Source: Salarchaeum sp. JOR-1
Lineage (GTDB): Archaea > Halobacteriota > Halobacteria > Halobacteriales > Halobacteriaceae
Length of the DNA stretch: 64,000 nt
Reading direction: 5' to 3'
Assembly: GCF_007833275.1 (NCBI RefSeq)
Contig: NZ_CP042241.1
Coordinates: forward strand, 2,108,001-2,172,000
Part shown: positions 1-64,000 of the stretch, piece by piece
Layout: every line of letters starts with the position of its first letter
Numbering within the stretch: the stretch's first letter is position 1
The notes under the pieces: generated by a model
Database searches by the model: none
What the model was told of the DNA's origin: nothing
Seen by the model: only the letters and a program-made list of their open reading frames with translations
Program-made: the position numbers and the translations under genes

Positions 1-950
1 CGGACACGGGCGAGACGCCGGGCGCGGTCGTGGACGCCGACCGCGTCGTGACGTTTCACGACGCGAAACCCGGCCTGGAGGGCGAAACCGTCACGGTCGC
101 GGACATCGGGATTCCGGAGGCGGCCGAGTTGTTCGTCGGGCCGGGCGACCGGAACGTCCTCGGGCGCGACCCGCAGGCGCACAAGGGCGACTTCGGGAAG
201 GTGACGGTCATCGGGGGCGGGCCGTACACGGGCGCGCCGGCGCTGTCGGCGCAGGCGGCGCTCCGCGCGGGCGCTGACCTCGCGTACGTCGCCTGCCCCG
301 AGCGCGTCGCGGACGACGTGCAGGGGTACAGCGAAGACCTCATCGTCGAACCGTTCGTCGGCACGCGCCTCCAGCCGACGCACGTCGAGGCGCTCCTCGA
401 CCGCGCGAGCGAGCGCGACGTGGTCGTGCTGGGACCGGGGCTCGGCGACGCGGACGACACCCTGCGCGCCGTCCGCCAGTTCCTCGCGGACTACGAGGGG
501 CGCGCGGTCGTGGACGCCGACGCCCTCCAGGTCGTCCCGGACGTCGACACCGAGGCGACGCTCGTCTGCACGCCCCATCAGGGCGAACTCGAGGAGATGG
601 GTGGCCCCCGCGAGTCCGAGTGGCGCGACCGCATGGCCGCGGCGGAGTCGTTCGCCGCGGACATCGGGCACACGATACTCGTAAAGGGCGCGTACGACAT
701 CGTCACGGACGGCGAGGCGACGCGCGCGAACCGCACGGGCAACCCCGGGATGACCGTCGGCGGAACCGGGGACGTGCTCGCGGGCGCGACCGGCGCGCTC
801 CTCTCCGTCACCGACCCCGTGGGGGCGGGCGGGCTCGCCGCGTACGCGAACGGCCGCGCGGGCGACGCCGCCGTCTCCGAGAACGGCTACGGGTTGCTCG
901 CGAGCGACCTGCTTACGAGGCTCCCGCACGCACTGTACGACGATGACTGA
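1..950 (+). CDS. nnr: Bifunctional NAD(P)H-hydrate epimerase/dehydratase, 3' part
   Basis: The reading frame is open from the first complete codon at position 3, so the gene begins before the window. The visible part starts with the last residues of the epimerase domain (DTGETPGAV, as in the family's DADTGE region) and then holds a whole ribokinase-like dehydratase domain. Its motifs are VVLGPGLG, VDADALQ, CTPHQGEL and the nucleotide-binding GGTGDVLAG near the C-terminus. The enzyme repairs hydrated NADH and NADPH: the epimerase interconverts the R and S forms and the ADP- or ATP-dependent dehydratase restores the cofactor. It overlaps moaC by 8 bp, so the two are probably co-transcribed. Confidence 0.93.
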   Translation, partial: DTGETPGAVVDADRVVTFHDAKPGLEGETVTVADIGIPEAAELFVGPGDRNVLGRDPQAHKGDFGKVTVIGGGPYTGAPALSAQAALRAGADLAYVACPERVADDVQGYSEDLIVEPFVGTRLQPTHVEALLDRASERDVVVLGPGLGDADDTLRAVRQFLADYEGRAVVDADALQVVPDVDTEATLVCTPHQGELEEMGGPRESEWRDRMAAAESFAADIGHTILVKGAYDIVTDGEATRANRTGNPGMTVGGTGDVLAGATGALLSVTDPVGAGGLAAYANGRAGDAAVSENGYGLLASDLLTRLPHALYDDD

Positions 951-1425
951 CGACGAGCTGACCCACACGACGGCGGAGGGCGACGTGCAGATGGTTGACG
1001 TGGGCGAGAAGCCGGACAGCCACCGGCGCGCCGTCGCGCGCGGCGAGATCCACCTCTCCGAGTCCACGGTGGACGCGGTTCGCGCGGACGAAATCGGGAA
1101 AGGAGACGTGCTCGCCACCGCCCGCGTCGGCGCGGTGCAGGCCGTGAAGCACACGTGGGAGACGATTCCGATGTGCCACCAGATACCGATCACGAACGTC
1201 GAGACCGACTTCGCGCTCGAACCCGAGACGATTGCGCTCGAAGTCGCCGTCGAAACCACCGGAAAGACCGGCTGCGAGATGGAGGCCCTGGAGGGCGTGA
1301 CGACCGGGCTGAACGTCGTCTGGGACATGGTGAAAGCCGCCGAGAAGGACGGATCAGGCCAGTACCCGGGGACGCGCATCGAGAACGTCGAGGTCGTGGC
1401 GAAGGAAAAACGCCGACCGGAGTAG
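943..1425 (+). CDS. moaC: Cyclic pyranopterin monophosphate synthase MoaC
   Basis: This 160-residue protein matches MoaC over its full length. MoaC converts the 3',8-cyclo-GTP product made by MoaA into cyclic pyranopterin monophosphate, the first committed molybdopterin intermediate. Recognisable motifs are MCHQIPI (residues 77-83), TGKTGCEMEALEGV (106-119) and VWDMVKA, whose Asp128 and Lys131 correspond to the catalytic pair of the family. The ATG overlaps the end of nnr by 8 bp, which implies translational coupling. No other molybdenum cofactor gene is in the window. Confidence 0.97.
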   Translation: MTDDELTHTTAEGDVQMVDVGEKPDSHRRAVARGEIHLSESTVDAVRADEIGKGDVLATARVGAVQAVKHTWETIPMCHQIPITNVETDFALEPETIALEVAVETTGKTGCEMEALEGVTTGLNVVWDMVKAAEKDGSGQYPGTRIENVEVVAKEKRRPE

Positions 1426-1628
1426 ACGGCGCGCCCGCGCGTCCCTCGGAGCGTCTGGTACCGGCCGAGTTCTGCGGGCCCGCCAGAACGTCTAACAGCA
1501 GGGACGCCGTGACTCCGCGCGAATCAGCAACATCGCCTCCAACCGCGCGCTGAGCTGCGACAGTACGACGCCGCCGAGTCAGGGGATGATGAACACCGCT
1601 CGCGGTCGTCTCGCGTGGGTTCCTCGAA

Positions 1629-1800
1629 CTACTCCGTGTCCAGACCGTACTCGCGCTTCCCCGTCCACGCAACAGTTCGTACGCTCGGCTTTCCCGGGAG
1701 CGTGTCGTCGTACCGCCGATGCTACCGGACGCCCTCGTTCGGTTCGAGTGAGGCCGCTCGTGGTACTCGATACTCGTAGAGTGGCCGTCCCACGTGTGGG
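1629..1800 (-). pseudogene. Possible relic of a C-terminal coding region
   Basis: Read on the minus strand in one frame, this stretch gives GRPLYEYRVPRAASLEPNEG, then VR, an in-frame TAG, then a segment beginning HRRYDDTLPGKPSV and ending in RTVAWTGKREYGLDTE before a final TAG. Both halves look like ordinary haloarchaeal coding sequence. The LDTE-stop ending resembles a genuine acidic C-terminus. No start codon or upstream domain can be found, because the frame runs into the promoter of the DUF4397 gene. I infer a decayed gene end broken by a stop codon. I do not recognise the family, and chance remains possible. Confidence 0.3.
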
Positions 1801-1868
1801 TTTGAGGAGCCTACTCGGAGAGGGGCTCCAGTACGCGTTTCGACCAGTCTCACCGACGGCACATAACG

Positions 1869-1876
1869 AAATATAG
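1869..1876 (+). promoter_or_regulatory. TATA box of the DUF4397 gene
   Basis: AAATATAG is centred about 27 bp before the ATG at 1899, the spacing expected of a leaderless haloarchaeal transcript. It lies in an AT-rich island that stands out from its surroundings. Confidence 0.55.
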
Positions 1877-1898
1877 AGGACGTATCTATTTATTTGCG

Positions 1899-2672
1899 AT
1901 GACACAGAAAGTATCACGATCCCTGATAGCCGTCGTCCTCGCCGCGACGATGGTGTTCGGCGCGGTCACGGTCGGCGCCGTAGCCGCCACCGGAGCGGAC
2001 ACCTCCAGTCACACCGACACAGCACAGAACGCGGCCTATCTCTCCGTGGCCCACGCGTCACCCGACGCGCCAGCGGTCGACGTGTACGTCGATAACGAGA
2101 GCGTCCTCGAGGAGGTCTCCTTCGGCGACGTCAGCGACTACCTCGAAGTCACCGCCGGGACGTACAACGTCACCATCACGGTTGCCGGCGACCGCGACGC
2201 CGTGGTCTTCGAGGGCGACGTAACTCTGGAACGCGGGAGTGCGGTCACCGTCGCCGCCAGTGGCGAGGTGAGCGAGAACGCCACGACAGCGTTCGCCCCG
2301 CGCGTGTACGAGGACGACGCCCTGACGCCCGGCGAGGACTCCGCGGCGATCCGCGTGGTTCACCTGTCGCCTGACGCCCCGACCGTGGACGTGACGACCG
2401 CGAACGGCGAGGTCGTGCTCGCGGAGAACGTCAGCTACGGGAACGCCTCGGAGTACGTGACGGTTCCCGCCGGTGACTACGAGGTTGAAATCCGCGTGGA
2501 CACCCCGAACGCGAACGGCACAGTCGTCGCAACCGCCGACGTCTCGCTCGATTCCGAGGAAGCCTACACGGCGTACGCGACGGGCTACGCGTCACCTGAG
2601 AACGCCCCCGCTGACACGCCATTCCGGGTCGTTCTGACCGAGGACGCCACGTGGGACGTCCACCTGCCATAA
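1899..2672 (+). CDS. Secreted DUF4397 double-domain protein
   Basis: A 257-residue exported protein. Residues 1 to about 30 form a Sec-type signal peptide: basic start, then a long hydrophobic run ending GAVAAT. No lipobox cysteine or C-terminal anchor is visible, so the mature protein is probably released or loosely wall-associated. Two DUF4397 repeats follow, each opening with the family signature: VAHASPDAPAVDVYVD near residue 50 and VVHLSPDAPTVDV near 150. These are beta-rich, Ig-like extracellular modules of unknown function. The sequence is very acidic with several N-glycosylation sequons (for example NES, NVS, NAS). It is probably monocistronic; HflX converges from the other side. Confidence 0.85.
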   Translation: MTQKVSRSLIAVVLAATMVFGAVTVGAVAATGADTSSHTDTAQNAAYLSVAHASPDAPAVDVYVDNESVLEEVSFGDVSDYLEVTAGTYNVTITVAGDRDAVVFEGDVTLERGSAVTVAASGEVSENATTAFAPRVYEDDALTPGEDSAAIRVVHLSPDAPTVDVTTANGEVVLAENVSYGNASEYVTVPAGDYEVEIRVDTPNANGTVVATADVSLDSEEAYTAYATGYASPENAPADTPFRVVLTEDATWDVHLP

Positions 2673-2711
2673 CCGAGCCTACGATAGCAGCCCCAACTCC
2701 GGACTAGATTT

Positions 2712-4058
2712 TTATTCGCCGACGCGATCCCTACCGCCACATGGCCACTGTACTTGCGCGACGAGGTTGCTCGCCTTCGAGCGCGTCTTCTCTACGATGC
2801 TCGAGCGCGCCTCGAAGTCCACGACCACTTCGTCGTCGCCGTAGGACACGTCGCGGACGTGCGCGTTGTCGTGCACCCAGGAGACGACGCTCATCGTGTC
2901 GTCCGTGAGCGGCAGGACGAGGCGTTCGCGCTCCCGGTCGGGGAGTTCCTCGTGGATGCGCTCGCGGAGCGCGTCGAGATTCAACGCTTCCTTCCCGGAG
3001 ACCGCGACCGGGTTCGGCGCGAGCGCGGAGAGCGCCTCCCGCTTCTCCGCGAGTTCCGCCTCGGGAACCTCGTCCACCTTGTTGAGGACGGTGACGATGG
3101 GGGCTTCGTTGCGCTCGTAGAGCGTGTCGTGGCTGGTTACGAGTTTCTCCCGGATGTCCTCGACGGACTCGGTGGCGTCCACCACCAGGAGGACGAGGTC
3201 GGACTGGTAGACCGATTCGAGCGTGGACTTGAACGACTCGACGAGCCAGTGCGGGAGGTCGCTGATGAACCCGACCGTGTCCGTGAGGAGCACGTCCCGG
3301 TTGTCCATGTCGAGGCGTCGAGTGGTCGTTCCGAGCGTCGTGAACAGCATGTCCCGTGACTCCGCGGTGGTGTCGAGGTCGGGGTGGCGTTCCTCGTTCT
3401 CGTCCACGTCGAGGTCGGCGGCGAGCGACCGCATCAGCGTGCTCTTGCCGGCGTTCGTGTATCCGGCGAGCGCGACGAGGTCGAACCCGGACTCGCGGCG
3501 CTGGTCGCGGCGGTGTTCCTCCGTCTTCTCGATGTTCGCGAGCTCGTCCCGGATGCGGCTGATGCGGTCTTTGATGTCCCGCTCGCGGGACTCGTCGTAC
3601 TCGCCGAGCCCCATGAACCCGGGTTTCTCGTCGCGCTTGGCGAGGCTGGTCTTCGCCTCGGCGCGCGGGAGTTCGTACCGGAGTTCCGCGAGTTCGACCT
3701 GCAACTGGGCCTTCCGGGTCTGTGCGCGCTGGCCGAAGATGTCGAGGATGAGCGTGAACCGGTCGACGACCTCCACCCCGTCGGGGAGTTCTCCGCCGAG
3801 GTTGAAAATCTGGTAGGGGCCGAGGCGGTTGTCGAACACGACCGTGTCCGCGCCGGTCTCCCGAACCAGCGCCGCGAGCTCGTCGACCTTCCCCTCGCCG
3901 AGCTGGAGCGCGGGATCGGCTTTGCGTGCCTGCGTGACCTCGCCGACGACGTCGTAGCCCGCCGCTCGAACCAGGTCGCGAATCTCGTCCGTGTTCGCAG
4001 CGCCCGAGTCGACGCGCTTGGCGACGACCGCCGTGTCGGGTGTACGTGCGCCTGTCAC
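2712..4058 (-). CDS. hflX: GTPase HflX
   Basis: HflX is a translation-factor-class GTPase that binds the large ribosomal subunit and is linked to splitting or rescuing stalled ribosomes. The protein has 448 residues. The N-terminal HflX domain (about 8-190) includes LGEGKVDEL and FDNRLGPYQ and a long charged coiled-coil helix (about 110-190). The G domain follows with P-loop GYTNAGKST (199-207), G3 DTVGF and G4 NKVD. A short C-terminal region ends the protein. The start is GTG at 4058, chosen because CTTAAGTATT lies about 27 bp upstream, as for a leaderless transcript. It is divergent from the FUN14 gene. Confidence 0.95.
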   Translation of the reverse strand: MTGARTPDTAVVAKRVDSGAANTDEIRDLVRAAGYDVVGEVTQARKADPALQLGEGKVDELAALVRETGADTVVFDNRLGPYQIFNLGGELPDGVEVVDRFTLILDIFGQRAQTRKAQLQVELAELRYELPRAEAKTSLAKRDEKPGFMGLGEYDESRERDIKDRISRIRDELANIEKTEEHRRDQRRESGFDLVALAGYTNAGKSTLMRSLAADLDVDENEERHPDLDTTAESRDMLFTTLGTTTRRLDMDNRDVLLTDTVGFISDLPHWLVESFKSTLESVYQSDLVLLVVDATESVEDIREKLVTSHDTLYERNEAPIVTVLNKVDEVPEAELAEKREALSALAPNPVAVSGKEALNLDALRERIHEELPDRERERLVLPLTDDTMSVVSWVHDNAHVRDVSYGDDEVVVDFEARSSIVEKTRSKASNLVAQVQWPCGGRDRVGE

Positions 4059-4080
4059 TCGCGCGAGGGTAGGGGCTGAG

Positions 4081-4120
4081 AATACTTAAGCACCGGGCGC
4101 GACACAAGAGCCTTAAAAGC
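4081..4120. promoter_or_regulatory. Divergent promoter region, hflX and FUN14 gene
   Basis: AATACTTAAG (4081-4090), read on the minus strand, is the TATA-like box about 27 bp before the hflX GTG. CCTTAAAAGC (4111-4120) is the box about 24 bp before the FUN14 ATG. Both spacings fit leaderless transcription. Confidence 0.55.
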
Positions 4121-4139
4121 GCGCGACGACGGGTAGGGT

Positions 4140-4460
4140 ATGGCAGTCAACATCGACCCGACCTCGCTCGGCATCGAGTTCGGGAGCGGGGCGGTCATCG
4201 GGGGAATCATCGGGTTCGCGGCGAAGAAGGTCGCGAAGCTCATCGCCGTCCTCGTCGGCCTCGAACTCGCACTGTTCAAGTTCCTCGAATCCCGCGGCAT
4301 CATCACCGTCGACTGGGAGCGCCTCACCGCCGGCTTCGTGAAAGCGAGCGAGGCCGCGCAGAACGGCGCCCCGCCGGAGTGGATAAACACCATTCTCTCC
4401 ACGCTCTCGGTTTCCGCCGGCTTCACGGGCGGCTTCCTGGTGGGGTTCCGGCGCGGATAG
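4140..4460 (+). CDS. FUN14 family membrane protein
   Basis: A 106-residue protein of the FUN14 family. It has a glycine-rich opening, FGSGAVIGGIIGFAAKKVAK, then a hydrophobic segment LIAVLVGLELALFKFL and a C-terminal one ending GFTGGFLVGFRRG. Two to three short membrane segments are likely. The eukaryotic relative FUNDC1 acts in mitochondrial quality control; the archaeal role is unknown. Length and Gly/Ala-rich helices are typical of the family. A T-rich stretch (GTTTTACTC) follows about 30 bp after the stop and may terminate transcription. Confidence 0.85.
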   Translation: MAVNIDPTSLGIEFGSGAVIGGIIGFAAKKVAKLIAVLVGLELALFKFLESRGIITVDWERLTAGFVKASEAAQNGAPPEWINTILSTLSVSAGFTGGFLVGFRRG

Positions 4461-4568
4461 CTGACCGGTGGGTTTGGTCGTGCGCTGTTTTACTCGCGTT
4501 TGCTGCCCGTCCCCTTGGGTGTGAGGCGTTTCCGTGGCATGTGTACGCCTGGCAATACTGTAAGAGAA

Positions 4569-4577
4569 GTTACTTAT
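4569..4577 (+). promoter_or_regulatory. TATA box of the lipoprotein gene
   Basis: GTTACTTAT lies about 27-30 bp before the ATG at 4603. This supports that ATG, with the lipoprotein signal right after it, over the in-frame GTG at 4585. Confidence 0.5.
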
Positions 4578-4602
4578 CCGCCGGGTGCGACGGTTCGAAA
4601 GC

Positions 4603-5376
4603 ATGCGAAGGACTGCCCTCCTCGCGGTTGCGCTCGCAGCCATGCTCGCACTCGCTGGCTGCGGCGGCACCGGCGAGACTACGACCGCACCGACCCCGAA
4701 CACCACCACGACGCAGGCGTCCGTCGACTACCCGCCGGGCGTCACCGCCGACGGCGTCGAGAGCGGGTTCGACCTCACCGGCGCCCACGCCGACGCGCTC
4801 CGCGCCGGAAACTACAGCGTCAACTACCTCCGCACCGCGTCCTACGAGAACGGTTCCTCGTACGAGAGCGTCGCGTGGACGACCGAGTACGGGACGGAGA
4901 CCGTCTACACCAGCCAGAGCTACAACCACGCGCCGGCTGGCGTCGAGTACGACACCGTGAAAGCCTGGACGAACGGCTCTACCGTCGCGTTCCAGCGCTC
5001 CGCCGTCGGCTCCTCGACGAGCAGCTTCACGCACGTCAGCGGCGGTGTCGACGAGATATCGTTCGTCCGCACGCCCGGCGAGTGGAAGGAGTACCTCTAC
5101 ACGGTCGCCGCGTCCGGCGAGATGGCTGTCAGCCAGACTGACGACGGCGCGTTCACGCTCACCTACGACGGGAACAGCACGGTCACGGTCAACTATGCGG
5201 GCCAGACGCGCGAAGTCGACCCGACGACGCTCGAACTCACCGTCGCCGGAAACGGCTTCATTCAGAAAGTGGTCTTCGAGTACACCGCGACCATCGACGG
5301 CGAGACCGTCACGGTGTCCGAACTCGTCATCTTCCAGAACGAGGACGTGACCGTCACGAACCCCACCTGGGCGTAA
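4603..5376 (+). CDS. Putative surface lipoprotein
   Basis: A 257-residue protein starting MRRTALLAVALAAMLALAGC: paired arginines, a hydrophobic core and a lipobox whose Cys20 would be lipid-modified. Haloarchaeal lipoproteins usually use the Tat pathway, and the RR pair is compatible with that. A Thr-rich linker (about 27-43) follows, then an acidic beta-rich domain with many aromatic residues and several N-glycosylation sequons. I recognise no enzymatic motif. The domain resembles haloarchaeal lipoproteins of unknown function, some of which have a LolA/LppX-like barrel; that comparison is inference. The start is fixed by a TATA box 27 bp upstream. Confidence 0.75.
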   Translation: MRRTALLAVALAAMLALAGCGGTGETTTAPTPNTTTTQASVDYPPGVTADGVESGFDLTGAHADALRAGNYSVNYLRTASYENGSSYESVAWTTEYGTETVYTSQSYNHAPAGVEYDTVKAWTNGSTVAFQRSAVGSSTSSFTHVSGGVDEISFVRTPGEWKEYLYTVAASGEMAVSQTDDGAFTLTYDGNSTVTVNYAGQTREVDPTTLELTVAGNGFIQKVVFEYTATIDGETVTVSELVIFQNEDVTVTNPTWA

Positions 5377-5443
5377 CGCCGCCAGCGGTTTTCTCCTCTT
5401 TCGCGCACACCGGACAGCCCTGGTTCTTGATAGCTCGCCACAT
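5354..5443 (-). CDS. Possible 29-residue CPxC microprotein
   Basis: On the minus strand an ATG opens MWRAIKNQGCPVCAKEEKTA, continuing to GGVTPRWGS and a TGA. The CPVC pair followed by charged residues resembles half of a zinc knuckle, and haloarchaea carry many very small CPxC proteins. The same frame stays open upstream as EYLRPNVFA, so it could instead be the end of a longer decayed gene. It overlaps the end of the lipoprotein gene by 23 bp. A TATA-like AGTACTTAC lies about 22 bp before the ATG, slightly close. It is too short to be sure of. Confidence 0.25.
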   Translation of the reverse strand: MWRAIKNQGCPVCAKEEKTAGGVTPRWGS

Positions 5444-5498
5444 CGCGAACACGTTCGGGCGTAAGTACTCCGGTCGCGCGCTCTGAGTACCGACCGCA

Positions 5499-5885
5499 AT
5501 GTCTCAGAGCATCTACGCGGACATCGGCGGCCAGGACGCCGTCGAGTCCGTCGTCTCCGACTTCTACGACCGGATGTTCGCCGACGACGACCTCACGCCG
5601 TACTTCGAGGGCGTCGACGAGCAAGCGCTGTTCGCCCACCAGGTACAGTTCATCAGCGCCGTCGCGGGCGGCCCCGTCGAGTACGACGGCGAGGACATGA
5701 ACGCCGCCCACGACGGTATGGGTATCACGCACGAAGCGTTCGACCGAACCGCGAAAAACCTCGAAGCCGCGCTCCGCGAGAACGACGTGCCCGACGAACA
5801 CGTCGAGGCGATTCTCGACGAGGTCGAAGCGCTCCGCGACCCCATCGTCGAGGAGGAAGTCGAAGCGCCCGCGGGCGCGGTGTAG
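5499..5885 (+). CDS. glbN: Group I truncated haemoglobin
   Basis: A 128-residue truncated globin with the 2-over-2 fold. It opens IYADIGGQDAVESVV, typical of the A-B helices. The B10 tyrosine is Tyr23 in DFYDRMF. The proximal haem histidine is His71 in AAHDGMGI, preceded by the glycine pair of the E-F region (AGGP). The family binds O2 and NO and is usually linked to NO detoxification or oxygen sensing. Beyond about residue 118 there is a short acidic tail. GTAAGTACTC about 30 bp upstream may be the promoter. The next gene encodes a Bat-type regulator, a family that includes oxygen-related regulators, but no direct link is shown. Confidence 0.93.
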   Translation: MSQSIYADIGGQDAVESVVSDFYDRMFADDDLTPYFEGVDEQALFAHQVQFISAVAGGPVEYDGEDMNAAHDGMGITHEAFDRTAKNLEAALRENDVPDEHVEAILDEVEALRDPIVEEEVEAPAGAV

Positions 5886-5921
5886 GCGAGCATCGGCGGA
5901 GTTTTTCACACGAACACCGTA

Positions 5922-6557
5922 GTGGTGGGCGTGCCGCGCGCGACACTCTCCATCACGCTCCCCGACGAGATGTGGCTCGCCCCCGTCACTCGCGAGAACC
6001 CCGACGCGACGTTCCGCGTGCTCTCCGCGCTCCCCGCCGAGGACGGCGCGGGCGTCGGTCTCGTCGAAGCCCAAGACATCCCTCCAGAAGCGATGGAATC
6101 GGTCGTCGCGTCGAGCGACGCGCTCCGCGACGCCGACGTGCTCCCCGCCGAGGACGGCGTGCTCGTGCAGTTCGAGACGCGCACGCCGACGCTCCTCGCC
6201 GCCACCCGCTCCGCGAAACTCCCCCTCGACTTCCCGTTCGAAGTGCGGGACGGCGTCGCACGCTGGACGCTCACCGCCACGCACGAACGCCTCTCACGGC
6301 TCGGCGACGAACTGGACGCGCGCGGGGTCGACTACCGGTTGGAGCGCGTCGACACGGACGCGTCCGGAGAGGGCCACCCGTTGACCGACCGGCAGCGCGA
6401 CGTGCTGGAAGCGGCGGCAGACGCGGGCTACTACGACGAACCGCGCGCGTGCTCGCTCACCGACGTGGCAGACGACGTGGGCCTCGCAAAATCAACCGTG
6501 AGCGGCATCCTCCACCGCGCCGAACGCGCGCTCGTCCACTCCCACCTCGACGGTTAG
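5922..6557 (+). CDS. Bat-type helix-turn-helix transcriptional regulator
   Basis: A protein of about 210 residues with a C-terminal bacterio-opsin-activator HTH (HTH_10), about residues 153-208: LTDRQRDVLEAAADAGYYDE, then SLTDVADDVGLAKSTVSGIL. The N-terminal 150 residues form the substrate-sensing module common in this haloarchaeal family (ATLSITLPDEM at the start). The ligand is unknown. Start candidates are in-frame GTGs at 5922, 5925 and 5931, and all give nearly the same product. It lies 36 bp after glbN on the same strand, so the two may form an operon. Its 3' end overlaps the convergent SBDS gene by 4 bp. Confidence 0.88.
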   Translation: MVGVPRATLSITLPDEMWLAPVTRENPDATFRVLSALPAEDGAGVGLVEAQDIPPEAMESVVASSDALRDADVLPAEDGVLVQFETRTPTLLAATRSAKLPLDFPFEVRDGVARWTLTATHERLSRLGDELDARGVDYRLERVDTDASGEGHPLTDRQRDVLEAAADAGYYDEPRACSLTDVADDVGLAKSTVSGILHRAERALVHSHLDG

Positions 6558-7279
6558 CGCGTCGAGAGTTCGTCCTTCTCCTTGATGATGCGCGTCTCCG
6601 CCTCGCCGCTCGTGTGCTCGTTCACCACGTCGTAGAACTCGTTCTGCATCCCCGCAGGGAACGTCAACACGCCCACCCAGGAGCCGTCGGCCTGCCACTC
6701 CTCGCGCTCCAGGTCGCCGAACTGCCGGATCTGCGCCTGCGCGCTTCCCGCGTAGTCCGCCGGCACCTGCACAGCCACCGTCACCTCGTCGAACCGAATC
6801 GGAATCACGGGCCGGAGCGCGTCCAGCGCGTCGTCCACCTGGTTCTCCACGGGCTCCATCGGGTCGACCGTGAACCCCGCCTGCTCCAGGGCGTTCTCGA
6901 TGCGATCCGGCGGATGCGGCGCGTTGTCCATCTGTGGATTCACCGCGTTCCGCGCGATGGTGTTGATGAGGTTCTTGCGCTTTTGCTCCTGCATCTCCTT
7001 GCGCTGCTCCGCCGTGATCTGAATCTCACCGCGCTCGACGACCTCGGGGATGATTTCGAGCGGGTCGGTCGTCCCGAACACCTCCTCCAGATCTTCCTCA
7101 GCGGGCCGGTCGCCGCGGCTGGCGTTCTCGAACACGTCCCGCGCGGCGATGACGTCCTCGAGGTCGCCGTCGAACTCGCCGCGCTTCATCGCGAGCGCCG
7201 CGTCCGGGTCGATGAGAACCTCGAAGCGTTCACCGTGCGATTCGAGGCGTGCGGTCACGGCTTCGTCGAGCGAAATCAT
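6554..7279 (-). CDS. sdo1: Ribosome maturation protein SBDS homologue
   Basis: A 241-residue SBDS/Sdo1 orthologue. The N-terminal FYSH domain covers about residues 1-90 (LESHGERFEVLIDPDAALAM). The helical middle domain contains ITAEQRKEMQEQKRKNLINT and NPQMDNAPHPPDRIENAL. The C-terminal ferredoxin-like domain follows. SBDS works with EF-2-type GTPases to release anti-association factor aIF6 from new large subunits. It follows psmA by 78 bp on the same strand, the last gene of the RNA-processing/proteasome cluster. This arrangement agrees with the archaeal exosome/proteasome superoperon. Confidence 0.95.
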   Translation of the reverse strand: MISLDEAVTARLESHGERFEVLIDPDAALAMKRGEFDGDLEDVIAARDVFENASRGDRPAEEDLEEVFGTTDPLEIIPEVVERGEIQITAEQRKEMQEQKRKNLINTIARNAVNPQMDNAPHPPDRIENALEQAGFTVDPMEPVENQVDDALDALRPVIPIRFDEVTVAVQVPADYAGSAQAQIRQFGDLEREEWQADGSWVGVLTFPAGMQNEFYDVVNEHTSGEAETRIIKEKDELSTR

Positions 7280-7357
7280 ACCCGAGAGTACGCCCCCGGA
7301 CGGGAAAAAGGTGGTAGCCGTCGCTCCGGGGCTGCAAAACGAAAGAAGACGACCGGA

Positions 7358-8125
7358 TTACTCGTCCGCGGACTCGGAGTCCGAATCGGACTCCGCCCGC
7401 AGGTCGAAGTCGTCGAGGTACTCGTCGATCTCGTCGTTCGTCAGCTCGACGAAGCTCCGAGACTCGGCGTCCACGGTGGCGACGCCGATACCGGATGCGG
7501 TGAGGCCTTCCTCGTGCGTCTCGGCGAGCGAGCGGAGCGCGAGACCGACGGCCTCATCGATTTCGAGGTCGGTCTGGTAGTTCTCCTCCAGGTAGCCCTG
7601 GATGTCGTCGCGGCCGGAGCCGATGGCGAGCGCCTTCCACTCGTTCGGCGTGCCGGACGGGTCCGTTTCGAACAGCCGGGGACTGCCGTCCTCGTCCACG
7701 CCGCCGATGAGGAGCGCGACGCCGAACGGCCGCGCGCCACCGACCTGGGTGTACTGCTGGATGTGATCCGTGATGTCCTTCGTCAGCGTCTCCACGCCGA
7801 TCGCCTCGTCGTAGCGGAGGCGGTTGACCTGGGAGTTCCGGCGCGCGAAGTCGATGAGCTGGCGGGCGTCGGCGACGTGGCCCGCGGACGCGATGCCGAT
7901 GTGGTTGTCCGCCTTGTGAATCTTCTCGACGCTCGTCTCCTCCATCAGGGAGGAGCGGATGCGCTTGTCCACGAGGAGGACGACGCCGTCCTCGGCGCGC
8001 ACCCCGATGGACGCGGAGCCTCGTTTGACGGCCTCCCGGGCGTACTCCACTTGATAGAGCCGACCGTCCGGGGAGAAGATCGTGATACCTCGGTCGTATG
8101 CTTGCTGCTGGTTTTGACCCTGCAT
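7358..8125 (-). CDS. psmA: 20S proteasome alpha subunit PsmA
   Basis: A 255-residue alpha-type subunit, which forms the outer gating rings of the 20S core. The N-terminus MQGQNQQQAYDRGITIFSPD closely follows the haloarchaeal alpha1 start; in Haloferax that methionine is known to be N-acetylated and cleavage is blocked. The alpha signature is GRLYQVEYAREAV (residues 21-33). As expected it lacks the catalytic N-terminal threonine of beta subunits. The C-terminus is an acidic Ser/Asp/Glu tail (SDSDSESADE). The start lies 3 bp after the rnp2 stop, so it is translated from the same transcript. No beta subunit gene is in the window. Confidence 0.97.
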   Translation of the reverse strand: MQGQNQQQAYDRGITIFSPDGRLYQVEYAREAVKRGSASIGVRAEDGVVLLVDKRIRSSLMEETSVEKIHKADNHIGIASAGHVADARQLIDFARRNSQVNRLRYDEAIGVETLTKDITDHIQQYTQVGGARPFGVALLIGGVDEDGSPRLFETDPSGTPNEWKALAIGSGRDDIQGYLEENYQTDLEIDEAVGLALRSLAETHEEGLTASGIGVATVDAESRSFVELTNDEIDEYLDDFDLRAESDSDSESADE

Positions 8126-8128
8126 AGT

Positions 8129-8608
8129 TTAGTCCAAATCAGAGCGGGTCGCGCCCACGTACGCACCCTCGACGTCGATGTCGATGCGGCCGTCGCGAGC
8201 GACGGCGCGCCGGGTGGCGTTCCTGAACACGACTTCTTCCTCACCCGTACTTAAACTCGCGCGTCCTAAATAGTTTTCTTCCGCGGCACGCACCGTCCCC
8301 GAAACCCCGCGGACGGCGACCCGAACCGCGTCACCGTCGACGGCGCTCACGCACGCCAGCGCCGCCCGGGCCTCGCTCACGTGGCCGCGACGGGCCCGCA
8401 CGATCGCCTCTCCGGCCCCGTCCGCGAACGCGAAGGCGAACACGCGCAGGTCGGCGTCCGCGCTCCCCGGATCGCCGAGGAGGTTGCCCGCGGCGTACCA
8501 GAGCGCGCGCTGGAAACCGCCCCGCGAGAACTCGGCGTCCGGCCAGCCTTCGAGTTCGACCGCGAGGTACCGCCAGCGCGGACGCAGGTGCTTCGGGAGG
8601 TGCTTCAT
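8129..8608 (-). CDS. rnp2: RNase P protein component 2 (Pop5/Rpp14 family)
   Basis: A 159-residue Pop5-type subunit of archaeal RNase P, the ribonucleoprotein that removes 5' leaders from pre-tRNAs. It starts MKHLPKHLRPRWRYLAVELE, typical of the family, with the conserved FQRALWYAAGNLLGD helix. Pop5 pairs with Rpp30 (Rnp3, encoded two genes upstream) to form the catalytic-domain-binding heterotetramer. Its ATG overlaps the stop of the methyltransferase gene by 4 bp, and psmA follows after 3 bp. The C-terminal third is acidic and less conserved. Confidence 0.93.
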   Translation of the reverse strand: MKHLPKHLRPRWRYLAVELEGWPDAEFSRGGFQRALWYAAGNLLGDPGSADADLRVFAFAFADGAGEAIVRARRGHVSEARAALACVSAVDGDAVRVAVRGVSGTVRAAEENYLGRASLSTGEEEVVFRNATRRAVARDGRIDIDVEGAYVGATRSDLD

Positions 8609-9213
8609 ACGCGCTCAGCGACCAGCACGCCGACCTGGTCGTGCACCATCTCGACGGCCGTGAGCGCGTAACCGGCGTCGGTGAACGCGTCCGCGAGCAC
8701 GCCCACCGTCGCCGGGTCGTCCACGTCGGGACTGAAAAAGGGTTCCTTGGGGTTCGGCTCACCGAATAGCATCACGTCCCCGAGCACGATTTTCTCGGGG
8801 TCGAGGCCGGCGATGACGTCGATCGCCTCGCGCTTTTCCTCGTCCGCGAGGTGGTGCATCGCGAAGTTCGAGGCCACCACTTCCACGGGGCCGTCGTAGC
8901 TCGGACTCCGGAACCGTCCCTCGTCGAACTCGACGTTCTCGACGCCGCGCTCGGCGGCCTTCGCGCGCGCCTCCTCCATCATCCCCTCGCTGATGTCGCG
9001 GCCGACCACGCGCCCCGCTGAACCCGCGACGGCGAGTGCGATGGCGCCCGTCCCTGTCGCCAGGTCGAGAACCGTCTCGTCGCCCGTCAGTCCCGCCGTG
9101 GCGTGCTCGACGACGAGGCGCACGCACTCGTTGTACTCCTCGCTCTTGTTCTCGTCGTACGCCGCGGCGATGTCGTCGAAACGCGCAGCGTGCTCGTCAA
9201 GCGTCTTCTTCAT
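8605..9213 (-). CDS. Class I SAM-dependent methyltransferase
   Basis: A 202-residue Rossmann-fold methyltransferase. Motif I is VLDLATGTGAIALAVAG (about residues 48-64), followed by the acidic post-I residue in GRDISEGMMEEAR and a motif IV-like ASNFAMHHLADEEKREAID. The UbiE/MenG-like arrangement does not reveal the substrate. It sits between rnp3 and rnp2 with overlaps at both ends (17 bp and 4 bp), so it is made together with the RNase P proteins. That context suggests an RNA or RNA-protein substrate, but this is inference; small-molecule methylation is equally possible from sequence alone. Confidence 0.85.
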   Translation of the reverse strand: MKKTLDEHAARFDDIAAAYDENKSEEYNECVRLVVEHATAGLTGDETVLDLATGTGAIALAVAGSAGRVVGRDISEGMMEEARAKAAERGVENVEFDEGRFRSPSYDGPVEVVASNFAMHHLADEEKREAIDVIAGLDPEKIVLGDVMLFGEPNPKEPFFSPDVDDPATVGVLADAFTDAGYALTAVEMVHDQVGVLVAERV

Positions 9214-9892
9214 ACCGTCCCCTACGCACGCCGGGCGCTATGAAGTCGGCGGACATCCGCTCCCGGTTCCGCGCCGCGAGCACGCCCCACTCCCGCAGGC
9301 CCGCGCGAATCCACTCCTCGCTGAACCCCGCCTGTTCGCCGACCGCGACGAGCTCCCGGGGGGCGCGGACGGCAAGGTGGTTTCGGGGCGTGGCGCTCAC
9401 GACGTACGGCGCGTCGTAATGATCGACGATTTCACGGAGCTTTCGGAGGCCGCGCAGCGCCTGCACGCGCCGCCCGCCCGACTCCCGCAACACCGGCCCG
9501 AAATCGAACTCCACCCGAACCGCGTTCCGCTTCGCTGCCTTCACCACCACCTGGTTCACCTCGCTCCCGGGACGCGAGAGCACGTCCACCTTCTCCTCCT
9601 CCGCCACGTACCGATTCATCGTCTCGTTCCCGCCATGCACGCAGAGAACCGTCGCCTCCGAACGGAGGTTCGCCACCGCGCCGCTCGCGCCGGTCGGATC
9701 CTCCGCGTCCACCGTCACCCCCTCCACCACGTCGATACCGTGCTCCTCGCGGACGCGCTCCGCGTCGAAATCAGGACGAGTATCCGCTCTGCTCCTGACG
9801 ACGACGCCGTCGTACCCCACGCCCGCAAGCGTCTCCGCGACGCGGGCGACCGTGCTCGCGCCGTCCGGCTGCGCGAACGCGGCCTCGTACAT
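9197..9892 (-). CDS. rnp3: RNase P protein component 3 (Rpp30 family)
   Basis: About 231 residues with the TIM-barrel Rpp30/PHP-like fold. Family features include the opening YEAAFAQPDGAS, VEGVTVDAEDPTGASGAV, RNAVRVEFDFGPVLRESGG and the C-terminal APRELVAVGEQAGFSEEWIR. It pairs with Pop5 (rnp2) on the RNase P RNA. The ATG at 9892 overlaps the upstream TGA (TGATG), a strong sign of translational coupling; the in-frame GTG at 9895 is the alternative start. It overlaps the following methyltransferase gene by 17 bp. Confidence 0.93.
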   Translation of the reverse strand: MYEAAFAQPDGASTVARVAETLAGVGYDGVVVRSRADTRPDFDAERVREEHGIDVVEGVTVDAEDPTGASGAVANLRSEATVLCVHGGNETMNRYVAEEEKVDVLSRPGSEVNQVVVKAAKRNAVRVEFDFGPVLRESGGRRVQALRGLRKLREIVDHYDAPYVVSATPRNHLAVRAPRELVAVGEQAGFSEEWIRAGLREWGVLAARNRERMSADFIAPGVRRGRYEEDA

Positions 9893-10308
9893 CACAGCGC
9901 CTCGCGAGCGTTCTCCAGCGCGGCTTCGCGCTTCGCCGGATACGCCTTCACCTTCGCGCGCAGCGAGATGCCGTCGCCCAGTTCCGCCTCGCCGTCGAAC
10001 GCGGCCTGCTTGTCGAGGTGCGCGAAGAACTCGCAGTTCTCCGTCACCCGGTCACCCAGCTCGTCACGCAGCCGGTCGATGTCGGCGCCGTCCCGGAGCC
10101 GTTCGAGGACGTGTCGCACGTCGTCCGCCAACTCGACACGCGCCGAGAACACCACGATACGGTCGCCGTTGTGCCCGCGACTCTCGACGCGCTGTACGTC
10201 CGCGTCCTCCGGAAGGAAGTAACGGAGCGCCGACTCCACCCGCTCGTCGGCCTCCGTCTCGTAACAGAACGCCCGGAGGTCGATGTAGTGGAACGGAACA
10301 GAACTCAT
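9892..10308 (-). CDS. RNA-binding protein, COG1325 (predicted exosome-associated)
   Basis: A 138-residue protein starting MSSVPFHYIDLRAFCYETEA. The family (COG1325) is found in archaeal exosome/RNase P clusters and is predicted to bind RNA. Conserved stretches include HNGDRIVVFSARVELADDV and SLRAKVKAYPAKREAALENA. The start at ATG 10308 is preferred over an upstream in-frame GTG, because CGTTTTTATT at 10331-10340 is a clear TATA box about 28 bp before it. It is therefore the likely first gene of the operon that continues through rnp3, the methyltransferase, rnp2, psmA and SBDS. Confidence 0.87.
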   Translation of the reverse strand: MSSVPFHYIDLRAFCYETEADERVESALRYFLPEDADVQRVESRGHNGDRIVVFSARVELADDVRHVLERLRDGADIDRLRDELGDRVTENCEFFAHLDKQAAFDGEAELGDGISLRAKVKAYPAKREAALENAREAL

Positions 10309-10330
10309 TACGCGAAGTATGCGACCACGG

Positions 10331-10340
10331 AATAAAAACG
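10331..10340 (-). promoter_or_regulatory. TATA box of the RNase P/proteasome operon
   Basis: CGTTTTTATT on the minus strand is centred about 28 bp before the ATG at 10308. It marks the probable promoter of the operon from the COG1325 gene to SBDS. Confidence 0.6.
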
Positions 10341-10369
10341 CCGTCCTCCGCGACCGCACGCCGACTGGT

Positions 10370-10561
10370 TTACTCTTCGGTCTCTTCTGCGGCTTCGAGA
10401 CTGTCCTCGGGGACGCCGGCCTCCTGGCCGTCGTCGAACGACACCGTGTAGTTCGCGTCGCCGAACATCGTCTCGACCTTCTGCGTGATCTTGCCCGTCT
10501 CGCCGTCGTAATCGCTGTGCTCGTCGTGCAGCACGACCGTGTCGCCTTCTTCGAAGCTCAT
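10370..10561 (-). CDS. Small KOW/SH3-like acidic protein
   Basis: A 63-residue protein, MSFEEGDTVVLHDEHSDYDG followed by ETGKITQKVETMFGDANYTV. The pattern of a small SH3-like barrel (GDxVxL, then GxxGxI, then YxVxFxDG, then GVPEDxL) resembles KOW-type modules, which often bind nucleic acid or ribosomal components. I recall closely similar short proteins in many haloarchaea. The ATG at 10561 is preferred over upstream start codons because it opens the conserved part. It lies just upstream of the RNase P operon but is separated from it by that operon's own promoter. Confidence 0.75.
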   Translation of the reverse strand: MSFEEGDTVVLHDEHSDYDGETGKITQKVETMFGDANYTVSFDDGQEAGVPEDSLEAAEETEE

Positions 10562-10716
10562 ACGTCCGGATTCCCGCGGCCCGGGCAAAAGCCCCCCGGT
10601 TCGCTCCGACAGAAACGTTATGCCGCCTTGCCGTCAACACAAACCCATGACACTCTACGCCCACACCACGCGCACTCCGAACCGCCATCGGAGACAGACA
10701 CACGAACCACCGAGCA

Positions 10717-11277
10717 ATGCCGATTGACGACACGTGGTTCCTCGCGCAGCGCGCCGAACAGACCGCCGAACGCGCCTACCACCGCATCAGCGAGGGGTAC
10801 GACGAGTTCATGGAGTTCTCCCGCACGCGCCACGTCGACCGCCGGCGCTTCCGGACGCTCGCGGAACGCATCGAACGAACGGGCGCGCCGTTCGGCGCGC
10901 ACACCATCGTCTACCGGCCGTCCGGCGAACTCCTCCTCGTCCGCCACGACGGCGTCGACCTCTGGGTGCTCCCCGGCGGCGGCGTGGAAACCGACGAGAC
11001 ATACCGCGAGGCAGCTGAACGCGAACTCGAAGAGGAAGCCGGTGTCGACGCCGACTACCGCGGGCTCGCGATGCTCACCCGCATCACCGTTCGCTCCGGC
11101 CCCTACGAGACCGGGGGCGTCCTCCCCGTCTTCGCCGCCGACGCAACCGACTGCACCGCCCCCGAAATCAGCGACCCCGACGACGAAATCAGCGCCGCGC
11201 GCTGGTTCGACGACCTCCCCGACGACACCCGGGATCGGGACGACCTCGAACACTGGCGCAAGCGCGTGCTCGCCTGA
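10717..11277 (+). CDS. Nudix hydrolase
   Basis: A 186-residue Nudix enzyme. The Nudix box is complete: from GGVETDE through REAAERELEEEAGV, it fits GX5EX7REUXEEXGU at about residues 90-112. The family cleaves nucleoside diphosphates linked to another group, with Mg2+ held by the box glutamates. The substrate cannot be read from the sequence. An N-terminal helical extension of about 55 residues (RTRHVDRRRFRTLAERIE) precedes the Nudix fold, as in a haloarchaeal subgroup. It appears to be a single-gene unit and converges on the next gene. Confidence 0.9.
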   Translation: MPIDDTWFLAQRAEQTAERAYHRISEGYDEFMEFSRTRHVDRRRFRTLAERIERTGAPFGAHTIVYRPSGELLLVRHDGVDLWVLPGGGVETDETYREAAERELEEEAGVDADYRGLAMLTRITVRSGPYETGGVLPVFAADATDCTAPEISDPDDEISAARWFDDLPDDTRDRDDLEHWRKRVLA

Positions 11278-11286
11278 CACACCCCC

Positions 11287-12114
11287 TTACTCCGCGCCGA
11301 ACTCCACGCCCTCCCGCGTCTCGGCGTCGATGCGGCGGAGTGCGGCGCGGGCGTTGCCGGCGTGATAGCCGAAGAACACGTCGTTCGCGTACTCCTCCGC
11401 GACTTCGGCGGCGTGGAGGAGGTTGTCGATGTCGATATCGACGGCGTAGAGTTCGACGCTGAACGGCGTGTCGAGGAGGGACTGGAAGCCCGATGCGATG
11501 GTTTCGAGCCAGTAGGTCGTGCCGTAGTTCGTGTCGTAGAGGGGGACGACGAACTCGTCCACGTACTCGCTGAGCGCGTCGATATCGAGGCCGCTGCGTT
11601 CGTAGAGGTGGCCGGGATAGGGGTCGGGGTGGAGGGTGAGGGAGAGTTTCCCCGGGACGCGGTCGCGGATTTCGGCGACGAACTCCGTGATGACCGAGGC
11701 GCGCCACTCGCCCCAGTCGTCGTAGTCGCTCTCGCTGAAGGCGTCCTCGCAGCGCTCGCAGTGACAGTACTCGCCGCGGGGGAAGCCCACGTCGTCGAGC
11801 CGGAGGTCGTCGTTCGCGTCGGTGCAGGCCTCCACGACCTCGACGAGGCCGTTCTTGTAGTGGCCGGCGCTCGGGCAGATGTAGCTCCAGTCGAAGTAGG
11901 TGCGTTCCTTCGTCGCCCGGTTCCCCTCGTCGTCCACGGGCACGAGACCCGGGTCGGTCTCGGCGGTGGCGGTGTCGCCGAAACAGGACACCATGTTCAC
12001 GCCGTTCTCCACGGGGTCGGTGTGGCGGCCCGTGACGTCCTTCACCTCGTAGAACCCGCGGTCGAACTCCGGCCAGTCCAGCTCCTCGGCGTTCCGCGTG
12101 ACGACGCCGTACAT
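11287..12114 (-). CDS. Uncharacterised protein, possible TIM-barrel glycosidase-like fold
   Basis: A 275-residue acidic cytoplasmic protein that I do not recognise with certainty. The order of its motifs recalls TIM-barrel glycoside-hydrolase-like proteins: NMVSCFGDTA, YFDWSYICPSAGHY, then RLDDVGFPRGEYCHCERCED, where a strand-end aspartate pair is followed by CxCxxC, then SLTLHPDPYPGHLYE and EFVVPLYDTNYG. Candidate acid residues are Asp108 and Asp109 (RLDDVGFPR). The CxCxxC cluster may bind a metal or be structural. There is no signal peptide. It is convergent with the Nudix gene, and the 36-residue membrane peptide gene is upstream only in the sense of lying 37 bp away in the genome. Confidence 0.6.
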   Translation of the reverse strand: MYGVVTRNAEELDWPEFDRGFYEVKDVTGRHTDPVENGVNMVSCFGDTATAETDPGLVPVDDEGNRATKERTYFDWSYICPSAGHYKNGLVEVVEACTDANDDLRLDDVGFPRGEYCHCERCEDAFSESDYDDWGEWRASVITEFVAEIRDRVPGKLSLTLHPDPYPGHLYERSGLDIDALSEYVDEFVVPLYDTNYGTTYWLETIASGFQSLLDTPFSVELYAVDIDIDNLLHAAEVAEEYANDVFFGYHAGNARAALRRIDAETREGVEFGAE

Positions 12115-12151
12115 GGAGGAGTGCAGGGCCGCAGGAGGGGTAAGTGGTTCG

Positions 12152-12262
12152 TTAGTCGATGCGGTCGACGGCTTCCTCTGACTCGTCGCTCCCCGTGAGG
12201 AACTTCACGGCGACGTAGAGCAGGATGAGGGCGATGCCGACCTTCAGGAGTTTGCGTGCCAT
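12152..12262 (-). CDS. Single-pass membrane microprotein, 36 residues
   Basis: A 36-residue protein: MARKLLKVGIALILLYVAVK, then FLTGSDESEEAVDRID. It has a basic N-terminus, one membrane helix of about 16 residues and an acidic tail, which is a coherent membrane-peptide design. The ATG at 12262 is chosen because the longer in-frame extension is antisense to pyrI and has arginine-rich, shadow-like composition. It follows pyrI by 38 bp on the same strand. The function is unknown. Confidence 0.55.
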   Translation of the reverse strand: MARKLLKVGIALILLYVAVKFLTGSDESEEAVDRID

Positions 12263-12300
12263 ACCTGACAGTAGACCGCCACCCCTCTTAGTGTTAGGGC

Positions 12301-12759
12301 TTACGCGAGCAGGTGGTCGGTGAGGTCGTCCCGGACGATGGTCTCGCAGTACGCACACCGCACCCCCTCCGAGAGCACGTCGAAGCGAGGCTGCACGGGT
12401 TCGCCAGCGTTCGTGATGCAGTCCGGGTTCGGGCACGCGAGCACGCCCGACACCGTCTCCGGCGGTTCGACGTGCTTCTTCTCCGCGACCTCGTACTCGC
12501 GGATGATGTTGATGGTCGCGTCCGGCGCGATGAGCGACAGCACGTCGAGCTCGTTCTGGGAGAGCTCGCGACCCTCGACCTTCACCACGTCCTTCTTCCC
12601 CATCGTCTGACTCGGAACGTTCATGCCCAGGCTCACGGTCTCGCCGCTCGCGCCATCTATATCGAGGAGCGCGAGGACGTGCAGGGCTTCGCCAGCGTTC
12701 ACGTGGTCGATGACGGTGCCGTTGCGGATCTTGCTGACGCGGAGTTCGGTGTCTGTCAT
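12301..12759 (-). CDS. pyrI: Aspartate carbamoyltransferase regulatory subunit PyrI
   Basis: A 152-residue regulatory chain of aspartate transcarbamoylase. The N-terminal allosteric domain begins [20 protein letters not shown] and binds nucleotides in the family. The C-terminal zinc domain has the four cysteines in CPNPDC and CAYC that hold Zn2+ and contact the catalytic chain. Its ATG overlaps the pyrB stop as ATGA, so the two chains are translated together in pyrB-pyrI order. PyrI gives feedback control of pyrimidine synthesis. Confidence 0.97.
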
Positions 12760-13658
12760 AGCAGGGAGTCGAGGAGGGCCATTCGGACGGGAACGCCGTT
12801 GTGCGCCTGACTGAAGTACGTCGCGTGCCCGGTGTCGTCGAGCTCGGGCGCGATCTCGTCTACGCGCGGGAGCGGGTGCATGATGGAGAGGTCGTCGCGG
12901 GCGTGTTCGAGCGTCTCGGTGTCGATGCTGTACTTCCCGGCGACCTTCCGGTACTCCTCCTCGTCGGGGAAGCGCTCGCGCTGGATGCGCGTGACGTACA
13001 GCACGTCGAGGTTCGGCAGGACGTCGTCGAGGCTCTCGTGTTCCCGGACGTTCGCGCCGGCCTCGTGGAGGTCGTACCGGACGCCCCGCGGGAGTTTCAG
13101 GGACTCCGGGCTGATGAAGTGCTGGCGGGCGTCGAACTTCGTCAGCGCGTGCGCGAGCGAGTGGACTGTCCGCCCGTACTTCAGGTCGCCGAGGATGCCG
13201 ATGGAGAGGTCGTCCAGCCCGGCGTTCTCCCGAATCGTGTAGAGATCGAGGAGCGTCTGGCTCGGGTGGTGGCCCGCGCCGTCGCCCGCGTTCACCACGG
13301 GCACGTCCACGTACTCGCTCGCGAGCTGGGCCGCGCCCTGTTTGGGGTGACGGAGGACGATAGCGTCCGCGTACCCCTCGATGACGCGCACCGTATCCGC
13401 GAGCGACTCGCCCTTCTTCACCGACGACGACTCCACGCTCCCCATGTCGACGACGTCGCCGCCGAGGCGCTTCGCCGCGGTCTCGAAGCTCATCTTCGTT
13501 CGCGTGCTCGGCTCGAAGAAGCAGAGCGCGAGCAACAACTCGGGGTGTCGCTCCCGGAACGCCGAGGGGTCGTCCGCGAACTCGCGCGCGCGGTCGAGTA
13601 CGGCCTCGATGTCAGCCCGCGTGAGTTGTTTAGCGGTGAGCAAGTGGTCGTGACGCAT
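12756..13658 (-). CDS. pyrB: Aspartate carbamoyltransferase catalytic subunit PyrB
   Basis: A 300-residue catalytic chain that makes N-carbamoyl-aspartate from carbamoyl phosphate and aspartate. The carbamoyl-phosphate loop is [15 protein letters not shown] (about residues 48-62). The mobile SVKKGES loop follows, then [20 protein letters not shown], and the aspartate-binding region contains [14 protein letters not shown] and HPLPRVDEI. The ATG at 13658 is preferred over the adjacent GTG at 13661. It overlaps pyrI by 4 bp and is divergent from the MinD-like gene. Confidence 0.97.
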
Positions 13659-13734
13659 CACCGAGTAGGGGGCGCGCCGCTACCTTGAATCCCCCGACCC
13701 GGAGTTGAAGTGTGAAGCCGACACATCCCGGGGC

Positions 13735-14295
13735 GTGCTCGCCGTCACCGGCGGAAAGGGCGGAACGGGAAAGACAACGACCACGCTCGGCCTCGCGGCC
13801 GCGTACGCCCGCCAGCGACGCCGCCCCACAGTCGTCGACGCCGACCGCGACATGCCGAACCTCGCCATCACCGCCGACACCGCGGGCCTCACCGGTATCG
13901 ACGTGGTGGCGAACCGCGACGGCCGCCCAATCGACGGCCTGCTCCCCGCGCGTCCGCCCGGCCCCGTACTCGTCGACTGCCCCGCGGGCGCTGGCCCCGA
14001 CGCCGTCGCCCCGCTCCGGCGCGCCGACCGCGCCGTCCTCGTCACCACTCGCGACCGCGAAGCCATCGAAGACGCCGTCAAAACCACCGAGCTCGCGCGC
14101 GCCGTCGGCACGCCGATAGCGGGACTCGTCGTCACGCACCGCGAACGCGTCCCCGACGGCCTCGCCGAAACCATCGGGGCCACCCACGCGGTCGCAGTCC
14201 CCACGGTCGAGGAACCGCTCGCAGCCGCGGACGCCACCGCCGCCTACGGTCGACTCGCCGACGCGCTTCAGCCCCGCCGCTCACCGAGAACATGA
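13735..14295 (+). CDS. MinD/ParA-like P-loop ATPase
   Basis: About 187 residues of the deviant-Walker ATPase family. The P-loop LAVTGGKGGTGKTTTTLGLA has the signature lysine (KGGTGKTT), and VVDADRDMPNLA is the switch I region. Switch II is VLVDCPAGAGPDAV. The protein is shorter than cell-division MinD (about 260 residues) and lacks a visible C-terminal amphipathic membrane helix. I infer a small orphan ParA/MinD relative, possibly a positioning or assembly ATPase. I chose GTG 13735, right before the conserved strand; an in-frame TTG at 13705 would add 10 residues. Confidence 0.82.
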   Translation: MLAVTGGKGGTGKTTTTLGLAAAYARQRRRPTVVDADRDMPNLAITADTAGLTGIDVVANRDGRPIDGLLPARPPGPVLVDCPAGAGPDAVAPLRRADRAVLVTTRDREAIEDAVKTTELARAVGTPIAGLVVTHRERVPDGLAETIGATHAVAVPTVEEPLAAADATAAYGRLADALQPRRSPRT

Positions 14296-14360
14296 ACAGA
14301 GAACCGTGAGAGTATTCGCGGCCGTGCCGCTCGCCCGTTCAGCGAGGCCTGCGGGTTCGC

Positions 14361-15275
14361 TTACTCCTCGACGTCTTCGGCTTCGAGCTCTTCGGCGATT
14401 TCGTCGGCGTCGACGTCGGCGTCCTCGAGCGCGTCCTCGATGTCACCGAGGTCTTCGCCGCCTGCACCGCCGCCCATCATGCCGCCCATGCCGCCCATCA
14501 TGCCGCCCATGCCGGAGCCGTCGATGACTTCCTGGACGATGACGCGGTCGATGTCGAGCTGGTCGATGACCTGCTGGAGGATCTGCTGCTTGCCCATCAT
14601 CCACTGCTGATTGAACTGGAGCTGGGGGTTCTGGTCGATGTAGAGCGTCTCCTTCTCGACTGTCTCCGTTTCGGTCTCGCCCTCGTCGTTCTCGACGTCC
14701 TCCTCGACTTCGTCGGTTTCGAGGTGCATGTCGAGGTCGACGTCGAAGTACATCGAGAGGAGGCCCTGGGCCTTCTCCAGGCGGTCGGTGACCTCACCGA
14801 GGATTTCGTACTCGTACTCGACGTCCTGGCCGGCGAGCGCGTGGTTGAAGTCGACGCGGGCGCGGCCGCCGACGATGGTCTCGACGTGACCGTGCTCGCC
14901 GTCGATGTCGACGTGCGCGCCGGGGAACCGAGAGTCCTCGGGGATCTTGTCCGACTTCACCGTGCGGACCTGTTCCTCGTCGTACTCGCCGAACGGCTGG
15001 TCGACCACGACGCTGCCCTCGTCGCCGACTTCCTTCCCGACGATGTCCTCTTCGACGGGCTCGAAGATGTGTCCCTCGCCGAGGATGATGGTGCGGGGCG
15101 CGAACTCCTGCTCGTCGGTGTCGACGCCTTCCTCCTCCGCGACTTCCTCGTCGGTCGTGTCGACGAGTTCGCCGCCGTCGACGGTTCGGGCGGTGTAGGC
15201 GAGTCGGATGAAGTCGCCGTTCTGCAGTCCTTCGGCGGATTCGTCGGCCGTGTCGGCCTCGGTTTCGTCGCTCAT
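14361..15275 (-). CDS. FKBP-type peptidyl-prolyl isomerase, SlyD-like
   Basis: A 304-residue archaeal long-type FKBP. The FKBP part (about 20-190) contains GDFIRLAYTARTVDGGELVD, ILGEGHIFEPVEEDIVGKEV and, after the insert-in-flap region, GGRARVDFNHALAGQDVEYE. These last motifs are the SlyD-type IF-domain signature for chaperone activity. The C-terminal part contains LQFNQQWMMGKQQILQQVID, then a run of GGM and GGMM repeats (about 250-277), then an acidic helix ending EAEDVEE. ATG 15275 is chosen because it opens the acidic N-terminus. It should catalyse proline isomerisation and assist folding in the cytoplasm. The Met/Gly run is unusual and may hold metal or hydrophobic substrates. Confidence 0.92.
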   Translation of the reverse strand: MSDETEADTADESAEGLQNGDFIRLAYTARTVDGGELVDTTDEEVAEEEGVDTDEQEFAPRTIILGEGHIFEPVEEDIVGKEVGDEGSVVVDQPFGEYDEEQVRTVKSDKIPEDSRFPGAHVDIDGEHGHVETIVGGRARVDFNHALAGQDVEYEYEILGEVTDRLEKAQGLLSMYFDVDLDMHLETDEVEEDVENDEGETETETVEKETLYIDQNPQLQFNQQWMMGKQQILQQVIDQLDIDRVIVQEVIDGSGMGGMMGGMGGMMGGGAGGEDLGDIEDALEDADVDADEIAEELEAEDVEE

Positions 15276-15323
15276 ACCCCAATGGACTGCCGTTCTATCC
15301 TTAAGGAGCACGGTTCCGGTGCG

Positions 15324-15512
15324 TTACCGGAACTCGTCGAGCGAACGCAGGACGGACGCGTTCACCGTCAGCCAGGCGGTCGTGCGCTCGTCGTCGCTCG
15401 CGTCGGCGGGTGAGACCGTGCAGCGGGCGGGGCCGTCGGTCGACCGCACCGTCTGTGCGCGCAGCGGGGGGATCGCGTCACCGGTGCCGGCAGGGTGCGT
15501 GGAGTGAGTCAC
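15324..15512 (-). CDS. Small haloarchaeal protein (DUF7511-like)
   Basis: A 62-residue protein with the pattern GPARCTVSPADASDDERTTA, then WLTV, ending SLDEFR. I recall the motif (G/PA)xCTxxPADAxxxxxxTxWLT from a family of small haloarchaeal proteins labelled DUF7511; the number is from memory. The GTG at 15512 gives MTHSTHPAGTG and is the most plausible start, since residues further upstream are low-complexity. It lies 48 bp upstream of the PPIase gene on the same strand. The function is unknown. Confidence 0.6.
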   Translation of the reverse strand: MTHSTHPAGTGDAIPPLRAQTVRSTDGPARCTVSPADASDDERTTAWLTVNASVLRSLDEFR

Positions 15513-15624
15513 GACACGCGTGGAAGGTCGCGGAACGGGCAAGAAGCCTGCTATGTGACGCGTATAGGTCTCGGGAGTCGTCCGGAGTCGGCAGGCTTTC
15601 GGCGGCCCGGCCGCGAGCACAGGT

Positions 15625-16191
15625 ATGTACGAAGTCGAGGTGAAGGTGGAGGCAGATCACGAACGCGTGCGCCGCGAGCTGGACGAGCGGGGCGCGGACG
15701 CGGGGGAGACCGTGGTCCAGGAGGACACGTACTTCGACGCGCCCCACCGGGACTTCGCGGAGACGGACGAGGCGCTCCGCGTGCGCGAGCAGGCGACCGT
15801 CCGCGAGGGCGAGTCCCCGAGCGGGGCGCTGGACGGCGCTGACTCCCGCGTGACGTACAAGGGGCCGCTCGTGGACGGCGAGTCGAAGACGCGGGAGGAA
15901 CACGAAACGGGCGTCGAGTCGGGGCGCGAACTGCGGGCGGTGCTGGACGGCCTCGGGTTCGCGGAGGCGGCGCGCGTGCGGAAGGTGCGGTCGTACTACG
16001 CGCTCGACGGCGTGACGGTGACGCTGGACGACGTGACCGGCCTCGGAGAGTACGTCGAGGTCGAACTCGAGGTCGAGTCCGAACCCGAAATTTCGGACGC
16101 TCGGGAGCGCGCGTACGGCGTGCTCCGCGACCTCGGACTCGACCCGGACGCCCAGATTCGAACGTCCTACCTCGGCCTCCTCCTCGAATAA
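15625..16191 (+). CDS. cyaB: CYTH-domain protein, class IV adenylate cyclase-like
   Basis: A 188-residue CYTH (CyaB/thiamine-triphosphatase) protein. The hallmark EXEXK strand is at the start (MYEVEVKVEAD). It is followed by QEDTYFDAPHRDF, ALRVREQ, RVTYKGP, RKVRSYYALDGVTVTLDDVTGLGEYVEVE in blocks that line the triphosphate tunnel with alternating charged residues. Members cleave or cyclise triphosphates with divalent metal. Whether this one is an adenylate cyclase or a triphosphatase cannot be told from sequence. It precedes SAM synthetase by 69 bp on the same strand. Confidence 0.9.
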   Translation: MYEVEVKVEADHERVRRELDERGADAGETVVQEDTYFDAPHRDFAETDEALRVREQATVREGESPSGALDGADSRVTYKGPLVDGESKTREEHETGVESGRELRAVLDGLGFAEAARVRKVRSYYALDGVTVTLDDVTGLGEYVEVELEVESEPEISDARERAYGVLRDLGLDPDAQIRTSYLGLLLE

Positions 16192-16229
16192 CCTCCAGGC
16201 ATATTCGATTGGTCGGTCGTTTCCGCAAG

Positions 16230-16235
16230 TTATAG
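16230..16235 (+). promoter_or_regulatory. TATA box of the SAM synthetase gene
   Basis: TTATAG is centred about 28 bp before the ATG at 16261. The short upstream region leaves no room for a leader RNA, so no SAM-sensing riboswitch is expected. Confidence 0.5.
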
Positions 16236-16260
16236 GAGCGGCTGTCGGGTATCTCGAGTA

Positions 16261-17466
16261 ATGACGGAGCGCAATATTCGCGTCCGCCCCATCGACAGGG
16301 ACGCGGTCGAGGACGAGGAAGTCGAAATCGTGGAGCGAAAGGGCCTCGGCCACCCCGACTCCATCTGTGACGGTATCGCCGAGCGCGTCTCCCAGGCGCT
16401 CGCACAGGCCTACCTCGACCGGATCGGGAAAGTCCTCCACTACAACACGGACGAGACCCAGCTCGTCGCCGGCACCGCCGCGCCCGCGTTCGGCGGCGGC
16501 GAAGTCATCGAACCCATCTACATCCTCATCGTCGGCCGCGCCACGAAGAAGTACGAGGGCACGCACATCCCCGTCGACTCAATCGCGCTCGACGCCGCCC
16601 GCGACTACCTCCGCGAGACGCTGCCCGCGCTCGACCTCGAGACCGACGTCATCGTCGACGTGAAACTCGGCGAAGGCAGCGGCGACCTCCAGACCGTCTT
16701 CGGCGAGGAAGGCAAAGCCGTGCCGATGGCGAACGACACGAGCTTCGGCGTCGGTCACGCCCCGCTCACCGAGACCGAGACGCTCGTCCACCAGACCGAG
16801 TACCGCCTCAACACCGAGTACCACGACGCGAACCCCGCGCTCGGTCAGGACGTGAAAGTCATGGGAAAGCGCGAGGGCGACCAGATAGACCTCACCGTCG
16901 CCGCCGCCTTGGTTGACGAACACGTCCCCGACATGGACGCCTACAAGGCCGAAGTCGAATCCATCCGCGCGTTCGTCGCCGACCTCGCCGCCGAGTTCAC
17001 CGACCGCGACGTGACCGTCCACGTCAACACCGCCGACGACTACGAGGACGGCTCCATCTACCTCACGACCACCGGTACGAGCGCCGAACAGGGCGACGAC
17101 GGCAGCGTCGGCCGCGGGAACCGCGCGAACGGCCTCATCACGCCGAACCGCTCGATGAGCATGGAAGCCACCTCCGGCAAGAACCCCGTGAACCACATCG
17201 GGAAGATTTACAACCTCCTCTCAACCGAAATCGCGCACGACGTGGTGCACGAGGTCGACGGCATCCGCGACCTCCGCATCCGCCTCCTCAGCCAGATCGG
17301 CCGCCCAATCGACGAACCGCACGTCGCGGACGCTCACCTCGTCACCACCGACGACACCGCCATCGAGGAAATCGAGGACGAAGTCCGCGAACGCATCGAC
17401 CACCACCTCGAACACGTCACGGACATCACCGAACGCGTCATCGACGGCGAACTGACGACGTTCTAG
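16261..17466 (+). CDS. mat: S-adenosylmethionine synthetase, archaeal type
   Basis: A 401-residue archaeal MAT, which makes SAM from methionine and ATP, releasing phosphate and diphosphate. This type is only distantly related to bacterial MetK. Conserved blocks include [20 protein letters not shown] (about residues 25-44), [52 protein letters not shown] and [17 protein letters not shown]. The acidic composition is typical of halophiles. A TATA box 28 bp upstream fits its own promoter. It converges on the GINS gene, with stops overlapping by 4 bp. Confidence 0.97.
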
Positions 17467-18254
17467 AGCTCTTCCGCGGCGTCCTTCTCCACGAGCGGTT
17501 TCGCGTTCTCCGCGGGCAGCACCACCACGTCTTCCGCCTCCAGTGAGTACTGGCGCTCGTCAACGCCGAAGACGTCACCCACGTCTCGCGTGATGCGAAC
17601 CGTCGTCCGCGCCGCGCCCTCAGCTCCGTCAGCGCCCGCAGAACCCTCGGCGTTTCTCGCGTCCGGAGACGGCGTATCGTCGGGCGCGTCGTCGGCCTCG
17701 TCGAGACCGCCCCCCATCGCCGCAGCGGCGCTGGACTCGGCTCGCTCCGTGGGCGCCGGCTCGCTCTCCCCGTCGCCACTCATGCTGTCCGGCTCCGGGT
17801 TCGCGTGGGACGCCGCCATGGGGTCGGCGCCGGTCGCGTCGCTCGCGGGTTCCTCGCGAGGGTCGGCGTCGCCGGCGAGCACGTCGAGAACGTGGGACTT
17901 GTTCTCCTCGATGCGCGCGACGAGGTCGTCGTACAGCCGGCGCTCCTCGTTCGTCAACCCCTCCGTATCGCCGGTCATCCCCGCGGCCGCGAGGCTCGCC
18001 TGCTTCACGATCTTCCCCATTCGGCGCTCGTAGATGGCTTCCGAGACCTGCTCCGCCGTCTCTATCTCGTCGGTGAGCGTCTGCACCTCCTCCGAGGAGA
18101 ACGGGTCGTCGGACGCAGCGGCCGCGCGCTCGCGTTCGTCCTTTCGCGACTGGATGTAGTCGGCGACCTCCTCGTAGAAGGAGTCGCGGAGGTCCTGGAG
18201 GCTGTCCGAGGAGCGTTCGCGCGAGCGTACCGCGCGGAGGTCTTCTAAGTTCAT
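17463..18254 (-). CDS. GINS complex protein (replication)
   Basis: A 263-residue archaeal GINS51/15-type subunit of the CMG-like replicative helicase. The helical A domain covers about residues 1-130 (MNLEDLRAVRSRERSSDSLQ, YEEVADYIQSRKDERERAAA, RMGKIVKQASLAA). A long low-complexity acidic linker (about 135-215) follows. The small beta-rich B domain is at the C-terminus (TTVRITRDVGDVFGVDERQY). This A-to-B order is that of Sld5/Psf1-like subunits. ATG 18254 overlaps the priS stop as ATGA, so primase and GINS are translated together. It is the only GINS gene in the window and may act as a homotetramer. Confidence 0.9.
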   Translation of the reverse strand: MNLEDLRAVRSRERSSDSLQDLRDSFYEEVADYIQSRKDERERAAAASDDPFSSEEVQTLTDEIETAEQVSEAIYERRMGKIVKQASLAAAGMTGDTEGLTNEERRLYDDLVARIEENKSHVLDVLAGDADPREEPASDATGADPMAASHANPEPDSMSGDGESEPAPTERAESSAAAAMGGGLDEADDAPDDTPSPDARNAEGSAGADGAEGAARTTVRITRDVGDVFGVDERQYSLEAEDVVVLPAENAKPLVEKDAAEEL

Positions 18255-19426
18255 TCTTGGCCTTTCTCCGCCCACCCGCGAGCCATCAGGAAGACGCCCG
18301 CGTACTCGGGTAGCGACACCACGCCCGGCTCCACACTAAACGTTTCGCCCAGCAGGGAGAACTCGTACTCTCGCGTCGGCTCCACCGTGATGTCGTGGCC
18401 GACGAACGTCTCCGGAACCGCGTCCGCGAGCGGGTCGAAACCGTCCAACTCCCCCCTAGAGAGCCGCTGAACGACGAGGCCGCTGCCGCCGTGGAGCGTG
18501 CCCGGGAACCGAATCAGGCGGTGCGTGTCCGTCGTCACGGGTTCGTCGATTGCGGCCTGCTGTTCGTCTACCGTCTCCGCGATGAGAGCGCGCGCGAGCG
18601 TCAGGAACGCTGGGTGCACGTCCACGTTCCCCGCCTTCACCTCCGCGGTGTTGTTCTCGACGACGTTGTAGATGGCCTGGGCGGATTTCTCGCCGATACC
18701 GTCGAACGTCTGCAGCCGATACACCGCCTCCTCCTCGTCGAGGTCGAGCAGGTCGTCCACGAACCCGGCGATGTGGTCGACCGCGCGCCGCCCCCACCCG
18801 CCGTCCGTCGGAAGCGTGCGCTTCGTCGTCGGGTTCTTCACACCCATCCCGCTCACAGTCTCCTCCCGGACGAGCGAGTCGAGTCCGAGCCCGTTCCCGA
18901 GCACGTAATCCACGACTTCGCGGCGCTGCTCGCGGTCCAACCCCCGAATGCTGGGGTCGCGGACGTGAACGTGGTAGCCGCGGCCGCCGGAGAAGACGAG
19001 TTCGAGGTCGTCGAACCCGAAGTCGCGGTCAAGGAAGTCGAGGAGGCGATAGAGCGCGTCCTTGCACTTCGCGAGCATCTCGCCGTAGGAGTCCTCGCCG
19101 AGCGTCACGTTCGGGAGGTGGTCGGCGTCTAAATCGAAGACGAGGTCGGACCCCCGCCACGTCTTCGCGTCCATCGAACTCGCGCTCGGTTCGTCGTAGT
19201 AGCCCGCGGAGAAGTAGACGTGGCGCGGGCGCTCCCGGCGCGCGAACTCGTCGAAGTCGCCGAGATCGAGCAGCGACTTGTGCCGCACCATCGTCGTGTC
19301 CGGGCCGGACGTCCACGGGATGTACCCCCACTCGCGGTCGTCCGCGCCCGGCGGCGGCGAGAGGGTCACGTTCCGGTAGTAATCCCGGAACCGACCCCGC
19401 AAGTAGGCTCGCGTCCGCTCCTCCAT
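18251..19426 (-). CDS. priS: DNA primase small (catalytic) subunit PriS
   Basis: A 391-residue archaeo-eukaryotic primase catalytic subunit, which makes the RNA or DNA primers at the fork with PriL. The metal-binding DxD is in LVFDLDADHL (about residues 95-104). The nucleotide-binding SGGRGYHVHV follows at about 145-154. The basic-aromatic stretch HRLIRFPGTLHGGSGLVVQR near residue 310 is also conserved. It overlaps the downstream GINS gene by 4 bp, a priS-gins pairing known in many archaea. PriL is not in the window. Confidence 0.97.
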   Translation of the reverse strand: MEERTRAYLRGRFRDYYRNVTLSPPPGADDREWGYIPWTSGPDTTMVRHKSLLDLGDFDEFARRERPRHVYFSAGYYDEPSASSMDAKTWRGSDLVFDLDADHLPNVTLGEDSYGEMLAKCKDALYRLLDFLDRDFGFDDLELVFSGGRGYHVHVRDPSIRGLDREQRREVVDYVLGNGLGLDSLVREETVSGMGVKNPTTKRTLPTDGGWGRRAVDHIAGFVDDLLDLDEEEAVYRLQTFDGIGEKSAQAIYNVVENNTAEVKAGNVDVHPAFLTLARALIAETVDEQQAAIDEPVTTDTHRLIRFPGTLHGGSGLVVQRLSRGELDGFDPLADAVPETFVGHDITVEPTREYEFSLLGETFSVEPGVVSLPEYAGVFLMARGWAEKGQE

Positions 19427-19467
19427 GCTTCTCGAACCCTACCGCGGCCGCGGTAAAAGACGTGTCG

Positions 19468-19947
19468 TTACCGTCGGAGAAACTCGCTGAGTTTATCCCG
19501 GAGCTTCCCGCGCTCCCCGAGACGAAGGTAGTACGCCGTCCCGCCGTCCTCGTAGTAGTTCTCGATGCGCCGCTCCACCTCGAACCCGAGGTGCTTGTAG
19601 AACGCCAGCGCGTTCTCGTTCGACGCGCGAGCGTGACACGACACGGTCTCCGCGTCCTCCGCGACCGCCGCGACCAGTCGCTCCCCGAACCCCTCGCCGC
19701 GATAGTCCGGGGCGACCGCGAGGAAGAGAATGTAGCCGTCCCGCCGCGCGGCCGCGAACCCCGCGAGCGTGTCGTCGCCCGCGACGTACGCGTAGACGGT
19801 CGCGCGCTCGTAGGCGTCCGCGAAGAATCGCCACCGCTGCTTCAGGAGGGATTCTTCTTCCCGAATCTCCTCCTTCAACTCCCAGGCCTCCTGGAGGTAG
19901 TCGTCGTCGCCCCGCGGAACGACGCGCTTCTCGACGGTGACGCTCAC
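19468..19947 (-). CDS. GNAT family N-acetyltransferase
   Basis: A 159-residue GNAT protein. The acetyl-CoA motif is VAPDYRGEGFGERLVAAVAE (about residues 77-96), followed by ARASNENALAFYKHLGFEVE, a RimI-like ending. The substrate is unknown; protein N-terminal or small-amine acetylation are possible. The GTG at 19947 gives MSVTVEKRVVPRGDDDYLQE and is supported by GAATTATATT at 19971-19980, a clear TATA box about 28 bp before it. The longer frame upstream is antisense noise. Confidence 0.85.
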   Translation of the reverse strand: MSVTVEKRVVPRGDDDYLQEAWELKEEIREEESLLKQRWRFFADAYERATVYAYVAGDDTLAGFAAARRDGYILFLAVAPDYRGEGFGERLVAAVAEDAETVSCHARASNENALAFYKHLGFEVERRIENYYEDGGTAYYLRLGERGKLRDKLSEFLRR

Positions 19948-19970
19948 TGGCCGGCCGTACGCCGTAGTCG

Positions 19971-19980
19971 AATATAATTC
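19971..19980 (-). promoter_or_regulatory. TATA box of the GNAT gene
   Basis: GAATTATATT on the minus strand is centred about 28 bp before the GTG start at 19947. It is one of the clearest TATA boxes in the window and decides the start codon. Confidence 0.65.
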
Positions 19981-20033
19981 CACCGTCCGCGTACCGCAAT
20001 CCTTGCACCGCCACCCGGCATTGACCGGGACAC

Positions 20034-20219
20034 ATGTCCGCCGACTCAATGCCGCCGCCGAACCCCGTCCACGAACCGGGGAAGACCGCCTACGCGAAGG
20101 TCCGTGCGGCGGCACTCACCGGCGTCGCCGTCGCCGGCGACGACACCGACGGACGCTCTCCCAACGAGCGCTCCCTCACCGGAAGCGACATGGCGGACGC
20201 GCTCGCAGACGACGAGTAG
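20034..20219 (+). CDS. Small uncharacterised protein upstream of archease
   Basis: A 61-residue frame, MSADSMPPPNPVHEPGKTAY, then AKVRAAALTGVAVAGDDTDG, ending ALADDE. Its TAG directly abuts the archease ATG (TAGATG), so if translated it would be coupled to archease. A second ATG at 20049 is an alternative start. The acidic C-terminus and alanine-rich helix are halophile-like. I do not recognise a family. The tight junction with archease-rtcB is the main reason to consider it real. Confidence 0.5.
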   Translation: MSADSMPPPNPVHEPGKTAYAKVRAAALTGVAVAGDDTDGRSPNERSLTGSDMADALADDE

Positions 20220-20627
20220 ATGTACGAACTCCGCGAACACACCGCCGACATCGCGGTCGAAGCCGCGGGCGAAACGCTCGGCGAGGCGTTCGCCGCCGCC
20301 GCGGACGGCATGGCGGCCGCGATGTGCGAGACCATCCCCGACAGCGGCGAGCGCTTCGAGGTCGCGGAGACCGCGAACTCGCGCGAGCGGTTGCTCTACG
20401 ACTACCTCGACCGCCTCATCTACGAACGCGACGTGCGCGGCGTGCTCCCCGTGGACAACGCCGCCACCGTCACCGAAACCGGCGACGGCTACCGCCTCAC
20501 GGGGAGCGCGCGCGGCGTCCCCCTCGCGGACGTGCACGCCCGCGACCTCAAGGCCGTCACGTACTCCGAAATGGACATCGAGGCGACCGAAACGGGCTGG
20601 CGCGCGTACGTCGTCTTCGACGTGTAG
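20220..20627 (+). CDS. Archease
   Basis: A 135-residue archease, the chaperone-like cofactor that lets RtcB complete several rounds of ligation and broadens its NTP use. The start MYELREHTADIAVEAAGETL carries the conserved metal-binding aspartate in HTADIAVEA. The C-terminal DLKAVTYSEMDIEATETGWR holds the other conserved residues (KAVTYSEM). The length is normal for the family. rtcB follows 38 bp later on the same strand, the classical pairing. Confidence 0.96.
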   Translation: MYELREHTADIAVEAAGETLGEAFAAAADGMAAAMCETIPDSGERFEVAETANSRERLLYDYLDRLIYERDVRGVLPVDNAATVTETGDGYRLTGSARGVPLADVHARDLKAVTYSEMDIEATETGWRAYVVFDV

Positions 20628-20665
20628 ACGAAACGTATTCTTCCGTCCCGGCCCCACCGACGAGT

Positions 20666-22126
20666 ATGACCACGTTCGACGCCGACGGCGTCACCCTCGA
20701 ACGCGTCCGCGAACACGTCTGGGAACTCCCCCGGGAGGACGGGATGACCACGCCCGCCCGCGTCCTCGCCAGCGAGGAACTCCTCGAACACATCACGGAC
20801 GACGACACGCTCGAACAGATAGCGAACGTCACCCACCTCCCCGGCGTCGTCACGCACGCGCTCTGCATGCCCGACGGCCACCAGGGCTACGGCTTCCCCG
20901 TCGGCGGCGTCGCCGCGATGGACGCAGAAAACGGATGTATCAGCCCTGGCGGCGTCGGTTTCGACATCAATTGCGGCGTCAGGATGGTGAAGACGAACCT
21001 CGCCTACGAGGACGTGCAGGGGCGCGAGGAGGAACTCGTGGACGCGCTGTTCGACGCCGTTCCCACGGGCCTCGGCGGCGGCGGCGTCGTGGAATCCAGT
21101 CACAGCGCGGTCGAGGGGATTCTGGAGGACGGCATGGAGTGGGCGCTCCGCGAAGGGTACGCCGTCCCCGACGACCTCGAACACTGCGAGGACGAGGGAC
21201 GGCGGCCGGACGCCGACCCGAGTGCGGTGAGTCAGAAGGCGAAAGACCGGGGCGCGAACCAGATCGGGAGCCTCGGGTCGGGAAACCACTTCCTCGAAGT
21301 CCAGCGCGTCACCGACATCTTCCGCGCGGACGTGGCGGACGCCTACGGCCTCGACGCCGACCAGATCGTGGTGCTCATCCACTGCGGGTCGCGCGGGCTC
21401 GGCCATCAGGTGTGCTCGGACTACCTGCGGCGCATCGAGGACGAACACCCCGACTTCCTCGACAGCCTCCCGGACAAGAACCTCGCCGCCGCGCCCGCGG
21501 GCTCCGCGCTCGCAGACGAGTACTACGGCGCGATGTGCGCCGCCATCAACTTCGCGTGGGTGAACCGCCAACTCATCATGCACCAGACCAGGGAGGTGTT
21601 CGCGGACGTGTTCGACACCTCGTGGGAAGCGCTCGACATGGATCTCCTCTACGACGTGGCGCACAACATCGCAAAGAAGGAGACGCACACCGTCGACGGC
21701 GAGGAGCGCGAGCTCTACGTCCACCGGAAGGGTGCGACGCGCGCGTTCCCGGCGGGCCGCGAGGAAGTCCCGCCCGCCTACCGCGACGTCGGCCAGCCCG
21801 TGATCATTCCGGGAAGTATGGGCGCGGGGAGCTACGTGCTCCGCGGCGGCGCGGACTCCCTCGACGTGACGTTCGGATCCACCGCGCACGGCGCTGGCCG
21901 ACTGATGAGTCGCACACGGGCGAAACAGCAGTTCGACGGCGACGACGTGCAGTCCGGCCTCGAAGAGCACGACCACATCTACGTGAAGGCGCAGAGCGGC
22001 GAGACCATCGCTGAGGAGGCGCCTGGCGTCTACAAGGACGTGGACGAAGTCATCCGCGTCTCCGACGACCTCGGCATCGGCGACAAGGTCGCGCGGACGT
22101 TCCCCGTCTGCAACATCAAGGGGTAG
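20666..22126 (+). CDS. rtcB: tRNA-splicing ligase RtcB
   Basis: A 486-residue RNA ligase that joins 2',3'-cyclic phosphate and 5'-OH ends using GTP and Mn2+, here for tRNA exons after intron removal. Metal and guanylate residues appear in CMPDGHQGYGFPVGGVAAMD, GGVGFDINCGVRM, QIGSLGSGNHFLEVQ, HCGSRGLGHQVCSDY, HNIAKKE and VHRKGATRAFPAG. The guanylylated histidine lies near HGAGRLMSR. No intein interrupts it, although inteins are known in some RtcB genes. ATG 20666 opens the conserved N-terminus (MTTFDADGVTLERVREHVWE). The stop overlaps the convergent zinc-protein gene by 11 bp. Confidence 0.97.
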   Translation: MTTFDADGVTLERVREHVWELPREDGMTTPARVLASEELLEHITDDDTLEQIANVTHLPGVVTHALCMPDGHQGYGFPVGGVAAMDAENGCISPGGVGFDINCGVRMVKTNLAYEDVQGREEELVDALFDAVPTGLGGGGVVESSHSAVEGILEDGMEWALREGYAVPDDLEHCEDEGRRPDADPSAVSQKAKDRGANQIGSLGSGNHFLEVQRVTDIFRADVADAYGLDADQIVVLIHCGSRGLGHQVCSDYLRRIEDEHPDFLDSLPDKNLAAAPAGSALADEYYGAMCAAINFAWVNRQLIMHQTREVFADVFDTSWEALDMDLLYDVAHNIAKKETHTVDGEERELYVHRKGATRAFPAGREEVPPAYRDVGQPVIIPGSMGAGSYVLRGGADSLDVTFGSTAHGAGRLMSRTRAKQQFDGDDVQSGLEEHDHIYVKAQSGETIAEEAPGVYKDVDEVIRVSDDLGIGDKVARTFPVCNIKG

Positions 22127-22454
22127 GGCCGTCCGGCCCCCGCGGCCCGCGCGGCCCGACGTTCAGTTCGACGTACTCCGACGCCGGCTCCGACTCGGCT
22201 TCCCGTCCGTCGTCGTGCCGGACGAAGTTCAGGTAGAACGGCTCCCCGCAGCCGTCCGCGCTCCACTCGACGCCGTCGCTCTCTCCGCAGACGAAGCGCA
22301 CGCCGTCTGCGTCAGCGTCGGGGAGCGCGCTCGGCGGGTCGTACGACCAGCCCTCCAATGGGTACGGCGTCACCGACTTGTCGGCGAGGTAGGCGTCCCG
22401 CTCGACAGTCGCGAGCGTCTCGCAGCGCGGACAGTAGTACGTCACGTCGACCAT
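22116..22454 (-). CDS. Uncharacterised zinc-ribbon-like protein
   Basis: A 112-residue protein starting MVDVTYYCPRCETLATVERD. The CPRC pair at residues 8-11 and Cys residues in VCGESDG and GCGEPFYLNF suggest a four-cysteine zinc site. The rest is acidic, with a Pro/Gly-rich tail (GPRGPRGPDGP) whose last part is antisense to the 3' end of rtcB. I recall similar proteins in other haloarchaea, but no function is known to me. The start ATG 22454 is 59 bp from the divergent eIF2B-like gene. Confidence 0.72.
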   Translation of the reverse strand: MVDVTYYCPRCETLATVERDAYLADKSVTPYPLEGWSYDPPSALPDADADGVRFVCGESDGVEWSADGCGEPFYLNFVRHDDGREAESEPASEYVELNVGPRGPRGPDGPTP

Positions 22455-22513
22455 ATGTGCCGTAGGAACTACGGGGCGAAACGCATTTCCCCCGCGGCGG
22501 CGACGCCCCGAGT

Positions 22514-23368
22514 ATGATAGACGAGACCGCCGAGGAGATTCGGGAGATGCGAACGCACTCCTCCTCGGTCGTCGCCGTGAAGGCCGCGCGGGCGCTCCGC
22601 GAGCTCGACGACCAGGAGTTCCCGACCGTCGAAGAGTACGTGCGAGCGCTTGAGCGGAACAGCCGGGCGCTCCGGCGCGCCAGCCCGTCGCACGCCAGTC
22701 TCGTTACGACGCAGCGTGAAATCGTGAACGCCGTCCGGGACGCCGACCCCGCCTCGGTCGAGGACGCGAAGGCCGAGACGAACGCGGCGGTCGACCGCGT
22801 GGTCAAGCGCGTGGAGTCCGCCAAGCACGCGGCCGCAGAGCACGTCGCCGAAACGCTCGATGACGGCGCGACCGTCCTGACACACGACTACTCGACGACC
22901 GTCCTGGAGGCCATCGAACTCGCCGCAGAGGACGGTACGTACCTCGACGTGTACGTCACGGAAGCCCGTCCACGCCACCTGGGCCGGAAGACGGCGCGCG
23001 TGCTCGCCGAAATCGACCGCGTCACGCCGACGCTCATCGTGGACGGCGCAGCGGGCTACTACCTCGACGACTGCGACGAAGTGCTCGTCGGGATGGACTG
23101 CATCGTGGACGACACGCTCTACAACCGCGTCGGCACGTACCCGCTCTGCGCGACTGCGAACGACACGGACACGCCAGTGACCGTCGCGGGGTCGAGCGCG
23201 AAAATCGTCAACGGCGAGGGGTTCCGGTTCGAGAACGAGTTCCGCACCGCCAGCGAAGTCATCCGCGAACCCCCGGAAGGCTTCGAGGTCGCGAACCCCT
23301 CCTACGACGAGACGCCGATCCGCCTCCTCGACCGCGTCGTCACCGAGGAAGGCCTGCAGACGTTCTAG
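22514..23368 (+). CDS. eIF2B-like / ribose-1,5-bisphosphate isomerase family protein
   Basis: A 284-residue member of the eIF2B alpha/beta/delta superfamily. It has the N-terminal helical part (TAEEIREMRTHSSSVVAVKA) and a C-terminal Rossmann-like domain with DGATVLTHDYSTTVLEAIEL and VLVGMDCIVDDTLYNRVGTY. The superfamily includes translation regulators, methylthioribose-1-phosphate isomerase and the archaeal R15P isomerase of the AMP pathway. The archaeal isomerases carry catalytic Cys and Asp residues; here the C/D candidates are in GMDCIVDD, while the usual GAD motif appears as GMD. The exact activity is unresolved. It is convergent with sdhA across a hairpin terminator. Confidence 0.82.
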   Translation: MIDETAEEIREMRTHSSSVVAVKAARALRELDDQEFPTVEEYVRALERNSRALRRASPSHASLVTTQREIVNAVRDADPASVEDAKAETNAAVDRVVKRVESAKHAAAEHVAETLDDGATVLTHDYSTTVLEAIELAAEDGTYLDVYVTEARPRHLGRKTARVLAEIDRVTPTLIVDGAAGYYLDDCDEVLVGMDCIVDDTLYNRVGTYPLCATANDTDTPVTVAGSSAKIVNGEGFRFENEFRTASEVIREPPEGFEVANPSYDETPIRLLDRVVTEEGLQTF

Positions 23369-23572
23369 GGCAAACACGAGGACTCATTGCGAGCGCGCCG
23401 GTCGTCCCCGAATTTCGCGAGTCCGGCACGCCCCACCAGTCAGAACATACCGACGGCTGGCCGCGCTATCGTACTTGAACGCTCGGAGTACGGGAGAGCG
23501 GAGTGAGAAGAACGTTCGCGGCGCGTCGCGCCGCGATTCACTCTCTCGCGGAGCGAGCGTTTTTAGTGGAGG

Positions 23573-23615
23573 TTTTTACTCAAGCGGTCGCCGGAGGCGA
23601 CCCGCTGAGTAAAAA
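23573..23615. terminator. Bidirectional hairpin terminator between the eIF2B-like gene and sdhA
   Basis: A nearly perfect inverted repeat: TTTTTACTC (23573-23581) pairs with GAGTAAAAA (23607-23615), and AGCGGTCGCC pairs with GGCGACC-GCT with one bulged base on each side, around a GGA loop. On either strand a GC stem is followed by a run of five or six T residues, so it could end transcripts from both convergent genes. Part of it recurs after panB. Confidence 0.65.
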
Positions 23616-23621
23616 AGTCCG

Positions 23622-25451
23622 TTAGTACGACCGCTCTTTCGGCTCGTAGGTCTTGTTCTCGCCGTCGAGGATGACGGGGCGGTACCAGAGTTCGGGTTCG
23701 CCGTCGTTCCAGGAGACCATTGTGTGCTTGAGCCACTCGTCGTCCTTGCGCTCCTGGTGTTCCTTGCGCCAGTGGGCGCCGCGGAACTCGTCGCGGGCGA
23801 GCGCGCCCATAGTGAGGGCTTCGGCGATGTCGAGGATGTTCCGGGTTTCGAGGGTGTGCTGGAGGTCGGTGTTGAACGTCCGGGACTTGTCCGCGACGTA
23901 CACGTCCTCGTAGCGTTCCCGGGCGTCCCGGATATCGTGGAGCGTCTCCTCGAGCGCGTCCTCCTCCCGGAAGACGTTGACGTTCGCGGTCATCGTCTTC
24001 TGGATGTCGGAGCGGATTTCGGCGTGCTGGGTTCCCTCGTCCTTCTCCAGGAGGCGCGTGATGCGGTCGTCCTCGCGTTCGACCGCCGCGTTCACCACCG
24101 TCTCGGGGTCGGCGGCAGCGAGGCCGCCGTCGGCAGCGGCTTCGTCGTCGCCGACGGTGCCGAGCGAGGCGGTGGTGTCGATGTCTTCGAGCTCGGGGTT
24201 TGCGGGTTTCCCGGTCTGGATCTTGGGTTCGCCGAAGTCGCGGCCGGCGGCGTGCGAGCCGGCGCGCTTCCCGAACACGATGAGTTCCGGAAGGGCGTTC
24301 CCGCCGAGGCGGTTCCCGCCGTGCACGCTCACGCACGCGCACTCGCCGACGGCGTACAGGCCGTCGATGCACGTCTGACCGTGTTCGTTCGTCTCGATAC
24401 CGCCCATGGCGTAGTGGTGGCCGGGCTTGACGGGCATCGGTTCTTCGAGGCCGTCGACACCCTCGAAGTCCTCCGCGAGGTGGAGGATGTTCTCCAGGCG
24501 GTCGAGTATGCGTTCTTCACCGAGGTGACGCATGTCGAGCATTACGTACTCGTCCTCGAACCCGCGGCCCTCGTTGACTTCCGTGAGCTCGGCGCGCGCG
24601 ACCACGTCGCGGCTGGCGAGTTCGCCGTCGTTGGTCGCGTACCCGTACTCGAACATGAATCGCTCGCCCTCCGTGTTGTAGAGGATGCCGCCCTCCCCGC
24701 GCACGCCCTCACTGATCAGGACGCCGGTCGAGGGGAGCGTCGTCGGGTGGAACTGGATGAACTCCATGTCCTCCATCGGGACGCCGGCGCGGTAGGCCAT
24801 CGCGACGCCGTCGCCGGTGTTCGCGACCGCGTTCGTGGTGTGGTCGAACACCTGCCCCATCCCGCCAGTCGCGAGGATGACGCCGTCGTTCGCGTGGAAG
24901 CCCGCGAGTTCGCCGGTCTGCACGTCGTAGCCGACGATGCCGTGACAGCTGCGTTCGTTCGGGTCGTCCTCGTCCGTGACGGCGAGGTTCGTGACGTACC
25001 ACTCGTCGTACACCTCGATGCCGCGCTTGACGACCTGTTCGTAGAGCGTGTGGAGGAGGTGATGGCCGGTCTCCGCGCCCGCGTACGTGGTGCGGGGGAA
25101 GGAGAGGCCGCCGAACGGCCGCTGACTGACGCGGCCGTCGTCCTCGCGCGAGAAGGGCATTCCCCAGTTTTCGAGCTGGATGACGTTCTCGGGCGCGTCC
25201 TGCGCGAGCGTCTCGACGGCGGGGGCGTCACCGAGGTAGTCCGACCCCTTCATCGTGTCGTACGCGTGGTCTTGCCACGAGTCACCGTTCCGTAGCGCCG
25301 CGTTGATGCCGCCCTCGGCCGCGCCCGTGTGGGAGCGAACCGGGTGGAGTTTCGTGACGAGCGCCACGTCCGCGCCTTCCTCGTGCGCCGCGATGGCCGC
25401 ACGGAGTCCGGCGCCGCCTGCACCGACTACGAGTACGTCGTGTTCGTACAT
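23622..25451 (-). CDS. sdhA: Succinate dehydrogenase flavoprotein subunit SdhA
   Basis: A 609-residue FAD subunit, last gene of sdhCDBA. It oxidises succinate to fumarate in the TCA cycle. The FAD site is VLVVGAGGAGLRAAIAAHEE (residues 6-25). The region around the covalent FAD histidine is HPVRSHTGAAEGGINAAL. The substrate-binding and catalytic segments include EFIQFHPTTLPSTGVLISEG, SEGVRGEGGIL, HYAMGGIETNEHGQT and GNRLGGNALPELIVFGKRAG. The C-terminus ends PKERSY. The start is 3 bp after the sdhB stop. Its stop lies within the terminator cassette shared with panB. Confidence 0.98.
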   Translation of the reverse strand: MYEHDVLVVGAGGAGLRAAIAAHEEGADVALVTKLHPVRSHTGAAEGGINAALRNGDSWQDHAYDTMKGSDYLGDAPAVETLAQDAPENVIQLENWGMPFSREDDGRVSQRPFGGLSFPRTTYAGAETGHHLLHTLYEQVVKRGIEVYDEWYVTNLAVTDEDDPNERSCHGIVGYDVQTGELAGFHANDGVILATGGMGQVFDHTTNAVANTGDGVAMAYRAGVPMEDMEFIQFHPTTLPSTGVLISEGVRGEGGILYNTEGERFMFEYGYATNDGELASRDVVARAELTEVNEGRGFEDEYVMLDMRHLGEERILDRLENILHLAEDFEGVDGLEEPMPVKPGHHYAMGGIETNEHGQTCIDGLYAVGECACVSVHGGNRLGGNALPELIVFGKRAGSHAAGRDFGEPKIQTGKPANPELEDIDTTASLGTVGDDEAAADGGLAAADPETVVNAAVEREDDRITRLLEKDEGTQHAEIRSDIQKTMTANVNVFREEDALEETLHDIRDARERYEDVYVADKSRTFNTDLQHTLETRNILDIAEALTMGALARDEFRGAHWRKEHQERKDDEWLKHTMVSWNDGEPELWYRPVILDGENKTYEPKERSY

Positions 25452-25454
25452 GAT

Positions 25455-26297
25455 TTACCAGAATTTGAGATTGCTCTTCACGGCTTCTCGCTTGAGCTCC
25501 TGAATGTGCTCCGTGAGCGGGATGTCCTTCGGACAGACCGTGGTACAGGAGAACTGGGTCTGGCAGCGCCAGACGCCGTGTTCCTGTTCGATGATTTCGA
25601 GGCGTTCCTGCTGGCGGTCGTCGCCCTCGCGGTCGTCGAAGTAGAACCGGTAGGCCTTGTTGATGGCCGCGGGGCCGAGGTACTCGTTGTCGCCAGCGGC
25701 GATGTTGCAGGAGGACATGCACGCGCCACACCAGATGCAGCGCGTGCTCATCTTGATCTTCTCCCGGTTCTCGCGGGACTGAAGCTGCTCGCCCTCCGGT
25801 TCCTCGTTCGGACTGAAGTAGGGTTCCACCGACTCCATCTGGTCGTAGAAGTGCTCCATCTCCACGACGAGGTCTTTCACCACGTCCGCGTGCGGGAGCG
25901 GTTCGACTCGAACCGTGTCGGAGTTGTTCAGATCCTGAATCTGGGTCTGACAACCGAGGCGCTGACTGCCGTTGATGAACAGCGCGTCCGACCCGCAGAC
26001 GGCCTGGCGGCAGGAGTGCCGGAAGGTGAGACTGGAGTCGAAGTGGTCGCGGGCGTGCATCAGGGCGTCCAGCACGGTCATCCCCTGTTTTCGCGGGACG
26101 TGGAACGTGTCGAAGCGCGGTTCCTGTTTGTCCGCGATCTCGGGGTCGTACCGGAATACCTTCAGTTCGACCGTGTCCTCGGCGGTCTCGGTTGCGGAGG
26201 ACGCGGCTTCCTCGGCGCGTTCTTCCTTGCGTTCGAGGCGTTCGGCCTGTGGATCCGTTTCCGACTCGGTCTGCGTGTCCGGTGATTGCGTGCTCAT
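25455..26297 (-). CDS. sdhB: Succinate dehydrogenase iron-sulfur subunit SdhB
   Basis: A 280-residue subunit carrying three Fe-S clusters that pass electrons from SdhA to quinone. The N-terminal ferredoxin domain has the [2Fe-2S] cysteines in SCRQAVCGSDALFINGSQRL followed by GC. The C-terminal domain has CIWCGACMSSC and CQTQFSCTTVCPKD for the [4Fe-4S] and [3Fe-4S] centres. An acidic extension of about 40 residues rich in Glu, Ala and Thr precedes the conserved part. The ATG overlaps the sdhD stop by 4 bp. Confidence 0.98.
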   Translation of the reverse strand: MSTQSPDTQTESETDPQAERLERKEERAEEAASSATETAEDTVELKVFRYDPEIADKQEPRFDTFHVPRKQGMTVLDALMHARDHFDSSLTFRHSCRQAVCGSDALFINGSQRLGCQTQIQDLNNSDTVRVEPLPHADVVKDLVVEMEHFYDQMESVEPYFSPNEEPEGEQLQSRENREKIKMSTRCIWCGACMSSCNIAAGDNEYLGPAAINKAYRFYFDDREGDDRQQERLEIIEQEHGVWRCQTQFSCTTVCPKDIPLTEHIQELKREAVKSNLKFW

Positions 26298-26665
26298 AGT
26301 AGACTACCTCCGGCGAGTGCGAACGAGACGCGGAGCCCCTGCACGAACAGGGCGGCTCCCGCGACGATCAGCACCCACTTCGCGACGCGCTTCGGCGTGC
26401 CGCTGATTCCCTGATTGACGAGTGCGTTGTAGATGCCGTTGACGCCGTGGAACGTCGCCGTTCCGAGGAACAACACCATCGTCAGCCAGTACGCCGGTAC
26501 CTCCATTCGGCCCATGCTGCCCGCGAACGTGATTTCGGGCGCGTGGTTGTAGAAGTGCAGGAGGAAGAAGTGGAACGCGAGCGTCACAACGAGGAACGCC
26601 GCGGTTGCTCGCTGCAGGAACCACGCCAGGCCGCCGCGACTGAACGAGGAGTAACGTTCTGCCAT
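26294..26665 (-). CDS. sdhD: Succinate dehydrogenase membrane anchor SdhD
   Basis: A 123-residue membrane subunit with three predicted helices: ATAAFLVVTLAFHFFLLHFY, PAYWLTMVLFLGTATFHGVN and VLIVAGAALFVQGLRVSFAL. The histidines in AFHFFLLHFYNHAPE and TFHGVNGIYN are candidate haem or quinone-site ligands. It starts 1 bp after the sdhC stop and overlaps sdhB by 4 bp. Its identity rests on position and topology as much as on sequence, since anchors diverge quickly. Confidence 0.9.
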   Translation of the reverse strand: MAERYSSFSRGGLAWFLQRATAAFLVVTLAFHFFLLHFYNHAPEITFAGSMGRMEVPAYWLTMVLFLGTATFHGVNGIYNALVNQGISGTPKRVAKWVLIVAGAALFVQGLRVSFALAGGSLL

Positions 26666-26666
26666 G

Positions 26667-27092
26667 TTAGAATGCCCCCGCGAGGAACGTCGGGACGCTC
26701 GCCACGACGATAGCGCCGGTGAGGACGAGCGACGCGTAGAAGCTCTTGTCTTGCTGTTCGAGTCCGAGTCCGAGATCCACGAGGAGCAGGCGAACGCCGT
26801 TCAGGATGTGGAAGACGGCGACCGCGAGCAGACCAACCTCGAGGAATCGGACGATGACGATGCTTTCGAGGCCGTGGAGCGTCTGGGTGTAGATGTCCTC
26901 GCCGTTCGCGATGACGGCGGCGGACGCGTCCGCCGCTTCGATGGACGTGCTGAGAACGGCGATGTGCGTGAACAGGTACGCGATGAGTACCCACCCCGTG
27001 AACTTATGAAACACCCAGGCCCACATGCCGGCCGAGAACTCCCGCCATCGGCCGAAGTCCTCGATGAGGCCCCGGTCGTACGACTGACTCAT
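26667..27092 (-). CDS. sdhC: Succinate dehydrogenase cytochrome b subunit SdhC
   Basis: A 141-residue membrane subunit and first gene of the operon. Three helices can be seen: [40 protein letters not shown] and [26 protein letters not shown] and the histidine in FTHIAVL or [10 protein letters not shown] fit the cytochrome b556 signature. ATG 27092 ([16 protein letters not shown]) is chosen over an upstream in-frame start, because the extension is poor sequence and lies in the promoter. TTCTATG about 28 bp upstream is a weak TATA candidate. Confidence 0.92.
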
Positions 27093-27143
27093 ACCACGTG
27101 AACCTCTGGCCCCGCTCCACATAGAAGTTACTAACCCCGCATC

Positions 27144-28166
27144 CTACGCGGGTCGCTGGGGCGTCGTGCCGGCGCGGTCGCGTTCGTACGCGCGCCGCGT
27201 GGATTCGTCGAGTTCGACGAGGTGGCAGAGCGGGTTCCCGGGGTAGACGACGGGGTTTTCGAGGAGGCCGACGAGCAGTCCCGTGAACGGCGCGGCCACC
27301 GCGTCTCGCGTGGACTTGAACGGGTTCGTGATGGTGCAGATCCTGTCGCCCTCGCGAACGAGGTCGCCGTGCGCGTAGTGGGTCTCGACGATGCCGCCGG
27401 CGTCCGCTCGGAGCCACGTCTTCTCGCCGGAGTCGATGACGGTCCGCCAGCCCGGCCAGTCCACGGGGTCGGCGGGGTGGAGGCCGTACTGGGCGAGCAC
27501 GCTCGCGACGCCGTCGAGCGCCTCGTCGATGAACCGCCGCTGGAACCGGTGGGCCTCCCCCATCTCGACCGTGACGGTGGGGACGCCGGCGTCGCTCGCT
27601 TCCCGGCGGAGCGTCCCGTCGGGGCCGGTGCTGTCGATGATGACGTTCGACCCGAACGCGCGCGCGAGCGCCGCCACGTTCTCGTCGTCCATGTCGGCGC
27701 GGACGTGGAGCATGTTCGACCGGCCGCGCGTCGAGGTGTGGAAGTCCATCCCGTAGTCGCAGGGTTCGATGAAGTTCGTGAACAGCTGGTGCGCCATCCG
27801 CTTCGCGCTCGTCGAGGTGTCGTTCCCGGGGAAGGAGCGGTTGAGGTCGCGGTCGTAGATCGGGAGGTAGCGCTGCTGGGCGGTGAACCCGGGGACGTTC
27901 ACGACGGGCAGGCAGACGAGCGTCCCGTGGAGGTTGTCGTGCGGCCAGTCCTGTGCGACCTCCCGCACGACCTCGATGCCGTTGAGTTCGTCGCCGTGCA
28001 CGGCCGCGGAGAGGAACACCGTCGGGCCGTCGTGGGGGCCGTTGACGATGGTGACGGGGATGCGGACGGGATCTCCGAGGTAGGTCTCGCTGATGCTGTA
28101 CCGGATGTCGGCGGTCTCCCCCGGGTCGACTCGGCCGCCGTTGTACGTGAACGCCCCGTCTGTCAT
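27144..28166 (-). CDS. Succinylglutamate desuccinylase/aspartoacylase-like zinc hydrolase
   Basis: A 340-residue M14-like metallohydrolase of the AstE/aspartoacylase family. Zinc ligands are in AAVHGDELNGIEVVRE (HGDE, about residues 54-57) and GMDFHTSTRGR. The substrate-binding arginine pair lies in DRDLNRSFPG. A C-terminal barrel-like segment (LRADAGGIVETHYAHGDLVR, AAPFTGLLVGLL) is typical. The family removes acyl or amino-acyl groups from amino-acid or peptide ends. It is divergent, 95 bp away, from a RimK ligase fused to a retropepsin-like domain; such genes are known to cluster together. I infer it trims products of that ligase. ATG 28166 is chosen from a TATA box about 27 bp upstream. 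Confidence 0.88.
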   Translation of the reverse strand: MTDGAFTYNGGRVDPGETADIRYSISETYLGDPVRIPVTIVNGPHDGPTVFLSAAVHGDELNGIEVVREVAQDWPHDNLHGTLVCLPVVNVPGFTAQQRYLPIYDRDLNRSFPGNDTSTSAKRMAHQLFTNFIEPCDYGMDFHTSTRGRSNMLHVRADMDDENVAALARAFGSNVIIDSTGPDGTLRREASDAGVPTVTVEMGEAHRFQRRFIDEALDGVASVLAQYGLHPADPVDWPGWRTVIDSGEKTWLRADAGGIVETHYAHGDLVREGDRICTITNPFKSTRDAVAAPFTGLLVGLLENPVVYPGNPLCHLVELDESTRRAYERDRAGTTPQRPA

Positions 28167-28186
28167 TACCGGGTCTGGGGGCCGGA

Positions 28187-28238
28187 CGCGTAAAAGCGTG
28201 TGCGGGCGGACGGCCAGCAGGATGCGGCATGCCTTTAG
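28187..28238. promoter_or_regulatory. Divergent promoter, aspartoacylase-like gene and rimK fusion
   Basis: CGTAAAAGCG (about 28188-28197), read on the minus strand, is a TATA-like box about 27 bp before the ATG at 28166. CCTTTAG (28230-28236) is the box about 28 bp before the ATG at 28262. The two genes could be co-regulated from this 95-bp gap. Confidence 0.45.
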
Positions 28239-28261
28239 TCCGTCCACGAGTCAGTTCGTCT

Positions 28262-29596
28262 ATGACCGAGTCGGTACACGTAGGGGTTCTGAGCCTACAC
28301 ACTTCGAAGGAGACGAAAGCCATCCTGAACGCAGTAGAGGCGCTCGGACACGAGTCGACGTGGCTTCGCGAGGAGACGCTGTCCGTGGACGTGCGGGACG
28401 GCGAGGTGACGCTAGACCCGGACGTGGACGTGGTCGTGAACCGCCTCCTGCTGTCGAACACGGAACAGCCGGCGGAACTCCTCGGACTGGCACACACGCT
28501 GGAGGGCGTGACGCCGATGCTGAACGAGCCGTCGAGCGTCCTGACGGCGTTCCACAAGTACGCGACCGCCACGCACCTCACGGCAGCCGGTCTGTCCGTG
28601 CCGAATGCGTTCCTCTCGCTGTCGGCGGATCGCTTGAACGCGGAGCGCCCCCGGTTCGGCGAGGAGGCCGTGTTCAAGACCGCCATCGGGACGCACGGCG
28701 GTGGGACGTGGAAGGTCGGGGCAGACGAGGACGTGAACCCCCGCGTGGGCGAGCGGTACGCGTTCCTGCAGGAGCTCATCGACCGCGACGAAGACCGGCA
28801 CCGCGACCTCCGCGTGTACGTGGTCGACGGCGAAGTCATCGCGTCGATGCGGCGGTTCGCTCCCGAGAACGACTGGCGGACGAACGTCGCGCTCGGCGGG
28901 GACGTCGAGGGCGTCGCCGACCTCCCCGCGGACGCGGAGTCGCTCGCGCGGGACGCCGCGTCGACGCTCGGCCTCGACATGGCCGGCGTGGATCTCGTGG
29001 AGGGCGAGGACGGCTGGTACGTCCTCGAAGTCAACCCCACCGCGGGCTTCAAGGGCCTGTTCGAGGCGACGAGCACGAGTCCGGCGCCGGACATCGCGCG
29101 GCTCGCGGTCGAGCGCGTGGGCGGGAGCGTTGACGCCGACGCGGTCGAGCGCCTCCGCGGGCAGTTCGACACCTCGACGCCGTCGAGCGCGCCGCGGACG
29201 CCGGGCGCGCCGACGGAGCAGCGCACCATCGGATACACGGAGGAAGTCCTCGTCTCGGGGACGAGCGGCACCGAGCGCACGCTCGCGAAGTCAGACACGG
29301 GCGCTTCGCGCACCAGTCTCGACACGTCGCTCGCCGCGACAATCGGCGCCGGCCCGATCAAGCGCATGACGAAGGTGAAGTCGGGGAGCATGAAACAGGG
29401 GAAGGCGCGGCCCGTCGTGGACATCGTGGTGAGCGTGAACGGCGACCGGCACACCGTCGCCGCGAGCCTCGAAGACCGCGGCCACATGGACTACCCGCTC
29501 CTGCTCGGCCGGGACATCCTCAAGCACTACCACGTGGACGTGACGCGGACGACGGACGGCGAGAAAGCGGAGGAAGAGGAACTGGACGAGGAGTAG
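28262..29596 (+). CDS. RimK-type ATP-grasp ligase fused to a retropepsin-like (RLAN) domain
   Basis: A 444-residue two-domain protein. Residues 1 to about 280 are a RimK-family ATP-grasp amino-acid ligase: FKTAIGTHGGGTWKVG (ATP loop), RYAFLQELIDRDEDRHRDLR, VYVVDGEVIASMRRFA and DLVEGEDGWYVLEVNPTAGF (metal-binding E-x-N). After a Thr/Ser/Pro linker, residues about 315-435 match the RimK-linked aspartyl-protease-like domain: the catalytic-type DTGA in AKSDTGASRTSLD, and YPLLLGRDIL where retropepsins have a LIGRDFL-like motif. Such ligases add amino acids, often glutamate, to proteins or small molecules; the protease-like domain is thought to remove or process them. Its divergent neighbour is an aspartoacylase-like hydrolase. 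ATG 28262 has a TATA box about 28 bp upstream. Confidence 0.88.
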   Translation: MTESVHVGVLSLHTSKETKAILNAVEALGHESTWLREETLSVDVRDGEVTLDPDVDVVVNRLLLSNTEQPAELLGLAHTLEGVTPMLNEPSSVLTAFHKYATATHLTAAGLSVPNAFLSLSADRLNAERPRFGEEAVFKTAIGTHGGGTWKVGADEDVNPRVGERYAFLQELIDRDEDRHRDLRVYVVDGEVIASMRRFAPENDWRTNVALGGDVEGVADLPADAESLARDAASTLGLDMAGVDLVEGEDGWYVLEVNPTAGFKGLFEATSTSPAPDIARLAVERVGGSVDADAVERLRGQFDTSTPSSAPRTPGAPTEQRTIGYTEEVLVSGTSGTERTLAKSDTGASRTSLDTSLAATIGAGPIKRMTKVKSGSMKQGKARPVVDIVVSVNGDRHTVAASLEDRGHMDYPLLLGRDILKHYHVDVTRTTDGEKAEEEELDEE

Positions 29597-29597
29597 C

Positions 29598-30203
29598 CTA
29601 GTCCTCGACTTCGTCGACGGCTTCGGCGATGTTCTCCTCGGCGCGCCAGAGGTAGAGGGTCGCGTAACTCCGGTACGGACGCCAGCGCTCGGCGCGTTCA
29701 CGCATTGCGGCGCGCGTGAGGTCTCCTTCGAACACCGTCTTCATTCCCTTCCGAACGCCCAGATCGCCGACGGGGAACACGTCCTCGCGGCCGAGCGAGA
29801 ACAGGAGTTGCATGTCCGCGGTCCACTCGCCGACGCCCGTAATCGAGGTGAGTTCGTCGCGCACCTCGTCGTCGCTCAGTTCCTCGAAGAACCCTTTGCT
29901 GTAGTCGTTCTCGGTGAACGCGTCCGCGATGTTGTTCACGTACCGCGTCTTCTGCCGGGACAGCCCGGCGTCCCGCAGCACCTCGTCGTCGGCCTCCCGA
30001 ATTCCGTCGGGCGTCACGTCGACGGCGTCGAACAGGCGTTCGCGGGTCGCGGACGCGGACGCCATCGACACCTGCTGGCGGATAACTGAGGTGACGAACC
30101 GCGCGAAGACGTCCTCGGCGGGGTCGATGGTGAGTTCGCCGTGCGCCTCGACCAGCGGCCCGAGATGAGGGTCGTCGCGGAGGAAGTCGTGAGGGTCGCT
30201 CAT
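29598..30203 (-). CDS. alkA: DNA-3-methyladenine glycosylase II (AlkA-like)
   Basis: A 201-residue HhH-GPD base-excision glycosylase that removes alkylated purines such as 3-methyladenine. The helix-hairpin-helix is LTSITGVGEWTADMQLLFSL (about residues 115-134). The catalytic aspartate follows in VFPVGDLGVRKGM (Asp about 144). The N-terminal region FVTSVIRQQVSMASASATRE is also typical. It lacks the N-terminal TBP-like domain of E. coli AlkA and matches the short archaeal form. It is convergent with the RimK fusion, with one base between the stops. Confidence 0.93.
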   Translation of the reverse strand: MSDPHDFLRDDPHLGPLVEAHGELTIDPAEDVFARFVTSVIRQQVSMASASATRERLFDAVDVTPDGIREADDEVLRDAGLSRQKTRYVNNIADAFTENDYSKGFFEELSDDEVRDELTSITGVGEWTADMQLLFSLGREDVFPVGDLGVRKGMKTVFEGDLTRAAMRERAERWRPYRSYATLYLWRAEENIAEAVDEVED

Positions 30204-30327
30204 ACCCGTGGAAGGACGGCGACGAGAATAGGCGTTACGTCACCCGTGAAAACCCGTGTAAACCCGCGAATCGTTCACGTCGGGCAGGAGGGAAACCTTC
30301 AATCGGCGTCCGTGTGACTCGTCGAAT

Positions 30328-32298
30328 ATGGATATCGAAAACATCGACACCATCGCGGTGCTCGGCGCTGGAAGCATGGGCCACGGCATCGCGGAGGTCG
30401 CCGCGCTCGCGGGGTACGACGTGAACCTGCGGGACATCAAAGAAGAGTTCGTGCAGAACGGCTACGAGCAGATCGAGTGGAGCCTCGACAAGCTCGCCGA
30501 CAGCGGCCAGATAACCGAGGACGAGGCCGAGAGCGCGCTCGACCGCGTAACCCCGGTGGTGGACATGGAGGAGGCGACGGGCGACGTCGACTTCGTCGTT
30601 GAGGCCGTCCCGGAGAAGATGGACATCAAGAAGAACGTCTACCGGGAGCTCGAAGACCACGCGCCCGAGGACGCGGTGTTCGCGACGAACACCTCCTCGC
30701 TCTCCATCACGGATCTCTCCGAGGTGACGGAGCGACCCGAGCGCTTCTGCGGGATGCACTTCTTCAATCCCCCCATCCGGATGCAGCTGGTGGAGGTCAT
30801 CTCCGGCGAGCACACCGACGACGACGTGCTCGACCTCACCGAAGCCCTCGCGCGTGAGTTCGAGAAGACGCCCGTGCGCGTCCGAAAGGACAGCCCGGGG
30901 TTCATCGTGAACCGCGTGCTCGTCCCGCTCCTCAACGAGGCCGCGTGGACCGTCCACGAGGAGGACGCGACCATCGCGGAGGTCGACTCCACGACGAAGT
31001 ACGAGATGGGCCTCCCGATGGGGTCGTTCGAGCTCGCAGACCAGGTCGGCATCGACGTGGCGCTGGACGTGCTCGAGTACATGAACGACGTGCTCGGCGC
31101 GGCCTACGAGCCGTGCCCGCTCCTCGTGGAGAAGGTCGAGGCGGACGAACTCGGGAAGAAGTCCGGGCAGGGGTTCTACGACTACGAGGACGGCGGCCCC
31201 GACATCCCGACCGACGAGTCGTCGGAGGACGTGCGCCTCCGCCTCACGGCCGTGATGGCGAACGAGGTCGCGAAGCTCGTCGGCAACGACGTGGCCGACC
31301 CCGCCGAAATCGACGAGGCCGTGATGCTCGGCGCGGGCTTCCCGGACGGCCCCGCCCGCCTCGCGGACGACACCGGTCTCGCGACCCTGCGTGACACGCT
31401 CGACGACCTCCACGAGGAGACCGGCGCGGAGCGCTACGCGCCCGCCGACTACCTCGTCGAGCTCGCCGACACGGAGGGGAACTTCCACCCCGAGCACGGC
31501 GGCGAGGAGACCGAGCAGGAGTTCGACACCATCAGCATGGAGGTGACGGAGAACGTCGGGCAGATCACGCTCGACCGCCCGCACCGCATGAACACCGTGA
31601 ACGAGGCGCTGCTCGAGGAGCTCGGCAGTGCCATCGACGCACTGGAGGACGACGAGGACGCGCGCGCCATCCTCATCACAGGCGCGGGCGACCAGGCGTT
31701 CAGCGCCGGCGCTGACGTGCAGTCCATGGCCGGGAGCGCCGACCCGCTCGACGCCGTCGAACTCTCCCGGCTCGGCCAGTCCACGTTCGGCAAGCTCGAA
31801 GCGGCCGACCTCCCGGTCGTCGCCGGTATCGACGGCTACTGCCTCGGCGGCGGCATGGAGATGGCGACCTGCGCCGACCTCCGCGTCGCCAGCCAGCGCA
31901 GCGAGTTCGGCCAGCCCGAACACAACCTCGGCCTGCTCCCCGGCTGGGGCGGCACCCAGCGGTTGAAGAACATCGTCGGCGAGGGCCGCGCGAAGGAGAT
32001 CATCTTCACCGCCGACCGCTACGAGGCCGCCGAGATGGAGTCCTACGGCTTCGTGAACGAGGTCACGCAGAACGACAGCCTCGAAGACGAGGCGTTCGAC
32101 CTCGCGCGCGACCTCGCGCAGGGCCCGCCGCTCGCCCAGAAGTACACGAAGCGCGCGATGCGCGCCGGCCGCGACAGCACCGACGCCGGTCTCGAAGCCG
32201 AAGCCCAGGCCTTCGGACAGCTGATGAACACCGACGACCTCATGGAGGGCGTCACCGCCTTCATGGGCGACCGCGACCCCGACTTCCAGGGCGAGTAA
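30328..32298 (+). CDS. Fused 3-hydroxyacyl-CoA dehydrogenase/enoyl-CoA hydratase
   Basis: A 656-residue bifunctional beta-oxidation enzyme with the archaeal order, dehydrogenase first. Residues 1 to about 285 bind NAD (VLGAGSMGHGIAEVAALAGY) and hold the dehydrogenase core: FFNPPIRMQLVEVISGEHT and KDSPGFIVNRVLVPLLNEA. A second helical dehydrogenase domain runs to about 390. Residues about 405-656 are a crotonase fold with both catalytic glutamates in LGGGMEMATCADL and FGQPEHNLGLLPGWGGTQRL, and the oxyanion-hole motif FSAGADVQSM. It would hydrate enoyl-CoA and oxidise the 3-hydroxyacyl-CoA. Bacterial FadB has the domains in the opposite order. It is a single-gene unit. Confidence 0.95.
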   Translation: MDIENIDTIAVLGAGSMGHGIAEVAALAGYDVNLRDIKEEFVQNGYEQIEWSLDKLADSGQITEDEAESALDRVTPVVDMEEATGDVDFVVEAVPEKMDIKKNVYRELEDHAPEDAVFATNTSSLSITDLSEVTERPERFCGMHFFNPPIRMQLVEVISGEHTDDDVLDLTEALAREFEKTPVRVRKDSPGFIVNRVLVPLLNEAAWTVHEEDATIAEVDSTTKYEMGLPMGSFELADQVGIDVALDVLEYMNDVLGAAYEPCPLLVEKVEADELGKKSGQGFYDYEDGGPDIPTDESSEDVRLRLTAVMANEVAKLVGNDVADPAEIDEAVMLGAGFPDGPARLADDTGLATLRDTLDDLHEETGAERYAPADYLVELADTEGNFHPEHGGEETEQEFDTISMEVTENVGQITLDRPHRMNTVNEALLEELGSAIDALEDDEDARAILITGAGDQAFSAGADVQSMAGSADPLDAVELSRLGQSTFGKLEAADLPVVAGIDGYCLGGGMEMATCADLRVASQRSEFGQPEHNLGLLPGWGGTQRLKNIVGEGRAKEIIFTADRYEAAEMESYGFVNEVTQNDSLEDEAFDLARDLAQGPPLAQKYTKRAMRAGRDSTDAGLEAEAQAFGQLMNTDDLMEGVTAFMGDRDPDFQGE

Positions 32299-32373
32299 CC
32301 CGCTCGCAGTCCCCGCTTTTCTCGCGACCGACCGAAGTGTGTCGACGCGTTCCACACCCACCGCGAGTAGAGA

Positions 32374-32383
32374 GATTTAAGAG
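32374..32383 (+). promoter_or_regulatory. TATA box of tRNA-Glu
   Basis: GATTTAAGAG is centred about 33 bp before the first base of tRNA-Glu, leaving room for a short 5' leader to be removed by RNase P. Confidence 0.5.
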
Positions 32384-32411
32384 TCCGTGTCCTCTCACTC
32401 AGAATGCGAAC

Positions 32412-32486
32412 GCTCGATTGGTGTAGTCCGGCCAATCATGAGGGCCTTTCGAGCCCCCGACAGGGGTTCAAATCCCCTATCGAGCA
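32412..32486 (+). tRNA. tRNA-Glu (anticodon UUC)
   Basis: The acceptor stem GCTCGAT pairs with ATCGAGC, with discriminator A. The D arm contains AGTCCGGCCAATC, as in archaeal tRNA-Glu. The anticodon stem AGGGC pairs with GCCCC around the loop CTTTCGA, giving anticodon TTC. The T arm is AGGGGTTCAAATCCCCT. The first anticodon-stem pair is an A-C mismatch. CCA is not encoded. Confidence 0.93.
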
Positions 32487-32692
32487 TTCTCAGAGTGCGT
32501 TACTCCCCGTAGTGAACTCTATCGCTGGCGAATCCCTCGACTCCATAGAGTCAGCGGGGATTTGAACCAGGGAACGAAGCGCCGCGGAGTGACCGAGGAG
32601 GACTTCCCTAGCGGGCAGTCTCACGGGGCTATTCTCGGGAGTGCCGACGCTCCCCGAACGCCTTATCCGGAATCCGATACAATCGCGGGGTG
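32487..32692. other. Intergenic region after tRNA-Glu with an inverted T-arm copy
   Basis: About 200 bp without a convincing gene. GGGGATTTGAACC at 32556-32568 is the reverse complement of the T-arm core of the adjacent tRNA-Glu (GGTTCAAATCCCC). It may be a scar of tRNA-targeted recombination. GACTCCATAGAGTC nearby is a short palindrome. Confidence 0.5.
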
Positions 32693-33076
32693 ATGACGGA
32701 GTGGTCGCTGCCCGACGGCTGGACGGTGTGGAGCGACGAGGACGGCGGACGCACAGTGTTGGTGTTCCGGCCGGACGTGTTCGACGGCGCGGACTTCCCC
32801 GCGCCCTGCCTGCCGACCATCTACGTGAGCCGTCGCAGTCCCGGCACGCGGCTCCGACAGCGCGACCGAACGGCGGGGCCGTGGCACGTCTCGCTCTCCC
32901 TCGAACCGGAAGTCCGCGTCGCTGCCGCGGACGAGACCGTGGACACGCGCCGGGAGGCCGTCGCGGCGGCCACCCGCCTCGCGGAGCGCTTCGCGAACGG
33001 CGAGGTGGCGTACCGGGACGCCTACCAGGTGCCCCGCGAGGACTACCTGGACGAACTCGACCGGCTCACGAACTGA
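32693..33076 (+). CDS. Uncharacterised haloarchaeal protein (DUF5820-like)
   Basis: A 127-residue acidic protein beginning MTEWSLPDGWTVWSDEDGGR. The conserved stretch FPAPCLPTIYVSRRSP and the ending YQVPREDYLDELDRL match a haloarchaea-specific family I recall as DUF5820. No catalytic motif is evident. The GTG at 32690 is one codon upstream and equally possible. The 3' end overlaps the convergent kinase-like gene by 11 bp. Confidence 0.75.
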   Translation: MTEWSLPDGWTVWSDEDGGRTVLVFRPDVFDGADFPAPCLPTIYVSRRSPGTRLRQRDRTAGPWHVSLSLEPEVRVAAADETVDTRREAVAAATRLAERFANGEVAYRDAYQVPREDYLDELDRLTN

Positions 33077-33518
33077 GCCAGTCCGCGACCCGCCGGCTGG
33101 CGAGCGAGAACGCCGTTTCTTCGGGAAGGATTCGCGTGTCCACGGTGAAGTCCGCGTCCGCGGTCGCCTCTTGCTCGCGGAACGCCCGGTGGATGGTTCT
33201 GACGCCCGGTTCGCCTATCGAGTCCGCGCGCTCCCAGTCCCGGCGGAGGCAGGTGTCGAGGGCGGCGGTGACGTACAGGCAGTACGCGTCGTCGAGGTCG
33301 CGCGCCCACCCCCGCCAGTCGGGGTCGTGGAACGTGCCGTCGAGGACGACGAGAGGGTGCTCGCGGCGGCGCGCTTCGGCGTCGTCGAGCAGGCGCTCGT
33401 AGGTGCGAGTGGTGTAGTCGTCGGAGTGGAGGACGGGGGCGTCGAAGCGCTCCGCGAGGCGGGTCGCGAGCGTGGTCTTCCCGGCAGCCGGCGGGCCGAA
33501 GACGACGAGCAGGCTCAT
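33066..33518 (-). CDS. P-loop kinase-like protein
   Basis: A 150-residue P-loop protein with Walker A FGPPAAGKTTLATRLAERF (about residues 7-25) and an aspartate pair in LHSDDYTTRTY, where nucleoside or small-molecule kinases bind substrate. VVLDGTFHDPDWRGWARDLD resembles a Walker B/lid region. It resembles zeta-toxin, gluconate and adenylylsulfate kinases in general design. The substrate is unknown. It converges on the DUF5820-like gene. Confidence 0.8.
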   Translation of the reverse strand: MSLLVVFGPPAAGKTTLATRLAERFDAPVLHSDDYTTRTYERLLDDAEARRREHPLVVLDGTFHDPDWRGWARDLDDAYCLYVTAALDTCLRRDWERADSIGEPGVRTIHRAFREQEATADADFTVDTRILPEETAFSLASRRVADWLSS

Positions 33519-33562
33519 GCGGGGACGGGAGGCTTATGCGTGTTCACCGGCAACTCCCGAGC

Positions 33563-34006
33563 ATGTTGACGCTCGTCGGGACGCGGCTCGCAGACCCCGG
33601 GACGGAGTTCGTCTACCGGGGCGAGGCGAGCGCTTGCGAGGACTGTCCGTACCGCAAGCAGTGCCTGAACCTCACCGAGGGCGTCCGGTACGAGGTGACC
33701 GACGTCCGAAAGAACGGCCAGGAACTCGACTGCGGCGTGCACGACGGCGGCGTGGTCGCCGTGGACGTGGAACCCGCGAGCGTCCGCGCGAACGTCCCGT
33801 CGAAGGGCGCGTACGCCGGCAGCAGGGGCCAGTTGCTGGGGCCGTGTCCGCACACCGAGTGCCCGAGCCACGAGTACTGCGAGCCGATGGGCGTGGACTT
33901 CGACGAGAACCGGAAAATCGAGGAGATCGTCGGCGACCCGCCCCACGACTACTGCGCGCTCGGCCGGGAGTTGACGCTCGTGGAGTTCGCGCCCGAGGGC
34001 GACTGA
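33563..34006 (+). CDS. UPF0179 family protein
   Basis: A 147-residue protein of the archaeal UPF0179 family, start MLTLVGTRLADPGTEFVYRG. Ten or so cysteines cluster in CEDCPYRKQCLN, CPHTECPSHEYC and YCALG, which suggests Fe-S or zinc binding. The function is unknown. ATG 33563 is preferred over the frame upstream because it opens the family's conserved N-terminus. Its last 58 bp overlap the 3' end of the convergent aspartoacylase-like gene. Confidence 0.87.
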   Translation: MLTLVGTRLADPGTEFVYRGEASACEDCPYRKQCLNLTEGVRYEVTDVRKNGQELDCGVHDGGVVAVDVEPASVRANVPSKGAYAGSRGQLLGPCPHTECPSHEYCEPMGVDFDENRKIEEIVGDPPHDYCALGRELTLVEFAPEGD

Positions 34007-34785
34007 CCGAGCGAGTCCTGTTTCTGTCCGTGGTAGCCGAACTGGTTCGCGTACCCGTACGGTGAGAGGAGCACGGGGTAGAAGTCGCGGTCGGCGCGGA
34101 TGACTTCGCCGTCGGCGGCGGCGACGGGGTCGCCCGCCTCGACGAACGAGAAGTTCTCCGCGAACACCTCGTACTCGTCGGCCGCGGGTTTCGGAATCGG
34201 GTCGCCCATCGTGAACGCCGGGAGTTCGCGTTCGACGGCGTCACCGGGGAGCGCGCCTTCCACCGTGAGGAACTCCCGGGCGAGCGTGTACGCGTTCTCC
34301 GCCGCTGTCTCCGAGCCCTGGAGGCCGGCTTCGACCTCGACGATGTCGGCGTCCGCGGCGAAGAGACGGCCGTCGCCGAAGTCCTGCGTGTCCACGAGCG
34401 CCACGACGGAGAGCCGCGGGACGATGCGCTGGACGTGCGCGGCGCGCCCGTCGCTCACCGCGAACGGGTCGGCGTGGGACTGCGTGGAGTGAATGGAGAA
34501 CACGGTCATCCCCTGCACTTCTGCCGCGAGCTCCTGCGCGAGCTGTCGCTCGTGGGCGTCCGCGGGCGTGTCCGGCGTGAACGACCGGTTCAGGTCGGAG
34601 TCCACGTACCGGACGCCGCGCTCTAGGGCTTTCTCGTTGACGACGATGCACTTCACGGGGCGTTCGACGTCCGGGTCGTCGTCGAGGAGTCGCTCTATCG
34701 CGCGAACCCCACAGGGTTCGTCGCCGTGCACTCCGCCGACGACGGCCAACTCGGGGTCGCCGTCGCCCAACTGTTCGACGCGCAT
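33949..34785 (-). CDS. Succinylglutamate desuccinylase/aspartoacylase-like zinc hydrolase, second copy
   Basis: A 278-residue AstE/aspartoacylase family member, related only distantly to the one at 27144-28166. Zinc ligands lie in VVGGVHGDEPCGVRAIERLL (HGDE, about residues 20-23) and FSIHSTQSHADPF. The substrate-binding arginine is in DSDLNRSFTPDTP. The beta-rich C-terminal part includes FSFVEAGDPVAAADGEVIRA. The final 19 residues (GQSPSG onward) are antisense to UPF0179 and look like read-through, as if the original stop had been lost. The substrate is unknown. Confidence 0.83.
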   Translation of the reverse strand: MRVEQLGDGDPELAVVGGVHGDEPCGVRAIERLLDDDPDVERPVKCIVVNEKALERGVRYVDSDLNRSFTPDTPADAHERQLAQELAAEVQGMTVFSIHSTQSHADPFAVSDGRAAHVQRIVPRLSVVALVDTQDFGDGRLFAADADIVEVEAGLQGSETAAENAYTLAREFLTVEGALPGDAVERELPAFTMGDPIPKPAADEYEVFAENFSFVEAGDPVAAADGEVIRADRDFYPVLLSPYGYANQFGYHGQKQDSLGQSPSGANSTSVNSRPSAQ

Positions 34786-34888
34786 TCACTCGATAGGAGG
34801 GGCGCGTTCGCCAAGTGCGTTGCGCTCCCCTCCGGAGCCTGCGACGACCGCTCCGCCGCAGCCGCGCGAGCGCCGCGTAATCCGCAGT

Positions 34889-34897
34889 GCTTAAACG
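34889..34897 (+). promoter_or_regulatory. TATA box of tRNA-Leu(CAA)
   Basis: GCTTAAACG is centred about 31 bp before the first base of tRNA-Leu(CAA). Confidence 0.5.
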
Positions 34898-34923
34898 CGC
34901 CACACTCCGATTCAGGGTCGCGT

Positions 34924-35008
34924 GCGGGGGTCGCCAAGCCTGGTCAACGGCGGCGGGTTCAAGCCCCGCTCTCGTAGGAGTTCAAGGGTTCGAATCCCTT
35001 CCCCCGCA
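34924..35008 (+). tRNA. tRNA-Leu (anticodon CAA)
   Basis: A class II tRNA with a long variable arm. The acceptor stem GCGGGGG pairs with CCCCCGC, with discriminator A. The D arm is GCCAAGCCTGGTCAACGGC. The anticodon stem GCGGG pairs with CCCGC around the loop TTCAAGC, giving CAA. The variable arm is TCTCGTAGGAGTTC and the T arm AAGGGTTCGAATCCCTT. Its 3' end is duplicated 101 bp downstream. Confidence 0.95.
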
Positions 35009-35111
35009 TGTGTGCGCGAGAGCGCGAACATGCACGAGGGACGATTCGAATCACGTCAGTCGCAGCCCGAACGGGTCGTCTGACGGCGGTTCGAATCCCT
35101 TCCCCCGCATG
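34987..35111 (+). repeat. Direct repeat of the tRNA-Leu(CAA) 3' end (att-like scar)
   Basis: The 24 bp at 34987-35010, covering the T arm, the 3' acceptor strand and the next TG, recur exactly at 35088-35111. A shorter copy, CTTCCCCCGCA, occurs near 35145. Duplicated tRNA 3' ends are the usual product of integration by tyrosine recombinases. Only about 77 bp separate the copies and no integrase is present, so this looks like a scar. Confidence 0.7.
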
Positions 35112-35220
35112 GTCAGTCCATGCGTGGAAGTCCGCGAGGCGGACTTCCCCCGCAAACTCACGTGCCCGATAGCGGTCGCTTCATCGACGTCTTCTTGCCG
35201 GTGCCGTCGTTCGTTCGACT
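35009..35220. other. Intergenic region after tRNA-Leu(CAA)
   Basis: About 210 bp without a gene. It contains the second and third copies of the tRNA 3' end and two short palindromes (GTCCGCGAGGCGGAC near 35131). No promoter for the next gene is obvious. Confidence 0.5.
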
Positions 35221-36012
35221 ATGAGCGAACGCGATAGGGCGTCGGTGGTGGAGTCGGCCGCGCGCGCCGGCGCTCGCGTTGCGGACGAGTTCTTCCGAAC
35301 GGACATCGACGTGGAGACCAAAGACGGGAAGACGGACGTGGTGACGCACGCCGACCGGGACGCCCAGCGCGAGGTTATCGAGGCGGTTCGGGAGTCGTTT
35401 CCGGAGGACGCCATCGTGGGCGAGGAGGAGGACGAGCTGAAGGAGGTCCCCGAGCGGGGGCCGGTGTGGGTCATCGACCCCATCGACGGGACGAACAACT
35501 ACGTGCGGGACATCCCGGTGTGGGCGACGAGCGTCGCGGCGGTGGAAGACCGAGAGACGGTGGCGGCGGCGAACGTCCTGCCCGCGCTCGGCGACACCTA
35601 CGTCTCGAACGAGGCGGGCGTGTGGCTGAACGGCGATCCGGTGTCGGTGAGCGGCGAGGACGACCCGGAGGCGTTCACGGTGTCGCCGACGGTCTGGTGG
35701 GCGTTCGCTGACCGCGACGAGTACGCGGGCATCTGCGAGGGCGTCGTCGAGCGGTTCGGCGACATGCGGCGGTTCGGGAGCGCGCAGGTGTCGCTGTCGA
35801 TGGTGGCGGCGGGCCAGTTGGAGGCGACGGTGACGAACGTCGAGACGAACCCCTGGGACACGGTCGCGGGCGTGCACATGATTCGGCAGGCCGGCGGGCG
35901 CGTGACGGACATCGAAGGCGACGAGTGGACGCCGGAGAGCGCGGGCCTGGTGGCGTCGAACGACACCAGACACGAGGCGGTGCTCGCGGCCGCGCGGCGT
36001 GCAATCGAGTAG
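35221..36012 (+). CDS. Inositol monophosphatase family protein
   Basis: A 263-residue Mg2+-dependent phosphatase of the IMPase/FBPase/CysQ family. Metal-binding motifs are IVGEEEDEL, WVIDPIDGTNNYVRDI (canonical DPxDGTxN, about residues 83-98) and NPWDTVAGVHMIRQAGGRVT (canonical WDxAAG). Archaeal members can act on inositol phosphates, fructose-1,6-bisphosphate or 3'-phosphoadenosine phosphate, and the sequence does not decide among them. It precedes the Lrp gene on the same strand with 34 bp between. Confidence 0.93.
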   Translation: MSERDRASVVESAARAGARVADEFFRTDIDVETKDGKTDVVTHADRDAQREVIEAVRESFPEDAIVGEEEDELKEVPERGPVWVIDPIDGTNNYVRDIPVWATSVAAVEDRETVAAANVLPALGDTYVSNEAGVWLNGDPVSVSGEDDPEAFTVSPTVWWAFADRDEYAGICEGVVERFGDMRRFGSAQVSLSMVAAGQLEATVTNVETNPWDTVAGVHMIRQAGGRVTDIEGDEWTPESAGLVASNDTRHEAVLAAARRAIE

Positions 36013-36046
36013 CAAACGTATTGAGTTCCCGAACCCCACGGGGCGT

Positions 36047-36496
36047 ATGGACCTCGACGACACGGACCGCGCCATCCTCCAGGCGCTCCAGGAGGACGCG
36101 CGCGTGCCGTTCAGCGAGATCGCGAGACGCATCGACATGTCGAGCGCGACCGTCCACGACCGCGTGAAGCGCATGGAGGAGGAGGGCGTCATCCGCGGCT
36201 ACCACGCCGACGTCGACCCGGAAGCCATCGGCTACGGCCTCTCGGCCATCGTCGGACTGCGGGTCGAGCAGGGCCGGGAGGACGAGGCGCTCGACCTCCT
36301 GAAGAGCATCGACGGCGTGCAGGAGATAACGCTCACGACGGGCGAGTGGGACATCGTGATGCGGGTGTACGCGCCGGACACGGCGAAACTCCGCGAGCTC
36401 ATGTTCGACCGCATCGCGCAGGTGGAGGGGTTCGCGCGCTCCCAGACGATGGTCGTCCTCGACACCGAGTACCGGACGCACGAGCTCCCGGTCTGA
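36047..36496 (+). CDS. Lrp/AsnC family transcriptional regulator
   Basis: A 149-residue Lrp/AsnC protein. The N-terminal HTH covers about residues 3-50: LDDTDRAILQALQEDARVPF, SEIARRIDMSSATVHDRVKR, then VIRGYHADVDPEAIGYGL. The C-terminal RAM domain contains GVQEITLTTGEWDIVMRVYA and the hydrophobic ligand or dimer surface. The regulon is unknown. ATG 36047 is chosen from the conserved start of the HTH and an ACGTATTG box about 28 bp upstream; the longer frame adds 16 non-conserved residues. Confidence 0.93.
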   Translation: MDLDDTDRAILQALQEDARVPFSEIARRIDMSSATVHDRVKRMEEEGVIRGYHADVDPEAIGYGLSAIVGLRVEQGREDEALDLLKSIDGVQEITLTTGEWDIVMRVYAPDTAKLRELMFDRIAQVEGFARSQTMVVLDTEYRTHELPV

Positions 36497-36537
36497 GACC
36501 GGAAGCGTAAAGCGGCCCCTGAGACGATTTCCCGCAC

Positions 36538-37659
36538 ATGACTTTCCCGGAGACCGACCGCGAGCGAGCGTGGACGGCGGGCGTCGGCGCCGCCCTGCTC
36601 GCGCTCGTCGGTGGGTCCGTCCTCTTCTACGACGCGGTGTACGGTGGGTTCGTCTGGCACTACTTCTGGGGGCCGGTGTACGCGGACGCCCACGGCGCGG
36701 CCTGTGCGGCGTGGAACGGCGGCAGCCCCGTCCTCTACGACAGCGCCGCCCGGTGCGCGCAGGCCGCCGAACCCGTGGCGTACCCCGGGTACACGCTCGT
36801 GAGCGAAGTCGGGTACATGGTGACGCTCATCGTGATGCTCAGCGGCGTCGTCTTCCTCCTCGACCGCCTGACGGTCGGCGAGGACCGCCGGCTGCTGTTC
36901 GCGCTGTTGCCGTTCATGTTCTTCGGCGGCGCGCTCCGCGTCGTCGAGGACGCGAACGACGCGCTCGGCGGGAGCGCCATCAGCTACCCCTGGAACGCGT
37001 TCATCATCAGCCCGCTCATCTACTTCACCGTCTTCTTCCTCGCGGTGGGCGCGCTCGTCGTCGCCGTCTGGCTCTCCCGGCGCGACTACACCGACGACTA
37101 CTACCGGCCGCTCGCCGCCATCGGGAGCGCCGCGCTCGCGCTCGCCCTCGGCTACCTCGGCTACCTCGCCGCGACCACCGACCGCGTCCACTTCATTCCC
37201 GTGTTCACGGTGCTCACCATCGGCATCGCCACCGCGCTCGCCGCGGCGATCTACAAGGGCGCAGACGCGTTCGCGCCAGAAATCAACTACGGCACGGGGT
37301 TCGCGGGCGCGGTCGTCATCTGGGGGCACGCCGTCGACGGCGTGTCGAACGTCATCGGCCTCGACTGGGGCGGCGAACTCGGCTACCCCTACGGCGACCT
37401 CGTCCCGAAACACCCCGTGAACAGCGCCATCGTCGACCTCACTCAGCAGTACGTCCCGCAGGGCGTCACCGCAGTCGTCGGCGACGCCTGGGGGTTCCTC
37501 CTCGTGAAACTGGTCGCGGCGACGTTCGTCGTCTGGCTGTTCAACGACGACCTCTACGATGAGAACCCGCGGTTCGCCGTGCTCCTCCTCGTCGCCGTGC
37601 TCGCGGTCGGTCTCGGCCCGGGGACGCGCGACATGCTCCGCGCGACCTTCGGAATCTAG
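36538..37659 (+). CDS. DUF63 family membrane protein
   Basis: A 373-residue polytopic membrane protein of the archaeal DUF63 family. About eight to ten helices can be seen. Motifs [12 protein letters not shown] near residue 140 and [16 protein letters not shown] near 262 match the family's conserved polar sites inside the membrane region. The function is unknown. It lies 41 bp after the Lrp gene on the same strand and ends 4 bp into the convergent XapX gene. Confidence 0.9.
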
Positions 37660-37850
37660 AGACCGAGCGCCTCCACGATGTCGTACTGGACGCCCGCGTA
37701 CTCCACGAGCTTGTACCCGACGTAGATACCGACGATCCCCATCACGCCCGCGAGGCTGGGCGGCGCGGGAATCGGCACTTCGAAAAAGCGGAACACTGCG
37801 CCCGTAATCGCGCCGGTGAGGAGCGCGAGGACGACGTACGTGGCGTTCAT
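37656..37850 (-). CDS. XapX domain (DUF1427) small membrane protein
   Basis: A 64-residue protein, [20 protein letters not shown], then [20 protein letters not shown]. Two helices are separated by the conserved FxxPxPAPPxLxGVxGI motif of the XapX family. Members are small inner-membrane proteins of unknown role, found next to varied transport and stress genes. The length is typical. It follows the ferritin-like gene by 25 bp on the same strand. Confidence 0.88.
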
Positions 37851-37875
37851 ACCGCCACGTCGCGCCTACTGGGTG

Positions 37876-38331
37876 TTAGTCGTTCTTGTACTCCGTGCGG
37901 TAGCCGCGGAACTCCGTGCGGTGGGCTTCCTCGTCCGCGAGCAGCGTCACCGCGAGGTCTTCCGTCACGGGGTCGTTCGCGTCCTCGGCGGCGTCGATGA
38001 GTTCGCGGTACGTGTTGATGGCGTCCTCCTCGGCGTCGATGACGCCCTCGATGACGGAGAGCACGTCCGTGGTGTCCTCGGGCGGCTGGAGGCTGTGCTG
38101 GTGGGCCTCGAACTCGCCGGAGCCGGGCGGGGACTCGTCGAGCTGTTTGAGGCGCTCGCCGAGCTGTTCTGCGTGCCCGAGCTCTTCTTGAATGTCCGCC
38201 TGGAGGGACTCCTTGATCTCCTCGGCGCGCACGCCGTCGAGGACGATGGAGTTCGACATGTAGTTCATCACGGTCTCGATTTCGTCCTGATACGCCTGCT
38301 TGAGGAGGCGGGCGACGTCGTTTTTCGACAT
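37876..38331 (-). CDS. Ferritin-like di-iron domain protein
   Basis: A 151-residue four-helix-bundle protein. Metal-ligand-type motifs are DEIETVMNYMSN, DIQEELGHAEQLGERLKQLD (ExxH), VIDAEEDAINTYRELIDAAE and LLADEEAHRTEF (ExxH). This pattern matches bacterioferritin or rubrerythrin-like proteins (archaeal Dps-like/DUF892-like group). It may store iron or remove peroxide. ATG 38331 (MSKNDVARLLKQAYQDEIET) is chosen over a 9-residue upstream extension. Confidence 0.88.
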   Translation of the reverse strand: MSKNDVARLLKQAYQDEIETVMNYMSNSIVLDGVRAEEIKESLQADIQEELGHAEQLGERLKQLDESPPGSGEFEAHQHSLQPPEDTTDVLSVIEGVIDAEEDAINTYRELIDAAEDANDPVTEDLAVTLLADEEAHRTEFRGYRTEYKND

Positions 38332-38387
38332 GCAGGAAGAAGAACGCGCGCGTGCCACTTAGAGTTACTCGCCCCGTCCGCGGGCGG

Positions 38388-39674
38388 TCACTCGCGAATG
38401 CGTTCGACGTGGTCGATGCGGCGCTGCACGAGGGCGGCGGTTCCGATGTCGTCGCGAATCCGGAAGCCGTCTTCCACGTCCGCGAGCGCGGCGCTCGCAC
38501 GTTCCTCTGCCTCGTCGATGGTGGCACCGAGACCGACGACGGCGAAGCTGCGGGAGGTGGTGGTGTAGACGCCGTCGTCGCGGGCGTCGACGCTCGCGTA
38601 GAAGAGGATGGCGTCCTCGCCGACGGAGTCCTCGGTGACGGTGACGCGCGCGCCGGCCTCGGGGTCGGTCGGATAGCCTGCGGGGACGGCGTACTTGCAG
38701 ACGGTGGCAGTGGGTTCGAACGCGAGGTCGGGGAGGGGTTCGCCGTCCCTGGCGGCCGTGAGCACGTCGAGGAGCGGCGTCTCCATGACGGGGAGCGTGT
38801 TCATCGCCTCGGGGTCGCCGAAGCGCGCGTTGAACTCCACCACGTTGACGCCGTCGGCGGTGAGCATGAACTGGCCGTAGAGCACGCCCCGGTACGTCGG
38901 GAGAGCGTCCACGACGGCCTCCAGCACGTCGACGGCGTCGTCGTAGTCCTCGGCGGTCATGAACGGGAGCGTCCGCGAGGCGTCCGAGTAACTCCCCATG
39001 CCGCCGGTGTTCGGGCCCTCGTCGCCCTCGAAGGCGCGCTTGTGATCCTGGACGGCGGGCGTCGGTCGCACGTCGCCGTTCGCGACGAACGCCTGCACCG
39101 TGAACTCCTCGCCGACGAACCGCTCCTCCAGCACGACTTCGTCGTAGTCCTCCTCGCGGAGGTACGCCTTCGCCTCTTCTTTCGTCACCTGGTCGCCCGT
39201 GACTTTCACGCCCTTCCCGCCGGTGAGGCCCGCGGGCTTCACCGCGAGGTCGCCGTCGTAGGCGTCGATGTACTCGCAGGCGGCCTCGGTGTCGGTGAAC
39301 GTCTCGAAGTCGGGACAGCCCGGGATGTCGTGGTCGCGCATGAACTCGCGCTGGAACGCCTTGTCCGTCTCGATGCGAGCGTCGGCCTCCCGCGGGCCGA
39401 ACGCGTACACGTCCGCCGCTTCGAGAGCGTCCACCACGCCGGCGGCGAGCGGCGTCTCGGGGCCGATGACCGCGAGGTCGGCGTTCACGGCCTCGGCGTG
39501 CGCGGCGACCGCGTCCGGGTCGGTCTCGTCCAGCGTCTCGAACGACTCGGCGAGCGCGTCGATGCCGGGGTTGCGGTTGCTCGCGCACGCGTGGAGGTCG
39601 CAGTCCGACGCGAGCGAGCGAGCGACGGCGTGTTCGCGGCCGCCGCCGCCGACGAGGAGCACGGTCTCGGTCAT
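38388..39674 (-). CDS. purD: Phosphoribosylamine-glycine ligase PurD
   Basis: A 428-residue ATP-grasp enzyme making glycinamide ribonucleotide, step two of de novo purine synthesis. The N-domain starts MTETVLLVGGGGREHAVARS. The ATP-grasp part contains YDGDLAVKPAGLTGGKGVKV and the metal-binding VNVVEFNARFGDPEAMNTLP. The C-terminal domain ends with the RRDIG-like VQRRIDHVERI. A CCTTTACACT box about 27 bp upstream supports the ATG. It is divergent from the DUF255 gene. purF lies 13 kb away, so purine genes are dispersed here. Confidence 0.97.
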   Translation of the reverse strand: MTETVLLVGGGGREHAVARSLASDCDLHACASNRNPGIDALAESFETLDETDPDAVAAHAEAVNADLAVIGPETPLAAGVVDALEAADVYAFGPREADARIETDKAFQREFMRDHDIPGCPDFETFTDTEAACEYIDAYDGDLAVKPAGLTGGKGVKVTGDQVTKEEAKAYLREEDYDEVVLEERFVGEEFTVQAFVANGDVRPTPAVQDHKRAFEGDEGPNTGGMGSYSDASRTLPFMTAEDYDDAVDVLEAVVDALPTYRGVLYGQFMLTADGVNVVEFNARFGDPEAMNTLPVMETPLLDVLTAARDGEPLPDLAFEPTATVCKYAVPAGYPTDPEAGARVTVTEDSVGEDAILFYASVDARDDGVYTTTSRSFAVVGLGATIDEAEERASAALADVEDGFRIRDDIGTAALVQRRIDHVERIRE

Positions 39675-39790
39675 ACGCGACGAGAGTGAACAAAGGAGTG
39701 TAAAGGTTGCTCTTGGCACGGAAGTCAGTATCCGCGTTCGTGTATATCCTTGAACTCCGTGTTTTTCCGGGCGGCCCCCGAAACAGGGGT

Positions 39791-41878
39791 ATGACCGACC
39801 CGCTCGCGCGGAACCGACTGAGCGAGGAGGGCAGTCCGTACCTCCGGCAGCACGCCGACAATCCCGTTCACTGGCAGCCGTGGGACGACGACGCAATCGA
39901 AGCGGCGCGGGAACGCGACCGCCCGCTGTTCGTCTCCATCGGGTACTCCGCCTGCCACTGGTGTCACGTGATGGAAGAGGAGTCGTTCTCCGACCCGGAC
40001 ATCGCCGCGACACTGAACGACGAGTTCGTTCCCGTGAAGGTCGATCGGGAGGAGCGCCCCGACCTGGACGACGTGTTCATGACGGTCTGTCAGCTCGTCC
40101 GCGGCGGTGGCGGCTGGCCGCTCTCCGTCTGGCTCACCCCCGAGTTGAAGCCGTTCTACGTCGGGACGTACTTCCCGCCGGACGCGAGCCGGAACCAGCC
40201 CGGGTTCCGGCAGCTGCTGGACGACATCGCTGAGTCGTGGCGGACGGAGCGCGCGGACGTCGAGGCGCGCGCCGACCAGTGGACGTCGGCGGTTCGGGGC
40301 GAACTGGAGGACGTCCCCGACCCGATCGACGCCGCGCCGGGGAGCGACGCGCTCACCGCGGTCGCGGACGCGGCCCGAGACCGCGCGGACGACGAGCACG
40401 GCGGGTGGGGCGGGAGTCAGAAGTTCCCGCAGCCGAGTCGGATTCACGCGCTCCTCCGCGCCGCCGACCGAACCGGCGACGACGCCTACACGCGGACGGC
40501 GACACGGGCGTTAGACGCGATGGCCGACGGCGGCCTGCGCGACCACGTGGGCGGCGGCTTCCACCGGTACTGCGTCGACCGCGACTGGACGGTGCCGCAC
40601 TTCGAGAAGATGCTGTACGACAACGCCGAACTCGCCCGCGCCTACACCGCCGCCCACCAGGCCACCGGCGACGACCGGTACGCGGAAATCGCGGGGGAGA
40701 CGCTCGACTTCGTCGACCGCGAGCTCAGCGACGGACGGGCGTTCTACGCGACGCTGGACGCGCGGAGCGGCGACGAGGAGGGGTCGTTCTACGTCTGGAC
40801 GCCGGACGAGGTGGACGCCGCCGTCGCGGACGCCGGGGATGCGGAACTGTTCCGGGCGCGCTACGGCGTCACCGAACCGGGGAACTTCGAGGGCGACACC
40901 GTGCTCACCGTCGCGGAGTCCGTGGAGACGCTGGCGGACGACCACGACCTGCGCGAATCCGAGGTCGCGGAGCGTCTCGAACGCGCCCGCGAACAGGTCT
41001 TCGAGACCCGCGAGGGGCGGACGCGGCCCGCGCGGGACGAGAAGGTGATTTCCGCGTGGAACGGCCTCGCGGTTCGAGCGTTCGCCGAGGCGGGTCTGGT
41101 GCTTGACGACGCGTACGGGGAGCGGGCGGCCGCGGCGCTCGACTTCGCGCGCGAGGAACTCTGGGACGCGGAGTCTGGCGCGCTCGCCCGCCGGTGGCTG
41201 GACGGGGAGCGCTCCGGGCCGGGCTACCTCGACGACTACGCGTTCCTCGCGCGCGGCGCGCTCACGACGTACGAAGCCACCGGCGACCACCGACACCTCG
41301 CGTTCGCGCTCGACCTCTCCCGCGCGCTCGTCGAACAGTTCTACGACGAGAACGCGGGCGCGCTCTACTTCAGCACGCCCGACACGCCGCTCGCGCGCCC
41401 GCAGGAGACCGAAGACCGTTCCACGCCCTCGCCCGTCGGCGTCGCCTGCGAGACCCTGCTCGCGCTGGACGCGTTCGCGCCCGACGACCGACTCGGCGAG
41501 GTGGTGAAGCGAGTGTTGGAGACGCAGGGCGCGAACATACGGGAGTCGCCGCTCGGCCACGCGTCGCTCGCGCTCGCCGCCGACACCTACGAGACCGGCC
41601 ACCTCGAACTCACCGTCGCCGCCGCCGAACTTCCAGAAGACTGGCGGCGAGTGGTGGCGGACACCTACCTCCCGGACCGCCTGCTCTCCCGGCGACCGCC
41701 GACGGACGGCGGGCTGACGGAGTGGCTCGCCGACCTCGGCGTCTCGGACGCCCCGCCGCTGTGGGCGGGCCGGGAGGCGACCGAGGGAGCGACGGCGTAC
41801 GTGTGTCGGCGCGCGTGCTCGCCGCCGCTCACGACCGGCGAAGAGCTCTCGGAGTGGATTCGAGAGTTCAGGCCGTAA
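39791..41878 (+). CDS. DUF255/YyaL thioredoxin-domain protein
   Basis: A 695-residue protein of the spermatogenesis-associated-20/YyaL family. The thioredoxin-like domain (about 1-165) has the CHWC redox-type motif in SIGYSACHWCHVMEEESF and then GGWPLSVWLTPELKPF. The rest is an (alpha/alpha)6-barrel like those of N-acylglucosamine epimerases and cellobiose epimerases, with FEKMLYDNAELARAYTAAHQ and VISAWNGLAVRAFAEAGLVL. The function is unproven. Its 3' end overlaps a convergent thioredoxin-like gene by 11 bp. GTGTTTTTCC about 27 bp upstream may be its promoter. Confidence 0.92.
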   Translation: MTDPLARNRLSEEGSPYLRQHADNPVHWQPWDDDAIEAARERDRPLFVSIGYSACHWCHVMEEESFSDPDIAATLNDEFVPVKVDREERPDLDDVFMTVCQLVRGGGGWPLSVWLTPELKPFYVGTYFPPDASRNQPGFRQLLDDIAESWRTERADVEARADQWTSAVRGELEDVPDPIDAAPGSDALTAVADAARDRADDEHGGWGGSQKFPQPSRIHALLRAADRTGDDAYTRTATRALDAMADGGLRDHVGGGFHRYCVDRDWTVPHFEKMLYDNAELARAYTAAHQATGDDRYAEIAGETLDFVDRELSDGRAFYATLDARSGDEEGSFYVWTPDEVDAAVADAGDAELFRARYGVTEPGNFEGDTVLTVAESVETLADDHDLRESEVAERLERAREQVFETREGRTRPARDEKVISAWNGLAVRAFAEAGLVLDDAYGERAAAALDFAREELWDAESGALARRWLDGERSGPGYLDDYAFLARGALTTYEATGDHRHLAFALDLSRALVEQFYDENAGALYFSTPDTPLARPQETEDRSTPSPVGVACETLLALDAFAPDDRLGEVVKRVLETQGANIRESPLGHASLALAADTYETGHLELTVAAAELPEDWRRVVADTYLPDRLLSRRPPTDGGLTEWLADLGVSDAPPLWAGREATEGATAYVCRRACSPPLTTGEELSEWIREFRP

Positions 41879-42251
41879 TCGCGCGGAGTTCGCTCGCGAG
41901 GTACTCGGCGATGGGCTGGTCTTCTTCCTCGACGAACCGCGCGAGTTCGTCGCCGTCCGCGTCCTCCACCAGCACGGTCGGGATGAGCGAGACCTCGTAC
42001 TCCGCCATCTTCGGGCCGGTCTTCACGCCGTTCTCACGCTCCACGGGGTAAGTGGAGATTCGGTCGTGAGACACGCCGGCGGCGGCGAGCGCGGCGGCGA
42101 ACTCGGGGAGTTGTTCGGTGCAGTCGGGACACCAGTCCGCGCCCCACACGCGAACGTGCGTGGAGTCGTCGAGGGAGGCGAGCGTCTTCACGGCGTCCTC
42201 GTGGGCGGCCTCGTCCCACTCGCGGGCGGGCGTCATGCAGTCCAGCGTCAT
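41868..42251 (-). CDS. Thioredoxin-like protein
   Basis: A 127-residue thioredoxin fold with the active-site variant WCPDC in VRVWGADWCPDCTEQLPEFA (about residues 40-44). The cis-proline is in VSLIPTVLVED. The WCPDC site is more typical of thiol-disulfide proteins with specialised partners than of general thioredoxin (WCGPC). ATG 42251 is chosen; ATG 42236 is an alternative five codons downstream. It is divergent from the cysteine-synthase-like gene, which gives a sulfur or redox flavour to this neighbourhood. Confidence 0.88.
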   Translation of the reverse strand: MTLDCMTPAREWDEAAHEDAVKTLASLDDSTHVRVWGADWCPDCTEQLPEFAAALAAAGVSHDRISTYPVERENGVKTGPKMAEYEVSLIPTVLVEDADGDELARFVEEEDQPIAEYLASELRAITA

Positions 42252-42349
42252 ATCTCGGGGTACGCGCTCGGGGGGCTTAACGGGTACGTCCCGGCACTCC
42301 CTGCCGGCGTCCAGTACGTGTTTAGGACTGGAGCGCGTTAGTGAGGGCA

Positions 42350-43309
42350 ATGAGAGACAGCATCCTCGACACCATCGGCACGCCGCTGGTTCGCCTGTCG
42401 TCGCCCGAGGGTGCGACCGTCGCCGCGAAGGTGGAATCCTTCAACCCCGGCGGCTCGGCGAAGGATCGGCCCGCGCGCGAGATGGTTCGCGCCGCCGAGG
42501 AAGCGGGCGACATCCAGCCGGGCGACAGACTCGTCGAGGCGACCAGCGGGAACACCGGCATCGGATTGGCGGTCGTGTGCGCCGCCCGGGGCTACGACCT
42601 CACCATCGTCATGCCCGAGTCGAAATCCGAGGAACGCCGCCGGCTCCTGACGGCGTACGGCGCCGACCTCGAACTCGTCGCGGGCGAGATGGCGGACGCG
42701 AACAACCGCGCCGCCAGGATGGCGCGCGAGAACCCCGACACCTACCACGTCAGCCAGTTCGAGAACGAAGCCAACCCCCGCGCGCACTACCGCACCACCG
42801 CCGAGGAAATCATCGAACAGGTCGAGGGCCGCGAAGTCGACGCGCTCGTCGCCGCCATCGGCACGGGTGGCACGATTACGGGCACCGCCACCCGCCTCCG
42901 AGAGGAGTATCCAGACATGGACGTCGTCGGCGTCGAACCCGTCGAGAACCCCGTTCTCACCACGGGCGAACCCGGCAACGACGACTACCAGGGCATGGGC
43001 CCCGGGTTCGTCAGCGACCTCCTCGACACCGCCCTCCTCGACGCGGTCGAAACCGTCGCCCTCGACGACGCCGAAGCCGAATGCCGCCGGCTCGCCCGCG
43101 AGGAAGGCATCCTCGTCGGCCAGTCCAGCGGCGCGGCGTCCATCGCCGCCACCCGGGTCGCCGACCGCCTCGCCCAACCCGAACTCGACTGCCCCGAACC
43201 GCCCGCCGCCCTCGCCGATGGGGGACACGACTACGACGACTGCCCGCTCGTCGTCACCATCCTCCCCGACTCCGGCGAACGCTACCTCAGCGCCGGCACC
43301 TTCGACTGA
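42350..43309 (+). CDS. cysK: PLP-dependent cysteine synthase family protein
   Basis: A 319-residue fold-type II PLP enzyme. The PLP lysine is in FNPGGSAKDRPAREM (Lys about 38), the phosphate/substrate loop is EATSGNTGIGLAVVCAARGY, and the PLP phosphate site is AAIGTGGTITGTATRL. These match O-acetylserine sulfhydrylase/cysteine synthase. Related cystathionine beta-synthases share them, so the exact thiol acceptor is uncertain. It makes cysteine or a thioether from an activated serine. ATG 42350 is used (three codons after an in-frame alternative). Confidence 0.93.
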   Translation: MRDSILDTIGTPLVRLSSPEGATVAAKVESFNPGGSAKDRPAREMVRAAEEAGDIQPGDRLVEATSGNTGIGLAVVCAARGYDLTIVMPESKSEERRRLLTAYGADLELVAGEMADANNRAARMARENPDTYHVSQFENEANPRAHYRTTAEEIIEQVEGREVDALVAAIGTGGTITGTATRLREEYPDMDVVGVEPVENPVLTTGEPGNDDYQGMGPGFVSDLLDTALLDAVETVALDDAEAECRRLAREEGILVGQSSGAASIAATRVADRLAQPELDCPEPPAALADGGHDYDDCPLVVTILPDSGERYLSAGTFD

Positions 43310-43536
43310 ACGTTTTTACCACTCGGGTCGCGCGCTGCGCGACCACTCGCGGCAAAAACCTTCACGAAAAAGACCGAGCGCGTCGCGCTCGGGAGAACCG
43401 CGTCGCCCGGGCTCTCCGAGCGCAGAGATTCGCCGCGCGAAGCGCGGGCCGAGGAACCCCCGAAGGGGGTGACGACGGCGTTTGGTCTAGCGTTTGCCGA
43501 GCGCCGGCGTCGCCGGCGCGCAGCGTAAAAGGCGGG
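43310..43536. repeat. Cluster of five GC-rich palindromes between convergent genes
   Basis: Perfect short inverted repeats lie at 43326-43344 (GGTCGCGCGCTGCGCGACC), 43374-43392 (CCGAGCGCGTCGCGCTCGG), 43433-43447 (CCGCGCGAAGCGCGG), 43456-43470 (ACCCCCGAAGGGGGT) and 43502-43518 (CGCCGGCGTCGCCGGCG). Two have GAA loops. T-runs flank the ends: CGTTTTTACC just after cysK and, on the minus strand, CCTTTTACG after the DUF5804-like gene. This would terminate both transcripts. Confidence 0.65.
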
Positions 43537-43986
43537 TCAGAAGAACTCGTCCTGCGTGACCCTGACGACGACCGTGTCCTCGTATTCGCTTCGTTCGTAG
43601 TCGCCGTCGCCGCCGCTGCCGCGGAGGACGTGGGTCGGATCGACGAGGCGGCCGTTCTCGACGCCGTAGACCTTGAGTCGGTTGATCGGGTCGTCGGGGG
43701 AGACGGTTCCGTCCCGGATTTCGCGGGCGAGGGGGCGGGAGAGCCACTCGTGGCGGCTGACGCTGGGATCCCGGACGAAGGCGTCGCTCGTGAGGCGGGC
43801 GAGGTACCAGTTGAGATCGTTGAGGAGGCTGACGGCCGCGCCGAGGCTGACGGTGTCGAGGACGACGGTGTTGTCCCAGGGCTCGGTGATGTCGTAGGTG
43901 CCGAGCGCGCGGCGGGCGGTGTCGTACCCGTAGAGGTCGACCGGGAGGCTGGAGTCGTCGTCCGCGACGAGGCAGACCCGCGTCAT
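43537..43986 (-). CDS. Uncharacterised haloarchaeal protein (DUF5804-like)
   Basis: A 149-residue acidic protein: MTRVCLVADDDSSLPVDLYG, and later LDTVSLGAAVSLLNDLNWYL, then WLSRPLAREIRDGTVSPDD and a C-terminal VVVRVTQDEFF. I recall this pattern as haloarchaeal DUF5804, with the number from memory. No catalytic motif can be recognised. ATG 43986 is adjacent to the thiI stop (43988), so it is probably translated from the thiI transcript. The product may be a cytoplasmic partner of unknown process. Confidence 0.75.
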   Translation of the reverse strand: MTRVCLVADDDSSLPVDLYGYDTARRALGTYDITEPWDNTVVLDTVSLGAAVSLLNDLNWYLARLTSDAFVRDPSVSRHEWLSRPLAREIRDGTVSPDDPINRLKVYGVENGRLVDPTHVLRGSGGDGDYERSEYEDTVVVRVTQDEFF

Positions 43987-43987
43987 G

Positions 43988-45160
43988 TCATGCGACCTCC
44001 ACGCGCTCGCGGTCGGCGACCGCCGAGTCGATGAGGGCATCGAGGTCGTCGGGGACGGCGGCGCGCACCACCGCGGGGTCGGCGTTGGTCTCGGGGTAGT
44101 CGGGCGCGATGCGGTTGCAGCCGGCGTTGACGGTGGCGGTGTCGAACGTCCCGATGTCGCGCGCCTGCGAGACGATGTCCTGTTTGTCCCGCGTGAACAG
44201 CGGCCGGTGGATCGGGAGCGTGGTGGCGTCGTCGACGGCGGCGAAGTTCGCGGCGGTCTGACTCGACTTCTGCCCGAGCGCCTCCCCGGTGACGATGCCG
44301 ACCGCGCCCGCTTGCTGGGCGACGGCTTCGGCGATGCGGTACATCAGGCGGCGGTAGACGAGCATCCGTTCCGCGCCGGTCTCCTCGACGACGCGCTCGA
44401 CGGCGGGGCCGGCGGGAACTCGGTGGACGGTGAGGTCGCGGCCGGACGCATAGGCGGAGAGCAGGCGAACGGTCTCGATGGCGCGCGCCTCGTGGTCGGG
44501 GCCGCCGTACGGGCCGAGGTCGAGGTAGACCGGAATCACGGGAGCGCCGCGTTTCATGGCTTCGTACGCCGCGACGGGCGAGTCGATGCCGCCCGAGACG
44601 AGCGCGACGAGCGGGCGCTGCGTCCCCAGCGGCAGGCCGCCCGGTCCGTCGCGTTTTTCGAGAAAGACGTACGCGGCGTCGCCCCGGCACTCCACGAAGA
44701 AGGTGATGTCGGGGTCGTCCAGGTCTACTTCGGGCTGGAACTCGTCTTCGACGGCCTCCCAGACGGCTTCGCCGCCCGCGCGACCGATGTCCTGACTCGT
44801 GAAGTCGTGGCTGCCCGCGCGGCGCGCCTCGACGGCGAACGCACCCCCGGTGTAGTGTTCGCGGGCGGTGTTCGCGAGCGCGCGCCGGATGCCGCGCATC
44901 GTCGGATCAACCACGAGACAGGGGCTCGCGGAGACGACGCCGAACGCGTCCGTCGCGGCGTCCGTAATCGCGTCCACGTCATCGCCCCTCGCGAAAATCC
45001 GCGCCCACCGCGCGTCCACGGACGCCTCGATATCCCGCGCGTCGAGCGTGCGTTCGAGGTTCTCCCGGAGCACGCGCTCCATGTCGGACTGCACCTTCGC
45101 GGACTTCGACCCGACGTCCCCGTGTCGCACGAGCACGGTGTCCGCACCGGGAGGAATCAT
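43988..45160 (-). CDS. thiI: tRNA 4-thiouridine synthetase ThiI
   Basis: A 390-residue ThiI. The N-terminal ferredoxin-like plus THUMP domains (about 1-165) contain TVLVRHGDVGSKSAKVQSDM and HDFTSQDIGRAGGEAVWEAV. The PP-loop adenylation domain has the pyrophosphate motif LVALVSGGIDSPVAAYEAMK (about 182-201) and VTGEALGQKSSQTAANFAAV. It adenylates U8 of tRNA for thiolation. It has no C-terminal rhodanese domain, as in most archaea, so the sulfur must come by another route. A DUF5804-like gene follows directly. Confidence 0.96.
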   Translation of the reverse strand: MIPPGADTVLVRHGDVGSKSAKVQSDMERVLRENLERTLDARDIEASVDARWARIFARGDDVDAITDAATDAFGVVSASPCLVVDPTMRGIRRALANTAREHYTGGAFAVEARRAGSHDFTSQDIGRAGGEAVWEAVEDEFQPEVDLDDPDITFFVECRGDAAYVFLEKRDGPGGLPLGTQRPLVALVSGGIDSPVAAYEAMKRGAPVIPVYLDLGPYGGPDHEARAIETVRLLSAYASGRDLTVHRVPAGPAVERVVEETGAERMLVYRRLMYRIAEAVAQQAGAVGIVTGEALGQKSSQTAANFAAVDDATTLPIHRPLFTRDKQDIVSQARDIGTFDTATVNAGCNRIAPDYPETNADPAVVRAAVPDDLDALIDSAVADRERVEVA

Positions 45161-45214
45161 ACCGCGCTCTAGTGAGGGAGACGCCTTACGGCCTTCGAAA
45201 AAACGAGCGCGGGC

Positions 45215-47485
45215 TTACTGGAACGCGTGCCCGCTCGCGAACTCTTCTTCGTCCGGACTTTCCGCCTTCTGGAAGCGTTCTTCGATCTCCTCGTACTGCT
45301 CGCGAACCTCCGCGTCCACGCTCGCACCGACCTCGTCGAGCGCGTCCTCGAAGTGCTCCATCGTGACGCGGACGTTCCCCACGCTCTCGACGGCTTCCTC
45401 GGGGCTGACGGAGTTGACGAACTCGCGGGTCGCGTTCATCGTCGCTTCCCGGGCGAGCGCCTCCAGATCCGCGCCGACGAAGCCGTCGGTGCGCGCAGCG
45501 ACCGTGTCGAGATCCACGTCGTCGGCCAGCGGTTTCTCGCGCGTGTGAACCTCGAGGATGGCGCGGCGCGCGTCCTCGTCGGGCACGGGCACGTGGACGT
45601 GCCGGTCGAGGCGGCCGGGACGGAGGAGCGCGGAGTCGATGAGGTCGGGGCGGTTCGTCGTCGCGACCACGACCACGTCCTCCAGGTCTTCGATGCCATC
45701 CAGCTCGGTGAGGAGCTGGCTGACGACGCGCTCGCCGACGCCGGAGTCGCCCATGTTTCCGCCACGCTGGCCCGCGATGGAGTCGATCTCGTCGAAGAAC
45801 ACCACGGTGGGTGCGTTCGACCGCGCCTTCTCGAACACCTCACGGACGCCCTTCTCGGACTCCCCGACGTACTTGTTGAGGAGTTCGGGGCCCTTCACGG
45901 AGATGAAGTTCGAGTTCGCCTCGTTCGCCACCGCTTTCGCGAGCAGCGTCTTCCCGGTGCCCGGCGGGCCGTAGAGGAGGACGCCTTTCGCGGAGTCGAG
46001 GTCCATCGACTCGAACACCTCGGGGTAGTCGAGCGGCCACTGGATGGTCTCGCGCAGGCGCTCTTTCGTGTCTTCGAGGCCGCCGACGCTGTCCCAGGTC
46101 GTGTCGGGAACTTCGACGAACACCTCGCGGAGCGCGGACGGCTCGATGCCCTTCAGCGCGTCCTTCATGTCCGCCTCCGTGACCTGAATGGATTCGAGGA
46201 GCTCCGCGTCGATCTCCTCGGATTCGAGGTCTATCTGGGGGCGGACGCGGCGGAGCGCGTTCATCGCGGACTCCTTCGCGAGGGATTCGATGTCCGCGCC
46301 GACGAACCCGTGCGTGTTCTCCGCGTACTCGTCGAGGTCGATGCCGTCCGCGAGCGGCATGCCGCGCGTGTGCACCTGGAGGATCTCCGTCCGGCCGTCC
46401 TTGTCGGGGACGCCGATTTCGATTTCGCGGTCGAACCGGCCGCCGCGGCGGAGCGCGGGGTCGATGGCGTCGACGCGGTTGGTGGCCGCGATGACCGTCA
46501 CGTCGCCGCGCTCTTCGAGGCCGTCCATGAGGCTGAGGAGCTGGGCGACGACGCGGCGCTCCACGTCCCCGCTCGTCTCACCGCGCTTCGGCGCGATGCT
46601 GTCGATTTCGTCGATGAAGATGATGGCGGGCGTGTTCTCCTCCGCCTCGTCGAACACCTCGCGCAGCTGCTCCTCGGACTCCCCGTAGTACTTCGACATG
46701 ATTTCGGGGCCCGAGATAGTCTCGAAGTGCGCGTCGATCTCGTTCGCGACCGCCTTCGCGATGAGCGTCTTCCCGGTGCCCGGCGGGCCGTGCAGGAGGA
46801 CGCCTTTCGGCGGTTCGATGCCGAGCTGCTGGAACAGTTCGGGGTGCCGCATCGGGAGTTCGATCATCTCCCGCACCTGTTCGAGCTCCTCGTCCAGGCC
46901 GCCGATGTCCTCGTACGCGACGTTCGGCGTGGCGTCGCCGCTCTCGTCGCCGCCGGTCTGGATCTCCTCGGCGGGCCGCTCGGAGAGCTGGATCTCGCTG
47001 GAGTCCGTGACGACGACCGTGCCGTCCGGCTCTGTGTCCGCGATTTTCACGGGGATCTGCTGGCCGCTCGACGACCCGAGGCCGCCGAACCCGAAGCTGA
47101 TGTGGACGGTCTGCCCGGCGGTGACGGGGCGGCCGCTCAGGCGGTCGCGCACCATCGGAGAGATGTCGCCGCGCACGCGCAGGTTCTGCGGGAGCGCGAC
47201 CGTGATGGCGCCGGCGGGCTTGATGTCCGCCTTCTCCACCTCGACCCGGTCGTCGATGCCCACGTCGGCCTCCTGGCGGAGGCGGCCGTCGATGCGGGCG
47301 ACGCCCTGGCCGTCGTCCTCGGGGTAGCCGGGCCAGACGCGCGCGACGGCGCGACCCGAGTCCGTCCCGCTGATGACGATGTAGTCGCCGTTCTCGAGGC
47401 CGAGTTCCTGCATCGACTGTCGGTCGATGGCGGCCAGTCCACGGCCGGCGTCCTTCTGCTTTAGGGGTTTGACCGTGAGTTTCAT
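45215..47485 (-). CDS. cdc48: AAA+ ATPase Cdc48/VCP
   Basis: A 756-residue double-ring unfoldase. The N domain (about 1-185, double-psi barrel plus beta-clam) begins [20 protein letters not shown]. The D1 ring has [20 protein letters not shown] and Walker [16 protein letters not shown]. The D2 ring has [20 protein letters not shown] and [15 protein letters not shown]. Cdc48 extracts and unfolds proteins for degradation. The C-terminal residues AFQ resemble the HbYX-type tail used to dock onto 20S proteasomes; the psmA gene is also in this window. It overlaps the upstream DUF7127-like gene by 4 bp. Confidence 0.97.
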
Positions 47486-47727
47486 CGTTCCACCTCGATA
47501 GTGACGACGCCGTTCGTAATAGTTGCTTTCGCCACGTCGCCCGCGGGGACGTCGAACTCGCGCTGCTCGCCCTCGCCGTCGGCGACGAGGATGGCCGTGC
47601 CGTCGACGACGTCCACGGAGACGCCGTCGGCGCTCGTACCGAGGTCGGCGGCGACGATGGTCCGGTCGTCGTAGTCGTACTGACGGACCATCTCCCCGCT
47701 CTCGCTGACGGAGGTGCGTTCGTTCAT
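47482..47727 (-). CDS. Small beta-rich protein co-expressed with Cdc48 (DUF7127-like)
   Basis: An 81-residue protein: [20 protein letters not shown], then [20 protein letters not shown] and a final VTIEVER. The alternation of strands resembles a truncated Hsp20/alpha-crystallin fold. I recall this family as haloarchaeal DUF7127, placed next to cdc48; the number is from memory. Its stop overlaps the cdc48 ATG by 4 bp, so the two are coupled. It has its own TATA box at 47751-47760, so it is the first gene of the operon. I infer an adaptor or chaperone-like partner of Cdc48. Confidence 0.78.
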
Positions 47728-47750
47728 GCTAACCCATAGTTAGTCCGCTA

Positions 47751-47760
47751 AGTATTTAAA
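47751..47760 (-). promoter_or_regulatory. TATA box of the DUF7127-cdc48 operon
   Basis: TTTAAATACT on the minus strand is centred about 28 bp before the ATG at 47727. It is a strong haloarchaeal TATA box and implies a leaderless operon mRNA. Confidence 0.65.
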
Positions 47761-47975
47761 GGTTTCTCCGAAGTGGAGGGGGCCGGGTAGCGAATATAGA
47801 ATAGTGGTAGAATTGCGGTTCACACCAGTGGGTGCCGTTCCTACCCCATCCTACACGCGCCCCGCCCTAAACGCCGTCGCCACCAGCACTCATCACGGGG
47901 TAGTTCCACCGAGCGCGCTCACCCGAGACGGTTCATCGAGTCGATGTTAGACGAAAAATGGCGGGTCGTCTGTCG

Positions 47976-48032
47976 GCGCATCGAAGATGCGCCGTTCACC
48001 GGTCGCCGGCGGCGACCCCGAACCGGAAAAAA
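47976..48032 (-). terminator. panB terminator hairpin cassette
   Basis: After the panB stop the minus strand reads CGGACTTTTTT, then the perfect hairpin GGGTCGCCGCCGGCGACCG (48000-48018), then a second hairpin CGCATCTTCGATGCG. The first two parts recur after sdhA at 23585-23627. A T-run next to a GC hairpin is a reasonable terminator. Confidence 0.55.
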
Positions 48033-48037
48033 GTCCG

Positions 48038-48850
<813 letters not shown>

Positions 48851-48903
48851 ACGTCGAAATGCGCGAGGACCCGGGTAAGCGTTTCCGAACCGGAAGAGCG
48901 GGG

Positions 48904-48909
48904 TTTATG
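48904..48909 (+). promoter_or_regulatory. TATA box of the DUF5822-like gene
   Basis: TTTATG is centred about 27 bp before the GTG at 48934. This indicates a leaderless transcript and argues against the ATG start inside the box. Confidence 0.5.
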
Positions 48910-48933
48910 CGGGCACGCGCCGAGAGTACAGGT

Positions 48934-49179
48934 GTGCCAGAGCGCGTCGAGACGCACGAGACGGACGGCGTGGACTACGCGTGGGTGATGCAGACGACGT
49001 TCGTCCTCACTATCGTCGTCGGCGCGCCCGTCGTCGCGCTGCTCTCCGTGTTCACCGACCTCAGAACGTGGGCGTCGATGGCGATGTTCGCCGTGCGCGT
49101 CGGCGCGGTGGTCTGGATTCTCACCGCCGTTCCCGTCTTCCTCTACGCGCGGAAGCGAGCGCGTCACCCCTCGACGTAG
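48934..49179 (+). CDS. Small haloarchaeal membrane protein (DUF5822-like)
   Basis: An 81-residue protein starting MPERVETHETDGVDYAWVMQ (GTG start). Two membrane helices follow: TTFVLTIVVGAPVVALLSVF and AMFAVRVGAVVWILTAVPVF. The conserved GVDYAWVMQ opening matches a haloarchaeal family I recall as DUF5822. GTG 48934 is preferred over ATG 48859 and 48907 because of the TATA box at 48904-48909 and the family start. The 3' end overlaps the convergent HAD gene by 16 bp. Confidence 0.78.
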   Translation: MPERVETHETDGVDYAWVMQTTFVLTIVVGAPVVALLSVFTDLRTWASMAMFAVRVGAVVWILTAVPVFLYARKRARHPST

Positions 49180-49679
49180 CGGAACTCGGTGCCCGCGCGC
49201 TCGGCGGTCTCCGCGTCCCGTTCGGCGTCACCGACGAACACCACGCGCTCCGGGCGAACGCCGAGCGCGCGAACCGCCGCCCGCAGCGGCTCCGGGTGGG
49301 GTTTGCGCTCCGCCACCGAATCCCGGCCGACCACCGCCTCGACACTGTCGAGCAGGCCGTGTCGGGAGAGGGCGATCCGGCAGGCGGCCTCGCAGTTCAG
49401 CGAACACACCGCCGCCGGAACGTCGCTCCCGGCGAGTTCGTCGGCCAGCGGGAGGGACTCCGCCGTTCTCGCGCCCTCACGCTCGTACTCGCTGATGATC
49501 CGTTCAGCCTCGCCGCCGACGCCCGCGGATTCGGCGGCGTCGAGCAACCCCCAGGTCCCGTAGTCGTCGGGGTTCACGCGCGCGGAGTCGAGGAGCGCAC
49601 GGAGGTCGGCGGCCACCGCGCGCCAGTCGACCGGGAGGTCGACGAGCGTTCCATCGAGGTCGTAGACGACGCCGTCCAT
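49164..49679 (-). CDS. HAD superfamily hydrolase
   Basis: A 171-residue HAD phosphatase-like protein. Motif I is VVYDLDGTLVDLP (nucleophile Asp7 and acid/base Asp9). Motif II is PAAVCSLNCEA (Ser/Asn), and the C-terminal motifs are AERKPHPEPLRAAVRALGVR (Lys) and VVFVGDAERDAETAERAGTE (GDxxxD). The helical cap is small, as in phosphoglycolate phosphatase relatives. The substrate is unknown. It starts one base before the end of the acyl-CoA dehydrogenase gene on the same strand, so it is probably co-transcribed. Confidence 0.9.
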   Translation of the reverse strand: MDGVVYDLDGTLVDLPVDWRAVAADLRALLDSARVNPDDYGTWGLLDAAESAGVGGEAERIISEYEREGARTAESLPLADELAGSDVPAAVCSLNCEAACRIALSRHGLLDSVEAVVGRDSVAERKPHPEPLRAAVRALGVRPERVVFVGDAERDAETAERAGTEFRYVEG

Positions 49680-50807
49680 CTAATCGAGGAGGCCGCGGGC
49701 GATGACCTCCTTCTGGATCTCCGAGGTGCCCTCGTAGATGGTCGTTATCTTCGCGTCCCGGTAGTAGCGCTCCACGTCGAAGTCGGTCGTGTAGCCGTAG
49801 CCGCCGTGAATCTGGACGGCCTCGTTCGTGATGTCGACGGCTGCCTCGCTCGCGTGGTACTTCGCCATCGCCGCCGCCTCCTGGTAGTTCTCGCCCCGGT
49901 CGGCCTTCGCGGCCGCATTCCGGCAGAGGAGGCGAGAGGCCTGGAGTTCGGTTCGCATCTCCGCTATCTTCTCCCGAATGCTCCCGAACTGGCCGATGGG
50001 CTGGTCGAACTGCTCGCGGTCGTTCGCGTACGCGACCGCGTCGTCGAGCGCGGCCTGCGCGAGTCCGACCGCCTGCGACGCGATGCCGACGCGGCCGCCC
50101 GTGAGGATGTGCAGCGCCGCCGACAATCCTTCTCCCTCCGGCGTCAATCGGTTCTCAGCGGGGATGCGGGCGTCGTCGAACGTGAGCGTCGTCGTGTCGC
50201 TCGCGCGCAGCCCGAGTTTGTCCTCGCGCGGGCCGACGGAGAGGCCGTCGGTGTCCTTCGGCACGACGAACTGCGTGATGCTCCCGGGGTCGTCCCGGTC
50301 GGTCTTCGCGAACAGGACGACGACGCCCGAGCGCTCGCCGTTCGTTATCCACTGCTTCGTGCCGTTGACGACGTACTCGTCGCCGTCGCGGCGCGCCTCC
50401 GTCTCCATCCCCGCCGGGTTCGACCCCGCCTGCGGTTCCGAGAGCGCGAACGCCCCCACCGGACGCCCCTCAGCCATCTCCGGCAGCCAGCGCTCCTTCT
50501 GGGCCTCGTCCCCGAACTCCGCCAGACAGGACGTGGCGAGGCAGTGCACGGAGAGCGCCGTCGCCACCGACAGCATTCCGTACGCCAACTCCTCGTTCAC
50601 CACGCTGTACGTGAGTTTCTCCACGTCCAGCCCCCCGTACGCCTCGGGCACCGTCATCGCCGTCAAATCGAGGTCGGCGAGCGTGTCCCAGACGCCCTCC
50701 GGGAACGACTCCGTCCGATCGGCCTCCGCGGCCACCGGCGCGAGTTCCTCCGCTGCCACCTCACGCGCGACCTCCCGTATCGCCTCTTGCTCCGCAGAGA
50801 GCTCCAT
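49680..50807 (-). CDS. Acyl-CoA dehydrogenase
   Basis: A 375-residue flavoenzyme that oxidises an acyl-CoA to the 2,3-enoyl-CoA. Motifs include FALSEPQAGSNPAGMETEAR (FAD/substrate region), VNGTKQWITNGERSGVVVLF, RVGIASQAVGLAQAALDDAV and the C-terminal TTIYEGTSEIQKEVIARGLL with the catalytic glutamate (YEGT). Chain specificity is not readable. The length matches short- or branched-chain members. ATG 50807 (MELSAEQEAIREVAREVAAE) is chosen over a 15-residue extension. With the fused beta-oxidation enzyme at 30-32 kb it hints at fatty-acid or branched-chain catabolism. Confidence 0.96.
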   Translation of the reverse strand: MELSAEQEAIREVAREVAAEELAPVAAEADRTESFPEGVWDTLADLDLTAMTVPEAYGGLDVEKLTYSVVNEELAYGMLSVATALSVHCLATSCLAEFGDEAQKERWLPEMAEGRPVGAFALSEPQAGSNPAGMETEARRDGDEYVVNGTKQWITNGERSGVVVLFAKTDRDDPGSITQFVVPKDTDGLSVGPREDKLGLRASDTTTLTFDDARIPAENRLTPEGEGLSAALHILTGGRVGIASQAVGLAQAALDDAVAYANDREQFDQPIGQFGSIREKIAEMRTELQASRLLCRNAAAKADRGENYQEAAAMAKYHASEAAVDITNEAVQIHGGYGYTTDFDVERYYRDAKITTIYEGTSEIQKEVIARGLLD

Positions 50808-50894
50808 ACGCAATACTCGCCGGAAGAGGAGAAAAAACGCCTGGTTCCACACCCGCGACTACGCGGCCACGTTCCATCGCACGCACGGCGAGAA

Positions 50895-51392
50895 CTACTC
50901 CTGCGTCACGTCCACGCCGAGTCTGTCCTCGAGTTTCGCGATGAGCGACCCGCCCACGCCCGCGCGGTTCGCCCGCCCCTGCTCGACCGCCAGCAGGTCG
51001 TTCTCGTCGACGCCCAGTTCGTCCGCCAACTCCTCCAACTGCAGCCCCGCTTCCTGTCGAGCCTTCTGAATCGTCCGCCCGTAATCCGAGGAGAGATACG
51101 GGAGCTGGTCGCCCTCGTAGTTCGTGCCTTCCTCCTCCCAGCGCGTCGAATCACCGGTCGCCGCGTCGAACTGCCGCGCCGTGTTCCGCGCCGCCTGCTT
51201 CCGACGCTGCTGTTCTTCCGACACCTCACGCTCCGCCTTCGACGACTCGTCGAGGTTCGCACAGTTCGAACACACCTGCAACTCCGCGCCCGCCACGCTC
51301 GCCGTCGTCAACGACTCCGACGAGGTCCCGCAGAGCTCACAGGACCCACTGGATCCCCCACCGGAGGATCCACCGGTCGAATACTTGGCCAT
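50895..51392 (-). CDS. Multiprotein bridging factor aMBF1-like regulator
   Basis: A 165-residue archaeal MBF1-type protein. After a Gly/Ser-rich start (MAKYSTGGSSGGGSSGSCEL) there is a zinc ribbon with CELC and CSNC pairs (about 18-43). A charged linker follows, then a C-terminal cro-type HTH: YGRTIQKARQEAGLQLEELA and DELGVDENDLLAVEQGRANR. In archaea the protein binds the small ribosomal subunit and has been linked to translation; eukaryotic MBF1 bridges TBP and activators. The gene is single and followed by the repeat region at 51.5 kb only on the opposite side of its start. Confidence 0.9.
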   Translation of the reverse strand: MAKYSTGGSSGGGSSGSCELCGTSSESLTTASVAGAELQVCSNCANLDESSKAEREVSEEQQRRKQAARNTARQFDAATGDSTRWEEEGTNYEGDQLPYLSSDYGRTIQKARQEAGLQLEELADELGVDENDLLAVEQGRANRAGVGGSLIAKLEDRLGVDVTQE

Positions 51393-51755
51393 ACACACCC
51401 CTATGATGGACTACCCATTTTAACACCTCGCTTACCGGCACGAACGCGGACAGAACACGACACCGCGCCCACGACCGACCGCCGAGGCCACGGCCGGCCG
51501 GTGTCGGGCCAAGATATCGCCGCATGCCACCGTGGCTGGTCGATGTTGGTTCGTCAGTAAGTTGTGCGTGGGTGAGCGGGCCGAACCGCTTCGCGGCCCG
51601 GCTGCCACCCGAACCCTCCGGGTTCGGGAGTGTCCCGGTAGGGGAACACCGTGGCTGGTCGGTGTTACGCCGTCAGTAAGTTGTGCGTGGGTGATGTCCC
51701 GGTAGGGGAGATCACCGTGCATCGCAGCGTTGGACGGTGTGTCCGTCCGGTGCGA
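51393..51755. repeat. Tandem degenerate repeat with consecutive hairpins, candidate structured RNA
   Basis: No protein gene is apparent. A 48-bp unit at 51528-51575 recurs at 51647-51694 with five mismatches and no gaps. A 15-bp unit TGTCCCGGTAGGGGA occurs at 51631-51645 and 51695-51709. Hairpins on either strand: GGTGAT...ATCACC (51690-51715) with an inner TCCC/GGGA stem and GGTAG loop, GTGTCCC/GGGAACAC (51630-51649), CGAACCC/GGGTTCG (51610-51626), GGGCCG...CGGCCC, and a long one at about 51717-51756 (GCATCGCA / TGCGATGC plus GGACGG/CCGTCC). It adjoins the 3' end of tRNA-Leu(GAG). The transcribed strand is unknown. Confidence 0.6.
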
Positions 51756-51840
<85 letters not shown>

Positions 51841-51880
51841 TCGCGCGTGTTTCGCTGCACTCCATGGTAGCCGCGGCCAT

Positions 51881-51890
51881 AATAAAACCC
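51881..51890 (-). promoter_or_regulatory. TATA box of tRNA-Leu(GAG)
   Basis: GGGTTTTATT on the minus strand lies about 45 bp before the first tRNA base, allowing a 5' leader of roughly 15-20 nt. Confidence 0.45.
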
Positions 51891-51960
51891 CTACGATTCG
51901 CGGGCCGAGTGGGGGAGGGACGCACGGTAGTGTTTTGGAGCGGGCGACGCAAGCACGCGT

Positions 51961-52518
51961 ATGCAGTCGTTCGTCCGCCGACACACGGTCGGAGTCGCGG
52001 GAGTCGTGAGCGCGCTCGCACTCGGAGTGGTCGTCGCGGCGGTGCGCGGCGTGATTCCCGCCAGCCTCCTCCCGACCTACGAGCCGCTGGTGTCCGTCAT
52101 CCCGCCCCTGAACGCGGTCATCAGCGCGGCCGCCATCACCACCATCGCACTCGGCTGGAGCGCCGCCCGGAGCCGCGACTTCGCCAGACACCGTGCGCTG
52201 ATGGGAACGAGCACCGTACTGTTCGCGGGGTTCCTCGCGCTCTACCTCTACCGGCTCGTCGTCCACGGCACCACCGAGTTCGGGGGCCCCGAGGCGGTGT
52301 ATCAGTTCCTCTACCTCCCGGTGTTGATAGTGCACATGGCGCTCGCGATGGTGTGCGTCCCGCTCGTCGTGTACGCGCTCGTCCTCGCCGGCACGCACAC
52401 CGTCGCGGAGCTCTCCGAGACAGTGCACGCGCGCGTCGGCCGGGTCGCCGCATCGCTCTGGATGGTGTCCTTCTCGCTCGGTATCGTCGTCTACCTCCTC
52501 CTCTACGTCGTCTACTAG
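51961..52518 (+). CDS. DUF420 family membrane protein
   Basis: A 185-residue membrane protein with four to five helices, for example TVGVAGVVSALALGVVVAAV, SVIPPLNAVISAAAITTIAL and FLYLPVLIVHMALAMVCVPL. The conserved ARHRALMGTSTVLFAGFLAL (His in ARHRALM), HGTTEFGG and LPVLIVHM match DUF420, whose members are found near haem-copper oxidase and CtaG-type genes. Histidines inside the membrane may bind haem or copper. That link is family knowledge; no oxidase gene is in the window. It converges on purF by 4 bp. Confidence 0.9.
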   Translation: MQSFVRRHTVGVAGVVSALALGVVVAAVRGVIPASLLPTYEPLVSVIPPLNAVISAAAITTIALGWSAARSRDFARHRALMGTSTVLFAGFLALYLYRLVVHGTTEFGGPEAVYQFLYLPVLIVHMALAMVCVPLVVYALVLAGTHTVAELSETVHARVGRVAASLWMVSFSLGIVVYLLLYVVY

Positions 52519-53984
52519 TCGTCCGCGGACGCGACCACGGGCCGTTCGACTTCGCGGTCGGTCGTCTCGCCGTCGATGTCGTAGGGGTACTCGCCGGTCA
52601 CGCAGCCGAGGCAGAGGTCGTCGCGGTGTTTGCCGATGGCGGACGCGACGGCGTCCACGGAGAGGTAGGAGAGGCTGTCCGCCCCGATCTCCTCGCGTAT
52701 CTCGTCCGTGCTCTTGTCGGCGGCGATGAGTTCCTCGCGGGTGGCCATGTTGATGCCCATGTAGCAGGGCGCGAGGATGGCGGGCGCGCCGATGCGGACG
52801 TGGACTTCCTCCGCGCCCGCGTCCCGCACGAGTTCGACGAGCTGGTTCGACGTGGTGCCGCGGACGATGCTGTCGTCGATGATGGTGACCGACTTCCCCT
52901 CGACGGTCGAGCGGATGGGGTTGAGTTTCAGGCGGACCGCGCGCTCGCGGGCTTCCTGCGTCGGCATGATGAACGTCCGGCCGACGTACCGGTTCTTCAT
53001 CAGGCCTTCCGCGAACTCGACGCTCGCGCCGTCCTCGTGGGCGGCGTCGGAGTACCCGGACGCGAACGCGCGCCCCGAGTCGGGAACCGGCATCACCACG
53101 TCGGTGTCCACGCCGGACTCCGCCCAGAGTTCGCGGCCCAAGTCCCGCCGGACTTCGTAGACGAGCTCGTCGTCGATGACGGAGTCCGGGCGAGCGAAGT
53201 AGACGTACTCGAAGAAGCAGTGCGCGCTCCGGTCGCGCTCGAACAGCTGGTAGGAGTCGAAGCCCGTGCCGTCCTCGTGGAGAACGACGAGTTCGCCGGG
53301 TTTCACGTCCCGGACGAGGTCGCCGCCGAGGGTGTCGATGGCGGCGGATTCCGAGGTGATGACGTAGCCGTCGTCGAGTTCGCCGATGCAGAGCGGGCGG
53401 TTGCCCTCCGGGTCGCGGACGCCCATCACGGTGTCGTCGTGCATGATGGTGAGCGCGTACGACCCGTGGATGCGCTCCATCGTTCGCTTGACCGCCCTGA
53501 CGAGGTCGGCCTCCAGGAGGTTTCGCGCGATGTCGTGCGCGATGACTTCGGTGTCGCCGTCGCTCGTGAACGCGTGACCGGTCGCCTCGAGTTCGTCACG
53601 AACCTCGGCGGCGTTCACGAGGTTGCCGTTGTGGCTCAGGCCGAGCGCGCCCCCACGAAACGACACGGAGAACGGCTGCGCGCAGGACTTGTCGAGGCTT
53701 CCCTCGGTGGGGTATCGGACGTGTCCGAGACCAGTGCTGCCGGTGAGGGCGTCGATGTCGGACTCGTCGAAGGCGTCGCCGACGAGCCCCATCTCGACGT
53801 GCTGGTGTTGCTGGAAGCCGTCGTGGGTGACGATGCCAGCCGACTCCTGGCCGCGGTGCTGGAGCGCGTACAGCGCGTAGTACGTCGGGAGCGCCGCGTC
53901 TCGCTCCGCGAGGCTGATGCCGACGACGCCGCACTTCTCGGTCATTCCGGTCGCGGGGCGGCTCGCGCCAGCGCCATCTTCCAT
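52515..53984 (-). CDS. purF: Amidophosphoribosyltransferase PurF
   Basis: A 489-residue enzyme of the first purine step, making phosphoribosylamine from PRPP and glutamine. The Ntn glutaminase cysteine is in MTEKCGVVGI (Cys about 17), preceded by a short extension MEDGAGASRPATG that would need removal or be the propeptide. The PRTase domain has the PRPP loop VTIIDDSIVRGTTSNQLVEL. Fe-S cluster cysteines of the B. subtilis type are plausible in APCYMGINMA and DDLCLGCVTGEYP. ATG 53984 is chosen because GTTTTTAT at 54009-54016 lies about 28 bp before it. ATG 53945 would remove the extension. Confidence 0.96.
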   Translation of the reverse strand: MEDGAGASRPATGMTEKCGVVGISLAERDAALPTYYALYALQHRGQESAGIVTHDGFQQHQHVEMGLVGDAFDESDIDALTGSTGLGHVRYPTEGSLDKSCAQPFSVSFRGGALGLSHNGNLVNAAEVRDELEATGHAFTSDGDTEVIAHDIARNLLEADLVRAVKRTMERIHGSYALTIMHDDTVMGVRDPEGNRPLCIGELDDGYVITSESAAIDTLGGDLVRDVKPGELVVLHEDGTGFDSYQLFERDRSAHCFFEYVYFARPDSVIDDELVYEVRRDLGRELWAESGVDTDVVMPVPDSGRAFASGYSDAAHEDGASVEFAEGLMKNRYVGRTFIMPTQEARERAVRLKLNPIRSTVEGKSVTIIDDSIVRGTTSNQLVELVRDAGAEEVHVRIGAPAILAPCYMGINMATREELIAADKSTDEIREEIGADSLSYLSVDAVASAIGKHRDDLCLGCVTGEYPYDIDGETTDREVERPVVASADD

Positions 53985-54008
53985 GGATAGTGCTTGAATC
54001 ATCCACAG

Positions 54009-54016
54009 ATAAAAAC
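54009..54016 (-). promoter_or_regulatory. TATA box of purF
   Basis: GTTTTTAT on the minus strand is centred about 28 bp before the ATG at 53984 and about 67 bp before the ATG at 53945. It therefore favours the longer PurF with an N-terminal extension. Confidence 0.55.
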
Positions 54017-54205
54017 ACCCGTGATTGTGCCTCAGTCACCGCCGACACCACCATATAGTGTTCAGTATCGTGCATACAACTGTGGGTCGGTCGCACGTAC
54101 ACAGAACGTGGCGAACCGGGAACGTGCGCGCAGAAGCTGGGGCGATTTCGTCCGAGTCGGCGAAGAGTTCTTGAGACCTCGACCAATTGTGTTAAATGAT
54201 AACGT

Positions 54206-55357
54206 ATGACGCGAAACGGCGACAGTGACGGACGGAGACGACCCCGGGCGGCCACGGACGCGGAACCCGTCCGCCGGAGCGTCGAAGTCGAGTACTGGGT
54301 CGTCGACGACGACGGCGAACTCGCGAGTCCGCGCGGCCTCCTCGACGCCACGGACGGCGTCGAACGAGAGTTCGTCGAACCGCTCGTCGAAGTGAAGACC
54401 ACGCCCTGCGCGACGCCGCAGGCACTCCACGACGAACTCACCGCGCGACTGGACGCGGTGCTCCGGCGGGCGGACGAGCTCGGGAAGAACCTCGTACCGC
54501 TCGCCACGCCGCTCCACGCAGACGAGATACCGGAGCACGACAGCGACCGCACGCGCGTGCAGAACCAGACGCTCGGGGAGTCGTTCGCGTACGTCCGGCA
54601 CTGCGCGGGCACGCACGTCCACGTCGAACAGTGGCCCGGCCACGAGACCGACCAACTGAACGCGCTCACCGCGCTCGACCCCGCGCTCGCGCTCGTGAAC
54701 TCCTCGCCGTACTACCGGGGCGAACGCGTCGCGCCCGGCGCGCGCTCCGACCTCTACCGCCGCCGCGCGTACGCCGACTTCGAACGACAGGGCCGCCTCT
54801 GGCCCTACCTCGACGACACCGAGGAGTGGACGCGGCGCGTCGAGTCCTGCTACGAGTCGTTCACGGCCGCCGCCCGGGACGCCGGCGTCGACCCCGCCAC
54901 CGTCGAGTCGTGCTTCGACCGAGAGAGCGCCGTCTGGACGCCCGTCCAGCTCCGCGAGTCCTTCCCGACCGTCGAGTGGCGCTCGCCGGACGCCGCCCTC
55001 CCGCGCGACGTGCTCCGCCTCGCCAACACCGTCGCCGGCGTCGTCGGCCACGTCCGCGAGGCCGACGTCCGAATCGGGAACGGATCCGGCCGCATCACCG
55101 ATACCGAACTCGTCCTCCCCGCGTTCGACGCCGTCCGCGACTACGTGAACGCCGCCATCTACGACGGCCTCACCGCCGACTCGCTGTGTGACTACCTCGA
55201 CAGAATGGGGTTCGCGGTCGACGCGTACGCTCCCACGACGCGAGCGTTCGAGAAGCAGACGCTGTCGCTATCGGAGGTGCGAGAGCGACGGCTCGAACAC
55301 GCGGAAACGCTGGAAGAAGACGTCCGGCGAACGCGCGCCGTCGCCGAGAGACCCTGA
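54206..55357 (+). CDS. gshA: Glutamate-cysteine ligase family protein (GCS2)
   Basis: A 383-residue GCS2-type carboxylate-amine ligase. The start of the fold is RRSVEVEYWVVDDDGELA (canonical GxExE, here VEVEYW), and the metal- and ATP-binding histidine motif is HCAGTHVHVEQWPGH. Haloarchaea use gamma-glutamylcysteine as their main thiol, and members of this family have been assigned its synthesis. A second helical region ends with LSEVRERRLEHAETLEEDVR. The first 25 residues (RNGDSDGRRRPRAATDAEP) are an extension not needed for the fold, but no start codon lies closer. It is divergent from purF with 220 bp between. Confidence 0.82.
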   Translation: MTRNGDSDGRRRPRAATDAEPVRRSVEVEYWVVDDDGELASPRGLLDATDGVEREFVEPLVEVKTTPCATPQALHDELTARLDAVLRRADELGKNLVPLATPLHADEIPEHDSDRTRVQNQTLGESFAYVRHCAGTHVHVEQWPGHETDQLNALTALDPALALVNSSPYYRGERVAPGARSDLYRRRAYADFERQGRLWPYLDDTEEWTRRVESCYESFTAAARDAGVDPATVESCFDRESAVWTPVQLRESFPTVEWRSPDAALPRDVLRLANTVAGVVGHVREADVRIGNGSGRITDTELVLPAFDAVRDYVNAAIYDGLTADSLCDYLDRMGFAVDAYAPTTRAFEKQTLSLSEVRERRLEHAETLEEDVRRTRAVAERP

Positions 55358-55358
55358 G

Positions 55359-55535
55359 TTAGTTGTCGCCGGTCTTGCCCTGCCACTCGTAGTCGCGGCG
55401 CTTGGCGGACTTGCCGAAGCCACAGGACGAACATTTGCCCTTCTTCACGTGGTAGGATTTCTCGCCGCACCGGCGGCACTTGACGTGCGTGGTGGTGTTC
55501 TTCTTGCCCTGGCTGGGAGTTCCGGAGCCGGTCAT
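55359..55535 (-). CDS. rpl37e: 50S ribosomal protein L37e
   Basis: A 58-residue zinc-finger ribosomal protein: [20 protein letters not shown], then [20 protein letters not shown]. The four zinc ligands are Cys20, Cys23 (CRRC) and Cys35, Cys38 (CSSC). The lysine/arginine-rich surface binds 23S rRNA. Its ATG overlaps the LSm stop by 4 bp, the well-known lsm-rpl37e pair of haloarchaea. The length is typical (56-60). Confidence 0.97.
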
Positions 55536-55717
55536 GGTTTGATGGTAACGACGTTGTCGCCCCGGATAACGGTTGTGTCTTCGCCGTCTTCGAGGACGAG
55601 GTTCATGTGCTGGTCGTAGCCGGTGAGGACGCCCTCGAAGATTTCGCCGTCCTTGAGGTGGACGGAGACGGGTTCGTCGAGGGAGTCCTCCAGGATGTCG
55701 AGAGGTCGACCGCTCAT
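55532..55717 (-). CDS. lsm: LSm (Sm-like archaeal) protein
   Basis: A 61-residue Sm-fold protein, [20 protein letters not shown], with Sm1 [30 protein letters not shown] in parts and Sm2 [12 protein letters not shown]. It forms RNA-binding heptamer rings that hold small RNAs. It is shorter than eukaryotic Sm proteins, as usual in haloarchaea. ATG 55717 is used; an in-frame GTG lies two codons upstream. The stop overlaps rpl37e by 4 bp. Confidence 0.96.
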
Positions 55718-55757
55718 ACCCACACTCCGGCCCGTCGCACGCTTAAATATATCGGAC

Positions 55758-56819
55758 TTATATGTCGATCGTGAAGGCGTTGCGGCCGGATTCGCGGTCG
55801 GCGACAGCGGCGAGGAGATCGGCTGCTGCGTCGAGGTCGCGCTGGTCGACGACCTCCGCGGGCGTGTGCATGTAGCGGTTCGGGAGGCCCAAATTGAGAG
55901 ACGGAACGCCGCTCCGACTCGTGTAGAACGCGTCGGCGTCCGTGCCGGTGCGGATGCCGGCTGCCTGGAGTTGCACGCCGATGGCTTCGGCGTCGGCGGC
56001 GTCGCGAACCGCGGCGACGAGGTCGCGGTGGTTCGTGGAGCCGCGCGCGACCACGGGCCCGTCGCCGAGGCTGATTTCGTTGTGCCTCTCGCGAGGGAAC
56101 TCGGGGCTGTCGGAGGCGTGCGTCACGTCCACGGCGACGGCGGCGTCCGGATCCACGTCGTAGCCGACCATTCGCGCGCCCTGCAGGCCGACCTCCTCCT
56201 GGACGGTGGAGACGGCGTGCACGGTGGAGTCGACGCCGCGTTCGGCGGCGCGCCTGAGGGCTTCGGCGGCGACCCAGATACCGACTCGGTTGTCGAGGCC
56301 GCGCGCCGCTATCCTGTGCCCGGCGAGGTCGTGAACGCCTTCCGCGACCGTGATGGGGTCGCCGACGGAGACGAGTTCGCGCGCCTCCGCCTCGTCCTCC
56401 GCGCCGACGTCGACGGTCATCTCGCCGATGTCGTCGTACTCCTCGTCCGTGGAGTCGCGGAGGTGGATGGCGGTCTGACCGATGACGCCGTTCACGGGGC
56501 CGTCGTCCGCGTGCACGACGACGTGCCGGCCCTTCGAGACGGACTTATCGGAGCCGCCGACGGGCGTGAGGTGGATGAAGCCGTCGTCGTCCACTTTCGC
56601 GACCATGTAGCCGATTTCGTCGGCGTGCCCGCCGAACAGGAACTCGGGGCCGTCGCCGCCCTCGTAGACGGCGACCGCGTTCCCGTACGCGTCGGTGTGC
56701 ACGTCGTCCGCGAACGATTCGACGTAATCCACCCAGACGCGCTGGGCGGGCGCTTCGAACCCGGACGGGCTCGCGGTGTCGAGGAGTGCGTCGAGGAACT
56801 CACGGCGGTCTCTGTCCAT
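55758..56819 (-). CDS. M42 family aminopeptidase (TET-like)
   Basis: A 353-residue dinuclear zinc aminopeptidase/glutamyl aminopeptidase family protein. Metal ligands appear in FGGHADEIGYMVAKVDDDGF (His), GLDNRVGIW (Asp), STVQEEVGLQGARMVGYDVD (catalytic EE), VAVDVTHASD and the C-terminal RYMHTPAEVVDQRDLD. M42 enzymes form 12-subunit tetrahedral cages that trim peptides released by the proteasome. ATG 56819 (MDRDRREFLDALLDTASPSG) is chosen over a 24-residue upstream frame with poor composition. Confidence 0.94.
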   Translation of the reverse strand: MDRDRREFLDALLDTASPSGFEAPAQRVWVDYVESFADDVHTDAYGNAVAVYEGGDGPEFLFGGHADEIGYMVAKVDDDGFIHLTPVGGSDKSVSKGRHVVVHADDGPVNGVIGQTAIHLRDSTDEEYDDIGEMTVDVGAEDEAEARELVSVGDPITVAEGVHDLAGHRIAARGLDNRVGIWVAAEALRRAAERGVDSTVHAVSTVQEEVGLQGARMVGYDVDPDAAVAVDVTHASDSPEFPRERHNEISLGDGPVVARGSTNHRDLVAAVRDAADAEAIGVQLQAAGIRTGTDADAFYTSRSGVPSLNLGLPNRYMHTPAEVVDQRDLDAAADLLAAVADRESGRNAFTIDI

Positions 56820-56913
56820 ACTTCGATTCGAAGGCCCGCGACCATGAACGCCACGAAAGCCCGCACGCCGTCGTCCCACAACGGCTAACACGCGCCACGA
56901 CGAACTGTCGGGT

Positions 56914-57138
56914 ATGGGAATCTTCGAGATTCACTTCCACGACAGCGAGTTCGAACCCACGGCGAACTTCGGCCCCGCGGCGGGTGCTGCCGACGAGGAC
57001 GACGAGGGCGTGTCCGGCGAGGAGTCGTCGTTCGAGACCGACGAGGCGACCGCGGGCGGATCGACGGTCGTCCCGGCGCTGGTCGCGCTCGCCGTGCTCG
57101 CGGGCGTCGCGTTCGCCGCGAAGAAACTCCTGAACTGA
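56914..57138 (+). CDS. Small C-terminally anchored acidic protein
   Basis: A 74-residue protein: MGIFEIHFHDSEFEPTANFG, an acidic middle (about 28-46), then the membrane helix VVPALVALAVLAGVAFAA and a final KKLLN. The design is a cytoplasmic acidic head with a C-terminal anchor, or a surface protein inverted. I recall similar short haloarchaeal proteins but no function. It lies 56 bp before the metalloprotease gene on the same strand and could share its transcript. Confidence 0.72.
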   Translation: MGIFEIHFHDSEFEPTANFGPAAGAADEDDEGVSGEESSFETDEATAGGSTVVPALVALAVLAGVAFAAKKLLN

Positions 57139-57193
57139 CGATCCCGCGGAACCGACGCACAAGACCTATTTCGCCGGGTGGCCGAAGATACGT

Positions 57194-58144
57194 ATGAGTA
57201 TTTTCGAGGGCGTTCGTGCGGTCGCGTCCGCCTCCAGCGACTCGCTGGTCGACTGGAACGCGGTCCGTGACGCCGCGAAGTCCGGGACGCCGCCCGGCGA
57301 CCTCACCCTCACCGCGACCGACCGTGAGGCGTACGCGAGGGACGTGCGGGACGCCCGCGAGCGCGTCCGAGAGACGTCCACGCTCGACTTCGACGTGCCC
57401 GAGACGGTGTCGGTGATGAACCGCCACCACTGGATAGACGCGAACGTCGAGACGTTCGAGCGCGCGTTCCACCCGGTGAACGACGTGAACGCCGCCATCC
57501 CCGGCGTCTCCCGCACGCTGAACACGGGCGGCGCGGCGGCCGCACTCTCGTTTCTCGCGCGGAACGTCCTCGGCCAGTACGACCCCCTCCTGCTCGCGGA
57601 CGGCGACGCGCACGAACTCTACTTCGTCCACCCGAACATCGTCGCCGCCGCCGACACCCTCGACGTACCGCTCGCGCGCTTTCGCCGCTGGATCGCGTTC
57701 CACGAGGTCACGCACGCCGCCGAGTTCGGCGCCGCGCCGTGGCTCGCGGACTACCTCGAAGACCGCCTCCGCGCGGGCGTCACCGAACTCGGAGACGAGT
57801 ACCGCCTCGACACCGACGAGTTCGAGGACGTGCTGCTCGCGATGACCGCCGTCGAGGGGTACGCCGAGTTGCTGATGGATCGCGCGTTCGACCGCGAGTA
57901 CGACGACCTCCGCCGGAAACTCGACGCGCGCCGGCGCGCCGGCGGCCCCCTCACCAAACTCTTCCGTCGCCTGCTCGGCCTCGGCTTGAAACGCCAGCAG
58001 TACGAACGAGGGCGGGAGTTCTTCGACGCCGTCGTGGACGCGCGCGGCATGGAGGCCGCCAGCCTCGTCTGGGACGCTCCGGAGAACCTCCCGCGGAGCG
58101 ACGAACTCGACACGCCCGGTCGATGGCTCGCGCGTGTCGCGTAG
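57194..58144 (+). CDS. Zinc-dependent metalloprotease-like protein
   Basis: A 316-residue protein with the zincin motif HEVTHAAEF (HExxH, about residues 169-177). Around it are FRRWIAFHEVTHAAEFGAAP and AVEGYAELLMDRAFDREYDD, the extra glutamate of the latter being a possible third ligand. The N-terminal region contains VMNRHHWIDANVETFERAFH. This matches the family known as F420-biosynthesis-associated zinc-dependent metalloproteases (DUF2342). Peptidase activity has not been shown to my knowledge. There is no signal peptide. Confidence 0.87.
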   Translation: MSIFEGVRAVASASSDSLVDWNAVRDAAKSGTPPGDLTLTATDREAYARDVRDARERVRETSTLDFDVPETVSVMNRHHWIDANVETFERAFHPVNDVNAAIPGVSRTLNTGGAAAALSFLARNVLGQYDPLLLADGDAHELYFVHPNIVAAADTLDVPLARFRRWIAFHEVTHAAEFGAAPWLADYLEDRLRAGVTELGDEYRLDTDEFEDVLLAMTAVEGYAELLMDRAFDREYDDLRRKLDARRRAGGPLTKLFRRLLGLGLKRQQYERGREFFDAVVDARGMEAASLVWDAPENLPRSDELDTPGRWLARVA

Positions 58145-58182
58145 ACCCGAACGTTTTTCGTCTTGAGCACGTAGTTGAAAAT

Positions 58183-58557
58183 ATGTCTGAGCGGTACAAG
58201 CGCCTCCTCGGGATGGTGCGCGAGCGCGCCGGCGACGCGTTCCGCGGCGCGATCCGGTACACCGACGACGACTGGACGCTCCTCTACCTCCGGGACGACC
58301 TCAAGACCGAGGAGTTCCGGACGTTCCTCGACGACCTGGTCGAGAACGCCCGCGACTACACGCCCATCAGCGACGACAATCAGTACGGGGCGCTCGGCGC
58401 GAGTCAGGCGAACGTCGAACTGTACGAGAACGCCGCAGTCATTCACTTCTACGTCCCGGAGAACGGCGGCGTACTCATCTCGCTCGACCGCGACGTGGCG
58501 CAGGGCCTCGGCGCGTTCGTCGACGAGTGCACGTCCGTCATCGACCGAACCGCCTGA
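58183..58557 (+). CDS. Uncharacterised haloarchaeal protein
   Basis: A 124-residue acidic protein: MSERYKRLLGMVRERAGDAF, then YTDDDWTLLYLRDDLKTEEF, and a beta-rich second half with NVELYENAAVIHFYVPENGG and VLISLDRDVAQGL. The alternation of helix and sheet suggests a compact roadblock- or PAS-sized domain, which is a guess. I recall similar haloarchaeal proteins (possibly DUF7522). It lies 38 bp after the metalloprotease gene with a T-rich stretch and TATA-like AAAATATG between, so it may have its own promoter. Confidence 0.73.
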   Translation: MSERYKRLLGMVRERAGDAFRGAIRYTDDDWTLLYLRDDLKTEEFRTFLDDLVENARDYTPISDDNQYGALGASQANVELYENAAVIHFYVPENGGVLISLDRDVAQGLGAFVDECTSVIDRTA

Positions 58558-59106
58558 CTACTGGAAGCCCCGCCCCACGTCGTCGGACTCCACGAGGTCG
58601 TCGAGCTCCGCCGTCAAGAGTTCCTCGGCCTCCTCGAAGGTGTCGGCGAGGCCGTCGAGTTCGTCCGGCCGGCCGTACTGGTCGTACTCCATCGGCCCGA
58701 ACGCCGGGCTGTCGATGGCGTCCATCACGTCCTCGAACAGCGCGTCCGATGTCGTCGGCGCGTCCGCGTGCGCCTTCACCACTTCCTCCAACCGCTGGGC
58801 TTTCTCCTCCGCGTCCTCGGTGTCCTCGGGCGGGGACTGCACCGCGAATCCGCCGCCGGTCTTCTCCGGGAAAAAGGAGTCGAGTTCGTCGTCTATCCGG
58901 CGCGCCACTCGAGCGCCCGCGCCCTTCACCTCGTAGGGGTTCTTCGCGTACGTCTTCAGCTGGTAGACGCCCGCGCTCGGATGGCCGAGGTAGAGATCCT
59001 CGCCGACGCCGCCAGACCGGTCTCCGGCGACCGCGCGCCAGCCGTCCGGATCCGCGCCGCTATCCACGACGTCCTCCACGATGTCCTTCCAGTCACGGAC
59101 TCGCAT
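58558..59106 (-). CDS. Uncharacterised haloarchaeal protein
   Basis: A 182-residue acidic protein starting MRVRDWKDIVEDVVDSGADP. The first half contains GWRAVAGDRSGGVGEDLYLG and GVYQLKTYAKNPYEVKGAGA; the second half is helical and very acidic (FEEAEELLTAELDDLVESDD). I recognise no catalytic motif. ATG 59106 is chosen because the upstream frame is arginine-rich noise. It converges directly on the preceding gene (stops adjoin). The function is unknown. Confidence 0.7.
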   Translation of the reverse strand: MRVRDWKDIVEDVVDSGADPDGWRAVAGDRSGGVGEDLYLGHPSAGVYQLKTYAKNPYEVKGAGARVARRIDDELDSFFPEKTGGGFAVQSPPEDTEDAEEKAQRLEEVVKAHADAPTTSDALFEDVMDAIDSPAFGPMEYDQYGRPDELDGLADTFEEAEELLTAELDDLVESDDVGRGFQ

Positions 59107-59447
59107 ACACCCGACGTTACGGCGTGACGACGGTAAGCGTATCGCCATCCGAACCGCATCACCCCCGACCACCAGCCGCGCGTTCTGCCGACCGTTCCAC
59201 TCGCACCGCGACCCACCCCACGTGTCTCGCCCCACCGACCAACCACGGGGTGGGAATTCGAAAGGGGGGCGAGCCGTCGCGTTCGGTCAGGAACCCCTAT
59301 CGGGAGCGGAGCGACCGATATGTTCCTGAGCGGGCGTGGGGGCGAGCGGGCTTTCGCGGACGTAGAAGCTGTGTCGGGTGAGTTAGCGGAGGCGAAGACT
59401 GTTCCGGGGAGCGACAGCGTTTTTCTCGCGCCGCCGCTATCCCGTGT
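59107..59447. ncRNA. Structured intergenic element upstream of the Dna2-like gene, candidate RNA
   Basis: This 340-bp gap has no credible protein gene. From 59247 it holds a purine block (GGGGTGGGAATTCGAAAGGG). A nested stem-loop follows: TCAGGAA (59287-59293) pairs with TTCCTGA (59323-59329), and inside it TATCGG (59298-59303) pairs with CCGATA (59315-59320) around GAGCGGAGCGA. A G-rich segment GGGGGCGAGCGGGCTTTCGC follows. From memory, similar G-rich-box plus stem-loop segments recur in other haloarchaeal intergenic regions. Neither strand nor transcription is proven. Confidence 0.45.
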
Positions 59448-62078
59448 GTGAACGTACGGGGCGAGGTCGCCGAGGTGGGTGAGGCTCGGTCGGTGAGCAC
59501 GCAGTACGGCGAGCGCGACGTGCTTGACGTGACGCTCCGCGACGACGCGTCGTTCCGCGAGGTGTCGCTGTGGGGGAAGTGGACGGAGACGGCGGCGTAC
59601 CTCGCACCGGGCATGGAGTTGCTGGTGACGGACGCGGAGGAGCGCGAGTACGCGGGGGAGACGCAGTACGCGACGGGAACGGAGTCGTACGTGGTGGTGG
59701 AACCGGAATTCCTCGTGAACGTGACGGACGTGCGGGAGTTCGTGCAGTGTCCGCGCCAGTACTACCTCTCGAAACTGCAGGCGCTCCCGCTCAAGTACGC
59801 AGTGACGAAGGGAACTATCGTCCACGAGGTGTTCGGCGACCTCCTCCGCGGCCGCGACCTGGACGACGCAATCGACGAGCGCGTGCGGGAGGCGGGGCTC
59901 GAACTCGGATTGCTGGACAAGGAGTTCGAGGAGGTGCGAGAGGACGTGCGGCAGAACGCGAGCGCCATCGAGGGCTGGCTGAATCAGGGACTCCTGACGG
60001 AGGAGGACGAGTGGCGTTCGGAGTACACGCTGGTGTCGGACACGCTCGGCATCAAGGGCCGGTGTGACGCCATCCGACGCGGGATGCCCGTGGAACTGAA
60101 GACGGGGAAGAACACGAACCGCGACCCGCGCTTCCACGACAAGATTCAGGCCGCGTGCTACGCCCTGTTGCTCTCCGAGCGCGGCGTTCCCGCGGACACG
60201 GGCACGCTCCTCTACACGAAGAACGCGGCGATGGCGCGCAACGAGGCCAGCGGCGACCTGAGCCCCGCGAAGGAGTTCAGCATCGGCCGCGGCCTCCTGG
60301 AGTTCGTCGTGCGCACTCGCAACCACCTCGCCGCGCTCGAATTCGACGGTGACCCGCCGACGGGCTACGAGGGGAACGCGACGTGCGAGTACTGCTTCGA
60401 GCAGGACGCCTGCATGGTCGTCTCCGGGCGACTGGGCCAGGAGTCGAAAGCCGGCCAGGTCGGCAGGAAGCTCCCCGAGGCCGAGCGCGAGTACTTCGAC
60501 GACCTCTACGACGCCATCGAGGCCGAGCGCCGGGAAGTCCACCGGGAGTACGCGAAGCTCTGGAAGCAGAGCCCCGAAGAGCGCGCGGAGGACGACCGCG
60601 CCATCGTCGGCCTGGAACCCGATTCGCGGGAGGAGCTCGCGGACGGCCGGTGGCGGCTCACCGCGAAGCGGCCGTCCGCGGCGACCTCGAAGATTCGGGA
60701 GGGCGACCGCGTGCTCGCGAACGACGGCGACCCCGTGCACGGGACGGCGGAGATGGCGCGCGTCGAACGCCTCGACGCGGACGCGGTCGTGGTGTCGACG
60801 GACGAACCCGTGGAGCTCCGGCGACTCGACGTGTACCCGAGCGACCTGAACGTCTCCCGGATGCTGTCCGCGCTCCACGACTTCGTCCTGAAGTCCGACG
60901 AGCGCCGCCGCGACGTGCTGTTCGGCCGAGAGAAGCCGGCGTTCGCGTCGGGGACGGAGACGTTCATCGACAACAACGACGCGCAGAACGACGCCGTCAA
61001 TCGGGCGCTGAACGCGGAGGACTTCGCGCTCGTGCACGGGCCGCCCGGGACGGGGAAGACGTACACCATCGCCCGCATCGTCCGCGAACTCGTCGCGCGG
61101 GGCGAGCGCGTGCTGCTGTCGGCGTTCACGAACCGCGCGGTGGACAACGCCCTCGAAGCCATCGAAGACCAGGGGTTCGAGGACGTCGTGCGCGTCGGCA
61201 CGGAGTCCGGCGTCCGCGAGGACATGCAGACCTACCGCCTGTCGAAGTCCGGCGACCCCCGCGAACAGGCGGACAAACTGGAGTCCGCGGACGTGGTGGC
61301 GGCGACCACGGCGACCTGCGGGTCGCGCATCCTGCGCTCGCAGGCGTTCGACGTGGCGCTCGTGGACGAGGCCTCACAGCTCACGGAACCGGACACGCTC
61401 GCGGCGGCGAACCGCGCGGAGCGGTTCGTGCTCGTCGGCGACCACCAGCAGTTGCCGCCGGTCGTGCGGTCGGGCGGCCGGCTCTCCGAGTCCCTGTTCG
61501 AGCGGCTCATCGAGCAGCATCCGGACGCGGGCGTGATGCTCGACCAACAGTACCGGATGAGCCAGCGGATTCAGGCGTTCAGCTCGTCCGAGTTCTACGA
61601 CGGCCAGTTGCGGCCCGCGACCGGCGACGTGGCGGGCCAGTCCCTCGCGGACATCGGCGTGACCGGCGTCCCCGAGGGCGTGCGGTTCGAGCACGTCGAG
61701 GGAACCGACGCCGCGCACACGGACGCCGTGGAGGCGGAGCGCGTCACCAGCCTCGTCGAGTCCTACCTGAACGCCGGCGTCGAACCCGGCGCGGTCGGCG
61801 TCATCGCGCCGTTCCGCGCGCAGGTCACGGAAATCGGCCGGCGCGTCCCGGACGGGGTCGCCGTAGACACCGTCGACCGCTTCCAGGGGTCGTCGAAGGA
61901 GGTGATCGTGGTGTCGTTCGTCGCGTCCGACGACATGGAGAGCCCGATCTTCGAGGACTACCGCCGGCTGAACGTCGCGCTCTCCCGCGCGAAGAAAGCG
62001 ATGGTACTGGTGGGGGACGCGAACGCCCTCCGCACGGACGACACGTACCGGCGGATGGTCGAGTGGGCGAGCCTCTAA
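59448..62078 (+). CDS. Dna2-like nuclease-helicase (OB, Cas4-like, SF1)
   Basis: An 876-residue multidomain enzyme. An OB-fold-like N-terminus (about 1-85; VRGEVAEVGEARSVSTQYGE) resembles ssDNA-binding domains. A Cas4/RecB-like PD-(D/E)XK nuclease follows with Cys101 in FVQCPRQYYLS, catalytic GRCDAIRRGMPVELKTGK, and CEYCFEQDAC; the four cysteines would hold a 4Fe-4S cluster. The C-terminal SF1 helicase has Walker [16 protein letters not shown] (about 530), VDEASQLTEPDTLAAAN and the motif IV-VI stretch TVDRFQGSSKEVIVVSF and YRRLNVALSRAKKAM. Dna2 cuts flap DNA and resects breaks. The GTG at 59448 is the likely start. No cas genes are nearby. Confidence 0.92.
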   Translation: MNVRGEVAEVGEARSVSTQYGERDVLDVTLRDDASFREVSLWGKWTETAAYLAPGMELLVTDAEEREYAGETQYATGTESYVVVEPEFLVNVTDVREFVQCPRQYYLSKLQALPLKYAVTKGTIVHEVFGDLLRGRDLDDAIDERVREAGLELGLLDKEFEEVREDVRQNASAIEGWLNQGLLTEEDEWRSEYTLVSDTLGIKGRCDAIRRGMPVELKTGKNTNRDPRFHDKIQAACYALLLSERGVPADTGTLLYTKNAAMARNEASGDLSPAKEFSIGRGLLEFVVRTRNHLAALEFDGDPPTGYEGNATCEYCFEQDACMVVSGRLGQESKAGQVGRKLPEAEREYFDDLYDAIEAERREVHREYAKLWKQSPEERAEDDRAIVGLEPDSREELADGRWRLTAKRPSAATSKIREGDRVLANDGDPVHGTAEMARVERLDADAVVVSTDEPVELRRLDVYPSDLNVSRMLSALHDFVLKSDERRRDVLFGREKPAFASGTETFIDNNDAQNDAVNRALNAEDFALVHGPPGTGKTYTIARIVRELVARGERVLLSAFTNRAVDNALEAIEDQGFEDVVRVGTESGVREDMQTYRLSKSGDPREQADKLESADVVAATTATCGSRILRSQAFDVALVDEASQLTEPDTLAAANRAERFVLVGDHQQLPPVVRSGGRLSESLFERLIEQHPDAGVMLDQQYRMSQRIQAFSSSEFYDGQLRPATGDVAGQSLADIGVTGVPEGVRFEHVEGTDAAHTDAVEAERVTSLVESYLNAGVEPGAVGVIAPFRAQVTEIGRRVPDGVAVDTVDRFQGSSKEVIVVSFVASDDMESPIFEDYRRLNVALSRAKKAMVLVGDANALRTDDTYRRMVEWASL

Positions 62079-62117
62079 CCCGATAGGTTCTTGATTCGCC
62101 CCCGAGACGAACCGGGT

Positions 62118-62513
62118 ATGCGAGGCGAAGCCAGCGCGGTGTTCGGCGGGCTCATCGGCGTCATCGCGCACTTCCTAGTTCTCTACGGTGTGGCACCGAC
62201 TATCGGGTACCAAGCGGATCCGTTCGTGAACATCGCGGGCATCACGGGAGCGCTCGCCGCGTTCTCCATCTACCTCCTCGTTCTCGGCCTACTCTACCCG
62301 CTCGCGTACCACTACTCGCTCCAGTTCCTCCCCGAGGGCGGCGTGCTCGCGGGCGGGTTCGTGAACGGCGTCCCCGTCTGGCTCGGGTTCGTCGTCCTCG
62401 ACTGCCTGAACACCGACCAGGTGGCGATGTGCGCGGCCGTCGCGGGACTCGCGGCGCTCGCCTACGGCTACCTCCTGACGTACAGCCACGTCGAGTTCGC
62501 GAGCGACTTCTAG
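62118..62513 (+). CDS. Small multi-spanning membrane protein
   Basis: A 131-residue hydrophobic protein with about four helices: ASAVFGGLIGVIAHFLVLYG, ALAAFSIYLLVLGLLYPLAY, and later VPVWLGFVVLDCLNT and MCAAVAGLAALAYGYLLTYS. I do not recognise the family. The ATG at 62118 is preferred over 62091. It lies 39 bp after the Dna2-like gene on the same strand. A T-rich stretch (CGCTTTTCTCCC) follows its stop. Confidence 0.72.
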   Translation: MRGEASAVFGGLIGVIAHFLVLYGVAPTIGYQADPFVNIAGITGALAAFSIYLLVLGLLYPLAYHYSLQFLPEGGVLAGGFVNGVPVWLGFVVLDCLNTDQVAMCAAVAGLAALAYGYLLTYSHVEFASDF

Positions 62514-62545
62514 ACGCTTTTCTCCCTCCCCGAACGAGTCGGGGT

Positions 62546-63271
62546 ATGCGCGTCACCTTCCTCGGAACCGGGAGCGCGATGCCGACCGGCAAGCGCGTCC
62601 AGTCCGGCATCCTCCTCGAAGACGACGAGAACACCCTGCTCGTGGACTGCGGGAGCGGCGTGCTCCACCGCCTCGCCGCCACCCCCGCCGGCTACGAGGG
62701 CGTGGACACCGTGCTCCTCACCCACCACCACACCGACCACGTGAGCGACCTCCTCCCGCTGTTGAAGGCCCGGTGGCTCGCGGGCGAGGAATCCCTCACC
62801 GTCGCGGGGCCGCCCGGAACCACCGACCTCGTGGCGGGCCTGCTGGACGTCCACGACTACCTCCGGGACAGGGTCGACCTCACGCTCCGCGACATCGAGG
62901 GCGAGTTCTCCGTCGCCGGCTTCGACGTGGCGTCGATGGAGACCAGGCACTCCATGCAGTGCTTCGCCTACCGCATCGACGACTTCGCGTACAGCGGGGA
63001 TTCGGAGGCCTTCGACGGCCTCGCCGCGTTCGCGGACGGCGCCGAGGCGTTCGTGCACGACTGCTCGTTCCCCGACGAGGTGGACGTGTCGAACCACCCG
63101 ACGCCGAGCGCGCTCGGCCGCGCGCTCGCCGGCAACGACTACGGCACCGTCTACCTCACGCACCGCTACCCGCACACCGACGGAAAGGAAGAGGAGCTGC
63201 TCGACTCGATTCGCGAGCGCTACGGCGGCGACGTGGAACTGGCGCGGGAGGGCGACACGATCGAGGTCTAG
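62546..63271 (+). CDS. MBL-fold metal-dependent hydrolase (RNase Z-like)
   Basis: A 241-residue metallo-beta-lactamase fold protein. The N-terminus [20 protein letters not shown] is that of RNase Z/ElaC relatives. The zinc motif is [20 protein letters not shown] (HxHxDH), with later ligands in [35 protein letters not shown] and LTHRYPHT. It is shorter than a true tRNase Z (about 300 residues) and lacks an obvious exosite arm, so it is best placed with the RNase Z-like hydrolases. The ATG at 62546 is used. Its stop overlaps the convergent pelota gene by 4 bp. Confidence 0.9.
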
Positions 63272-64000
63272 TCGAGTCGGTAGCGGAGGACGGCGGCGAT
63301 GCCGCCGAGGTTCTTGAGCTGGTCGCCGGGCGCGTACTCGTGGCTGAACACGGTCACGTCCCCGCCCTGGCGTTCGACGGACTGGATGAGGTCGTTCACG
63401 TCCACGTCCCAGTCGCCCTCGCCCGCGCGCTCGCGGCGCAGGCGGTCGTCGAGCACGAGCAAGTGTTCGACCGCGCCGAACTCCACGGCTTTCTCGACCT
63501 CCTCGATGCCGTACGTGGCCTTCCCCTCCGTCGCGATCTGCTCGGTGAGTTCGTCAATGAGCTCGGACTCCTCGGCGATGCGGGTCTCGGCCTGCACTTC
63601 CTCGACCGCGCCGCGCTTCAGGACTTCGTGGACGCCGCGCCCGCCGACGGCGCTCGTGTCCACGGTCGTGATTTTCTCGGGGAGGTCGGGGTAGTTCTCC
63701 TCGACGAAGTCTAGGAGGTCTTGCTTCGTGAACCCGGGGCCGGCGAGGATGATGGCGTCTGTCTCCATCCGGTTCAGGGCGGCCGCGACCTCGCCGAACA
63801 GCTCCTCGCGGCCGCGGGCGTACTCGCCCTTCCCCGTCGTCCCCGTGAACGTCCCGCGCTCCTCGACGCCGTACTGCGCGACCGTGTGGATGTGCGCCTC
63901 CCCCTCCTCGATAGTCGCGATGGCCACGTCCGGCTGGTCGGTCGCCTCGCTCGCCTCCTCCACGCGGTCGCGCTGGTCGGGCTTCCAGTGTTTCTCTATC
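63268..64000 (-). CDS. pelA: mRNA surveillance protein Pelota, 3' part
   Basis: The gene runs off the right edge: the frame is still open at 64000 ([19 protein letters not shown]), so its start and N-terminal Sm-like domain are missing. The visible part holds domain 2 ([40 protein letters not shown]) and domain 3 ([32 protein letters not shown]). Pelota is the eRF1-like factor that, with aEF1A-type or ABCE1 partners, rescues stalled ribosomes. It lacks the GGQ and NIKS motifs of release factors, as expected. Confidence 0.95.

Follow-up and report, generated by a model that had tools for sequence, protein, structure and literature searches.

A fused RimK-type ligase and RimB-like retropepsin with a partner hydrolase: a candidate glutamate-tailing system of haloarchaea

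A divergent gene pair in the window (the whole 64,000-nucleotide stretch of Salarchaeum sp. JOR-1 DNA that was analyzed) probably encodes a haloarchaeal glutamate-tailing system, in which a single protein, RimKB, would both write and erase C-terminal glutamate, with its own tail as a possible acceptor, and a neighboring AstE/AspA-type hydrolase would do the trimming. The RimK-type half of RimKB is predicted to add amino acids onto C-terminal glutamates at the expense of ATP; by homology, the added amino acid is most likely L-glutamate. The fused RimB-type half, acting as a dimer, would cut poly-Glu tails longer than about five residues and may also stimulate the ligase. The hydrolase, assigned to the same pathway, would probably remove the last linked residue(s) or trim the released peptides. 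Judged from the sequence, the acidic Glu-Glu tail of RimKB itself is the best candidate acceptor, and other proteins may serve as well. For RimKB and its partner, the ligase and protease activities, the dimerization, the use of the tail as acceptor and the role of the hydrolase are predictions, and the reversible amino-acid tagging that a sequence-only reading of this DNA had proposed agrees with the bacterial RimB and RimK enzymes that have been tested (PMC11957791).

Work on RimK and RimB has so far dealt with the modification of bacterial ribosomes. A conserved counterpart in archaea with no recognizable S6 raises the question of what else C-terminal glutamylation controls, and the C-terminal Glu constraint described below reduces the question of the target to one mass-spectrometry test. 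Further, the phylogenetic pairing points to a third rim component that has been overlooked, a hydrolase of the AstE/AspA type that several bacterial rim operons also encode. No publication was found in a literature search on the haloarchaeal RimKB gene.

Gene organization and domains of RimKB

The RimKB gene occupied positions 28262-29596 of the plus strand (444 aa; open reading frame and profile matches), and an in-frame ATG 33 bp upstream would extend the product to 455 aa. The partner gene, for an AstE/AspA-type zinc-hydrolase-like protein of 340 aa, was located at 27144-28166 of the minus strand (open reading frame and PF24827). Both frames lay where the sequence-only reading had placed them, with exactly 95 bp from start to start, and the motifs that it had named (FKTAIGTHGGGTWKVG, LEVNPTAGF, SDTGA, LLLGRDIL, HGDE and DFHTS) were recovered from the sequence. 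Its claim that a ligase and a retropepsin-like domain are joined in one chain also held: PF08443 and PF05618 both matched RimKB, and similarity of the second domain to retropepsins was found. The recurrence of both profile matches and of the catalytic DTGA in every aligned homolog speaks against a chance match.

The C-terminal domain (residues 320-432; 29219-29557, plus strand; PF05618 and hhalign) is a RimB/RloA-type retropepsin, with the fold and the dimer assigned from sequence. PF05618 matched residues 365-430 with 38.2 bits against a curated cut-off of 27 (E=1.6e-9), and it matched 26 of 26 aligned RimKB homologs. Both retropepsin hallmarks were conserved throughout these 26 sequences: the catalytic DTGA motif (D345; 29294-29305, plus strand) was invariant and aligned with D-[ST]-G-A of RimB, and LLLGRDIL (29498-29521, plus strand), with an invariant LGRD, corresponded to MLLGR of RimB. 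When the haloarchaeal domain profile was compared by hhalign with one built from RimB of bacteria and Methanosarcina, the match reached a probability of 96.8% with E=2.7e-10; against the PDB, the profile matched the RloA crystal structures 9g59 (E=1.4e-8) and 9g58, as well as 2pma. AlphaFold, run on the full protein and on the C-terminal domain alone, returned a pLDDT of 42 for the domain and no confident retropepsin model. The domain had earlier been labeled RLAN, and this label was wrong. RLAN is PF14401, a different domain from the PF05618 retropepsin, and PF14401 was absent among the matches of the protein at E<=1; a genome-wide PF14401 search gave 0 matches, but the controls were silent too, so that it was uninformative. 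RLAN systems are also linked to RimK-like ATP-grasp enzymes.

The RimK-like ATP-grasp domain (residues 104-272; 28571-29077, plus strand) matched PF08443 with E=1.5e-20 and 74 bits against a cut-off of 21, placing it within the RimK-type profile, and the score against TIGR00768 was 140.0, slightly below the cut-off of 143.4. All 26 aligned homologs matched PF08443, and the ATP-grasp residues (the GTHGGG loop, K139, E256 and N258) were invariant among them. The AlphaFold2 model of the ligase half had LysX/ArgX and RimK structures as its best Foldseek matches. The S6-ligase equivalog PRK10446 scored 57 bits, well below its cut-off of 331, compared with 113 bits for the MptN model and 97 for LysX. 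In the ligase tree, haloarchaeal RimKB formed a clade of its own (support 100/100) on a long branch outside the bacterial RimK clade; it stood weakly near MptN (84/78), a position subject to a long-branch-join warning, so that the claim drawn from the tree is its exclusion from the bacterial clade and not its nearest neighbor. Given its distance from S6-type RimK and from the bacterial clade, the RimKB ligase may use a different amino acid and acceptor. Haloarchaeal genomes carried two further RimK-family members, one beside MptN in the tree and one ArgX-like. Ribosomal protein S6 gave no match in 11 haloarchaeal genomes, while the positive controls were found in ten bacteria, and S6 was rejected as the target of RimKB on these grounds.

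Distribution and the partner hydrolase

The fusion was present in 258 of 293 genomes of the haloarchaeal order when presence was counted as a best E < 1e-100, and a PF05618 protein was recorded in the laboratory strain Haloferax volcanii. Elsewhere in the phylum, as sampled, PF05618 proteins stood separate (no match outside the order had an open frame longer than 305 aa), and Methanosarcina-type genomes had an ordinary rimB-rimK gene pair.

The hydrolase matched the AstE/AspA catalytic domain (PF24827, AstE_AspA_cat) with E=4e-49, and its catalytic set (H57, E60, N109, R110, H143 and E201) was invariant in 28 aligned sequences, which bears out the earlier description of an aspartoacylase-like enzyme opposite the fusion. 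Two more specific identities were rejected: DoeB, with a TIGR02994 score of 85.8 against a cut-off of 402.7, and the succinylglutamate desuccinylase AstE, with a TIGR03242 score of 25.7 against 305.7. Annotated doeB genes were more distant from the hydrolase (approximately 24-34% identity).

Of the first 30 genomes examined, 29 had RimKB and the hydrolase as divergent neighbors, so the pair was adjacent well beyond one genome. Among 80 named loci, 71 had the hydrolase within 6 kb of the fusion, usually with a gap of 83-375 bp; in the Natrialba group the two were approximately 3 kb apart. An orthologous hydrolase was found in all 46 fusion-positive genomes tested and was missing from 30 of 34 fusion-negative ones (Fisher 5e-18). 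The hydrolase was retained in three genomes even though it lay 38-195 kb from the fusion. When only fusion-negative genomes at least 90% complete were considered, 21 of 23 had no hydrolase, and in the two exceptions remnants of the fusion gene adjoined an intact hydrolase. Presence with the fusion even when unlinked and absence without it indicate, judging from co-occurrence and co-loss, that RimKB and the hydrolase are functionally linked, and the partnership that had been read from one locus was thereby found to be conserved, both in adjacency across genomes and in the pattern of presence and absence.

The C-terminal glutamate tail

RimKB ended in an acidic tail of variable length closing with Glu-Glu (29558-29593, plus strand), which homolog and control comparisons make a candidate cis glutamylation acceptor. 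The last residue was Glu in 99 of 104 distinct homologs and the last two were Glu-Glu in 85 of 104, on tails of 13-37 residues after LGRDxL; the frequency of Glu by position was 0.95 at -1, 0.85 at -2 and 0.31 at -3. By contrast, only 18% of control proteins from the same loci had a C-terminal Glu and 1.5% had Glu-Glu (Fisher 1e-31, a value that overstates independence given the kinship of the homologs). Two comparisons reduced the concern over kinship: the hydrolase and the alkA-like neighbor protein had equally variable C-termini with no fixed last residue, and six divergent plasmid RimKB paralogs (approximately 50% identity) retained -EE on quite different tails. In two of these six, -EE was kept despite a destroyed DTG motif, suggesting that proteolysis is not always needed. 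None of the bacterial RimK, RimBK and Methanosarcina RimK C-termini inspected ended in Glu. The C-terminal Glu constraint in haloarchaeal RimKB is a new observation.

By analogy, the tail looks the same as known protein acceptors of the RimK/LysX superfamily, which are likewise acidic at the C-terminus: modification of RpsF needs an acidic penultimate residue (PMC4741518), and the residue to which haloarchaeal ArgX attaches Glu is Glu54, at the C-terminus of ArgW (PMC10433800). Bacterial RimB requires five or six contiguous Glu (PMC11957791) and the encoded RimKB tails had Glu runs of four or fewer in 51 of 58 cases, suggesting that, as encoded, the tail would act as a primer, cleavable only once extended. 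We tentatively propose, as a possibility short of an even chance, that RimKB carries its own acceptor: glutamates would be added to its own or the partner subunit's Glu-Glu end, kept below approximately five Glu and shortened by the fused retropepsin, giving a switch or a covalent carrier that the hydrolase discharges.

Comparison with bacterial and other known systems

In a plasmid collection, the bacterial hydrolases most closely related to the haloarchaeal one (32-39% identity) were mostly encoded beside rimK and rimB. Such rimB-rimK-hydrolase neighborhoods occurred in Salinivibrio, Vibrio europaeus, V. nigripulchritudo, Acaryochloris and Phaeobacter, and two Photobacterium records checked by tblastn had the hydrolase near rimK/rimB, one of them with only rimK nearby; one V. 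parahaemolyticus copy had no neighboring rimK. The cassettes of Salinivibrio, Vibrio, Photobacterium, Acaryochloris and Phaeobacter combined the same three activities with the same hydrolase catalytic set. However, they consisted of three separate genes on one strand in S6-bearing hosts, whereas haloarchaea had a fused gene and a divergent hydrolase. The gene neighborhoods and the shared catalytic set mark the haloarchaeal pair as the archaeal counterpart of a three-part rimB-rimK-hydrolase cassette. An AstE/AspA-type hydrolase was not mentioned in the RimB/RimK papers searched. An apparent bacterial fusion of the haloarchaeal order in Vibrio THAF190c was rejected, as it proved to be two adjacent genes.

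In the rimABK locus of Pseudomonas fluorescens, RimK targets RpsF/S6 under the control of c-di-GMP and RimA (PMC11957791, PMC7343187, PMC4741518), and RimB strips poly-Glu from RpsF and stimulates RimK (PMC11957791). The pairing is the same as in RimKB, an enzyme of the ATP-grasp alpha-L-glutamate ligase family with a PF05618 DTG retropepsin, but P. fluorescens has separate genes, a ligase of a different clade and a rim locus without a described hydrolase (PMC11957791, PMC7343187, PMC4741518).

Both domains share one chain in the RimBK hybrids as well, which are known from Desulfotalea, Flavobacteriales and Rhodobacterales in a survey of bacterial accessions only (Little et al., PMC11957791). 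The order is reversed, however: RimB is N-terminal in RimBK (Thioclava example), whereas the RimB-like domain of RimKB is C-terminal and follows the ligase. The Thioclava RimBK ligase grouped in the bacterial RimK clade with Methanosarcina RimK and the RimKB ligase fell outside it; RimBK ends in ...VPRKA and RimKB in Glu. With the opposite domain order and a ligase outside the bacterial clade, an independent fusion is the simplest reading, and RimKB is probably an independent, reversed fusion relative to RimBK. The hybrid is proteolytically active, its RimB part taking poly-Glu off RpsF (Little et al., PMC11957791). Some of the evidence tempers the glutamate-tailing model of RimKB, namely that no glutamylation of SBW25 RpsF was seen with the D. 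psychrophila RimBK hybrid (PMC11957791) and that the pLDDT of the RimKB retropepsin was low.

RloA/RloC of Pseudomonas aeruginosa likewise encode a retropepsin of the same family alongside an ATP-grasp protein (PMC12239564; PDB 9g58, 9g59), but RloA is secreted, comes from separate genes and has a transmembrane partner, RloB (PMC12239564), while RimKB is fused. LysW/ArgW with LysX/ArgX offer another parallel, a RimK-superfamily ligase that puts Glu on the C-terminal Glu of a protein, as shown in a haloarchaeon; there, however, the carrier is a separate protein of 54 aa and recognition depends on a GSWGR/EDWGE pair (PMC10433800), whereas the tail of RimKB is part of the enzyme. The GSWGR loop was absent from RimKB, where the aligned region reads GTHGGGTWKV.

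Alternative explanations

In 51 of 80 loci the hydrolase gene lay immediately upstream of sdhC (sdhCDBA) and in the same orientation, and part of the linkage between fusion and hydrolase could reflect shared synteny near sdhCDBA. It is nevertheless very improbable that the hydrolase serves the succinate dehydrogenase operon and adjoins RimKB through inherited synteny only. In two genomes, fusion and hydrolase were both gone between sdhC and the alkA-like gene while the rest of the genus had both; this joint loss with sdhC kept points to the fusion, and not succinate dehydrogenase, as the functional partner. The hydrolase also stayed with RimKB when distant from it, occurred within bacterial rimB-rimK operons with no sdh nearby, and was paired with RimKB on Halorarius and Haladaptatus plasmids that had no sdh. 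That the Glu-Glu end is a structural or targeting element (for instance a ligand that binds the ligase active site within the same molecule, or a tail that aids solubility in high salt), and not an acceptor, is doubtful. Haloarchaeal proteins are acidic, and nearly a fifth of the controls did end in Glu; against this, Glu-Glu closed 1.5% of controls and 81% of fusions, neighbors with equally variable C-termini showed no comparable constraint, and bacterial RimK and RimBK had no C-terminal Glu.

Bacterial RimK yields free poly-alpha-glutamate, with production stimulated by RimB (PMC11957791), and RimKB might correspondingly be a free-standing synthase and hydrolase of this polymer, which would stay in solution as a charge, osmotic or nitrogen store and be attached to no protein, with the partner hydrolase recycling oligomers to glutamate. 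The bacterial rim-hydrolase cassettes adjoin genes for a mechanosensitive channel and a Mg transporter, and plasmid RimKB paralogs adjoin universal stress proteins, in keeping with such a role. We consider it improbable, however, since a C-terminal Glu kept in 95% of homologs on unequal tails would be unexplained, unless the tail primes polymerization. There is likewise little chance that, as with MptN, CofF and LysX/ArgX, the product or substrate of the ligase is a small molecule such as a coenzyme or an amino-acid derivative, which the hydrolase would deacylate in the manner of DoeB, AstE or aspartoacylase. The higher MptN and LysX scores relative to S6 ligase, the tree position of the ligase (excluded from the bacterial RimK clade, with a weak link to MptN), and the activity of the hydrolase family on N-acyl amino acids fit this reading, but wherever the RimB domain has been tested it acts as a poly-Glu endopeptidase, the MptN-adjacent and ArgX-like members of the RimK family are already present in these genomes, and the C-terminal Glu constraint is again left without explanation.

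Intergenic region

The divergent intergenic region of 95 bp (28167-28261) contained, on inspection of the sequence, a TATA-like element, TTTAGT, at 28234-28239, approximately 25 nt before the RimKB ATG, and a second at 28190-28197, approximately 25 nt from the hydrolase ATG and oriented toward the hydrolase. This spacing before both ATGs suggests leaderless divergent transcripts. Among the fusion-gene homologs listed, the majority had a TATA-like element at a comparable distance before the start.

The succinate dehydrogenase genes sdhCDBA lay directly downstream of the AstE/AspA-type hydrolase gene, on the same strand (window 23622-28166, minus strand). Of 80 haloarchaeal loci, 51 had the hydrolase gene directly upstream of sdhCDBA in the same orientation; it may be co-transcribed with the succinate dehydrogenase genes. 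At locus L146 (genome G172), only a fragment of the hydrolase was left, adjoining sdhC; at L153 (G167) and L154 (G214), an intact hydrolase was found beside short remnants of the RimK part of the fusion protein RimKB.

RimKB paralogs were also carried on plasmids. In the Natrononativus and Natronosalvus loci L188 (residues about 345) and L190, RANPAH and RADPTS stood in place of the catalytic DTGA motif; these paralogs are apparently protease-dead, yet they have kept their ligase domain and a C-terminal -EE. On a Haladaptatus pallidirubidus plasmid (L186, 3474-7993), a RimKB paralog and an AstE/AspA hydrolase shared the region with a gene of the GCS2-type glutamate-cysteine ligase family; together they may form an extended amidoligase module.

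In Methanosarcina-type genomes (L112-L118), rimB and rimK formed an ordinary gene pair inside the bacterial RimK clade; S6 is not expected in such archaea. An additional haloarchaeal RimK-family ligase (L158-L163; G012, G117, G026, G000, G049 and G044) was placed near MptN in the tree and scored about 150 bits to the MptN_Meth profile. Bacterial rimB-rimK-hydrolase cassettes of Salinivibrio and Vibrio (L122, L123 and L126) were adjoined by mechanosensitive channel, magnesium transporter, GGDEF or universal stress genes, neighbors that hint at a role in osmotic or ionic stress.
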